This document shows positions 1 to 39,769 of a stretch of DNA of 39,769 bases, in pieces. Source of the DNA: Bacteroidales bacterium (GTDB lineage Bacteria; Bacteroidota; Bacteroidia; Bacteroidales; F082). Location of the stretch: positions 1 through 39,769 of the forward strand of contig JAFYNJ010000021.1 of assembly GCA_017549805.1 (NCBI GenBank), written 5' to 3'. Numbering within the stretch: position 1 is the first letter of the stretch; each line of letters begins with the position of its first letter. Made by a program: the position numbers and the translations under genes. Below the pieces are notes generated by a model. That model searched no databases and had not been told where the DNA came from. It worked only from the letters and a program-made list of their open reading frames with translations.

Positions 1-1282
1 AGATTCCGGGGGATAGGTTGTCTAGGTCCAATGTGACATTGTTGCCGAGGGCGGTTGTCTGCATGATGACACGTCCGTCGGCACCAGTCAATTCGATGTG
101 GACTGGGCTGGAGGTTTCGGGCTCAACGGCTGGCTCAATATTGATGAACACCTTGTCTGCGGTGGGATTGGGATAGACACATACAGGTTGAGAAGAGAAC
201 TCTTCCGTGTTCATAAGGGTGAATTGGCTATTTTTTAGAACTTTTCCGCCTGCGCTCGAAATGAAAAAGGTGGTGTCGATTCCGTCAATATCATACATCC
301 TAAATGATGGAATGCCGTATGGAGAATATTTCTTCCAGGTATCACCGTCATCTTCAGTATATGCAATACCTCTACCGACCCCTCCCCAATCATCTTCCCA
401 TAACATCCATACCCCATAACCATTCTTGGTGAACTTGGCTCGTAAATACATTTCTGCGGCATTATAATATTCATAGAATGTGACATTGGTAGTGTTAAAA
501 AAATCGAATCCGTCGTTGGTTTCCAAAATACCTTTGTCGTCTTGAAATGCACCAAATAATCTTATGTGGTTTTTATCGTAAAAATGTGAAAAAACAAAAC
601 CTTCAGTGATGTCTGAAACATTTTCTATTAATGACCATGTTTCACCAAAGTCTTCTGTTTTGGCCACTCCCGCAGGTATATCTTCAGGATAATCTGCTAC
701 ATAGTTCCAGATTAAATACCCTACATTGTCCTCAAAGAAAAACCCCCGAGTTTCGTTGATGGTGAAGTCATTGGTCAGTTTTCTCATGGTTTGGCCGCCG
801 TCGGTGCTTTTATAAATGCCGTCGAATGAAACAGCCACAACCAAATTGTTATTGTCTATCAAACACAATTCAGTACGGACAAACTTATTGGATGAGTAAG
901 TAAAACTCTCAGATAAGTTTGGCTCTCCTACTTCATTCCAAGTTTCTCCTCCATCGATAGTCTTCACCAAAAACCACAGATGAGAGTTATAATCCAAAGT
1001 GGAATCGCATACTGCATAGCCGATATCGGGATTGGCGAAATAGATATCAATCATCTTCCAATCAGTTCTGCGAAACTTTTCCATCCAGTTTTCTCCGCCA
1101 TCCGTGGATTTAAGTATCACACCATTCTGTCCACAAACGAAAACCGTATTGGCATCAATGCAACAGACATTGTAAAGGGCTTCTGAAACTCCCGTGTGGA
1201 TTTCCGTCCACTGCTGTGCCTTGGCCATACCCGTGATGGCCAGAAGTAGAGCGACAAAAGCATAAGTAATCGTGTGTTTCAT
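1..1282 (-). CDS. T9SS-exported protein with BNR/YCF48-like repeats (C-terminus cut by window edge)
   Basis: The frame is open from an ATG at 1282 to the window edge, giving 427 codons with the 3' end missing. The N-terminus is a signal peptide (MKHTITYAFVALLLAITG, cut near AKAQ). The body carries Asp-box motifs of the sortilin/YCF48 beta-propeller type: STDGGENW near residue 59, TIDGGETW near 108, STDGGQT near 159, TEDFGETW near 209 and TEDDGDTW near 309. From about residue 367 comes a T9SS type A sorting domain (VYPNPTADK, then GADGRVIMQ and LDLDNLSPGI), so the product should be exported across the outer membrane and processed. The start lies 1 nt after the stop of the upstream gene at 1284-2783, so the two are cotranscribed. 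Signal peptide and sorting domain resemble those of that neighbour, but the middle does not. The ligand or substrate is unknown. Confidence 0.88.
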   Translation of the reverse strand, partial: MKHTITYAFVALLLAITGMAKAQQWTEIHTGVSEALYNVCCIDANTVFVCGQNGVILKSTDGGENWMEKFRRTDWKMIDIYFANPDIGYAVCDSTLDYNSHLWFLVKTIDGGETWNEVGEPNLSESFTYSSNKFVRTELCLIDNNNLVVAVSFDGIYKSTDGGQTMRKLTNDFTINETRGFFFEDNVGYLIWNYVADYPEDIPAGVAKTEDFGETWSLIENVSDITEGFVFSHFYDKNHIRLFGAFQDDKGILETNDGFDFFNTTNVTFYEYYNAAEMYLRAKFTKNGYGVWMLWEDDWGGVGRGIAYTEDDGDTWKKYSPYGIPSFRMYDIDGIDTTFFISSAGGKVLKNSQFTLMNTEEFSSQPVCVYPNPTADKVFINIEPAVEPETSSPVHIELTGADGRVIMQTTALGNNVTLDLDNLSPGI

Positions 1283-1283
1283 G

Positions 1284-2783
1284 TTATTCGGTTTTTATAA
1301 TGGTTTGTCTGTGGAGAAAAGAGTTGCCTTTGACGCTTAGGACATAGATTCCGGGAGACAGGTTGTCCAAGTCCAATGCGACATTGTTGCCGTAGATGGT
1401 TTTCCGCATGACAATGCAACCGTTGATGTCAACCAGTTCAAGGCTATAGGATTCGGATTCGACAGGTGATTCGATCTTGACGGAAACCTTGTTTTGGGTG
1501 GGGTTGGGGTAATACAGAACTTGACCGTTGTTTGACTCGTTCTCGCCGATATTGGTGATGACAAAATCGCATAAAACCGGCAGCTGCTGATTATCGAAAT
1601 CCATGACCGTATCACACCAATGCAACAGATTGTCATCATTCAGGTCATCAATCTTATAGTTAAGCGCATCGAGAAGAATATCAGTGGTAATGGCGCCAGA
1701 TTCGAGGTCAAAGGTTATTGGTTGGGCCAGTTTCCACGACCCGAAGACATTTCTGTCAAATGAAACCGCATCGCTCACAAAACCATAATTAATTTGACAT
1801 GGTTCATCGATGAGCGGTAATTCGATCAGATCACCTTCGCTGTTTCTGGTTCTCAAAGGGCTGTTGTAATAACTGTTGATTATCTCGCCACATCCCCAGT
1901 TGTCTAAAGTGATTCCGTTTCTTGACAGCGTGTCTGGAAACTCAGGACAATTCATTATCTCGCCGATATAGGCATAACAATTCTTTATTATTCCTAAGTT
2001 GCGCTCACCAACAAATGCACAGTCCCCCGACCAATCCATTTTTTTGATGATTGCAGAACAGTTTATTATTTGAGGTGTTTGCATATAGCTATCGTTGATA
2101 CCAACAAATATGCCGCCACTGGTAGAATACCAATCATCATAATCAAAATGTAGAAAATTACAGCAAACCATACTGTTGGTTATATTTGTATCATTATTGG
2201 CATAAACAAATGGCGCACATTGGCCACCATACATCTCGCATTCCACAAAACAGTGGTCTATGGAGCTTCTTTCTGCTCGCGATGCAAGAAAACCGTTACC
2301 ATATCCTTCGCCCTCATAATACCCATTGCGGATAACAATGTTGGACAGGGTTGCCTCCCAGAGATATGCGAAAAATCCCGTTTTATCGAAATCATCACGC
2401 AACAATTGCAATCCATCAATAATGTGGTTCTTACCGTTAAATGTTCCTTTAAAATCAGAATCTATGCATATAGGAAACCAGAGAGCCGCAGACATGTCCA
2501 CATCCACTTCAAGAGTGATTGTTTTGCCTTCAAAACTCTCATGCCATGTCCCATGGCAACCATTGCTAACGGAACAGAGCCATGCCAAAGCCTCGGCGGA
2601 ATAAAGATGTACATCGCCGTTTTCATCCACCACATAACTTTCGGGCCGCTCGGTAACAATGTTTGGCCAATATAGAAGAGGAAATTCGTGCGGAACAAAA
2701 CCCGTTCTTGACGACTGTCCATCGGCCACATTCGCTGCAGCCAGTAGGAGTACAATAATAGCATTTGTAATCGTGCGTTTCAT
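1284..2783 (-). CDS. T9SS-exported protein with GLUG-like repeats
   Basis: The predicted product is 499 aa when started at the ATG at 2783. A longer frame from 2843 exists, but 2783 opens directly into a signal peptide (MKRTITNAIIVLLLAAANVADGQ) and follows a -7 promoter box at 2817-2824. The middle has Gly- and Asn-rich beta-helix-like turns such as FKGTFNGKNHIIDGL and GFFAYLWEATLSNIVIRNG. These resemble the GLUG repeats of bacterial surface proteins, and several Cys residues occur. The last roughly 75 residues are a T9SS type A sorting domain (YYPNPTQNK, LDLDNLSPGIYVL, ending TIIKTE). The likely role is a secreted or surface-attached protein, possibly adhesive or polysaccharide-binding; no enzymatic motif is seen. 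It heads a two-gene unit with the tandem paralogue downstream. Confidence 0.86.
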   Translation of the reverse strand: MKRTITNAIIVLLLAAANVADGQSSRTGFVPHEFPLLYWPNIVTERPESYVVDENGDVHLYSAEALAWLCSVSNGCHGTWHESFEGKTITLEVDVDMSAALWFPICIDSDFKGTFNGKNHIIDGLQLLRDDFDKTGFFAYLWEATLSNIVIRNGYYEGEGYGNGFLASRAERSSIDHCFVECEMYGGQCAPFVYANNDTNITNSMVCCNFLHFDYDDWYSTSGGIFVGINDSYMQTPQIINCSAIIKKMDWSGDCAFVGERNLGIIKNCYAYIGEIMNCPEFPDTLSRNGITLDNWGCGEIINSYYNSPLRTRNSEGDLIELPLIDEPCQINYGFVSDAVSFDRNVFGSWKLAQPITFDLESGAITTDILLDALNYKIDDLNDDNLLHWCDTVMDFDNQQLPVLCDFVITNIGENESNNGQVLYYPNPTQNKVSVKIESPVESESYSLELVDINGCIVMRKTIYGNNVALDLDNLSPGIYVLSVKGNSFLHRQTIIKTE

Positions 2784-2809
2784 GTTGGTCGGTTCTTGAT
2801 AAGTCGTTG

Positions 2810-2831
2810 TTTTCCGCAAATATACGGAAAA
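2810..2831 (-). promoter_or_regulatory. -7 promoter box enclosed in a 7-bp inverted repeat
   Basis: On the minus strand TATATTTG (2817-2824) matches the Bacteroidota TAnnTTTG box and lies 33 nt before the ATG at 2783. It is flanked exactly by TTTTCCG (2810-2816) and CGGAAAA (2825-2831), a perfect inverted repeat whose 8-nt centre is the box. The arms could be an operator or a hairpin. TTTTCCG is also the heptamer found in the repeat elements inside rfaE2 and rnhA. Confidence 0.6.
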
Positions 2832-2839
2832 AAACAAAC

Positions 2840-3341
<502 letters not shown>

Positions 3342-3370
<29 letters not shown>

Positions 3371-3878
3371 CGTTGGTTTTGTTTTTTCTGAAAGAGTAGA
3401 ATTTATTGGCCAGATAGCTGAACGTCACGCAGATGATGGAGATGATTACGTAGGAGACCGTCGGCCACCAGTGGAAGACCTCCACAAAGAGTTTCAAGCC
3501 CAAGTAATTGATCAAGATGTTGACCACCGTGACGATAAGATAACGGACGATTTGCGTTCTTCCACGCAAGGTGGAGCCACTGAAGCTGATGTGGCGCGCC
3601 ATCCAGAAACCCGTGAGGAAGGTGATGGGGAACTTGAACACAAAGGCGGCGATGTGCGGCGTGAAGGCGATGAAGCCCAAGTCGAACACCTGCGCCTTGA
3701 ACACGAAATGGTAGAACACATAGTAAAGCACCCATTCCAAGGCCAGGTTCAAGCCGCCGCAACAGCCGTAACGGAACAGCTCCAGCGACATAATCTTCCT
3801 GAATGGCGGATAAAAGAAGTCGATGACCGTGGTCAAAAACTTCTCAATTCTTTTCTCTATATTTCTAATGGTTGCCAT
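3342..3878 (-). CDS. GtrA-like family membrane protein
   Basis: The 178-aa product has about four hydrophobic segments (around residues 42-58, 70-93, 110-130 and 140-160) and resembles the GtrA/DPMS family. Family-like features are [16 protein letters not shown] near the first membrane segment, [19 protein letters not shown] in the middle, and a C-terminal [12 protein letters not shown]. GtrA-like proteins are thought to help move or use polyprenyl-linked sugars during O-antigen glucosylation or cell-wall glycan assembly. That function is inferred from the family, not shown here. The gene follows mevalonate kinase by 24 nt and overlaps rfaE2 by 29 nt, which fits a role in surface glycans that depend on polyprenyl phosphate. 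Confidence 0.85.
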
Positions 3879-3879
3879 T

Positions 3880-3914
3880 TCTCAACTCTCAATTTTCACC
3901 TCTCAATTCACCCA
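3880..3914. repeat. Heptamer array between mevalonate kinase and gtrA
   Basis: A run with a 7-bp period, plus-strand consensus TCTCAAT. Four units are clear (3880-3907) and a degenerate fifth follows (3908-3914). It fills the 24-nt gap and supplies the TGA stop and last codons of the mevalonate kinase gene. Confidence 0.75.
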
Positions 3915-4790
3915 TATCAAATCATAACCATCCAAAAAAACTGTGGCTTGCTCGACGTCATCTGTGAAACCCAACACATAACCGCCGCCACCGCTACCTG
4001 AGATCTTCACGCCGAAATGGAAATCGGGGCGTTCCAAAAACAGGTCGATGCTGTTGTCGGTGACCATAGGCCGGAGGAACTTCAGCTGCCCATCGGTCAG
4101 TTGGCGCAACGATGCGAAAAAGGCCTCCTTCTCCCCTGCCACCAACGTATCAATACAATCAGAAACGCAAGGCACATACTCCGTTTGGAAAGCGTTCAGA
4201 TAGTCGGCATCCTCACGCTTGTTCCTGAAATACTGCACCAAGGGCTTGGTATTGCTCTTGATGCCCGTGTCGGCCAAAAACACATGGATATCCTTCGGCA
4301 TGAAATCCTCAGCTAACATGGTCACCCCTTCGGGACCGATACGAAAAGGCCTGTTGAGATAACACTCCAATGGGTCGATACCCGAGCTGCTGCCGTGGAA
4401 ACAGCTCTCCATGCGACCCAAGATCCGCTTGAGTTCCATCAAGTCGTCGATCTGCCTGTTGGCGTATCGCTTGAACACCGCCGCCGTCAAGGTGCCGGAG
4501 CTGCCCAGGCCATAGCCCGAAGGCACGTCGGAATCCAGATAAAGCCCTTGCTCCAAGTCGGCGTCGAAACGCTGGAAATCGAATAAACGAGACAGCTCCC
4601 CATCGTTGGCAAGGTATTCCCGGAACTTTCGGATGCTCTTGTTGGAAGCCATCTCGCCAGCCTGGTCCAAAGCAGCATTCATCCTCCACTCGGCCTTGTA
4701 TTTCCTTAAGGGAACCATCAAGGCGGTGGCGTCGAATATCATGGAATATTCGCCAAACAGGATGATTTTGCTATGGAAGGTCTCGTTCAT
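3903..4790 (-). CDS. mvk: Mevalonate kinase (GHMP family)
   Basis: Mevalonate kinase phosphorylates mevalonate to 5-phosphomevalonate with ATP, in the cytoplasm. The 295-aa product has the GHMP kinase layout. An N-terminal FHSKIILFGEYSMIF loop comes first, then the glycine-rich ATP-binding motif SGYGLGSSGTLTAAVFKRY, an ESCFHGSSSGIDPLECYL segment typical of mevalonate kinases with the Asp of the active site, and the C-terminal GHMP motif KISGSGGGGYVLGF. I start at the ATG at 4790; an in-frame TTG at 4796 would add only two residues. The gene follows diphosphomevalonate decarboxylase by 12 nt, in the same run as HMG-CoA reductase and the GYDIA-type kinase. The assignment as mevalonate rather than phosphomevalonate kinase rests on the motif pattern and context and is fairly but not completely certain. 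Confidence 0.88.
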   Translation of the reverse strand: MNETFHSKIILFGEYSMIFDATALMVPLRKYKAEWRMNAALDQAGEMASNKSIRKFREYLANDGELSRLFDFQRFDADLEQGLYLDSDVPSGYGLGSSGTLTAAVFKRYANRQIDDLMELKRILGRMESCFHGSSSGIDPLECYLNRPFRIGPEGVTMLAEDFMPKDIHVFLADTGIKSNTKPLVQYFRNKREDADYLNAFQTEYVPCVSDCIDTLVAGEKEAFFASLRQLTDGQLKFLRPMVTDNSIDLFLERPDFHFGVKISGSGGGGYVLGFTDDVEQATVFLDGYDLIWVN

Positions 4791-4802
4791 GGCCAATCTG
4801 TC

Positions 4803-5831
4803 TTATTGTCGCGAAGCGCCCTCGCCCACCTGGTCGGGAATCCAATGGCCGTCAACGCAATAGCGTTCCAGCTCGTCCATGATGAAACGCTCCACCATCT
4901 CGGCATGCTGGTCGGGATAAAGGATATGCACGTTGGGACCGGCATCCAGCGTGAAGCATACCGGGATGTCGGTCTCCTTGCGGAATTCAAACAAGTTGTT
5001 GATGATCCTCAAGGTGTTGGGCTTCATCAGGATGAATGAAGGCTCCGAACACATCATCAGGGCGTGGAGCTGCATGGCTTCCGACTCCGTGATCCGGATG
5101 AAACGCTCCAAGTCGCCTTTCTTCAACGCTGTCAACAGTTCAGCGACATTCTTCTTTGCCACGGCATAACGGGTTGCCGCGTAGGGGTTGTTGTCCATGA
5201 GGGCATGACCGGCGCGGCTGGAGACGGCTTTCTTGGCATCGCTGACGATGAGGATGCTATCGCGATAGGTCTTGAAGATAGGATGGATCTCCTTATCCAG
5301 CGAGACGGCGTATTCGTCGGAACTGCCTCCCCGGACTTCGGTTTGGCCCCACAAGGCCATCTTCGGGAACAGCGATCGGCAGGCGCTTCCCGAGGCGAGA
5401 CGGGAATAATACGATGCCCTTTGCATGTCGATGTCCTTCTCGCCTTTCAACAGGCGTTCGATGTCGAGCAAACACAGCACCAAGGCGCTCATCGAGGAGG
5501 CCGAGGAAGCGATGCCCGAGGAGTGTGGGAAGGTGTTATGGCTGTTGATATGAAGGTGCATCCTCTCGAGAAACGGGAAACTGTAGAGGTGTTCCGTCAA
5601 AAAAGCCTGTATCTTGGCTTGGAACTCCGGGACTTCCTTTCCTTCGAAACGGAAACTCAACCCGAAGACATCCGACGGCTCATACTGCACGGAGGTCTCC
5701 GTCCTGCAGTTTGAGAGGGTGAAGCTCACCGAGGGATTCTGCGGCAGCTGCTTCCCTCTCTTGCCCCAATATTTCACCAACGCAATGTTGGAGGGGCTTT
5801 GCCATCTGACAATTCCGCTATTTTGATCCAT
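4803..5831 (-). CDS. mvaD: Diphosphomevalonate decarboxylase
   Basis: The enzyme makes isopentenyl diphosphate from 5-diphosphomevalonate, with ATP hydrolysis and loss of CO2. The predicted protein is 342 aa from the ATG at 5831. Upstream in-frame codons to 5933 lie inside the previous gene and lack family similarity. Family hallmarks are SPSNIALVKYWGKRG near residues 12-26, the phosphate-binding loop PHSSGIASSASSMSALVL, GSACRSLF, the GGSSDEYAV region and LDAGPNVHIL near the C-terminus. The length is close to the usual 320-400 aa. The start overlaps the 3' end of the GYDIA-type kinase gene by 14 nt, which suggests translational coupling. No isopentenyl-diphosphate isomerase or HMG-CoA synthase lies in the window. 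Confidence 0.95.
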   Translation of the reverse strand: MDQNSGIVRWQSPSNIALVKYWGKRGKQLPQNPSVSFTLSNCRTETSVQYEPSDVFGLSFRFEGKEVPEFQAKIQAFLTEHLYSFPFLERMHLHINSHNTFPHSSGIASSASSMSALVLCLLDIERLLKGEKDIDMQRASYYSRLASGSACRSLFPKMALWGQTEVRGGSSDEYAVSLDKEIHPIFKTYRDSILIVSDAKKAVSSRAGHALMDNNPYAATRYAVAKKNVAELLTALKKGDLERFIRITESEAMQLHALMMCSEPSFILMKPNTLRIINNLFEFRKETDIPVCFTLDAGPNVHILYPDQHAEMVERFIMDELERYCVDGHWIPDQVGEGASRQ

Positions 5832-6819
5832 AGAGTTCTTGGTATTTGAAAATGATATCCAATCCTTTTGAATAAAAATATTCCTTGACTTTTTCGAAAG
5901 GCCATTCGGTGGCTGCCAGCAGGAAGTCGCCACCCCATGCGCCGAGCGACTTCAGCGAGCCCTCGAAGTCGGGATAGCGTTGTTTCACCGGCTGACGGTC
6001 GAGACAACGGCCGAGGATCGCCTCATGACCCTCTATCAAACGCTGGAATTCTTCCAATGTTGTGACACCAGGCAATGTCCTGCTAATGCCGGTGACCGCT
6101 TCAATGTCGCCGTTGAGGTCGATTTGTTGCATCCGTGCGTTGAAACCCGCCACCTCTTTCGCGGAATGCTGCTTTTGGCCTTGATAAACGAAATACAGCT
6201 GCTTTGCAAACGGGGGGTCAAAGGCAACGTGGGTTACTTGTGGCATCCCGTTGTCCAGCCGATAGAAGATGGGCGTGCTGGCTGTGGCACAGGCCACATC
6301 GTAGCCCGATCCGCCAACGGTTTTTTTCAGCAACTGATAAGGATCCACCTCCGCCCACTGGGCCAGGTTGCTGATCAGGGTGGAACTGCTGCCCAAGCCC
6401 CACGAGGGATCAAATTCGAGATGGGTTTCAAAGCAAAGCCCAGGTTTAAAAGCCTTGGGGTTGAGTTCGCGAACAGCTTTCAAGATCGTTGACAACTTCG
6501 AGGCTTTCCCTGGATCGTCAGTCTCAAGAATCTCTAGACTTTCGGGGTGAAACGTGGCTGAAAGCCAAAGGCCATCAGGTTTATAGGCGTCCCAAAGAAT
6601 GGCGTCGTTAGGCGTCATTGCGAGGCCTTTGGCCGAAGCAATCCAACCTGACCCTAACAAGGACGATTCAGGTTGGATTGCTTCGTCGCTACGCTCCTCG
6701 CAATGACGGACCGTCATGGATTGTCCCAACCGCACTGGAATAGCTAACGCCAACGCGCCCTTCAGGACGAGGTACTCGCCCGTAAGCATCAGTTTTCCGT
6801 TGGCGTTGAAGGTTTTCAT
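5818..6819 (-). CDS. GYDIA-family GHMP kinase, probable phosphomevalonate kinase, with in-frame REP insert
   Basis: The 333-aa protein is of the Bacteroidota GYDIA-family GHMP kinases. It has the N-terminus NANGKLMLTGEYLVLKGALALAIP, the ATP loop SWGLGSSSTLISNLAQW, and the name-giving segment GGSGYDVACATA (Val for Ile). Position between HMG-CoA reductase and the decarboxylase suggests it supplies the missing phosphomevalonate kinase step; that is inference from context. Residues about 38-69, beginning RHCEERSDEAIQ and ending GLAMT, are foreign. They are the exact 32-codon translation of a 96-bp REP-like palindrome at 6613-6708. The insert lies after the first beta strands, in a region likely to be a surface loop, and leaves the frame intact. 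The ATG overlaps the HMG-CoA reductase stop by 4 nt. Confidence 0.88.
   Translation of the reverse strand: MKTFNANGKLMLTGEYLVLKGALALAIPVRLGQSMTVRHCEERSDEAIQPESSLLGSGWIASAKGLAMTPNDAILWDAYKPDGLWLSATFHPESLEILETDDPGKASKLSTILKAVRELNPKAFKPGLCFETHLEFDPSWGLGSSSTLISNLAQWAEVDPYQLLKKTVGGSGYDVACATASTPIFYRLDNGMPQVTHVAFDPPFAKQLYFVYQGQKQHSAKEVAGFNARMQQIDLNGDIEAVTGISRTLPGVTTLEEFQRLIEGHEAILGRCLDRQPVKQRYPDFEGSLKSLGAWGGDFLLAATEWPFEKVKEYFYSKGLDIIFKYQELYGSK
6613..6708. repeat. 96-bp REP-like palindrome inserted in frame
   Basis: Outer arms are CGTCATTGCGAG (6613-6624) and its complement CTCGCAATGACG (6697-6708). Inner arms GAAGCAATCCAACCTGA and TCAGGTTGGATTGCTTC lie around 6635-6684. The element is the widespread repeat whose translation gives HCEERSDEAI in many unrelated bacteria. 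At exactly 96 bp it adds 32 codons without frameshift or stop. Confidence 0.92.
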
Positions 6820-8141
6820 TTGCGGAGTGAATCTAAGTATTGTTCCACAGCAGCGTAGGAGACGGTCTTGTCCTTGAAATATTCCCGAGCCTTGCGCTTG
6901 TCGTCTTCCGAGGCTTGCAGCTGGTTCAGGATGTTGTTGAGGTGCATCTTCATGTGGCCCGCCTGGATGCCTTTGGTGGTCAGGGAGCGCACAGCGGAGA
7001 AGTTGTTGGCCAAGCCCATGGTGGCCGCGATCATCATCAGCTCGGGTGCCGTGGGGTTGCCTAACAGCTCGAGCGACTTCTTGGCAAGGGGATGCAGGCT
7101 GGTGAGGCCACCCACGGTACCCATTGCCATGGGCACTTCCAACTCGAAACGGAAGATGCCGTCGGTGATGGTGACGGTGGAGAGGCTCTCGTAACGGCCA
7201 CGGCGCGAGGCGTAGGTGTGGCCTGCCGCTTCCACGGCGCGGAAGTCGTTGCCCGTGGCGATGACCACGGCGTCGATGCCGTTATAGATGCCTTTGTTAT
7301 GGGTAGTGGCGCGGTCGATGTCAATATGCGCGATATCCACCGCCTTCTTGAATTTCAGGGCATATTCGGGACCCGATAGGTGCTCGTCGATGCCATCCAA
7401 CTTGCTGACAGGACACTCCACCCAGACCTTCACGCGACAGTCGGGCGTATTGTTGGAGAGGATGGTCATGATGATCTCGCACTTGCGCAATTCCTCAGGC
7501 AGGTCAATCCGCTCAGCGAAGAAATCTTGCAAGCTATGCCCAAACTGTTCCAGCACGGTGTTGATGAAGTTGGCGCCCATGGAGTCGCAGGTGTTGAACT
7601 CGACACGGAACTGGTAATAGTCGGGAATCTTGTCGGTATAGTCGATGAGTTGGATATCAAGGATGCCGCCACCGCGTTTCTTCATGTTGGCAGTGATGCT
7701 GTCCGTATCCTTCAGCAAGCGTTCCTTGATATCGGGAAACAGCTGTTGCAGCTGGCTCAGTGTGCCCTTCCATCCGAAATGCACCTGACCCACCTTGCGG
7801 ATGTCGGGCACCTCGGCATGGAAGCCGCCGCGCTCGCCCCAGAACTTGGCCGCCGCGGAAGCCGCCGCTACCACCGAGCTCTCCTCGATGACCATGGGGA
7901 CGATATAGTTCTTCCCGTTAATCATCACATTGGGCGAGATGCCATAAGGCATGATGTAGTTGGTGATGGTGTTCTCACTGAACTCGTCGAAGAGCTTTTG
8001 CTGCTTCGTATCGCTATGCCAATAGCTCTTCAGCAAGTTGATGACCTCACCGGGATTCTCGAAATAATTGGCAATGGTCTTCAGCTTCTCTTCCTTGAGA
8101 AGTTTCGAGAAACCTTTTTTGATTCGTTGACGAGAGCCCAT
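6816..8141 (-). CDS. mvaA: Hydroxymethylglutaryl-CoA reductase, class II
   Basis: The enzyme reduces HMG-CoA to mevalonate, the committed step of the pathway (or the reverse in degradative settings). The 441-aa product fits class II: VIEESSVVAAASAAAKFW holds the catalytic Glu (residue 86 or 87), THNKGIYNGIDAV the catalytic Lys283, VVIATGNDFRAVEAAGH the Asp299, and GIQAGHMKMHL the C-terminal catalytic His396. The Lys-to-Asp and Asp-to-His spacings match the Pseudomonas mevalonii enzyme closely. Class II enzymes are often labelled degradative, but placement with two kinases and the decarboxylase indicates biosynthesis here. The start at 8141 follows the DUF2807 gene after a 27-nt gap made largely of a heptamer array. 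Confidence 0.95.
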   Translation of the reverse strand: MGSRQRIKKGFSKLLKEEKLKTIANYFENPGEVINLLKSYWHSDTKQQKLFDEFSENTITNYIMPYGISPNVMINGKNYIVPMVIEESSVVAAASAAAKFWGERGGFHAEVPDIRKVGQVHFGWKGTLSQLQQLFPDIKERLLKDTDSITANMKKRGGGILDIQLIDYTDKIPDYYQFRVEFNTCDSMGANFINTVLEQFGHSLQDFFAERIDLPEELRKCEIIMTILSNNTPDCRVKVWVECPVSKLDGIDEHLSGPEYALKFKKAVDIAHIDIDRATTHNKGIYNGIDAVVIATGNDFRAVEAAGHTYASRRGRYESLSTVTITDGIFRFELEVPMAMGTVGGLTSLHPLAKKSLELLGNPTAPELMMIAATMGLANNFSAVRSLTTKGIQAGHMKMHLNNILNQLQASEDDKRKAREYFKDKTVSYAAVEQYLDSLRK

Positions 8142-8146
8142 GGTAG

Positions 8147-8181
8147 TTTAGAGTTTAGAGTTGAGGGTTTAGAGTTTAGGG
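8147..8181. repeat. Five-heptamer array upstream of HMG-CoA reductase
   Basis: Exactly five 7-bp units of plus-strand consensus TTTAGAG; the third is the most divergent (TTGAGGG). The array sits 5 nt before the reductase start and contributes the final codons and the TAA stop of the preceding lipoprotein gene. Confidence 0.8.
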
Positions 8182-9026
8182 GGGTTGGGGTATTCGACGT
8201 GTTGGAGGATGGAGGTTTCGTCGCAATCGACATTAAGAGTAGGATTGCCCGAATAATACAGCTTCGAGGCGTCATGGACCTTGCCTTCGAGCGACTCAAC
8301 GACATTGACCGTGGCCTCCGATGCGTCACTGACTTCAATATACATCCTGTTGATCCAACTCGTTGCCATATTGAGATAGCTGGCATCGGAAACTTTCACT
8401 TCGGCATGGTTGATCTCACCCCAGTAATCGGTGAATCGCGAGGCATCTTCGATGTTCATGGTCAAGTCGCCACTGACATTGAGACAACCCTTGAACACCG
8501 AGGCGTCTTCCAATTCCACCGTGCAGTTTGTCCCTTCAATGTAGAGTTCCACACAGGTGGAGGCTTCGCTCAACTTGATGTCGGCGTTACCATTGAAATG
8601 GCCACCCCTGCAAGAGGCGGCATCTTCAAGTTCCAAAGTCAAGTCGGTCTCTAAATTAAGGTTGTCCAAAGCGGCGAATACTGCATCCGAAAAGTTGAGT
8701 TTGTGGACTGTTGGGGTGTGGATCGTGGCATTCATCACCGTGTTGTTTGGCAGATTCAGATAACGGGTAAACCCAATGAAAAGCGAGTTCCCATTCAGCT
8801 GCACCTTCATGTAATCCTCCAAAAAAGCAGAATATTCCAACTCCACATACGAGTGCTCGGCATCCTGAATGACACTGACGCACCATGCGTCCGTCGCTGT
8901 GATCTCGTTGAATTCCAATCCTTCATAGAGGGTCTTTTGCCTAACCGTCATGTCAAGATCCTTCTCATGGCATGCCGTACACAGCAACAATCCTATAATC
9001 GCCCAAAACAATGGTGTTTTTTTCAT
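8169..9026 (-). CDS. Lipoprotein with DUF2807 (head GIN) beta-helix domain
   Basis: The 285-aa product starts with a lipoprotein signal (MKKTPLFWAIIGLLLCTAC; lipid-modified Cys likely residue 19). It continues with FNEITATDAWCVSVIQDAEHSYVEL, then repeating short strands with DAS turns (FSDAVF, LEDAAS, LSEAS, LEDASVFKG, IEDASRF, VSDASYL, VSDASEA, VHDASKLYYSG). This is the DUF2807 or putative autotransporter adhesin (head GIN) family, a right-handed beta-helix common in Bacteroidota envelopes. Biochemical function is unknown. It is probably anchored in a membrane facing the periplasm. It lies 8 nt after rlmH in the long minus-strand run, so cotranscription with mevalonate genes is likely. Its last codons are encoded by the heptamer array at 8147-8181. 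Confidence 0.87.
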   Translation of the reverse strand: MKKTPLFWAIIGLLLCTACHEKDLDMTVRQKTLYEGLEFNEITATDAWCVSVIQDAEHSYVELEYSAFLEDYMKVQLNGNSLFIGFTRYLNLPNNTVMNATIHTPTVHKLNFSDAVFAALDNLNLETDLTLELEDAASCRGGHFNGNADIKLSEASTCVELYIEGTNCTVELEDASVFKGCLNVSGDLTMNIEDASRFTDYWGEINHAEVKVSDASYLNMATSWINRMYIEVSDASEATVNVVESLEGKVHDASKLYYSGNPTLNVDCDETSILQHVEYPNPPKL

Positions 9027-9034
9027 TATGCTTC

Positions 9035-9508
9035 TTAATTATGATGATACGGTTCTCCCTTTAGTATTGTAAATGCCCGATAGAGCTGTTCCACAAAGAC
9101 AAGCCGCACCATCTGGTGCGAGAAGGTCATCGGTGACAGCGAAAGCTTCGCGTCGGCCTTGTCATAGACTTCCTGTGCGAATCCGTATGGACCTCCTATC
9201 ACAAACACGATGCGCTTCGCTCCCGAAGCCATCAGCTTCTCCATGGTTTCGGCAAACGCCACCGAGGTGTATTGTTTGCCGTTTTCATCCAACAGCACCA
9301 CATGGTCACCAGGCTGCAACTGTTGCAGCAGCAGGAAACTTTCCGCTTTCTTTTGTTGCTCTTCGCTCAAGGTCTTCCGGTTGCGGATGTCGGGAATCTC
9401 CTTCATCTCAAACGACACATAATGACCAAGGCGCCCGACATATTTCTTGATGCCGGTGATGAGGTAGTCCTCATCGGTCTTCCCTATGGCCAGAAGGAGG
9501 ATTTTCAT
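9035..9508 (-). CDS. rlmH: 23S rRNA (pseudouridine1915-N3)-methyltransferase RlmH
   Basis: RlmH is a SPOUT-class enzyme that methylates N3 of pseudouridine 1915 in helix 69 of 23S rRNA using S-adenosylmethionine. The product is 157 aa, the usual length. It shows MKILLLAIGKTDEDYL at the N-terminus, VVLLDENGKQYTS, the SAM-binding knot FVIGGPYGF, and the conserved C-terminal region LSLSPMTFSHQMVRLVFVEQLYRA. The ATG overlaps the stop of the DUF4340 gene by 4 nt (ATGA). Confidence 0.97.
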   Translation of the reverse strand: MKILLLAIGKTDEDYLITGIKKYVGRLGHYVSFEMKEIPDIRNRKTLSEEQQKKAESFLLLQQLQPGDHVVLLDENGKQYTSVAFAETMEKLMASGAKRIVFVIGGPYGFAQEVYDKADAKLSLSPMTFSHQMVRLVFVEQLYRAFTILKGEPYHHN

Positions 9509-10596
9509 TCCAAGATCTGGTAATGTTCAATTTGGTATTGGATCGGGTTGCCCGCCACATAATAGTTCACGTCTTTCAAGACTTTGTCGAAGATGTAATG
9601 CTGGATCAGCACCAAGTCGCGCCCGTCGTTGACCAAACCATAGAGGCGGTCGGGGTCAAACTCATGCTCTTCCTCGGGAATACCCAACCGCAACTGCACC
9701 CTCTTGGTGAAGGTTTTCATCTCCGTGCTATCGCCTTCCTTATCCACCAAAGTGATTTTATGGAGATAGGGTGAGTTCTTGATGGAGTCCATGCGGTGTT
9801 GCGTCATGGTAGAGTTCAACAACGCCTCAAAACGGAGATCACTGAACGAAGAGAGGAAGTTGATGACCTTCAAAGTGTCGAACGGAAGCTCCTGTTGATC
9901 GGCCAAACGGGTCAGCTTGAACTGATGTTTCCCTACATTTTCAACACGGAAACCAAGCTCTGGATGTCCGCCAAACTCCAAGGTTACCGATTGGATGTCG
10001 GTCATGGCCTCATGGAAGACGGTATGGTCGCGCCAATCGTCGGGATTCGCAGTGAAACGGGTGGAAATATAGCCACGGAAACCTGGAATATAGACGATAT
10101 AGGCTTGGTCGGCACCTTCGCGGAGCATGAAAGTTCCACTGCTGTCTTGGGTAGCGTCACCTACATAAAACACCTTGGTGCGTTTCTCATGATAGAAAAG
10201 CTTGATCTTGTTGAAGAGGTTGATGCGCGGCACGACCTGGTACACCTCAACCTTGGTGCTTCTGCTGGCCATTTGTGTGATGATATGGTCATGGCTGGCG
10301 CGGGAAACGGGCATCCTGACACGTACTCGATAGAGGGTATAGAGCAACTGGTCGATCTTTTTTGGATGGGCCTTGTAATCGGTGTTCAGCGACCAGCCGT
10401 CGGCATGGCGTTCGAGCAGCGTCTCGTTGTCGTTGCGGTCGGCAAGATACACCTTGGTGATGGAAGCGGTGTCCCATACCATGAAATCGGCCGAATCGCC
10501 ACGGAGGGTGGTGAGATAACGGTTGTTCCAGATCAGGACCGCCGCGATGGCGATCAGGATAATGGTTAGGAGGATGGGGAACTTATTCTTTTTCAT
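9505..10596 (-). CDS. DUF4340 domain-containing membrane-anchored protein
   Basis: The 363-aa protein has one N-terminal transmembrane segment (FPILLTIILIAIAAVLIW). A DUF4340 ectodomain follows, with the family-like opening WDTASITKVYLADRNDNETLLERHADGWSLN. DUF4340 proteins often sit next to gldF-gldG-type ABC genes, as here, where the gene overlaps gldG by 14 nt. It may be an accessory periplasmic part of that ABC system; no catalytic motif is visible. The ATG at 10596 gives a standard positively charged start (MKKNK). Confidence 0.88.
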   Translation of the reverse strand: MKKNKFPILLTIILIAIAAVLIWNNRYLTTLRGDSADFMVWDTASITKVYLADRNDNETLLERHADGWSLNTDYKAHPKKIDQLLYTLYRVRVRMPVSRASHDHIITQMASRSTKVEVYQVVPRINLFNKIKLFYHEKRTKVFYVGDATQDSSGTFMLREGADQAYIVYIPGFRGYISTRFTANPDDWRDHTVFHEAMTDIQSVTLEFGGHPELGFRVENVGKHQFKLTRLADQQELPFDTLKVINFLSSFSDLRFEALLNSTMTQHRMDSIKNSPYLHKITLVDKEGDSTEMKTFTKRVQLRLGIPEEEHEFDPDRLYGLVNDGRDLVLIQHYIFDKVLKDVNYYVAGNPIQYQIEHYQILE

Positions 10597-12358
10597 TTGT
10601 AGCTGTTGTTTTTGAACAATATTTTTTCTTCCTGATCAGCGCCATGACGACCCCCAACAGGATCACCAGCCCGATCGGCACAAGGATATTCACCATCTGC
10701 CACCTGAGCCTTTGGTTGACCTTTTTGTCGGGATCGAGCAACCTAATCTTGAACTCGCGAGAACGGATGTCGATCAAGCTCTCCCCGTCCACCAGATAGC
10801 TGATGGCGTTTTCGATGAAGGCCTTGTTGCCGTAAGTGTTGGTGGTGTATTGGTCATAGCCCAGCGGCAGGGGCTTTTGGGTTCTGACTTCAATCTGGTT
10901 GCGGATGATGTCGCCATCGGCGACGACAATCATGGAAGTGGGAACACTCTCCGCAAGGAATTGCATCTCCTCGCTTTCGGCGATTTCAGCAGTGATGCGG
11001 TTGGCATACAGCGACTGGAAAGTGCCTTTCAGCAGATAAGCCACATTCTGGCTTCTTGAGGGGAACATGCGCTTGTCGGGCGACTGACGCAACATGGCGA
11101 GGGTGATGAACACCGGGGTGCCCGAAACCTTGGTATAGTTGGATGTCTTCAGCAAGGGGGTCTTCACAATGTCGCCCTCGGAGGTGGTGGCATCGATGGA
11201 GCTGACAAAGTCGAGCTTGATGGCATTCATGTTGCGCACCATGGGATGGTTGGAAGCGGCCTGCACCAAGGGGAAATAGAACCATCGGTAAAACTCCAGC
11301 TGGGCCTGTCCCGCCACCTGACCCGTACGGATCGGCAAGGCGGCACAATTCATGTCGAGCAACAGGTTGCGATTCAAGCGAACCCCATATTTGAAGAGCA
11401 TGTCGTCAAGGTTGAGATCCTGCTCCACACCAATGGTGGATTCCTGCGAAGTCAGGCTATCCATGGTGGCAAAAACAGGCTCCACAAGCCATAACACCTT
11501 GCCGCCATGCATGATGTACTGGTCGATGAGGAACTTGTCCTTCTCGTCGAAAGGTTCTGTGGGCTTGGCAATGATGATGGCGTCGAAACTGGGATAGGCT
11601 TTGATCCGGCCTTGGGCATCCGGCTCCGTGCGATGCATGAGGGCATCCACCTTCCCGTTGATCTCCACACGGCCCACATTGTAGTTTTGCGACAGCGTCT
11701 GGGTAATATCGTAAACCTCAACTTCCGACAACTCACCGTGGCCTTCGATAAAGGCGATGTTCGGCTTCATGAAACGAGTCACCTTCTTGATGGCATCGAG
11801 CAAACGGAACTCCAAATGCTGCATCGAGGCATTCAGCGCTTCTTCGGACGATTGTCCCATCTGGCTTTCCAACAAATCGACGGCAATCTCGGTGTTGTTT
11901 CGGTAACTCACCAGCGCACCAGGCCAGATGATCATCTGCTTGGTGCTGCCGTCGGTGTTTTGATCGATCAGGTTGGTGGGGTTGAGACCCGCTTGATACA
12001 GCAGCTTGTAGCCCTCGTTGATCTCTGCGGGATCGCTACCTTCCGACGGGTTGATAAACTCGTAGTCGATGTATTTCGAATAGGCGCGGAACTCGTCGAG
12101 CATCTCCTTGGTCTCGCGGCGCAGCTTCTTGAACCCTGCGGGGAAATCGCCTTCAAGATACACCTTGAAATACACGTAGTCGTCAAGGTTTCGCAGGGTT
12201 TCCTTAGTGGTGTCAGACAGCGTATAGCGCTTCTCGCTGGTCAAGTCGAAACGGGTGAACACATACGACCCGATGATGTTGAGCACCACGATGAGCACCA
12301 CCGTGATCACAAAGGATATCAGTTGATTCTTTTTCAGATTCTTGCGTTTGTTTTCCAT
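10583..12358 (-). CDS. gldG: GldG-like ABC transporter auxiliary protein
   Basis: GldG is the large extracytoplasmic part of the GldAFG ABC system linked to gliding motility in Flavobacterium. Homologues occur in many non-gliding Bacteroidota. The product has an N-terminal membrane segment (LISFVITVVLIVVLNIIGSYVF), a long periplasmic ABC-2-associated domain (FDLTSEKRYTLSDTTKETLR, YKLLYQAGLNPTNL, FIEGHGELSE, GKVLWLVEPV) and a C-terminal membrane segment (MVNILVPIGLVILLGVVMALI). Upstream ATGs at 12376 and 12364 are possible, but I choose 12358 (591 aa) because an AGGAGGG sequence lies 7 nt before it, a rare clear Shine-Dalgarno in this window. No GldA ATPase gene is present here. Confidence 0.92.
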   Translation of the reverse strand: MENKRKNLKKNQLISFVITVVLIVVLNIIGSYVFTRFDLTSEKRYTLSDTTKETLRNLDDYVYFKVYLEGDFPAGFKKLRRETKEMLDEFRAYSKYIDYEFINPSEGSDPAEINEGYKLLYQAGLNPTNLIDQNTDGSTKQMIIWPGALVSYRNNTEIAVDLLESQMGQSSEEALNASMQHLEFRLLDAIKKVTRFMKPNIAFIEGHGELSEVEVYDITQTLSQNYNVGRVEINGKVDALMHRTEPDAQGRIKAYPSFDAIIIAKPTEPFDEKDKFLIDQYIMHGGKVLWLVEPVFATMDSLTSQESTIGVEQDLNLDDMLFKYGVRLNRNLLLDMNCAALPIRTGQVAGQAQLEFYRWFYFPLVQAASNHPMVRNMNAIKLDFVSSIDATTSEGDIVKTPLLKTSNYTKVSGTPVFITLAMLRQSPDKRMFPSRSQNVAYLLKGTFQSLYANRITAEIAESEEMQFLAESVPTSMIVVADGDIIRNQIEVRTQKPLPLGYDQYTTNTYGNKAFIENAISYLVDGESLIDIRSREFKIRLLDPDKKVNQRLRWQMVNILVPIGLVILLGVVMALIRKKKYCSKTTATNEKE

Positions 12359-12374
12359 AGCCATCCCTCCTACC
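12359..12374 (-). promoter_or_regulatory. Shine-Dalgarno of gldG
   Basis: On the minus strand AGGAGGG precedes the ATG at 12358 with about 7 nt spacing and overlaps the gldF stop. Almost no other gene here has such a site, in line with the weak use of Shine-Dalgarno sequences in Bacteroidota. It decides among three closely spaced ATGs. Confidence 0.6.
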
Positions 12375-13101
12375 ATTTACGGCTCGCAAGAACCAGTTTT
12401 GTCATACTCAAGAAGAGCGCCATCACGCTCAAGAAATACAGGAGGTCGCGCGTATCGACCACACCGCGGCTGATGGAACCGTAATGCGAAGCCATGCCAA
12501 GCCGTTGGATAAAGAGGTCGATGGGCCCAAACAGCGAGAGCGAATAGATGAATTCAAACCCGATGTAGATGAATCCGCAAAGAAACACCGACAGAATGAA
12601 TGCCAGAATTTGGTTGTTGGTGACCGAAGAGCAGAAAATGCCTATTGAGACGAAGCTGGCACTTAACAAGAACAGCCCGATATAAGAGCCCAGTATGCCG
12701 CCGCTGTCGAGATTGCCCATGGGAAATCCCAGACGATAAACCGAAAAGTAATAGACAGCCGTCGGAATCAGCGCGAGCAGCACCAAAGCCACGCTGGCCA
12801 AGAACTTCGCCATGATGATCTGCCAATCGGAAAGCGGCTTGGTCAGCAGCATCTCGATGGTACCCGTACGGTTTTCCTCGGCAAAGCTGCGCATGGTCAC
12901 TGCAGGCACCAAAAACAGGAATACCCAAGGTGCCAGGACGAAAAGACCATCCAGATTGGCATATCCATACGACAGCAGGTTGAAATCGCTCTTGAACACC
13001 CAGAGAAACAGTCCTGTGATCAAAAGGAACACCACGATGACCATGATGCCGATCAGGGAGCTCAGGAAGTTGCTGATTTCTTTCTTAAAAAGTGCGTACA
13101 T
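12370..13101 (-). CDS. gldF: GldF-like ABC transporter permease
   Basis: GldF is the ABC-2-type membrane subunit of the GldAFG transporter. The 243-aa protein begins MYALFKKEISNFLSSLIG and has about six hydrophobic helices. Between them are the conserved stretches PAVTMRSFAEENRTGTIEMLLTKPLSDWQI and FLASVALVLLALIPTAVYYF, typical of ABC-2 permeases. A longer frame from 13134 adds residues that fall on the -7 promoter box, so the start at 13101 is preferred. It is the first gene of the twelve-gene minus-strand run. The matching ATPase must be encoded elsewhere. Confidence 0.92.
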   Translation of the reverse strand: MYALFKKEISNFLSSLIGIMVIVVFLLITGLFLWVFKSDFNLLSYGYANLDGLFVLAPWVFLFLVPAVTMRSFAEENRTGTIEMLLTKPLSDWQIIMAKFLASVALVLLALIPTAVYYFSVYRLGFPMGNLDSGGILGSYIGLFLLSASFVSIGIFCSSVTNNQILAFILSVFLCGFIYIGFEFIYSLSLFGPIDLFIQRLGMASHYGSISRGVVDTRDLLYFLSVMALFLSMTKLVLASRKW

Positions 13102-13123
13102 TCCCTTTGAAGCATTAAACTTG

Positions 13124-13131
13124 CAAAGATA
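13124..13131 (-). promoter_or_regulatory. -7 promoter box for the gldF-to-rfaE2 run
   Basis: Minus-strand TATCTTTG followed by C matches TAnnTTTG and lies 22 nt before the gldF ATG. It falls in the 33-nt gap after the methyltransferase gene. No comparable box was found in the short gaps of the downstream run, so this promoter may drive all genes to 2840. Confidence 0.65.
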
Positions 13132-13134
13132 CAA

Positions 13135-14319
13135 TTATTTCCCGAACTTCCTTGCTTTACGGGCGGAAATGATGACTTTTTGTTCCCCTCCCACAGTCGT
13201 GGCAAACAGGAACACTTCGTCGCCGTCGGCAATCTTCAGGGTTTTTCTCAATTCGGCCACAGAAAGCGGGAAATTGCGAGAGGCGATACTGGCTTTCTCA
13301 ATGCCAGCCAACAGGGTTTGCTTGATTTTTTTGTTGTATGGTGCCCATCCCTCCACGGCGAAGATGCGTCCGGGAAAATCGGGAATCAGCTGTTCGGAAG
13401 TGTAAAGATGGCTGTTGCGATGGAGCTTTTGGACTTGATAGCGTTGTGTCAGCAACTTATAGCAGCCGCCTTTCATGAGGGCGACATTGGGCTCATACAG
13501 GAAACGCTGCACCTCCGAGGCAAGCCTTGAAACTGACTTGTTTTCCTCCTCTTGAGTAAACCGCATTGGAGGTTGCTCCGTCTGTAAGTTCACGCAGATG
13601 AAAACGGGACTCCCTTCAAAGCCGGGCTCCATGATGAAAAGCAGTTCCTTGCACTCGTTGGCAACGGCCACCACATGCACCTCACTGACATGGCAAAGCT
13701 CTTTCAAAGCCTTGCTGATATCGAGCATCGGCGACAGTTTCACCATCACACGACGGGCTTTTTGCAACAGCGCCTCCTGGATCTCCAGCACATTGGGCGT
13801 GCAGTCGGCAATGGAAACGGTTTTCCGTCCATGTTGGTCGCGCCGGGCGGGATCCAAAAACAAACAGTCTTTGTGTTCGCAATGGCTCAGATAGGTTTCG
13901 GCGGATTCATTGTATATCGTTGGTGGGGTGTTTCGCTCCGCCCGCAACTCCGAAAAATTATGCTCCGCCAAGGCGCAAAGCTCAGGATTCAGCTCCACAT
14001 AGTCGCTATGAAGGAAGTTCTGCGAAATGAAATGGCAATCCACACCCAGGCCACCCGTCAGATCGGCAAAGGAATCCCCTTGGAGCAGGGAGGCCTTGTA
14101 GAGCGCCGTAGCTTCAGAGGAACACTGTTCGATGGAAAGGTGTACGGGAAAAAGAAGCGCCTCGTTGTCACTCCAGGAAGGCACTTTCTTTTGCAAGAGT
14201 TGACGTGCCTCTATTTGACGCAATGCCAAGGCCATATCGACCTTGGCATTACTGTATTTCAGAGCCAATTCACGAACATCGTCATGAAGATGTTCCTGTA
14301 TGAATTGCCTTGTATCCAT
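13135..14319 (-). CDS. Class I SAM-dependent methyltransferase with THUMP-like domain
   Basis: The 394-aa product begins MDTRQFIQEHLHDDVRELAL. It contains a Rossmann SAM-binding core: FADLTGGLGVDCHFISQNF as motif I, VELNPELCALAEHNF as motif II, and CLFLDPARRDQHGRK carrying a DPAR catalytic-type motif. A C-terminal THUMP-like/PG_1098 ferredoxin-like domain follows. The family is conserved in Bacteroidota and is presumed to act on RNA; its substrate is not established. The ATG overlaps the rluB stop by one base (TAATG), so translation is probably coupled. Pairing with a 23S pseudouridine synthase supports a role in RNA modification. The longer frame from 14367 lies inside rluB and is rejected. 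Confidence 0.88.
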   Translation of the reverse strand: MDTRQFIQEHLHDDVRELALKYSNAKVDMALALRQIEARQLLQKKVPSWSDNEALLFPVHLSIEQCSSEATALYKASLLQGDSFADLTGGLGVDCHFISQNFLHSDYVELNPELCALAEHNFSELRAERNTPPTIYNESAETYLSHCEHKDCLFLDPARRDQHGRKTVSIADCTPNVLEIQEALLQKARRVMVKLSPMLDISKALKELCHVSEVHVVAVANECKELLFIMEPGFEGSPVFICVNLQTEQPPMRFTQEEENKSVSRLASEVQRFLYEPNVALMKGGCYKLLTQRYQVQKLHRNSHLYTSEQLIPDFPGRIFAVEGWAPYNKKIKQTLLAGIEKASIASRNFPLSVAELRKTLKIADGDEVFLFATTVGGEQKVIISARKARKFGK

Positions 14320-15518
14320 TAGATTTTCTTGAGCATGGCCACCTCGCGATCGGTGAGGAAGCGCCATTCTCCACGGGGGAGTTTGTATTTGTCGAGACCG
14401 GCAAACATCACGCGGTCGAGCTTGGTCACCTCATAGCCGAGGTGTTCGAAGATACGGCGGACGATGCGGTTGCGGCCCGAATGGAGCTCGATGCCGATAC
14501 CTTTCTTGCTGTCGTCGTCCTCGTCGTAGGCAATGCTGTCGGCAGCGATGAAGCCGTCGTCCAGCTCGATGCCGTCGGCGATGCGAAGCATGTCGTTCTT
14601 CGTCAAAGGCTTGTTGAGGATCACATGGTAAAGCTTGGTCACCTCGCTGCTGGGATGGGTGAGCTTCTTGGCCAACTCACCATCGTTGGTGAGCAACAGC
14701 AAACCCGTGGTGTTCTTGTCAAGACGGCCCACTGGGAAGATACGCTCAGTGCAGGCGCCTTTCACGAGTTCCATGACGGTTTCGCGACCTTCAGGATCAT
14801 CGGCAGTGGTGATAAAGCCTTTGGGTTTGTTCAACAGGATGTAACGGAGTTTCTCGCGGTTGAGGGTCTGGCCTCCATACACCACCTTGTCGCCGGTTTT
14901 CACTTTATAGCCCATCGTGGTCACGAGTTCACCGTTGACGGTAACGCAGCCGGCCTTGATCAGGTCGTCGGCCTCACGGCGTGAACAAACGCCACAGTCG
15001 GCCAAATATTTGTTCAGGCGGATCTCGCCAGTAGCGGCCGGACGGTCATACATCGGATCTTTCTCACGGACATAGCCTTTACGGCCTCTTTTGGAGGCTT
15101 CCTCCTCCTCATGGTCCTCAAAACGACGGCCACGGCGCGGGCGATCTTCATCGTTGAACTTACGACGGGGCTTCTCATCGTCTTCAAAACGGCGGCGACG
15201 CGGACGGTCTTCGTCATTATTGAACCGACGGCGGGGTTTTTCTTCATCGTCGTTGAAACGGCGTCTTGGACGTTCTTCATCGTTGAACTTGCGACGAGGT
15301 CTTTCGTCATCCTCGAAACGACGACGGCGTGGACGGTCCTCATCATTGAAACGGCGTTCGCCTCTCGGTTTTTCGCCGAATTTTCTCTCTTTTCTCTTTC
15401 CTTCTTCGTCACCGTCACGGTGAGAAATTCTGAAGGACTTGTTCTGCAGGAATTCTTCTTTCCTCTCTGCAGGCTTCCTGGTGCGCGGACGCTTGCCAGT
15501 GTTTCCTTGTTCTGTCAT
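14319..15518 (-). CDS. rluB: RluB-family 23S rRNA pseudouridine synthase with charged repeat tail
   Basis: This enzyme isomerises a uridine in 23S rRNA (U2605 in Escherichia coli RluB). The 399-aa product has an S4 RNA-binding domain (IRLNKYLADCGVCSRREADDLI, about 166-205) and then the RsuA/RluB catalytic core, with Asp267 in VGRLDKNTTGLLLLTNDG and the C-terminal HSGRNRIVRRIFEHLGYEV. Residues about 54-137 form eight tandem units of roughly 10-11 residues, pattern RRxFxDDExP, alternating FND and FED forms. This is a highly charged, probably disordered RNA-binding extension. The start is at ATG 15518, 24 nt after a -7 box at 15543-15550. It is cotranscribed with the overlapping methyltransferase gene. 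Confidence 0.95.
   Translation of the reverse strand: MTEQGNTGKRPRTRKPAERKEEFLQNKSFRISHRDGDEEGKRKERKFGEKPRGERRFNDEDRPRRRRFEDDERPRRKFNDEERPRRRFNDDEEKPRRRFNNDEDRPRRRRFEDDEKPRRKFNDEDRPRRGRRFEDHEEEEASKRGRKGYVREKDPMYDRPAATGEIRLNKYLADCGVCSRREADDLIKAGCVTVNGELVTTMGYKVKTGDKVVYGGQTLNREKLRYILLNKPKGFITTADDPEGRETVMELVKGACTERIFPVGRLDKNTTGLLLLTNDGELAKKLTHPSSEVTKLYHVILNKPLTKNDMLRIADGIELDDGFIAADSIAYDEDDDSKKGIGIELHSGRNRIVRRIFEHLGYEVTKLDRVMFAGLDKYKLPRGEWRFLTDREVAMLKKI
15090..15358 (-). repeat. Tandem degenerate repeat encoding RRxFxDDExP units
   Basis: About eight imperfect units of 30-33 bp within the 5' third of rluB encode alternating RRRRFEDDE and RRKFNDE segments. Because units are multiples of three, length changes here would stay in frame. 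Confidence 0.8.
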
Positions 15519-15542
15519 GCTATATATGTAAATTTGGGGCTG

Positions 15543-15550
15543 CAAAAGTA
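15543..15550 (-). promoter_or_regulatory. -7 promoter box of rluB
   Basis: Minus-strand TACTTTTG followed by C matches TAnnTTTG, 24 nt before the rluB ATG. It is divergent from the small-RNA promoter at 15593. Confidence 0.65.
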
Positions 15551-15592
15551 GTAAATTTCAGGCAATAAACCGGTTTTTTCGAAAAATCTTTT

Positions 15593-15600
15593 TATCTTTG
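15593..15600 (+). promoter_or_regulatory. -7 promoter box of the predicted small RNA
   Basis: Plus-strand TATCTTTG followed by C, an exact TAnnTTTG match. No plausible plus-strand coding gene follows it. The next gene is on the opposite strand and ends at 15689. Confidence 0.55.
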
Positions 15601-15601
15601 C

Positions 15602-15690
15602 ATTCTCATAGTGTATCCTTATACTATTACCAATTCAAAAGCCTGGGATTTTTGAAGAGTAAAGGCTGTTGCGCGCAACAGCCTTTATTT
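15602..15690 (+). ncRNA. Predicted three-hairpin small RNA (about 85-90 nt)
   Basis: Downstream of the box at 15593-15600 lie three consecutive hairpins. The first, 15608-15627, has an 8-bp stem (ATAGTGTA with TATACTAT, one G-U pair) and a 4-nt loop. The second, 15634-15656, has a 7-bp stem (TTCAAAA with TTTTGAA). The third, 15661-15686, is a perfect 26-nt palindrome followed by TTTATTT, which is terminator-like. No convincing reading frame exists. The transcript would converge on the transporter gene at 15689-16594. I do not recognise a known RNA family. The call rests on promoter, structure and terminator pattern only. Confidence 0.5.
15661..15686. terminator. Bidirectional terminator palindrome
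   Basis: A perfect 26-nt palindrome with half-site AAAGGCTGTTGCG begins 3 nt beyond the transporter stop. The stem is GC-rich with a T-rich flank on both strands (TTTATTT on the plus side, TTTACTCTT on the minus side). It can end both the transporter mRNA and the predicted small RNA. Confidence 0.8.
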
Positions 15691-16594
15691 ATGCCTTCAC
15701 CGCCTTGTTTTCGCGACGGTCTTTCTGCATCATTTGGAAACTGTTGTACAAGTTCTGCCAAATCACATACAACGTCGGAACAATGCTGCACAATGGATTC
15801 AGATAACTTTGGGCCATCCAGATGGCCAGCACCGTGTTCTTCTGACCCAACGACTGGCCTCCCGCTATATAATCGCCATAACGCTTTCCTATGCGATGAC
15901 CCACAAAAAACTGGATAAAGCACAAGAAGATCGAGACCGCCACCATCCAAAGGAACATCATGCTATGTTCTTTGAATTGGGTCAACAAAAGCTCGATGGC
16001 GCGGGAGATGACCACCGTCAGCGACACGGCCCAAAGATAGAAGGAAATGTTTTTGTGGCGGTTGATGGTTTCGTTTGCCTTCGGCCAAAGCCAACGGGTC
16101 AGCACTGCCAGGATGAATGGCGCAATCAACAAAGGAAACACCTTTCTCAAGATAGCGAAAAACGAAGCCCAAAACGAGATGTCGGGATGGGAACCGATAA
16201 GGGTGAACGACAAAGGCGCCACCAAGGCTACCATCAGGTTGCATGCGATGAGATAGGTGCTCATCATGCTGATATTGGCACCCAAGATAAGCGAAACGGC
16301 TATGGCAGCGGCAGCGGTGGGAGCCAACACGGTGATGAACGCACCTTCAGCGATGATCTCGTTGAAAGGCCGTAAGAGCAAATACACCGCCGTCGAAGTT
16401 ACCAACTGGAACAACAGCAGCCAGAAATCAAACATGGTGAAATGCATTTTTCTGACATCCAGCGAATTGAACGAGAAAAACAACATCACAGCGATGAGAT
16501 ATGGCAAGGCAGGAGCCAATTCCACAATGTAGTCGTGGAAGAAAATGCCCAACAAGATGGCGATGGGAAGGATCCAACTCCTGTACCGCTGCAT
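15689..16594 (-). CDS. BASS-family (bile acid:sodium symporter-like) transporter
   Basis: The 301-aa integral membrane protein has about nine or ten hydrophobic helices. It resembles the bile acid:sodium symporter/ACR3 superfamily, with the N-terminal PALPYLIAVMLFFSFNSLDVRK, the helix-breaking FITVLAPTAAAAIAVSLILGANISMMSTYL, and a second crossover-like region VGHRIGKRYGDYIAGGQSLGQKNTVLAIWMAQSYLNP. The substrate is not readable from sequence; organic anions are typical of the family. It is transcribed alone from a -7 box at 16613-16620, 18 nt before the ATG, and ends at a strong terminator palindrome. Confidence 0.8.
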   Translation of the reverse strand: MQRYRSWILPIAILLGIFFHDYIVELAPALPYLIAVMLFFSFNSLDVRKMHFTMFDFWLLLFQLVTSTAVYLLLRPFNEIIAEGAFITVLAPTAAAAIAVSLILGANISMMSTYLIACNLMVALVAPLSFTLIGSHPDISFWASFFAILRKVFPLLIAPFILAVLTRWLWPKANETINRHKNISFYLWAVSLTVVISRAIELLLTQFKEHSMMFLWMVAVSIFLCFIQFFVGHRIGKRYGDYIAGGQSLGQKNTVLAIWMAQSYLNPLCSIVPTLYVIWQNLYNSFQMMQKDRRENKAVKA

Positions 16595-16612
16595 GGCCTA
16601 TCAATTTGTCGG

Positions 16613-16630
16613 CAAAATTAGTTATTTTTG
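16613..16630. promoter_or_regulatory. Back-to-back divergent -7 boxes (transporter and tatD)
   Basis: Minus-strand TAATTTTG occupies 16613-16620 and plus-strand TATTTTTG occupies 16623-16630, only 2 nt apart. Each is followed by C and matches TAnnTTTG. The plus box ends 4 nt before the tatD-like ATG at 16635, so its transcript would be essentially leaderless. Confidence 0.6.
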
Positions 16631-16634
16631 CAAC

Positions 16635-17318
16635 ATGAATATTTCTGAGGTCCCTTTTATTGACATTCACACCCATGGCAACCTTGTTGACTGTGGCCTT
16701 TATAGTTTCGGGATCCATCCATGGCGGCTTTGTCAAGACGACACACTGTCCTATCTTGAAACCCTCCTGAAAGAAAACAAAATCGTGGCCATCGGTGAAT
16801 GCGGCATCGACCGCAACCACAAGCAAACCATCGACCTCCAGCTGGAGGTCTTCGAGCGCCAGATCCTGCTCTCAGAGCAATACCAGAAACCATTGGTCAT
16901 CCATAATGTCAAGGCTACTGCCGACATCCTTCAACTCCACAAACGGCACCAACCAAAACAAGCCTGGATCATCCACGGCTTCAACGGCACCGAACAGGAG
17001 GCCAAACAACTGACCGACAACGGGCTCTATCTTTCGGTAGGCGAAAGCCTATTATACCCCAACAGGAAAATCATCCGATCCATATCAACCATACCTTTGG
17101 ATCAATTGTTTTTTGAAACGGATGTTTCGGTCAGAACCATTCGAGAGATCTATGAAAAAGCGGCCGAATTGTTAAACCTGCCCTTGGAAGTGCTGAAAGA
17201 AAGAATATTCGCTAACTTTGCCCGACTAAAACTCACAACATGGAAGACTGGAAAGACCGAACTCGGCTGCTCATCGGAGACGATGGCCTTGATAAACTGC
17301 GACGGAGCCATGTACTGA
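16635..17318 (+). CDS. TatD-family metal-dependent hydrolase
   Basis: TatD-like proteins are cytoplasmic TIM-barrel nucleases with two metal ions. The 227-aa product shows the metal ligands in order: FIDIHTHGN (HxH), VAIGECGIDR (Glu), VIHNVKA (His), WIIHGFNG (His) and FETDVSVRTIREIYEKAA (Asp). It is a short TatD relative. The start at 16635 is chosen because the DIHTHGN strand follows at once and a -7 box ends at 16630; earlier in-frame starts overlap the divergent promoter. The last roughly 26 residues after NFARLKL overlap the tcdA gene by 79 nt in another frame and look unlike the family end. This suggests that an original stop near 17238 was lost or that the genes became fused in overlap. 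Confidence 0.88.
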   Translation: MNISEVPFIDIHTHGNLVDCGLYSFGIHPWRLCQDDTLSYLETLLKENKIVAIGECGIDRNHKQTIDLQLEVFERQILLSEQYQKPLVIHNVKATADILQLHKRHQPKQAWIIHGFNGTEQEAKQLTDNGLYLSVGESLLYPNRKIIRSISTIPLDQLFFETDVSVRTIREIYEKAAELLNLPLEVLKERIFANFARLKLTTWKTGKTELGCSSETMALINCDGAMY

Positions 17319-17971
17319 TAGTGGGATTGGGAGGCGTGGGTGCCTACGCCGCTGAGCAGCTGGCGCGCGCCGGCATCGGGAAGCTGACACTCGTGGACGG
17401 CGATGTGGTGAATGCCACCAACCGCAACCGACAACTCCTCGCCCTGTGCAGCACTCAAGGCCGCCCCAAGGCCGAGGTCATGGCGGAACGCATTCGCGAC
17501 ATCAACCCGGAGATTGAATTGGAGGTCATCAACCGCTACATGAAGGACGATGCCATCATCGAGTTGGTGTCGAAACCTTACGACTTCGTTGTCGATGCCA
17601 TCGACACGGTGGCCCCGAAGGTGTTCCTGCTCTACTACGCCAAACAAAACAACCAGCGCATTGTGAGTTGCATGGGCGCTGGCGGTAAGTTCCATCCTGA
17701 AAAGATAGAAATCGCCGACATTGCGCAGTCCAACCACTGCCGATTAGCCTTCTATATCCGTAAAAGATTGCATCGTCTGGGTGTGTTCGACGGCATCACC
17801 GCCGTATTTTCACCAGAGCCGGTCGACGAATCGGCCATCGTCACCGAAGGTGTCAACGAGCAAAACAAGGTGTCGAACGTGGGCACCATCTCCTACATGC
17901 CCGCCGCCTTCGGCATCTTCTGCGCCAGCGTGGTCATCAACGGTTTGCTGGAAACAGGCCGTCAATCCTGA
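17240..17971 (+). CDS. tcdA: tRNA threonylcarbamoyladenosine dehydratase
   Basis: TcdA (CsdL, ThiF/E1-like) uses ATP to cyclise t6A37 of tRNA to ct6A. The 243-aa product starts MEDWKDRTRLLIGDDGLDKL, as expected for the family. It has the nucleotide-binding VLIVGLGGVGAYAAEQLARAGIGKLTLVDGD (glycines at 29-34), NRNRQLLAL, the VVDAIDTVAPKVFLL segment, and the C-terminal EGVNEQNKVSNVGTISYMPAAFG. The ATG lies inside the 3' end of the tatD-like gene (79-nt overlap). The 3' end overlaps the convergent glycosidase gene by 10 nt. Confidence 0.95.
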   Translation: MEDWKDRTRLLIGDDGLDKLRRSHVLIVGLGGVGAYAAEQLARAGIGKLTLVDGDVVNATNRNRQLLALCSTQGRPKAEVMAERIRDINPEIELEVINRYMKDDAIIELVSKPYDFVVDAIDTVAPKVFLLYYAKQNNQRIVSCMGAGGKFHPEKIEIADIAQSNHCRLAFYIRKRLHRLGVFDGITAVFSPEPVDESAIVTEGVNEQNKVSNVGTISYMPAAFGIFCASVVINGLLETGRQS

Positions 17972-20022
17972 ATCCGATACAATACAAAGACCGCATCGCC
18001 ATACGTATTGTTGATGCGCGATGCCTTCAGGTCACGAACCGATGACGGGAACTCAAACGAAACACCTTTCTGGAACAGGAACCCGTTCTCAACGATAGCC
18101 TTGGTCGCTTCATTCTTCATTTCAAGTCCCGTCTCCGAATCGAACCACCTTACCATATAACGGGTGCCACGTCTTTGTTTGGACAACGGTATGGTAATGG
18201 TGTTGCTTCCGGAACTCGGCCTGGGCTTCTTGGATGCTTTCAAGGTATAGACGTAGGCTTGGGGATCGTTTACCGACTGGTTCACAAAATGCCCGTCATT
18301 GCCCACGGGATCGGCCAGTCTGCGCAACGATTGGTAGCAGAAAGCCGTGTCCTGGCACCATCCCATAATGGTGTCCTCGGTGGCATTGATCATATAATAG
18401 GTCGCCAAATTGTTCGGAAATCGCATTGAACTGCGCACCGAGGTACCCGTGGTCCTGGGCGTGAACGAATCCGACAACAAGGGCAGTTGCTCGCAAAAAG
18501 TCGTCATAGGCTTGAAACAACGGAACAAGTCGGCCTTTTTCAGAAAATCCCAAAACCAAAACGAAGCAGGACCCATGGACCCAGAGAACAGTGACGACCA
18601 CAAGGAATTGTGGATGTCGATGCCATGAGGATCCTTCTCCTCGTATGAATGGCCGGGTTTACTCTGACCAAAGGCGAACTCACCCATGAAAAAGAGCTGG
18701 TCAGGAAATGCCTGACGGGCATTCTGACTTGCTCGCAACAAGACCTGGGAGAACTGCTCCGAAGACTTGGCCTTGTGGATGTTCTGGTAATTGTGGTTTT
18801 GAACAATATCGAGGCTTTCGAAAACGCCCTGGTAAAGCGGATCCACCATCTTGCCGAGGGAAGTGGTGAGCGGCCGATGATAGGGGTCCAGGGAACGGAT
18901 GTAGGCCGCCATCTCTTCATGCCAGCGGATGATATCTTGTTGCACCTTGCGGTCGGGAACGGCATCGAACATGTTGTTGCATTCGTTCCACAACTCCCAA
19001 CACACGATATTCGTAGCATAGCCCCATCTGGAAACGATGTAACGAACCAGATTCTTCGATATCCTGACGGCCTCCGGATTCTTGAAAAATTCGGCATTCG
19101 AAGCCAGTCCCAACACAGTATGGAAAGGATTGTTGATCCAGTCGCTTGGCATGACCGCCGGAAGCAGTTTGGCCACCGAACTCTTGGTTTGGAAATTCCT
19201 ATAATTGAAGATGCAAGGCATGATGGTCACCCCGTGTGAAGCGGCATAATCCATGATGTAGTCCAATTCAGCGGCATCCTTTTGGTTCAAGGTGGCGTCG
19301 AAATACATGACTGGTTTGCCATTCACAAATTGGGTGTGCTCGGGACCATAAAGCGACATGAACTGATAGCGGTTGAGCCAGATGCGCATGTAGTTGGCAT
19401 TGCCCGATAGTGCATCGATGTACCTTTCATAATCATAGATGCCGTAGGGTTTGGTGTATTTGTTGTAATCCGCGCAATCGTACCAAGCGATATTGGGACC
19501 AACAGGGAAAAACGAACGATCCTGAAGCTTTCCGTCCTTCACGACTTCCCTTTTCAGGTACATGTTGTTAGCCAAGGTGATAAAACCTTGCGCCGAAGTC
19601 ACGGGGCGACATTGGAAGGAAAGCGGAGCTGAATTCCATGACGACAACACCGATTCGCCCGACCGATCAAGGGCATGGATCGTAAAACTCCATGGCCCGG
19701 ATACCACCGGCGTGAATCTGATCCGCCATCCCTTATCCCTATTGGAGATTGCTTCCTCGCATTTTCCCGATTTGTTAAAGCTGTAGCTTTCATAATAAAA
19801 GGCCTCAACGGTATAAGTGCGGTGGTCGGGCCCCACAAAATCGGCATAGACACGGATGACATCCGGGTCGTATGGATTGTCGTATGGAGGCATTTCAAAG
19901 GCAACCTCAAAACAGGCCAATTGATCAACAGTGTTCGGATAGGAAAGGTTGGCAATCTCCGGACGGCCGAATCCTGTGATGAAAAGGCCGCACAAAACAA
20001 ACGACAACAGTATTCTTTTCAT
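17962..20022 (-). CDS. Secreted DUF5060 plus GH5-like glycoside hydrolase
   Basis: The 686-aa product has a signal peptide (MKRILLSFVLCGLFITGFG). A DUF5060-type beta-sandwich occupies about residues 28-125, including WRIRFTPVVSGPWSFTIHA. A TIM-barrel of glycoside hydrolase clan A type follows. The likely acid/base is Glu347 in CWELWNEC and the likely nucleophile Glu448 in FFMGEFAFG. A C-terminal beta domain ends the protein. The substrate is not known; cellulase- or mannanase-like activity on beta-linked glycans is plausible from the fold. No T9SS sorting domain is seen, so the enzyme is probably periplasmic. It is the last gene of a three-gene minus-strand unit after the L,D-transpeptidase (7-nt gap), and it ends 10 nt inside the convergent tcdA. 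Confidence 0.88.
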   Translation of the reverse strand: MKRILLSFVLCGLFITGFGRPEIANLSYPNTVDQLACFEVAFEMPPYDNPYDPDVIRVYADFVGPDHRTYTVEAFYYESYSFNKSGKCEEAISNRDKGWRIRFTPVVSGPWSFTIHALDRSGESVLSSWNSAPLSFQCRPVTSAQGFITLANNMYLKREVVKDGKLQDRSFFPVGPNIAWYDCADYNKYTKPYGIYDYERYIDALSGNANYMRIWLNRYQFMSLYGPEHTQFVNGKPVMYFDATLNQKDAAELDYIMDYAASHGVTIMPCIFNYRNFQTKSSVAKLLPAVMPSDWINNPFHTVLGLASNAEFFKNPEAVRISKNLVRYIVSRWGYATNIVCWELWNECNNMFDAVPDRKVQQDIIRWHEEMAAYIRSLDPYHRPLTTSLGKMVDPLYQGVFESLDIVQNHNYQNIHKAKSSEQFSQVLLRASQNARQAFPDQLFFMGEFAFGQSKPGHSYEEKDPHGIDIHNSLWSSLFSGSMGPASFWFWDFLKKADLFRCFKPMTTFCEQLPLLSDSFTPRTTGTSVRSSMRFPNNLATYYMINATEDTIMGWCQDTAFCYQSLRRLADPVGNDGHFVNQSVNDPQAYVYTLKASKKPRPSSGSNTITIPLSKQRRGTRYMVRWFDSETGLEMKNEATKAIVENGFLFQKGVSFEFPSSVRDLKASRINNTYGDAVFVLYRIQD

Positions 20023-20029
20023 GGTTTTA

Positions 20030-20626
20030 TTAAGGCTTTTCTTCCTCGGTGTCTGCCAGTATCACAACGGCCATCCCGACAAAAGCATATTGTTCCTTCA
20101 GCTCATCCAAGTCCTTGTTCAACAGACGGATGCAACCCTCGCTGCCACGACCCGGGACAGAACTTTCGTTGTTAGTGCTGCCGTGGATGCCAATGCCGGT
20201 AAACCCAGGCGTCTTCAAGCGCATGAACCAATTGCCATACGCCAAGATGGCACCGCGGCCGTCACCGAAATCGTGCGTCCAACTGGAAGCAGGCTTGATC
20301 TCGGTGATGCTGAAAGGATTGGCGAAGGTACATTCCGGCGTCTTCATGTCGCCCGACTTCTTCTTCTGGCCAATATTCTTGCCCACGCATACGGGATAAC
20401 GCGCCAACAGCACCGTGTCGCCCTGCTGGCTCTCATACACGCTCAAGTGAAGCGACGGTTTGTCAATCACGATGAAACAGCTGTCGCGGTTAACCATTTG
20501 GCCAAAAACCAAAGGTTCCTCTGCAGGGATGGTATCCGTTGCCGTCGTGTTGTCCTTTGTGTTGCCGGCTCTGCCGCCACAAGCGGTCATCATCAAGACC
20601 GCCACAATGATCATTATGTTTCTCAT
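20030..20626 (-). CDS. L,D-transpeptidase (YkuD) lipoprotein
   Basis: YkuD enzymes cross-link or modify peptidoglycan stem peptides. The 198-aa product has a lipoprotein signal with Cys16 (MIIVAVLMMTACGG) and a Thr-rich linker. Its YkuD domain starts with FIVIDKPSLHLSVYE and holds the catalytic motif HGS at 148-150 and SEGCIRLLN with Cys165 and Arg167. These match the HxG...SxGC(I/V)R(L/M) pattern. It is predicted to be anchored in a membrane facing the periplasm. It lies 16 nt after the zinc-ribbon gene and 7 nt before the GH5-like gene, in one transcription unit. Confidence 0.93.
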   Translation of the reverse strand: MRNIMIIVAVLMMTACGGRAGNTKDNTTATDTIPAEEPLVFGQMVNRDSCFIVIDKPSLHLSVYESQQGDTVLLARYPVCVGKNIGQKKKSGDMKTPECTFANPFSITEIKPASSWTHDFGDGRGAILAYGNWFMRLKTPGFTGIGIHGSTNNESSVPGRGSEGCIRLLNKDLDELKEQYAFVGMAVVILADTEEEKP

Positions 20627-20642
20627 ATCTTTCAGTTTTTTA

Positions 20643-21383
20643 TTATCCAGTTACCATAAACACCCTCGAGTCTTTCCATTTCGAATGTCTTAAGATCTCA
20701 TTGGTGAAATGGGTGCGACTCGACTGTTTTTCCAAAATCGTTTTCGTCTTGTCGAACTGCCTCAATTCCCTGTAAATCTCTGGGAGCTCCAGGTCAAGTT
20801 GCTCTTCAGGATGCTTCTCCAGCAATGCCAGCAATCTTGAAAGGTTGTCGTTGAACGCCTTGTTGTTCTTAAGGAACAAGCGTTCACCTTCCAACAGGAG
20901 GCGACGATAGCTCGACCAAACGCCATAGCTCATAAATCCATTGAGGAAATACTTCAAGCGGATATAATGGAAGTTACGGTGCAGATCGTTGTATGCCCAC
21001 CAAAGCAGTCGACGCAGATAGATCTCCTTTTTCGGATCGTAATGTGTCTTGGCCAGAAACTGCTGATAGTGCTTAATCAAGGCCAGCTTGCCCTTGTTGT
21101 CAGAAAAATTGATGCCGAAAAAGCGCCATGTGTTCCAAGAATACACGGAAACATGGGGTTTCTCGAAAGTGATGAAAGGCTCCACAGGATCCTCAACCCA
21201 AAAAGCATGGCCACAGGAAGGACACAGGATCATCTTTTGACGAGTCGTGATATAGTTGTCGTACAACACCTTTCCGTCAGAATACAAAATAGCCTCATTG
21301 ACCAGCTCCGACTTGAGGTTGCGGCCTTCAAGCCAAGCCTGGCAACGCGGGCATTGAAAGTAATATGAGTCGAACTTCAGCAT
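20643..21383 (-). CDS. Hypothetical protein with two CxxC zinc-ribbon motifs
   Basis: The 246-aa protein is not assigned to a named family. At the N-terminus are two Cys pairs, CPRC at 11-14 and CPSC at 54-57, which probably bind one zinc ion. The rest is helical and rich in aromatic and basic residues, for example LRRLLWWAYNDLHRNFHYIRLKYF, followed by leucine-rich helices resembling a TPR-like arrangement (LSRLLALLEKHPEEQLDLELPEIYREL). There is no signal peptide, so it is probably cytoplasmic. It heads an operon with an L,D-transpeptidase and a secreted glycosidase, behind a -7 box at 21408-21415. Function is unknown. Confidence 0.78.
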   Translation of the reverse strand: MLKFDSYYFQCPRCQAWLEGRNLKSELVNEAILYSDGKVLYDNYITTRQKMILCPSCGHAFWVEDPVEPFITFEKPHVSVYSWNTWRFFGINFSDNKGKLALIKHYQQFLAKTHYDPKKEIYLRRLLWWAYNDLHRNFHYIRLKYFLNGFMSYGVWSSYRRLLLEGERLFLKNNKAFNDNLSRLLALLEKHPEEQLDLELPEIYRELRQFDKTKTILEKQSSRTHFTNEILRHSKWKDSRVFMVTG

Positions 21384-21407
21384 GTTCCTTCTTTAGGGAT
21401 TACAGCG

Positions 21408-21415
21408 CAAAAATA
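21408..21415 (-). promoter_or_regulatory. -7 promoter box of the zinc-ribbon operon
   Basis: Minus-strand TATTTTTG followed by C, 24 nt before the ATG at 21383. Confidence 0.6.
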
Positions 21416-21447
21416 ACATTTTTTAGACATTGAATCTTTAAAATACC

Positions 21448-21455
21448 TATTTTTG
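21448..21455 (+). promoter_or_regulatory. -7 promoter box of pfkA-rnhA
   Basis: Plus-strand TATTTTTG, 28 nt before the pfkA ATG. An upstream TTG at 21430 could be the -33 element, though the spacing is somewhat short. Confidence 0.58.
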
Positions 21456-21483
21456 AATCCTGAAACAATGAAATCCTAATATA

Positions 21484-22578
21484 ATGAAAAGACTATTGGT
21501 ATTGACCGGTGGCGGCGACTGTCCGGGCTTGAACGCCGTGATCCGCGCCATCGTCAAACGAGCTGCCCAGGAGAAAGACTGGGAAGTGCTCGGCAGCATT
21601 CAGGCATACAATGGCATCCTGTGGGAACCCACCGAGGTTGTCCGACTGACGCCAGAGACGGTGCGCGGCATCCACTTCCGTGGAGGCACCATCATCGAGA
21701 CCACCAACAAGGGCGGCCCGTTCAACTGGCCTGTGAAGAACAACGACGGCACCTGGACCACCGTTGATCGTAGCGACGAGATGCTCCGCAAGCTCCAATA
21801 CATGGGCATCGACGCCGTCATCAGCATTGGCGGCGACGGTTCGCAGCGCATCTCCCAAAAGCTATACGAGAAGGGCTTGAACATTATCGGCGTGCCCAAG
21901 ACCATTGACAACGACCTCTCCATGACGGAATGCACCTTCGGCTTCCAAACGGCGGTCCAGATCGCCACTGAAGCAGTCGATAAGCTGGTCACCACCGCGG
22001 CCTCGCACAACCGGGTCTTCATCCTCGAGGTGATGGGACGCGATGCCGGATGGATCGCCCTGCATTCAGCTATTGCCGGCGGCGCGGAGGTATGCCTGCT
22101 TCCCGAGTTCCCCTATGACATCAACGTAGTGAAGGAACGCCTGGAGAAGCGTTTCGACCATGACCGCGGCTTCGCCGTGATCGTGGCCTCCGAAGGCGCC
22201 CGACCCAAGGACGGACAGCAGATCTATGAGATCAGCACCGAGGTGGGTTACGAGAACAAGAAGCTGGGCGGCATCGGCCGGGCCCTCATCAGCCAACTCA
22301 AGGCCGCGGGCTTTAAGCACGACTTGCGTGAGACCATCTTGGGCCACCTCCAGCGGGGCGGCGTGCCGATTGCCTACGACCGGGTGCTCTCGTCCGAGTT
22401 CGGCGTGAAGGCCTTCGAGATGGTGCTCAACGGCCAGTTCGGCCAGATGGTGGCCTACCATCATCCGAACTTAGTGGCCGTGCCGTTGGCTGAAGCCATC
22501 GCTAAACCCAACCTGGTCACCATCGACAGCGACCTGGTGAACACCGCCAAGGGCGTTGACATTTCGTTGGGAATTTAA
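21484..22578 (+). CDS. pfkA: 6-phosphofructokinase with mixed ATP/PPi signature
   Basis: The enzyme phosphorylates fructose 6-phosphate to the 1,6-bisphosphate in glycolysis. The 364-aa product shows TGGGDCPGLNAVIR at the N-terminus, ISIGGDGSQR (116-121), VPKTIDNDL with catalytic Asp142, VMGRDAGWIAL, and LGHLQRGG. Compared with E. coli PfkA, Gly119 stands at position 104, typical of ATP enzymes. Lys139 stands at position 124, typical of PPi enzymes and of the long group III proteins. ATP dependence is more likely because position 104 largely decides the donor, but this is inference. rnhA follows after 3 nt. Confidence 0.95.
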   Translation: MKRLLVLTGGGDCPGLNAVIRAIVKRAAQEKDWEVLGSIQAYNGILWEPTEVVRLTPETVRGIHFRGGTIIETTNKGGPFNWPVKNNDGTWTTVDRSDEMLRKLQYMGIDAVISIGGDGSQRISQKLYEKGLNIIGVPKTIDNDLSMTECTFGFQTAVQIATEAVDKLVTTAASHNRVFILEVMGRDAGWIALHSAIAGGAEVCLLPEFPYDINVVKERLEKRFDHDRGFAVIVASEGARPKDGQQIYEISTEVGYENKKLGGIGRALISQLKAAGFKHDLRETILGHLQRGGVPIAYDRVLSSEFGVKAFEMVLNGQFGQMVAYHHPNLVAVPLAEAIAKPNLVTIDSDLVNTAKGVDISLGI

Positions 22579-22581
22579 GAA

Positions 22582-23250
22582 ATGAAGAATAAGTTTTATG
22601 TAGTGTGGAAGGGTCACACTCCCGGTGTTTATGACAGTTGGGAAGCCTGTAAGAAAGAAGTCGAAGGCTTTGCAGGAGCCCTTTATAAAGGATTCCCCGA
22701 CAAGGCCAGCGCCGAGGCGGCCTTTGCCAAGGGATTTTCGGGATTTGGGGAAACGGAAAACGGAAAACGGAAAACGGAAAACAAACAGCTTTCCACTCTC
22801 CACTTTCCGTTTTCCGTTTTCATCGCTGTCGACGCGGCCTGTTCGGGCAACCCTGGCAAAATGGAATACCAAGGGGTGTTTGTGGACATGGGGACTCAGC
22901 CGCCCACCACGACACAGCTGTTCAAGAGTCCCGTGTTCGAGAACGGCACCAACAACATCGGGGAGTTTTTGGCCATCGTTCACGCGTTGGCATGGATGAA
23001 GCAAAAACGGGTACAATATCCCCTTTACAGCGATTCCGTCAACGCCCAGAAATGGGTGCGGGAGAAGCAATGCAAGACCAAGTTGCAACCCAACGAGAAG
23101 AACACTTATCTCTTCGAACTGATCGAGCGGGCCGAGAAATGGCTGCACGAGAACGACACCTGGATGAAGGAAAACGCCCTGGCCGTTCCTATATTAAAAT
23201 GGAAAACCGATCAATGGGGAGAAATCCCCGCGGATTTCGGAAGAAAATAA
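22582..23250 (+). CDS. rnhA: Ribonuclease H with N-terminal viroplasmin domain and in-frame repeat insert
   Basis: RNase HI cleaves RNA in RNA-DNA hybrids. The 222-aa product has an N-terminal hybrid-binding (viroplasmin) domain (KFYVVWKGHTPGVYDSWEACKKEVEGF, about 4-52) and then the catalytic domain. The metal-binding acids are Asp84 (IAVDAACSGNPG), Glu128 (NNIGEFLA), Asp151 (YSDSVNA) and Asp218 (IPADFGRK). Between the domains, residues about 57-80 ([10 protein letters not shown], then STLHFPFSVF) are encoded by a 76-bp palindromic heptamer element at 22748-22823. It has the same architecture as the one in rfaE2. The insert sits in a natural linker, so folding is probably tolerated. One unit gained or lost would separate the binding domain from the nuclease by frameshift. 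Confidence 0.94.
   Translation: MKNKFYVVWKGHTPGVYDSWEACKKEVEGFAGALYKGFPDKASAEAAFAKGFSGFGETENGKRKTENKQLSTLHFPFSVFIAVDAACSGNPGKMEYQGVFVDMGTQPPTTTQLFKSPVFENGTNNIGEFLAIVHALAWMKQKRVQYPLYSDSVNAQKWVREKQCKTKLQPNEKNTYLFELIERAEKWLHENDTWMKENALAVPILKWKTDQWGEIPADFGRK
22748..22823. repeat. 76-bp palindromic heptamer element, copy 2 (inside rnhA)
   Basis: Five 7-mers of GGAAAAC type (22748-22782, the first being GGGAAAC), a 6-nt spacer (22783-22788), then five inverted 7-mers of TTTTCCG/CTTTCCA type (22789-22823). The length, unit count and spacer size equal those of the rfaE2 copy, while the heptamers differ slightly. Confidence 0.9.
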
Positions 23251-23255
23251 GCCGT

Positions 23256-25010
23256 CTATTTCAAATTCAGCGCAATCTGCAACTCATCTAGCTGTTCCTG
23301 AGCAATCGGGGCAGGCGAGCCGCTCATCACGTCGCGGCCGGCGTTGTTCTTCGGGAAGGCGATGAAGTCGCGGATCGAGTCGGCACCTCCGAACAAGGAG
23401 CAGAGACGGTCGAAGCCGAAGGCAAGACCGGCATGGGGCGGAGCACCGTATTCGAAGGCGCCCATCAGGAAGCCGAACTGCTCCTGGGCCTTCTCGTCGG
23501 TGAAGCCGAGCGTGTGGAACATCTTGTTCTGCAAGGTACGGTCGTGGATACGGATGGAGCCGCCACCAACCTCGACGCCGTTCATCACGATGTCGTAGGC
23601 ATTGGCGCGGATTTCGCCCCACTTGGTAGGATCGTCGAGCAGAGCTTCGTCCTCGGGTTTCGGTGCGGTGAAAGGATGGTGCATGGCGTAGTAGCGTTGC
23701 GTCTCCTCGTCCCATTCGAGCAGCGGGAAGTCGATGACCCACAGCGGCGCATATACGTCGGGGTTGCGCAGGCCGAGCTGGTTACCCATCTCGAGACGCA
23801 GGGCGTTGAGCTGCACGCGGGTCTTCATGGCTTCGCCGCAGAGGATGAGCATCAGGTCGCCGGGCTTGGCGCCGAACTTGGCGGCGATGACCTTAAGGTC
23901 GTCGGGGGTGTAGAACTTATCGACCGACGACTTGAACGTGCCATCGGTGTTGTATTTGACATAGACCATGCCGCCGGCACCCACCTGAGGACGTTTCACG
24001 AACTCGGTGAGGGCGTCGAGTTGCTTGCGTGTGTATTCCGAGCAGCCTTCAGCATTGATACCCACCACGAGGTCGGCGTTGTCGAAGAGGCCAAAGCCCT
24101 TGCCTTTCACCACGTCGTTGAGTTCCACAAACTTCATCCCGAAGCGGATGTCGGGCTTGTCGGAGCCGTAGTATTTCATGGCGTCTTGCCAGGTCATACG
24201 CGGGAACTGGTCGAACTCAAGGCCTTTCATCTCCTTGAAGAGGTGCTTGGCCAGGCCTTCGAAGGTATTCAGCACATCTTCCTGTTCCACAAACGACATC
24301 TCACAGTCGATCTGGGTGAACTCCGGCTGACGGTCGGCGCGAAGGTCTTCATCGCGGAAGCAGCGCACAATCTGGAAGTAACGATCCATGCCGGCCACCA
24401 TCAGCAACTGTTTATACTGCTGGGGACTCTGTGGCAGGGCATAGAACTCGCCAGGGTTCATGCGGCTCGGCACCACGAAGTCGCGGGCACCCTCGGGCGT
24501 GCTCTTGATGAGCATCGGGGTCTCGATCTCAAGGAAGCCGAGGTTACTCAAGTAGTTACGCACCAGCATGGCCATGCGGTGACGCAACTCAAGGTTCTGG
24601 CGCACCGGGTTGCGGCGAATGTCCAAATAACGGTATTTCATGCGGAGGTCGTCACCACCGTCGCTGACGTCTTCAATGGTGAAAGGCGGGGTCTTGCTAC
24701 TATTTAACAAGGTGAATTGCTTTACACGAAGCTCAATGTCACCTGTCGGAACTTTTGGGTTTTTCGATTCGCGTTCGATGACGGTGCCCTTGGCCTGTAT
24801 CACATATTCACGGCCAAAGGAGCGAGCCTGTTCAGCCAATTTTGGATCGCTGTTTTCATCCAATAAAAGTTGCGTGATGCCATAACGGTCGCGGAGGTCG
24901 ATCCACATCAAAGAACCTTTGTCGCGCACGCGCTGCACCCAACCAGCCAAAGTCACTTCCTTGCCGGCATCGGCAAGACGAAGTTCACCACAAGTATGGG
25001 TTCTATACAT
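23256..25010 (-). CDS. aspS: Aspartyl-tRNA synthetase
   Basis: The enzyme charges tRNA-Asp. The 584-aa product has the bacterial class IIb layout: an N-terminal OB-fold anticodon-binding domain ([26 protein letters not shown]), motif 2 [23 protein letters not shown], a bacterial GAD insertion domain (about 300-410), and motif 3 GLAFGFDRL near the C-terminus. The length is the normal one. It is transcribed from a -7 box at 25051-25058 with a heptamer array lying in its 5' untranslated region. The 3' end is 5 nt from the convergent rnhA stop; no terminator hairpin is visible between them. Confidence 0.98.
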
Positions 25011-25013
25011 TTT

Positions 25014-25048
25014 TTAAGAATTTAGAATTCAGAAGTAAGAATTAAGAA
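25014..25048. repeat. Five-heptamer array in the aspS leader
   Basis: Exactly five 7-bp units of plus-strand consensus TTAAGAA (third unit TTCAGAA, fourth GTAAGAA). The array occupies nearly the whole predicted 5' untranslated region of aspS, between its -7 box and the ATG. Confidence 0.78.
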
Positions 25049-25050
25049 TG

Positions 25051-25077
25051 CAAAATTACAACTTTTTCATATTTTTG
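25051..25077. promoter_or_regulatory. Divergent -7 boxes for aspS and the Ig-like lipoprotein
   Basis: Minus-strand TAATTTTG at 25051-25058 serves aspS (40 nt before its ATG). Plus-strand TATTTTTG at 25070-25077 serves the gene at 25086 (8 nt before its ATG, so a very short leader). The two boxes are 11 nt apart. Confidence 0.6.
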
Positions 25078-25085
25078 CATTCAAG

Positions 25086-26699
25086 ATGGGCAAAATAAAA
25101 TACATATTGCTGTTTCCCGCGTTGTTTCTCCTAACACAATGTGCCAATGTTGTGGCACCTACGGGGGGCGCCAAGGACATCACGCCGCCCAAGGTTTCGG
25201 AGGCCGTCCCAGCCAACCGCAGCACGGGCTTCAACGGCAAAAAGATCGAAATCACCTTCGATGAATTCGTGACGCTCAACAATGCCAATCAAAACGTGCT
25301 CTTCTCCCCTCTTTTGGGCGTCAAACCCGATATCAAGCTGAATGGCAAGACGGTGGTCATCAAATTCAAGGAAAGCCTCCAGCCTAACACAACCTACACC
25401 ATCGATTTCGGTGACGCCATCAAAGACCTGCACGAAGGCAACCTATTCAAGGACTATGTCTATAGTTTCTCCACCGGCGACCGTCTCGACACCTTAACCC
25501 TGGCTGGCAAGGTGCTTAACGCCGATGACCAAAAACCGGTCGCCGACTGCTTCGTGACGCTTTACGACAGTGAGCGCGACAGCCTCTTCGACCTACCCAC
25601 GCGTCATGCTCCCGACTTCATCACCAAGACCGACAAAGATGGCATGTTCAACTTCCACGGTCTCCCTGGCAAGTCGTTTTTGGTTTTTGCCTTGAATGAT
25701 GTAAATGCCAATTACTATTATGACATGCCCAACGAAAAAGTGGCATTTATTGACACACTTGTAAACACCGTAACGGATAGTATCTCCAATTCAATAAATC
25801 AGAATCTAATACTTTACGCTTTCACAGTTGTTGACACAACACAAATGTTGCTTGAAAAGAAATTAGTGGAGGATGGTTTGCTCCGTTTCGTATTCAGGCA
25901 GCCTGCAAGAGATGTTAACATCATAACCCCCAGCGTTTTAGATGAATCTTTCAGAATTGTGGAAGTTTGGTCTAAAAAGTCCGATACCCTATGGTGGTAC
26001 TTTACGCCCAATGTCATGGACAGCCTAAGGGTGAACATCCAATACGACACGCTCATCAACGAAAGCACGGTCTTCAGCTTGAAATACAAGGACACCAAAC
26101 AACGCCCAAGCAAGACCACATCGACGCTGAAGGTTTCCAACAACCTCCGCAATAACATGCTGATGCCTGGCGAGGATTTCATTCTACGGTTTACCGAACC
26201 CATCATAGAGATCGCACAAAATCCTTTGGTTTTCGAAAAAGCCGACGACTACGGCATGGCCTATCGGCTTCTCACGCCACTGGGCGATACGGCAAGTTGC
26301 ACTTTCAATCTGCCCGACTCTGTCTTTTTCAGCATCCGTGGGCGAACCAACGACTCCATCAGCGTCAGATTCAAGAACGCCATTGAAAAAGACCTGGGCA
26401 ACCTCTTCATTACCGTAGTTCCTCCGGAAAACACACAAGTTGTGGTGCAATTGCTGAACAGCAGGAAGGCTGTGGTGGATCAAAAAACCATCGACAGCGC
26501 GACCCGAGTCGAATTCCGCCAGCTGTTGCCCGAAAAATACCAGGTAAAGGCCATTCTTGACAGCGACCGCAACGGTCAATGGAGCACCGGCAATTTCCAC
26601 AAGCGCTTTTTGCCTGAAACCATCCTCGAATACAAGGATGTTTTGGAAGTAAAAGCAGGTTGGGACATCGATTTGGATGATCCTTGGGAGCTGAAATAA
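25086..26699 (+). CDS. Lipoprotein with N-terminal Big_5 Ig-like domain
   Basis: The 537-aa protein carries a lipoprotein signal with Cys19 (YILLFPALFLLTQC) and then PTGGAKDITPPKVSEAVPANRSTGFNGKKIEITFDEFV. This is a bacterial Ig-like domain of the Big_5 (SbsA) type at about 33-128, ending YVYSFSTGD. A carboxypeptidase-regulatory-like domain follows (LAGKVLNADDQKPVADCFVTLYDS to FLVFALNDVNANYYY, about 138-215), and a long beta-rich C-terminal part. This architecture is common in Bacteroidota envelope lipoproteins of unknown function. The predicted mRNA leader is only a few nucleotides. It is followed by a 179-nt gap before the adhesin gene. Confidence 0.87.
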   Translation: MGKIKYILLFPALFLLTQCANVVAPTGGAKDITPPKVSEAVPANRSTGFNGKKIEITFDEFVTLNNANQNVLFSPLLGVKPDIKLNGKTVVIKFKESLQPNTTYTIDFGDAIKDLHEGNLFKDYVYSFSTGDRLDTLTLAGKVLNADDQKPVADCFVTLYDSERDSLFDLPTRHAPDFITKTDKDGMFNFHGLPGKSFLVFALNDVNANYYYDMPNEKVAFIDTLVNTVTDSISNSINQNLILYAFTVVDTTQMLLEKKLVEDGLLRFVFRQPARDVNIITPSVLDESFRIVEVWSKKSDTLWWYFTPNVMDSLRVNIQYDTLINESTVFSLKYKDTKQRPSKTTSTLKVSNNLRNNMLMPGEDFILRFTEPIIEIAQNPLVFEKADDYGMAYRLLTPLGDTASCTFNLPDSVFFSIRGRTNDSISVRFKNAIEKDLGNLFITVVPPENTQVVVQLLNSRKAVVDQKTIDSATRVEFRQLLPEKYQVKAILDSDRNGQWSTGNFHKRFLPETILEYKDVLEVKAGWDIDLDDPWELK

Positions 26700-26878
26700 T
26701 GACAGTTTCCCCCATTAATGCGACAATTTCCCCGATTGTTGAAAAAAAAATTCTTTAATTAATGATGTGGTAATGATATTTTCCTATCTTTGCATGCTAA
26801 AGGTGTATTTTATAGCAACTGCAAGCAAAATAGACATAATCGACAATTAACAATCATACTAACAAAATCATTAAAACC
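26700..26878 (+). promoter_or_regulatory. Promoter and leader of the giant adhesin-like gene
   Basis: This 179-nt gap contains the -7 box TATCTTTG at 26785-26792, followed by C. It leaves an A-rich leader of about 80 nt before the ATG at 26879, much longer than the other leaders in the window. A run of nine A residues near 26742 follows a weak inverted repeat and may help end the preceding transcript; the stem is too short for a firm terminator call. Confidence 0.6.
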
Positions 26879-29800
26879 ATGAGAAAAAAACTTATTCTCT
26901 TTTTGATGTTGGCTCTCTTTGGAAGTTCATCCTTCCTTTGGGCTGACGAACAAACATTTGGTTTCGAAGATGGCTTGCCTACTGGTTGGGTCGTACTCGA
27001 TGCCAATAATGATGGTTACACTTGGTGCTTGACAAGTGCGATTCCAACCACATGGACGTACTATTCCAGCTCAAGTCTTGATTGGTATCGCACAGGTACC
27101 AATGCCATCTGCAGCGGCTCCTACATCAACGGTGTAGGTGCGCTCACGCCAAATGATTATCTCGTGACGACCAAGGCAACCTTGGGAAGCAGCTCGTCTT
27201 TCAGCTTTTGGGCTGCAGCCACTGATGCCAGCTATCCCGAGGAACACTTCGGCGTGTTTGTTTCCGAAGACGGTTCTACCTGGACCTCGGTTCAGGAATG
27301 GAATCTGACCGCCAAGTCAGGCGGCCACAACGGCGGACGCGAATCACGTGATGGCAACGGTGCCAAACTGGGAGCTTGGTATCAATTCACCGCTAACCTC
27401 GCTAGCTACGCTGGTGAAAAGTTTATTGCCATCCGTCACTTCGATTGCAATGACCAATACATCATGTGCGTTGATGACATTACCGCCACCAACATCACCT
27501 TCTCGAACGAAAGTCTCGACACTGGTGGCAGTGGCGGCGGCGGAAGCACCTCGTCAGATATTATCACCATTGGTGAAGGTACTACCTCCAACAGCTATCT
27601 GCCCAGCTATTCATTGTACAACTACTCGCTGACTCAGCAGATTTACACAGCTGATGAAATCGGAATTGGAGCCACTACTTTCAATTCGATTGCTTTCTAC
27701 AATTCCGGTTCGACCAAGACCCGCTCCTATGACATGTACCTTGTAAACACTGACAAGGAAACTTTCAGCAGCACAACCGACTGGATTACAGTCACAGATG
27801 CCGATAAGGTTTTCTCTGGCAGCGTTGATATGACTGCAGGTACATGGACAACCATCACGCTTGACACGCCATTCGGATATACTGGTGGCAATCTTGCCAT
27901 TATTATGGACGACAATACGGGCTCATGGTCAGGCGGTATGTCATGCTACGTCTTCTCAGCACCTAACCAAGCCCTCCGCATTTACAGCGACCCCATCAAT
28001 TATGATCCAAGCGATCCGAGCTCCTATACCGGCACTTTGATGGACGTGAAGAACCAGATTCAAATTGGCTTGCCCGAAAGCGGTGGCGGTGGTGACGATC
28101 CAGGTATCACCGATCCTTGGACACCTGACTATGATGCACCTCTGGGCGTCATCGATATCGTTTATCCCCAAATGGGTCAGCAGAACGTTCCCACTCCTCT
28201 GAAACTTCGTTGGAGCAACGCTGAGAATGCTGCCCAATACAAAGTGGAGTTCGGTTCCGTTTACGTCAGCCTTGAAACCCTCGTCGACTGGACGGATGTT
28301 GAAGGCTGGAACGGCAAACTTGTTCTCGCCGACTATAACATCACCCTCGATCCCAATACCCGTTACTACTGGAAAGTGTATAACATGAACAACACCGGCG
28401 AAGTTGAAGCAATAGGCCTCTTCACCACCGTGTTCAATACACCTACCAATGTAAGATTGACCGAGACTGAAATCTTCACCGATGAAAGCACCATCGTGAA
28501 ATGGAACATCGTTGGTGGTGCCATCAGCGAACTGCCCGAGACCATCATCGGCGAAGGAACCAACACGAACAATTATCTGCCCACCTACAACCTCTATAAC
28601 TACTCACTCACTCAACAGATCTACACTGGTGAAGAAATCGGCGGCGCCGGTATCATCAACAGCCTCTCCTTCTATCCTGTGGGTTCGATTACCCGTAACC
28701 TCGACATCTACATGGTGAATACCGACAAGACCAGCTTCAGCGGCGGTTCCGACTGGATTACCGTGACAGCTGACGACCTCGTGTACTCAGGCAATGTGGC
28801 AATGACTCCCAATACCTGGACCACCGTCAACCTTGTCAATCCATTCACATTCGATGGCACCAACCTCGCCATTGTCGTGGATGACAACACGGGCACCTGG
28901 ACTTCGTCAATCTATTATAACGTGTTCAGCGCTCCTGCACAGGCTATTCGTATCTACAGCGACGACACCAACTACACTCCGAGCAACCCTGCTGGCTACA
29001 GCGGCACTGTGATGGACGTGAAGAACCAGATCGCCCTGAACCATGGTGCGAAAGGCATCTTCGGAGATCGTGACCTCCTTGGCTGCAATGTTTATGTTGA
29101 CAGCGTGAAGGTGAACACCGAACCGATTACCGAAAGAGAATACGAACTCACCAACCTTGCTTACATGATGGGTGAAGGCCACGCCGTCAACGTGACCGGT
29201 ATTTATGATATCGGTGAATCGAACTTCTCCAACACCGTTTATGTGAAGGTTTCCGGTTACACCACCGTGACTGGTGTCATCAAGGACCTCATCACTGAAG
29301 ACCCGATTGCCGACGTCCTCGTGAAACTCGAAGGCAAGGATGAGTTCAACAACACCGTTAGCTACATCGACACAACAGCAGCCGACGGTACCTATAATAT
29401 TAATAATGTAAAAGTAGGTCAATACACTCTCAAGGCAACCTGCGGTGCTTACGAGCCCGTTAAGATTGAAGACCTTGACATTGTTTACGCCGAAACCAAT
29501 GAACTTGATGTCATCTACATGCACGAGGTTTACAGCCCCGTCTATCAAGTTTATGCCGAAGTCATTGACACGCTGAACAATGAAATGGCCAAAGTCACCT
29601 GGTCGTTCGGAAACACCGGCGGCGGTGGCAGCACGGGTGGTGGCGACACCTTCACGGTTGACTTCGAAGGTGGCCTGCCTACCGGCTGGAACGTGATCGA
29701 CGCCAACAACGACGGCTGGACCTGGTGCTTGACAAGCGCTATTCCTACCACTTGGACCTACTACGGAAGCCTCACCCTTGACTGGTACCACAATGGCACT

Positions 29801-32800
29801 AACGCCATCTGCAGCGGTTCCTACATCAACGGCGTGGGCGCCCTCTCTCCGGATGAATACCTCGTATCGCCTCAGGTGATCCTCGGCAACGGTTCCACCT
29901 TCTCATTCTGGGCAGCTGCTACTGACGCCAGCTATCCTGCCGACCACTTCGGTGTGTTTGTCTCCGACAACGGAACAAGCGACTGGACCATGGTTCAAGA
30001 ATGGACTTTGACTGCCAAGTCAGGCGGCATCGATGGTGGTCGCGCATCACGCGACGGCAAGGGTGCCAAACTTGGTTCATGGCATCAATTCTCCGTTGAC
30101 CTCAGCGCTTACGCAGGCCTGAAGTACATCGCCATCCGTCACTTCAACTGCACCGACCAATACATCATGTGCGTTGATGATATCGAATTGAGCGACGGCT
30201 CGAAAGCTGCTCCCGCTTACGCTGAAGCCTGCGGTACTCATATCGCTACCGCTCCCGCTAGAGCAATGTGGGATCTCCTCGGCACCTTCCAGGGAACCAG
30301 CGCAGGTCAGCAAGCTGTTGCTACCGATGGCACTAATATCTACACTGCCAGCTGGCAAGCTACTCCAACAGGCGGCTATACCTTCTATCAATATGATATG
30401 GAAGGCAACTTCATCGAAGGCTTTGATATCGCTGGCGCCACTGGCATCCGCGACCTCACCTACGACGGTGAATACTTCTACGGTAGTTCTGGCGGCGCCC
30501 AGATCTTCATCCTCGACTTCACCGCTAGAACCTTGGTGGGCACCATCAACTGCTCTGGTTTGACCTCACGTCACCTCGCCTACGATCCTGAACGCGACGG
30601 CTTCTGGTCAGGCAACTGGGAAACATTGGCTCTGTACAGCCGTACAGGTGCTTTGCTCCAAAGTGGCCCTGCTCCGACAAGTGCTTACGGTTCGGCTTAC
30701 TACAAGGATGACGACGATGTTGAACACCTCTATCTGTTCTGCCAGCCCAACAGCGACGCCAAGGTCTATGACTTCAACATCGCCACCAACACCATTAGTG
30801 GTCCTGTTCTCGACTTTGCCACGACACCTGGCTTCAGCTCAGGTATTGCTGGTGGTTGCTTCATTGCCAACTATGGCGACAAGCTCGCTTTCTATGGCAA
30901 CGTGCAACAGAGCCCGAACCTCATCGGCATCTATGAACTTGCCGAGGCCACGAGCGGCGGTGAACCCGGCGGTCCTGGCACCCCCACTGGTGGCTCACAA
31001 CTCGTTACCGAAGACCACTATTTCAACGTATATAGAAAGACCGTCCTCAACCAGGTCATGCCTGAAGATTCACTGCTCGTTCAATTGATCGCTGGCGAAT
31101 ATGGCATGGACTTCTCTGACACCACCTATCTCGACACAGACTGGGTGAACCTGAACGATGGTATTTATGAATACGGTGTTGAAGCCGTTTATCCTTGGGT
31201 TGAAAGAAGCGACAACAACGTTACTGGAATCGTTTGGTCCAACCAGGTTTACAAGAGCATGGATTCCTACATGACCACCACCGTGGTTTCCGACGCTGGC
31301 CCAGTGACAGGTACTGTGGTGACCTTCACCAACCTTAACGAGGAAGACCTGGTCTATACCGCTACCATTGATAGCACTGGCATCATGGAGGTGGAAGACT
31401 TCCACAAAGGCAAGTATGTGCTCACCGTTTCTCTCAACGGCATGACTCCTTATCTCAACGACGAGGTGATTCCTGTTGAAGGCGACACCTTGGACATCTG
31501 GGAAGATCCCGTTGAGTTCACCATTGTTTTGGAAGAAATGTTGGCTCCTGTTTCCTCATTCGTTGTTTCACACACCGGCTTCGCAAGATGGACCGACATG
31601 ATGGGCAACAACAGAGTTCCTGAAAGATACCACGTCGTTCTCGACGGCATCTTCCAAGGTGAAACCACCGACAACTACATGGTTCTCAACACTGAAAACC
31701 TCGAAGACGGTATGACCTACAACGCTGGTGTCGCCGTGGTTTACACCACCGGCATGAGCGAATTCGTCCTCGCCGACTTCGTATATTGGGACTGCGATCA
31801 TGTTGACACCCAAATCGACACCTTGACGGGCGAGGTTGAACTTGCCGATGTGACCCTCAACTGGACCACCGGTAGTGGCACTGGTCCGACTCCTCCTCCA
31901 GGAGGTGGCGGTGACAGCTTCATCGTTGATTTCGAAAGCGGCCTGCCGGCTGGCTGGACTGTGATCGATGCCAACAACGACGGCTACACCTGGTGCTTGA
32001 CAAGCGCTATTCCTTCCACTTGGACTTACTATACAACCTCACCTGACTGGTACCACAATGGCACCAACGCCATCTGCAGCGGTTCCTACATCAACGGCGT
32101 GGGTGCCCTCACTCCGGATGAATACCTCGTGTCACCTCAAGTGACCCTCGCTAGCGGCTCCAGCTTCTCATTCTGGGCTGCTGCTTGCGACGCCAGCTAT
32201 CCTGCCGACCACTTCGGCGTGTTTGTCTCCGACAACGGAACAAGCGGCTGGACCTCGGTACAAGAATGGACGATGACTGCCAAGACAGAAAACATGGGTG
32301 GTTACAACTCACGTGAAGGCAAGGGTGCCAAACTCGGTACCTGGTATCAATTCACTGTTGACCTCAGCGCCTACGCTGGCCAGAAGTACATTGCCATCCG
32401 TCACTTCAACTGCACCGACGAGTACATTATCTGCGTTGACGACATCGAGCTCGCCGGCGGTACTGGCCCAACTCCTCCTCCAGGAGGTGGTGGCGACAGC
32501 TTCAGTGTTGACTTCGAAAGCGGCCTGCCTACTGGCTGGAATGTGATCGACGCCAACAACGATGGCTGGACCTGGTGCTTGACAAGCGCTATTCCTTCCA
32601 CTTGGACCTATTACGGAAGCCTCACTCTTGACTGGTACCACAATGGCACCAACGCCATCTGCAGTGGTTCCTACATCAACGGCGTGGGCGCCCTCACTCC
32701 GGATGAATACCTCGTGTCGCCTCAGGTGACCCTCGGCAGTGGCTCCACCTTCTCATTCTGGGCAGCTGCCACCGACGCCAGCTATCCTGCCGACCACTTC

Positions 32801-34078
32801 GGTGTGTTTGTCTCCGACAACGGAACAAGCGGCTGGACCTCTGTACAAGAGTGGACTTTGACTGCCAAGTCAGGCGGCAACGGCGGCCGTGCTTCACGTG
32901 ATGGCAATGGCTCCAAACTTGGTACATGGAATCAATTCACCGTTGACCTCAGCGCTTACGCTGGACAGAAGTATATCGCCATCCGTCACTTCAACTGCAC
33001 CGACCAGTACATCATGTGCGTTGACGACATGCAGTTGACCAGTGGACGTCGTGATGAAATAACCGTCGACTTCGAAGGCGGCCTGCCGGCTGGCTGGAAC
33101 GTGATCGACGGCAACAACGACGGCTGGACCTGGTGCTTGACAAGCGCTATTCCTTCCACTTGGACCTACTACGCAAGCCTCACCCTTGACTGGTACCACA
33201 ATGGCACTAACGCCATCTGCAGCGGTTCCTACATCAACGGCGTGGGTGCCCTCACTCCGGATGAATACCTCGTGTCGCCTCAGATGACCCTCGGCAACGG
33301 TGCTTCCATCTCGTTCTGGGCAGCTGCCACCGACGCCAGCTATCCTGCCGACCACTTCGGTGTGTTTGTCTCCGACAACGGAACAAGCGGCTGGACCTCT
33401 GTGCAAGAGTGGACTTTGACTGCCAAGACTTCCGCTTTGGACGGTGGTCGCGAATCACGTGATGGCAATGGCTCCAAACTTGGTACATGGCATCAATTTA
33501 CTGCTGACCTCAGCGCGTACGCTGGCCAGAAGTACATCGCCATCCGTCACTTCAACTGCACCGACCAGTACATCATGTGTGTTGATGACATCACCATCAC
33601 CACTGGTGCCGGCGGCGGCGGTGGCGGCGGTGGTAGTACTACCATCACCACCAGCTACACACCTGGTCAATTCAATATCTTAGTGGACGGCGAAGTTGTT
33701 GGCGCAACCACCGACCAAACCTTCACTTACACTGCTGAAGATGAACTTGAGCACGAATATACTGTTATCTATGTTGACAACGACTACAACTTCTCCTGCC
33801 CGGTTTCGATCGTCATCGCAGCCGATCCTACGAGTGTTGCAGAAATGGATGTGGTTCGCTCCATCTATCCTAACCCGACCAGTGGCGACCTCCACATCAA
33901 CGCTGCCGACATGAAGCGCATCAGCATCGTCAATATGCTTGGCCAGATGGTTTACGACAGGACTGTTGAAGGCAACGAAACCGTCATCAACATGGCTCCG
34001 TTCGGAAACGGCGTCTATATGGTCAGCATTGTTACTGAAAACGGTAGAAGCGTGAAACGCATTGTCGTTAACAAGTAA
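26879..34078 (+). CDS. Giant T9SS-exported adhesin-like protein with five cleaved-adhesin domains
   Basis: The 2399-aa protein has a signal peptide (MRKKLILFLMLALFGSSSFLWA) and a modular body. The modules run in this order: cleaved-adhesin domain 1 (about 26-203); YLP..TQQIY repeat domain 1 (229-396); a fibronectin-III-like domain (418-525); repeat domain 2 (555-722); a carboxypeptidase-regulatory-like domain (796-880); cleaved-adhesin 2 (925-1106); a beta-propeller-like region (1118-1361); another regulatory-like and Fn3-like pair; and cleaved-adhesin 3, 4 and 5 in tandem (1680-2241). A Gly linker and a T9SS type A sorting domain (IYPNPTSGDL to KRIVVNK) close the protein. Cleaved-adhesin domains occur in Porphyromonas gingivalis gingipains and HagA, where they bind haemoglobin and matrix proteins. 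A surface-binding role is therefore plausible; no protease domain is present. Confidence 0.92.
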   Translation: MRKKLILFLMLALFGSSSFLWADEQTFGFEDGLPTGWVVLDANNDGYTWCLTSAIPTTWTYYSSSSLDWYRTGTNAICSGSYINGVGALTPNDYLVTTKATLGSSSSFSFWAAATDASYPEEHFGVFVSEDGSTWTSVQEWNLTAKSGGHNGGRESRDGNGAKLGAWYQFTANLASYAGEKFIAIRHFDCNDQYIMCVDDITATNITFSNESLDTGGSGGGGSTSSDIITIGEGTTSNSYLPSYSLYNYSLTQQIYTADEIGIGATTFNSIAFYNSGSTKTRSYDMYLVNTDKETFSSTTDWITVTDADKVFSGSVDMTAGTWTTITLDTPFGYTGGNLAIIMDDNTGSWSGGMSCYVFSAPNQALRIYSDPINYDPSDPSSYTGTLMDVKNQIQIGLPESGGGGDDPGITDPWTPDYDAPLGVIDIVYPQMGQQNVPTPLKLRWSNAENAAQYKVEFGSVYVSLETLVDWTDVEGWNGKLVLADYNITLDPNTRYYWKVYNMNNTGEVEAIGLFTTVFNTPTNVRLTETEIFTDESTIVKWNIVGGAISELPETIIGEGTNTNNYLPTYNLYNYSLTQQIYTGEEIGGAGIINSLSFYPVGSITRNLDIYMVNTDKTSFSGGSDWITVTADDLVYSGNVAMTPNTWTTVNLVNPFTFDGTNLAIVVDDNTGTWTSSIYYNVFSAPAQAIRIYSDDTNYTPSNPAGYSGTVMDVKNQIALNHGAKGIFGDRDLLGCNVYVDSVKVNTEPITEREYELTNLAYMMGEGHAVNVTGIYDIGESNFSNTVYVKVSGYTTVTGVIKDLITEDPIADVLVKLEGKDEFNNTVSYIDTTAADGTYNINNVKVGQYTLKATCGAYEPVKIEDLDIVYAETNELDVIYMHEVYSPVYQVYAEVIDTLNNEMAKVTWSFGNTGGGGSTGGGDTFTVDFEGGLPTGWNVIDANNDGWTWCLTSAIPTTWTYYGSLTLDWYHNGTNAICSGSYINGVGALSPDEYLVSPQVILGNGSTFSFWAAATDASYPADHFGVFVSDNGTSDWTMVQEWTLTAKSGGIDGGRASRDGKGAKLGSWHQFSVDLSAYAGLKYIAIRHFNCTDQYIMCVDDIELSDGSKAAPAYAEACGTHIATAPARAMWDLLGTFQGTSAGQQAVATDGTNIYTASWQATPTGGYTFYQYDMEGNFIEGFDIAGATGIRDLTYDGEYFYGSSGGAQIFILDFTARTLVGTINCSGLTSRHLAYDPERDGFWSGNWETLALYSRTGALLQSGPAPTSAYGSAYYKDDDDVEHLYLFCQPNSDAKVYDFNIATNTISGPVLDFATTPGFSSGIAGGCFIANYGDKLAFYGNVQQSPNLIGIYELAEATSGGEPGGPGTPTGGSQLVTEDHYFNVYRKTVLNQVMPEDSLLVQLIAGEYGMDFSDTTYLDTDWVNLNDGIYEYGVEAVYPWVERSDNNVTGIVWSNQVYKSMDSYMTTTVVSDAGPVTGTVVTFTNLNEEDLVYTATIDSTGIMEVEDFHKGKYVLTVSLNGMTPYLNDEVIPVEGDTLDIWEDPVEFTIVLEEMLAPVSSFVVSHTGFARWTDMMGNNRVPERYHVVLDGIFQGETTDNYMVLNTENLEDGMTYNAGVAVVYTTGMSEFVLADFVYWDCDHVDTQIDTLTGEVELADVTLNWTTGSGTGPTPPPGGGGDSFIVDFESGLPAGWTVIDANNDGYTWCLTSAIPSTWTYYTTSPDWYHNGTNAICSGSYINGVGALTPDEYLVSPQVTLASGSSFSFWAAACDASYPADHFGVFVSDNGTSGWTSVQEWTMTAKTENMGGYNSREGKGAKLGTWYQFTVDLSAYAGQKYIAIRHFNCTDEYIICVDDIELAGGTGPTPPPGGGGDSFSVDFESGLPTGWNVIDANNDGWTWCLTSAIPSTWTYYGSLTLDWYHNGTNAICSGSYINGVGALTPDEYLVSPQVTLGSGSTFSFWAAATDASYPADHFGVFVSDNGTSGWTSVQEWTLTAKSGGNGGRASRDGNGSKLGTWNQFTVDLSAYAGQKYIAIRHFNCTDQYIMCVDDMQLTSGRRDEITVDFEGGLPAGWNVIDGNNDGWTWCLTSAIPSTWTYYASLTLDWYHNGTNAICSGSYINGVGALTPDEYLVSPQMTLGNGASISFWAAATDASYPADHFGVFVSDNGTSGWTSVQEWTLTAKTSALDGGRESRDGNGSKLGTWHQFTADLSAYAGQKYIAIRHFNCTDQYIMCVDDITITTGAGGGGGGGGSTTITTSYTPGQFNILVDGEVVGATTDQTFTYTAEDELEHEYTVIYVDNDYNFSCPVSIVIAADPTSVAEMDVVRSIYPNPTSGDLHINAADMKRISIVNMLGQMVYDRTVEGNETVINMAPFGNGVYMVSIVTENGRSVKRIVVNK
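26954..27487 (+). repeat. Cleaved-adhesin domain copy 1
   Basis: Encodes FEDGLPTGW, TWCLTSAIPTTWTYY, ICSGSYINGVGALTP and a terminal CVDDI. At the DNA level it is the most diverged of the five copies, which suggests it is the oldest. Confidence 0.85.
27564..28072 (+). repeat. YLP..TQQIY domain copy 1
   Basis: A domain of about 170 residues beginning NSYLPSYSLYNYSLTQQIYT and ending LMDVKNQI. Related copies lie at 28540-29042 and, in the next gene, at 34258-34779. I do not recognise the family by name. Confidence 0.8.
28540..29042 (+). repeat. YLP..TQQIY domain copy 2
   Basis: Begins NNYLPTYNLYNYSLTQQIYT and ends VMDVKNQI, closely similar to copy 1 including the segment IRIYSD. Confidence 0.8.
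29651..30197 (+). repeat. Cleaved-adhesin domain copy 2
   Basis: Encodes VDFEGGLPTGWNVIDANND and ends CVDDIEL. Long stretches are near-identical in DNA to copies 3-5, although a propeller-like region of about 240 residues and further domains separate them. Confidence 0.85.
31872..33602 (+). repeat. Tandem cleaved-adhesin domains 3, 4 and 5
   Basis: Three copies start near 31916, 32498 and 33056, with periods of about 580 and 560 bp. Copies 3 and 4 are each preceded by the same Pro/Gly linker (TGPTPPPGGGGDS), so the duplicated unit includes the linker. Copy 5 has a different linker (SGRRDE). The DNA is near-identical over long blocks. Confidence 0.9.
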
Positions 34079-34092
34079 TGAAATCCTAACAT

Positions 34093-34122
34093 GGAGCGTC
34101 ACCTCGAAAGGGGTGACACTCC
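34093..34122 (+). terminator. Strong hairpin between the two giant genes
   Basis: GGAGCGTCACC pairs with GGTGACACTCC with one mismatch; adding the T-G and C-G pairs at the tip, the stem has 12 pairs around a GAAA loop. It lies 15 nt after the first gene's stop and has no T-run after it. It could be a terminator, an mRNA-stabilising 3' structure or an attenuator for the downstream gene. No clear -7 box was found between it and the next ATG. Confidence 0.55.
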
Positions 34123-34186
34123 GTGTTGCACTTGAAAATTGAAAATAATAATCAATCAACAATAAGTATTAACTAAATTTTCAATC

Positions 34187-37100
34187 ATGAAAAAAGTATT
34201 TCTAACACTTACGATGCTTTTGTTTGCCTTCATCGGTACAATGAAAGCAGGAGTAGAGGTGGAAGTAGGAACAGCCGCATCAACAAACAGTTATCTTCCT
34301 ACTTACACATACTACAACTACTCTCTCACTCAACAGATCTACACTGCTGAGGAGATTGGCATGGGTGGTATCATCAACTCCATTAGTTTCCAGATGGCTT
34401 CTGGCGATGACAGAACCCGTGTCATCAACTTGTTCATGAAGAATGTCACTAGAAGTACATTCGAAATCACCTCTGGAACTTCATCTTCCAACGCTTGGGA
34501 ATTGTTCAACGAAACGGACGCTCTGTTCTCAGGTGAAGTTACCTTCACTCAAGGCTGGGTAACCATTACTTTGGGCACTCCTTTTATGTACAATGGAAAC
34601 GATAACCTGCTGGTTTGCGTACAAGATGCCACTGGATCATATCTATCCGCTCCGTCATTCTCTGTTTTCAATAGCACGGGATCGGCTCTTCGTGTTTATC
34701 GTGACGGTGGCATTTATCCAATAGATAACCCAGATGTCAATGGCACTGTCTTGAATGTTAAAAACTACATTAAGATGGATATGGATCTGTTACCTGCGAA
34801 TATCGTAGCTACCCCCAGTTCCATCGACATGGGCATGCGTCCCAATGGTGCTTGGATGGCTCCTATGACTTTCACGTTGGCCAACACAGGCGGCAATGCC
34901 ATCGTTTCGGCATTGACCTCCAGCGACAACTACTTCACCCTTGGCACCGAAGCTCCCTTTACTTTGGCCACTGGCGAATCTGTTGAAGTTGAAGTTGCCA
35001 CAGGCAATGGCGTTACCGGCTCTCATGATGGCAACATCACGGTGACCTACACCGACGATAGAAGCGCTACCCTTATTCCCATTACCGCCACAGCCTATAA
35101 CCCATTGGATGGTGACGTTTGGGAGAATGCTATCGAAGTCAACACCTTCCCCTACACAGGAAATGCTCCTGCTGGCATCTATCACAACTATGAATTGCCT
35201 GATGGCAATGCCGACGCAGTTGATGCAGTTTACAAAGTAACCTTCGAAGAAGATGTCATGTTGTCGGCTATTACAGCTGGCGCCAATGGCAACTCCGCCA
35301 TCTATGCTGAAGATTTCAACGGCGAAGGTGGACCTGGAGCAGATAACACGCTCGGTTCTGGAGCTAACGTCACTCCTATCAATGTATGGTTCAATTATGA
35401 TTATAACGGTGATTCAATCGGCACTAATACCTTCTTTGGGACTTCTTCCGGTGGAGGTTTTATGTGGGGCTACAAAGTTGCTCCCGAATATCTCGCAGGT
35501 TATGGCCAATGCTACTTGACCCAAGTTGAATCCGCCGCTCGTGAAGCTTACGCATATGATCTCTATGTGTTGAGAGGTGGCGATACTCCGGCCGATGCAG
35601 AACTCATTTACTCTCAAGAAATGGGTGAAGCTGCTACTGCACTGTCATACTTCATCATTGATGTCACCGCTCCATTTGAAGTTGGCGAAGAGGAAAACCT
35701 CTGGGTGATACTTTATTCTGAAAGTCCATTCGCCGCTTATTGTGGAAAAGTTCCAGTAGACCCTGCCAATGCAAAGGTTTGGTACACTTTGAATGGAACC
35801 ACTTGGAGCAGCAATGAGAATCTAACTCCTGAGATTTTCCTCCACTTGGAATATCCTTATCTCGGTGGTCGTAGCGTCGTGATGAATCTCGCTGACATGA
35901 ACTCCCTGTCCTTCAGCAACGGCACCGTTGGCGAAAAAGCAGGTGTTGTGAAGAACGCCACGATGCATAGGAATCAACTCGTTCCCAAACATCGCAACCG
36001 CGGCGAACAGGTTTCCGACATGTTTGTCCCCGCTGGCAGTTACTATGTTGCCATGGCTTCCACGGATCCAGAATTCAGTGTCAGTATCACCACTGCAGAA
36101 CCTCCTCTTCCAGAGCAAGCCACGATCATCAGCCCTGCCGATGGTGAATTGGGCGTTGACAACGGTGATCTCATGCAATGGGCTTTTGGCGACTACACTT
36201 CTGAATTCCAGATTCTCTTTGGAACGATTTGGCCTCCCACCGACATCCTCGTGGATTGGACCAACTATCTCTATGAATCCATGGAATTAACGGAATTGCA
36301 ACACAACAAGACCTACTTCGTACAGATCAACGCTCGCAACAGCGTTGGCACCACCTATGGCGAAATCACTGGTTTCACCACTATGATCGACGGTGTTGAA
36401 GGCTTTGCAGTTGAATCCGAAAACCTCTATCCTGGCGATGCCGCCGTGTTCACATGGGAACCCGCCGCTCGTTCTCACAAGGGCTACAACCTCTATCAGG
36501 ACGGTGTGAAGGTCAACGAAACCCCGATCACAGGCACCACCTATTCTGTTGAAGGCCTTGAATACAACATGACGGGTTATGAGTTCCAGCTCGCCGCCCT
36601 TTACGATGAAGGCGAATCTGAACTCACCGATCCCATCACGGTTTACATGACCGGTATCGGCACCATCAACGGCCACGTTTGGGAGATCGACAGCATCACT
36701 CCTGTTTACAATGCTGTTATCCAACTCATTGGTCTTGATGAATACGGTGTTGAACAAGCCATCACGCTGCCTGGCGCTACCAATCCTAGCGGTTACTTTG
36801 AAGGCGAGGCTCTTGCCGGTAACTTCCAGGCTATCGCTATCAAGGAAGGCTATCAGGCCAATCCAAGCGAAGAATTCGTGATGACCTACAACACACTCAC
36901 TCCCGATGTCAACATCTACGCTCTTGAAGACTGGGCTACACTCGGCACGATCAGGGCTACCGAAGAAGAAGACGATGTGTTGGTTGAGTGGTCGTGGGAT
37001 CCCGCCGAATTGATCGTTGACTTCGAGACTGGCGACTTCAGCCAGGCTGAGTTCACCTTGCCCGCCACCCATCCTTGGGCTATCACAACCTCCAACCCGC

Positions 37101-39769
37101 ACGAAGGCACCTACTGCATGAAGTCAACTTGCGAAGGCGTTGCCAGCGGCAGCTCTACCATTGAGGTCACCCTCGAGGTTCCTTACGACGGCAAGATGGG
37201 CTTCTGGGTAATGGTTTCCTCCGAGGCCAACTGGGACAAGTTCCACTTCTATATCGATGGTACCGAACAAGGCCAAGCCTTGAGTGGCGCCCTCCCTTAC
37301 TCCTACAAGGAGTTTGCAGTGACCGAAGGTACCCACACCTACAAGTGGGAATACACCAAGGACAGCTCGGTGAACAGCAACGACGACTGCGTGTATGTTG
37401 ACGACATCACCATGTATCGTCAGGATATTCCTGTTCCTCCCACACCAGGCGCTCAAACCTACGACTTCGAAGACGGTACTTTGATGGGTTGGACCCTCAT
37501 TGATGCCGACGGTGACGGTTTTGATTGGGTCGCCAACAGTTCATTCGGCGGACATAATGGATCAATGGGTATCGTTTATTCGCAATCATACGACAACAAC
37601 TATGGTCCATTGACTCCTGACAACTACCTTGTGGCTCCTACCCAGATCACTGCACACAACGGTGCAGCCATCTCCTTCTGGGCTTGCGCACAAGATGCTT
37701 CTTGGGCTGCTGAACATTTCGGTGTTGCCGTTTCTACTACCAACAACAGCAGTGCCTCTGCCTTCACTACGATCCAAGAATGGACCATGACAGCCAAGGG
37801 ACCTCAAGGTACCACTGTTGACAGAGAACATGATATCCGCGGTACCAACGATCAAGGCACTTGGTATGAATTTACCGCTGACCTTAGCTCGTACGCTGGC
37901 CAGAACATTTGGGTGGCTCTCCGTCACTTCAACTCCACCGACTACTTCTATATTGATGTTGACGACATCACCATCAGTGATGGCGGCGCCAAGAGAGGTG
38001 GAGTCAGAAACGATCGTCAGCTCTCGAAGTTCTACCTCTATCGTAGAAACAACGTGGGTGACACGCTCGTAGAACAAATCGCTACCCCATCAACCGATGT
38101 CTTCAGCTACATCGACGCTCAATGGCCTAACCTCCCGTATGGTGAATACCAGTGGGGTATCCAAGCCTACTATCAGGGCAACCACCACTATCCGGAGAAG
38201 GGTCGTGAAACCATTAACTTCGATTTCGAAGGCGGTCTCCAAGGTTGGACGGTTCTCACCGTTAACAGCGACGGCGGTTACTGGCTACACAGTGACAACA
38301 ATCCTGGCGGTTATGACTACACCACACATGCTCATGGCGGTACTGGATTTGCCATGTGCTACTCATACGTTGACTATGTGGGATCTTTCAACACCGACAG
38401 CTACCTCATTTCTCCTCAGAAGTATGATATTGTTGATGGTTCTTCGCTGAGTTTCTGGGCCGACAATGCCAACGACACCTATCCTGAAAGCTTCTCGGTG
38501 TGTGTCGCTACCGTTGACAACCCAACTGCCAGCGACTTTACACAAATCTGGACTGGCAGCGCTAAGGGCAGCAAGGGCAATGCTATCGTGCGCCACAATG
38601 CTAACCGTTATGACAACTGGCGTTCACATGAAATCGACCTGAGTTCCTATGCTGGCCAAAGCATTTACATTGCATTCCATGATGCATGCGAAGACCAATA
38701 TGAGATTTGGATTGATGATGTCACCATTACCTCCGACGGTTCCAGCGGCGGTGGCGGCGGAGGCGGTGGTAGCACCACTTCCGGCAGCTTGACCATCGAC
38801 TTCGAAACCGGCGACTTCAGCCAGTATGATTTCGACAACACTGTTTCCAGCTATCCGTGGGATGTTGTTGCTGGCGGTAACAGCGGCAGCGCTTACTGCA
38901 TGAAGAGCACCAACGGTGGTGTGGCAAGTTCAGAGTCCGCCATTGAAGCTACTGTTGAATACGTAGCTGACGGTACCGTGAGCTTCGATGCCAACTGCCA
39001 AGGCGAAGGTACTTCAACCATTTGGGATAAGTGCCGCTTCTTCATCGACGGTGCTGAACAGTTCTCATACGGTGCCAATAATCCTGGTTGGAACCACTTC
39101 GAATACAATGTCACAGCTGGTTCACACATTTTCAGATGGTCCTACACCAAGGATGGTAGCGTCAATCCGACGGGCGACTGCATGTCAGTTGACAACATCG
39201 TATTCGACGGTCTTGCCGGCGGTGGCGGTCCTGGTGGCGAAACAGGCTTCGGCTATTCAGAGATCCTCTGGTCCAACATCATCGACAAGGATATGGAAGC
39301 CGACGTTACTTTCAACATCAGCCTCAACAATGCCCAATCACCTGCTGGTGCTACCGTTGAAATGGCTGGTCTCCAGACCTACCAAGCTACTATTGATGAA
39401 ACAGCTACCCACACCTTCGAGGCTGTCCGTAAGGGCAACTACGCCATCGAGGTTGTGTTGCCTGGCTATGCCATCTACAACGACACCGTGATGATCGAAG
39501 CTGATGCCACCTTCAATATCACTCTTGAAGAAATCATCGATCCTGTTGATTCACTGTACGTTTCACCCACTGGCTGGGCCATGTGGCAAAACACCACAGC
39601 TACTACTGGCACCACTACCAACACTGGTGGCGGCGGTGGTGACGATGCCCGTGGTGCCCTGCGCCTCTATGAAGTCACCGGCCTTGAAGGGCTTGAACAC
39701 CAGAAGGATGATGCCGCCGGCGAAGTTCTGCACAGTGCCGCTGAGGGACATGCCGATGGCCATGCCGCC
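34187..39769 (+). CDS. Second giant T9SS-type adhesin-like protein (3' end missing, chimeric tail)
   Basis: The frame is open from ATG 34187 to the window end, 1861 codons. Only sequence up to about 39646 is trustworthy, because the tail is antisense to an MscS gene fragment. The N-terminus is a signal peptide (MKKVFLTLTMLLFAFIGTMKA). A third YLP..TQQIY domain (about 24-198) follows, then an ASH-like immunoglobulin-type domain (202-306), a large unassigned beta region, Fn3-like domains and a carboxypeptidase-regulatory-like domain. Two MAM-like DFETGDFSQ domains (nt 37010-37420 and 38796-39210) are interleaved with two cleaved-adhesin-like domains (nt 37460-37980 and 38216-38733). Gly-rich linkers join modules. 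The C-terminal sorting domain expected for T9SS is beyond the window. Shared modules with the upstream gene show that the two are paralogous mosaics. Confidence 0.88.
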   Translation, partial: MKKVFLTLTMLLFAFIGTMKAGVEVEVGTAASTNSYLPTYTYYNYSLTQQIYTAEEIGMGGIINSISFQMASGDDRTRVINLFMKNVTRSTFEITSGTSSSNAWELFNETDALFSGEVTFTQGWVTITLGTPFMYNGNDNLLVCVQDATGSYLSAPSFSVFNSTGSALRVYRDGGIYPIDNPDVNGTVLNVKNYIKMDMDLLPANIVATPSSIDMGMRPNGAWMAPMTFTLANTGGNAIVSALTSSDNYFTLGTEAPFTLATGESVEVEVATGNGVTGSHDGNITVTYTDDRSATLIPITATAYNPLDGDVWENAIEVNTFPYTGNAPAGIYHNYELPDGNADAVDAVYKVTFEEDVMLSAITAGANGNSAIYAEDFNGEGGPGADNTLGSGANVTPINVWFNYDYNGDSIGTNTFFGTSSGGGFMWGYKVAPEYLAGYGQCYLTQVESAAREAYAYDLYVLRGGDTPADAELIYSQEMGEAATALSYFIIDVTAPFEVGEEENLWVILYSESPFAAYCGKVPVDPANAKVWYTLNGTTWSSNENLTPEIFLHLEYPYLGGRSVVMNLADMNSLSFSNGTVGEKAGVVKNATMHRNQLVPKHRNRGEQVSDMFVPAGSYYVAMASTDPEFSVSITTAEPPLPEQATIISPADGELGVDNGDLMQWAFGDYTSEFQILFGTIWPPTDILVDWTNYLYESMELTELQHNKTYFVQINARNSVGTTYGEITGFTTMIDGVEGFAVESENLYPGDAAVFTWEPAARSHKGYNLYQDGVKVNETPITGTTYSVEGLEYNMTGYEFQLAALYDEGESELTDPITVYMTGIGTINGHVWEIDSITPVYNAVIQLIGLDEYGVEQAITLPGATNPSGYFEGEALAGNFQAIAIKEGYQANPSEEFVMTYNTLTPDVNIYALEDWATLGTIRATEEEDDVLVEWSWDPAELIVDFETGDFSQAEFTLPATHPWAITTSNPHEGTYCMKSTCEGVASGSSTIEVTLEVPYDGKMGFWVMVSSEANWDKFHFYIDGTEQGQALSGALPYSYKEFAVTEGTHTYKWEYTKDSSVNSNDDCVYVDDITMYRQDIPVPPTPGAQTYDFEDGTLMGWTLIDADGDGFDWVANSSFGGHNGSMGIVYSQSYDNNYGPLTPDNYLVAPTQITAHNGAAISFWACAQDASWAAEHFGVAVSTTNNSSASAFTTIQEWTMTAKGPQGTTVDREHDIRGTNDQGTWYEFTADLSSYAGQNIWVALRHFNSTDYFYIDVDDITISDGGAKRGGVRNDRQLSKFYLYRRNNVGDTLVEQIATPSTDVFSYIDAQWPNLPYGEYQWGIQAYYQGNHHYPEKGRETINFDFEGGLQGWTVLTVNSDGGYWLHSDNNPGGYDYTTHAHGGTGFAMCYSYVDYVGSFNTDSYLISPQKYDIVDGSSLSFWADNANDTYPESFSVCVATVDNPTASDFTQIWTGSAKGSKGNAIVRHNANRYDNWRSHEIDLSSYAGQSIYIAFHDACEDQYEIWIDDVTITSDGSSGGGGGGGGSTTSGSLTIDFETGDFSQYDFDNTVSSYPWDVVAGGNSGSAYCMKSTNGGVASSESAIEATVEYVADGTVSFDANCQGEGTSTIWDKCRFFIDGAEQFSYGANNPGWNHFEYNVTAGSHIFRWSYTKDGSVNPTGDCMSVDNIVFDGLAGGGGPGGETGFGYSEILWSNIIDKDMEADVTFNISLNNAQSPAGATVEMAGLQTYQATIDETATHTFEAVRKGNYAIEVVLPGYAIYNDTVMIEADATFNITLEEIIDPVDSLYVSPTGWAMWQNTTATTGTTTNTGGGGGDDARGALRLYEVTGLEGLEHQKDDAAGEVLHSAAEGHADGHAA
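34258..34779 (+). repeat. YLP..TQQIY domain copy 3
   Basis: Begins NSYLPTYTYYNYSLTQQIYT and ends VLNVKNYI. It is shared with two copies in the upstream gene but is more diverged in DNA. Confidence 0.78.
37010..39215 (+). repeat. Two-module duplication in the second adhesin-like gene
   Basis: A MAM-like DFETGDFSQ domain (37010-37420) is followed by two cleaved-adhesin-like domains (37460-37980, 38216-38733) and a second DFETGDFSQ domain (38796-39210). The two outer modules share YCMKST, FYIDG and YTKD motifs in the same order. Confidence 0.75.
39641..39769 (-). pseudogene. MscS mechanosensitive channel fragment (chimeric junction)
   Basis: On the minus strand the last 129 nt read GGMAIGMSLSGTVQNFAGG, then IILLVFKPFKAGDFIEAQG and TTGIV, without interruption. 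This is the pore-helix and beta-domain start of the MscS family, with the Gly/Ala-rich pore helix, NFAGG and FKPFKAGDFIE. Beyond GIV the family sequence stops abruptly and the complement of the adhesin gene's Gly-rich codons begins. The opposite frame in this stretch is therefore not genuine adhesin sequence. Whether this is an assembly error or a real rearrangement cannot be settled here; an error at the end of a contig is more likely. Confidence 0.85.

Follow-up and report, generated by a model that had tools for sequence, protein, structure and literature searches.

A convergent heptamer array pair in the rnhA linker of a Bacteroidales genome belongs to a large dispersed class of heptanucleotide arrays

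The rnhA locus

The gene for ribonuclease H1 (rnhA) in a Bacteroidales genome carries, inside its reading frame, two arrays of seven-nucleotide units facing each other, which raises the question whether this is a single fixed element or an instance of something wider, and how such a structure came to be written there. The locus lies in a window (the whole stretch of DNA analyzed) of 39,769 nt, contig JAFYNJ010000021.1 of assembly GCA_017549805.1, from a source genome with an estimated contamination of 7.58%. The rnhA ORF (22582..23250, plus strand; 222 aa) is open in translation through the array. The left arm (22748..22782, plus strand; 35 nt) consists on the purine strand of GGGAAAC followed by four GGAAAAC units, the spacer AAACAG (22783..22788, plus strand) takes 6 nt, and the right arm (22789..22821, minus strand; 33 nt) reads as pyrimidines on the plus strand (CTTTCCA, CTCTCCA, CTTTCCG, TTTTCCG and TTTTC). 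The inverted heptamer arrays that the initial annotation had placed at 22748..22823 were recovered as two arrays with a total of 74 bp (35 + 6 + 33; 22748-22821), but with an imperfect right arm. For the inverted repeat, the perfect stem reported was at most 18 nt long, with 23 nt in between, while a 30-nt stem was 83% complementary. Folding of positions 22740-22830 as single-stranded DNA gave -20.9 kcal/mol against a mean of -10.2 for shuffled sequences (sd 2.3, n = 200; z -4.65).

In the rnhA product Pfam placed Cauli_VI at residues 4-47 and RNase_H at residues 79-182, and the array spans approximately residues 56-80, i.e., the interdomain linker. The protein would tolerate any frame-keeping sequence in this linker, and no internal stops were found in the rnhA matches. 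The proposal that the linker is a place where an insert does little damage thus agrees with the location of the array between the two domains and with the open frame in other species. No role in gene function is needed to explain the rnhA copy.

A second copy is present in the window inside an rfaE2-like ORF (2840..3370, minus strand; 176 aa; translation and Pfam), which is also open through its array. The purine arm with GGAGAAC units (3249..3286, plus strand) and the pyrimidine arm with TTTTCCG units as read on the plus strand (3293..3331, minus strand) occupy approximately residues 14-41, just ahead of the CTP_transf_like domain (48-171). The two copies do have a 6-nt spacer in common, as had been described, but they are not identical at 76 bp: the detector that gave 74 bp for the rnhA copy gave 83 bp (38 + 6 + 39; 3249-3331) for the rfaE2 copy.

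Number, length and words of the arrays

Arrays were scored at lag 7 (match +1, mismatch -1.5) with score cut-offs from 9 to 14, and the array counts depend on this detector. With one detector, the window yielded six period-7 arrays and 340 kb from contig C8 (source genome) yielded 53, while the other periods from 4 to 12 gave none in the window and 0-7 in the C8 sequence. The arrays of the rnhA/rfaE2 type have the properties of heptanucleotide SSRs: their 7-nt units stand head to tail, they are dispersed, and period 7 is over-represented. The rnhA feature is one member of a class found throughout the genome and akin to known heptamer repeats, and not a single fixed element.

At the working cut-off, 1.57 Mb of sequence from nine species of the genus contained 262 arrays. 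Arrays above 60 nt were dropped from the flank and length analyses, those of 80 nt and more from the arm and gene-placement analyses, and those of 130 nt and more from the polarity and orientation tally. The lengths of the 258 arrays of up to 60 nt peaked at 30-34 nt, or about 4.6 units (median 32, quartiles 30 and 36.75), with a thin tail of longer arrays, of which the longest in the second (762 kb) sample had 117 nt. A broad length distribution with no preference for about five units was not observed, and the peak supports the view of the initial annotation that the arrays differ from ordinary microsatellite slippage. At G064:C71:12286-12439 the GGARAAC units number more than 20 in one run, far above the usual array length.

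The words form a restricted set, mostly purine-rich and approximating GARNNNR on the purine-rich strand, e.g., GGARAAC, RAGGTGA, RAGTTGA, GAAGTCA/GAAGACA, GAATTTA, GGAGTGA, RAGATAA and GGAATGC (some rephased). The frequent ones (e.g., GAGTTGA, GAGGTGA, GAAAACG, GAATTTA, GAATGCG) lack GGG, which is carried only by rare words such as GAGGGAG and AGGGTTA. Among neighboring units differing at one base (n = 315), A/G changes at two positions were the commonest (69 and 53). One genome can hold five or more unrelated words, and arrays mixing neighboring words exist.

Of 99 genomes of the genus, nine contained three successive GGARAAC units, counted as overlapping hits, with 159 hits in G040, 127 in G073 and 44 in the source genome, followed by 26 (many of them from one long run), 18, 11, 4, 2 and 1. 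This concentration in few genomes suggests that words spread between loci. Across the order, the RAGKTKA word set reached 66 of 393 genomes and 52 of 206 genera, counts that indicate a patchy spread only, because the reversed-pattern controls were sizeable in some array-rich genomes; one array pattern search gave 276 hits against 174 control hits of the reversed pattern and serves as a rough guide. Samples from four other families contained heptamer arrays of other words, often of about 30 nt and up to 120 nt in G346. In another family (G341, loci L211-L216) 30-nt AGTCGAA arrays adjoin a GTGCCTCCGGGCAC-like (GTGCC-TCCG-GGCAC-like) hairpin at several places, twice with a second array on the same strand, making a composite repeat.

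Convergent pairs

Neighboring arrays in the 1.57 Mb from nine species formed 43 pairs, comprising 38 RY (purine array followed by pyrimidine array), two RR, two YY and one YR pair; the classes were set with a 50% purine threshold, and the word of the sole YR pair is near 50% purine. In the first sample (804 kb), neighbors less than 60 nt apart included 13 RY, no YR and one unclassified pair, and in the second (a further 762 kb) there were 22 RY, no YR, two YY and five unclassified pairs. The 38 RY pairs were drawn from five of the nine species and are not all independent, because approximately five repeat a site in another species (three of them the rnhA site; flanks compared by eye). Isolated arrays numbered 201 in the tally with the 38 pairs. 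The RY rule is not universal: another sample, drawn from the four other families plus two additional genomes of the genus, yielded nine pairs, namely three RY, three RR, three YY and no YR, and all six same-strand pairs came from G341.

The 38 RY pairs had spacers of -3 to 49 nt and totals of 49 to 110 bp, with 56 of the 76 arms measuring 28-38 nt. In the 440-kb sample of the source genome the nine RY pairs measured 73, 65, 49, 67, 54, 68, 75, 83 and 74 bp. With spacers and totals varying this widely, the agreement between the rnhA and rfaE2 copies is partly a coincidence, and the narrow quantity is the length of the single arm.

The two arms of a pair carry nearly the same word: the word distance was below 0.35 in 97% of the pairs, against 33% for arms taken from other pairs of the same species, and none of 2000 permutations gave a value as low. 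The order of the unit variants is not mirrored between the arms over the 38 pairs (0.844 against 0.842 for shuffled units), indicating that one arm is not simply copied from the other, and arm-from-arm copying was rejected for this reason. In the sampled sequence, the arrays are about 32 nt long and use a restricted set of words, and their pairs have convergent polarity and one word in both arms.

The arms can nevertheless interact. Between G025 and G072 (approximately 89% identical) one pair (L182 at about 11866-11937, i.e., G025:C5:51866-51937; L173 at about 4188-4266, G072:C12) has its 9-nt spacer exactly reverse-complemented, with arms of 31/32 nt in one and 52/18 nt in the other species, indicating recombination, i.e., inversion, between the arms. 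Exchange between arms may equalize the words within a pair, and could do so alone.

In the 45-nt 5' flank (four species) no 9-mer was common to more than two loci of a species, and this flank is poor in C, with T as the last base in 43%. Recurrent k-mers in the 3' flank came from the partner arm, apart from one additional repeat in G072.

Placement relative to genes

The 38 RY pairs were located between convergent genes in 16 cases, inside called ORFs in 15, between tandem genes in seven, and never between divergent genes. The RY polarity also holds for the 15 pairs inside ORFs, of which three represent the rnhA site and two another common site. Isolated arrays closest to a gene 3' end directed the purine strand outward in 81 cases and the pyrimidine strand in 30, while at gene 5' ends there was no bias (18 purine against 21 pyrimidine); inside coding sequences the coding strand was purine in 29 and pyrimidine in 22. 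At tandem junctions, 18 of 41 purine arrays started 1-3 nt short of where the upstream stop codon ends. In total 49 of 130 arrays were placed inside called ORFs, a rough figure, since the gene calls were longest-ORF calls and some of the placements in coding sequence may be wrong.

Orthologous sites

Arrays at orthologous sites mostly keep their place and orientation but differ in word. The rnhA loci were compared in the best 30 of the 95 matching genomes of the genus. The linker contains GGARAAC palindromes in G073 and G040, palindromes of AAGGTGA/GAGGTTA type in G072 and G025, a single pyrimidine arm in G037 and G013 and eroded forms in G015 and G082; the remaining loci (e.g., G026, G017, G048 and more distant species) had no clear array. 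A similar distribution was seen at the rfaE2 N-terminus, with GGARAAC in the source genome (G000), G040 and G073, an eroded form in G017, words of GAGGTGA type in G025, G072 and G037, and no array in G026. Array-less sites, such as those of G026 at rnhA and rfaE2, belong to species too distant for the junctions to be visible.

For single arrays, 12 site clusters provided 69 species-pair comparisons, with the same orientation in 62 and the opposite in seven; among those with differing words the numbers were 26 and three. Several of the opposite cases concerned sites holding both arms in one species. In 179 site comparisons an array was detected in both species in 116 and in the query species only in 63, a division that depends on the detector cut-off.

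Among 12 G025 sites examined, nine had a syntenic place in G072 and three did not. Three of the nine had the same segment length (28, 32, 33), two were slightly changed (72/79, 31/40) and four differed more, including an anchored array that had switched from CTCCTAA-type to unrelated words. With the length kept at just three of nine sites the arrays lack length stability, and a change of nearly one unit is seen in some. Taken as a comparison with phase variation, these two species show unit-step-like as well as larger length differences.

Origin of the arrays

The reading that we prefer, tentatively and with less than even confidence, takes the rnhA feature as one convergent pair of a large dispersed class of heptanucleotide arrays in unconstrained DNA (gene junctions and domain linkers), rewritten in place, the arrays having been formed by break healing through 3'-end addition. 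The most likely mechanism, as we infer it from the arrangement of the arms, is that 3' ends at breaks are extended with purine-strand heptamers and then joined. A break in unconstrained DNA would be healed by addition to the free 3' end. Extension of both ends before joining would leave a purine array, a short spacer and a pyrimidine array on the top strand, with a common word in both arms and an unmirrored variant order, while extension of one end would leave a single array; a later break within an array, followed by renewed addition of the current word, would give a new word at the same anchor and in the same orientation. The convergent pair fits such two-sided addition, because the purine strand is the outgoing 3' end of both flanks, and the common arm word, the lack of mirroring, the narrow length and the word change at a fixed anchor fit 3'-end addition as well. 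The purine-outward bias at gene 3' ends, the abundance of GGARAAC in a few genomes and the lack of a common 5'-flank sequence also speak in its favor. The near-constant polarity of the facing pairs hints at an unfamiliar way of making or mending DNA ends.

Several observations stand against end addition, including the absence of an outward bias at gene 5' ends, the same-strand pairs of G341, the arrays of up to 120 nt in G346, the recombination between arms and the lack of length stability between G025 and G072, and the absence of the UG26 reverse transcriptase from complete array-bearing genomes. Ku was found in none of 13 genomes, of which only five combine a completeness of 90% or more with a contamination of 5% or less; Ku-type end joining was rejected on this basis, and with Ku absent a known end-joining route is also missing, which counts against a break-joining model.

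Polymerase slippage, with a period of seven favored by the polymerase, is a serious competitor, albeit a somewhat unlikely one. According to it the units mutate and spread, recombination exchanges them, and inverted pairs arise when a purine-strand array undergoes strand switching (quasi-palindrome formation). Heptamers are over-represented in many bacteria and a cause in polymerase size has been proposed, as stated in the available part of Rehm et al. (2015; PMC4692102); the arrays mixing neighboring words, the near-one-unit changes and the inter-arm inversion between close species, the long G064 run and the 117-nt array are all in line with it. However, slippage predicts broad lengths, while the observed peak is narrow, and strand switching predicts a mirrored variant order and both polarities, neither of which was found. 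The change to unrelated words at approximately 89% identity and the recurrence of a word at many loci of only a few species would, moreover, demand spread between non-homologous loci. Slippage with exchange therefore explains the unit gains and the inversion, but not the polarity, the length peak and the wholesale word change.

A stronger form of the preferred end-addition reading would be an order-wide templated addition of heptamer runs of about 32 nt to free 3' ends at breaks, comparable to telomerase-like chromosome healing, which leaves convergent scars with a word set by a changeable template. We consider this form unlikely.

Still less probable are selected protein-binding or structural sites, whose binding specificity drifts and for which the convergent pair is the functional form. 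Tandem heptad sites of some plasmid partition proteins may offer a likeness. A bound site would fit the fixed polarity and the narrow length, the start of many tandem-junction purine arrays 1-3 nt before the stop-codon end and the lack of pairs between divergent genes, but at least five unrelated words coexist in one genome, 63 of the 179 site comparisons have the array in one species only, and 15 pairs are inside ORFs.

Production of the arrays by UG26, a genome-encoded telomerase-like reverse transcriptase related to the tandem-repeat enzyme DRT10/UG17, is very improbable. A protein of the source genome matches PADLOC RT_UG26 (E 4.5e-166) and RT_UG17 (E 4e-27), and its gene adjoins a conserved upstream stretch, possibly an RNA gene. 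RVT_1 matches were present in 9 of 13 genomes of the genus, and the commonest kind of reverse transcriptase was in the same nine genomes by alignment, the name UG26 being taken from the G000 protein only. A search with this protein matched 5 of 14 genomes (G346 weakly), but the nine without a match include G050, G062, G301, G314 and G341, which are 98-100% complete and all contain arrays, and no heptamer template was seen in the conserved upstream stretch. UG26 is thereby largely refuted as the array maker. We know of no characterized member of UG26. The gene itself is located at G000:C20:52763-53959 (locus L156), with the upstream stretch bounded by AAAGGGG and CCCCTTT and a small-protein-like reading frame also upstream.

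Finally, a transposable element of fixed length, corresponding to the defined element of the initial annotation, for which the likeness of the rnhA and rfaE2 copies in architecture and spacer speaks, is hardly credible and was rejected as a MITE/REP-like mobile palindrome, given the variable spacers, totals of 49-110 bp, the predominance of single arms, the different words at one and the same site, and the lack of a 5'-flank 9-mer common to more than two loci in four species.

Relation to known repeat systems

Heptamer repeats are known in unrelated bacteria, and no cause for them is accepted. The closest resemblance is to the GGGAATC and GGGGA(C/T)T heptamers of Xanthomonas and Nostoc (Rehm et al., 2015; PMC4692102). 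As far as the available part of that paper describes, the Xanthomonas repeats also have a purine-rich heptamer strand, short arrays with a preferred unit number (four there), close convergent pairs (70 and 75 in two genomes) of a polarity that we read as matching, a placement downstream of genes with the purines on the coding strand, and sequence and length differing at the same place between close species. The convergent pairs and the downstream placement indicate that the arrangement recurs in another phylum. According to the same part, however, the words there are related, G-rich and quadruplex-capable, in contrast to the many words found here, of which the frequent ones lack G-runs; arrays there reach 26 units, and 7-11% are intragenic, compared with 49 of 130 here by rough gene calls. 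The present analysis measured how words are replaced at orthologous sites, how far the two arms of a pair agree in word, and that their variant order is unmirrored.

The TAACTGA repeats of Beggiatoaceae, cyanobacteria and some Bacteroidetes (MacGregor, 2015; PMC4679880) are, in the available portion of that source, likewise mostly intergenic direct heptamers, occurring in Bacteroidetes too, with some neighbors having no repeats at the same junction. They differ in having one word, in standing for the most part directly ahead of start codons in the main genome, and in including one indirect repeat. Beyond these two papers no literature on the present Bacteroidales arrays was found, which is no proof of its absence.

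Mammalian interstitial telomeric sequences (PMC2246262, PMC7215372), as presented in the parts of these papers covered, are also short internal arrays, made of a telomere-like repeat, recognized against array-less orthologous loci and ascribed to the repair of double-strand breaks, but they are eukaryotic, with a known telomerase. DRT10 (UG17; PMC12632851) is a bacterial enzyme that makes short tandem repeats as cDNA from a short, changeable RNA template; unlike the present case it acts in protein-primed phage defense, and the parts of that paper covered report no chromosomal arrays.

The polarity, the common arm word and the in-place word change are constraints on any cause and make the question of how the arrays are written testable. 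If the arrays do mark healed breaks, they would constitute a readable record of breakage in these bacteria.

Other arrays and repeats in the window

Three further arrays are present in the window. One, a single array with the words AGTTTAG/AGTTGAG (8145..8179, plus strand), occupies a gene junction just upstream of the start (8141) of a minus-strand ORF (6816-8141); five other species also have arrays at this site, mostly of different words. A weaker array (3877..3908, minus strand) reads TCAACTC/TCAATTT/TCACCTC on the plus strand. The third, a single array of GAATTTA/GAATTCA/GAAGTAA (25014..25049, plus strand), has kept its word (GAATTTAGAATTCAG...) unchanged across the five other species compared, unlike many sites, and with this conservation may be functional.

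A repeat of another kind is present at 6634-6685, where two perfect inverted copies of 18 nt enclose a 16-nt loop (CGAAGCAATCC...GGATTGCTTCG); it resembles a second interspersed palindrome (GTCATTGCGAGGAGCG...GCAATCC) located in gene junctions of relatives.
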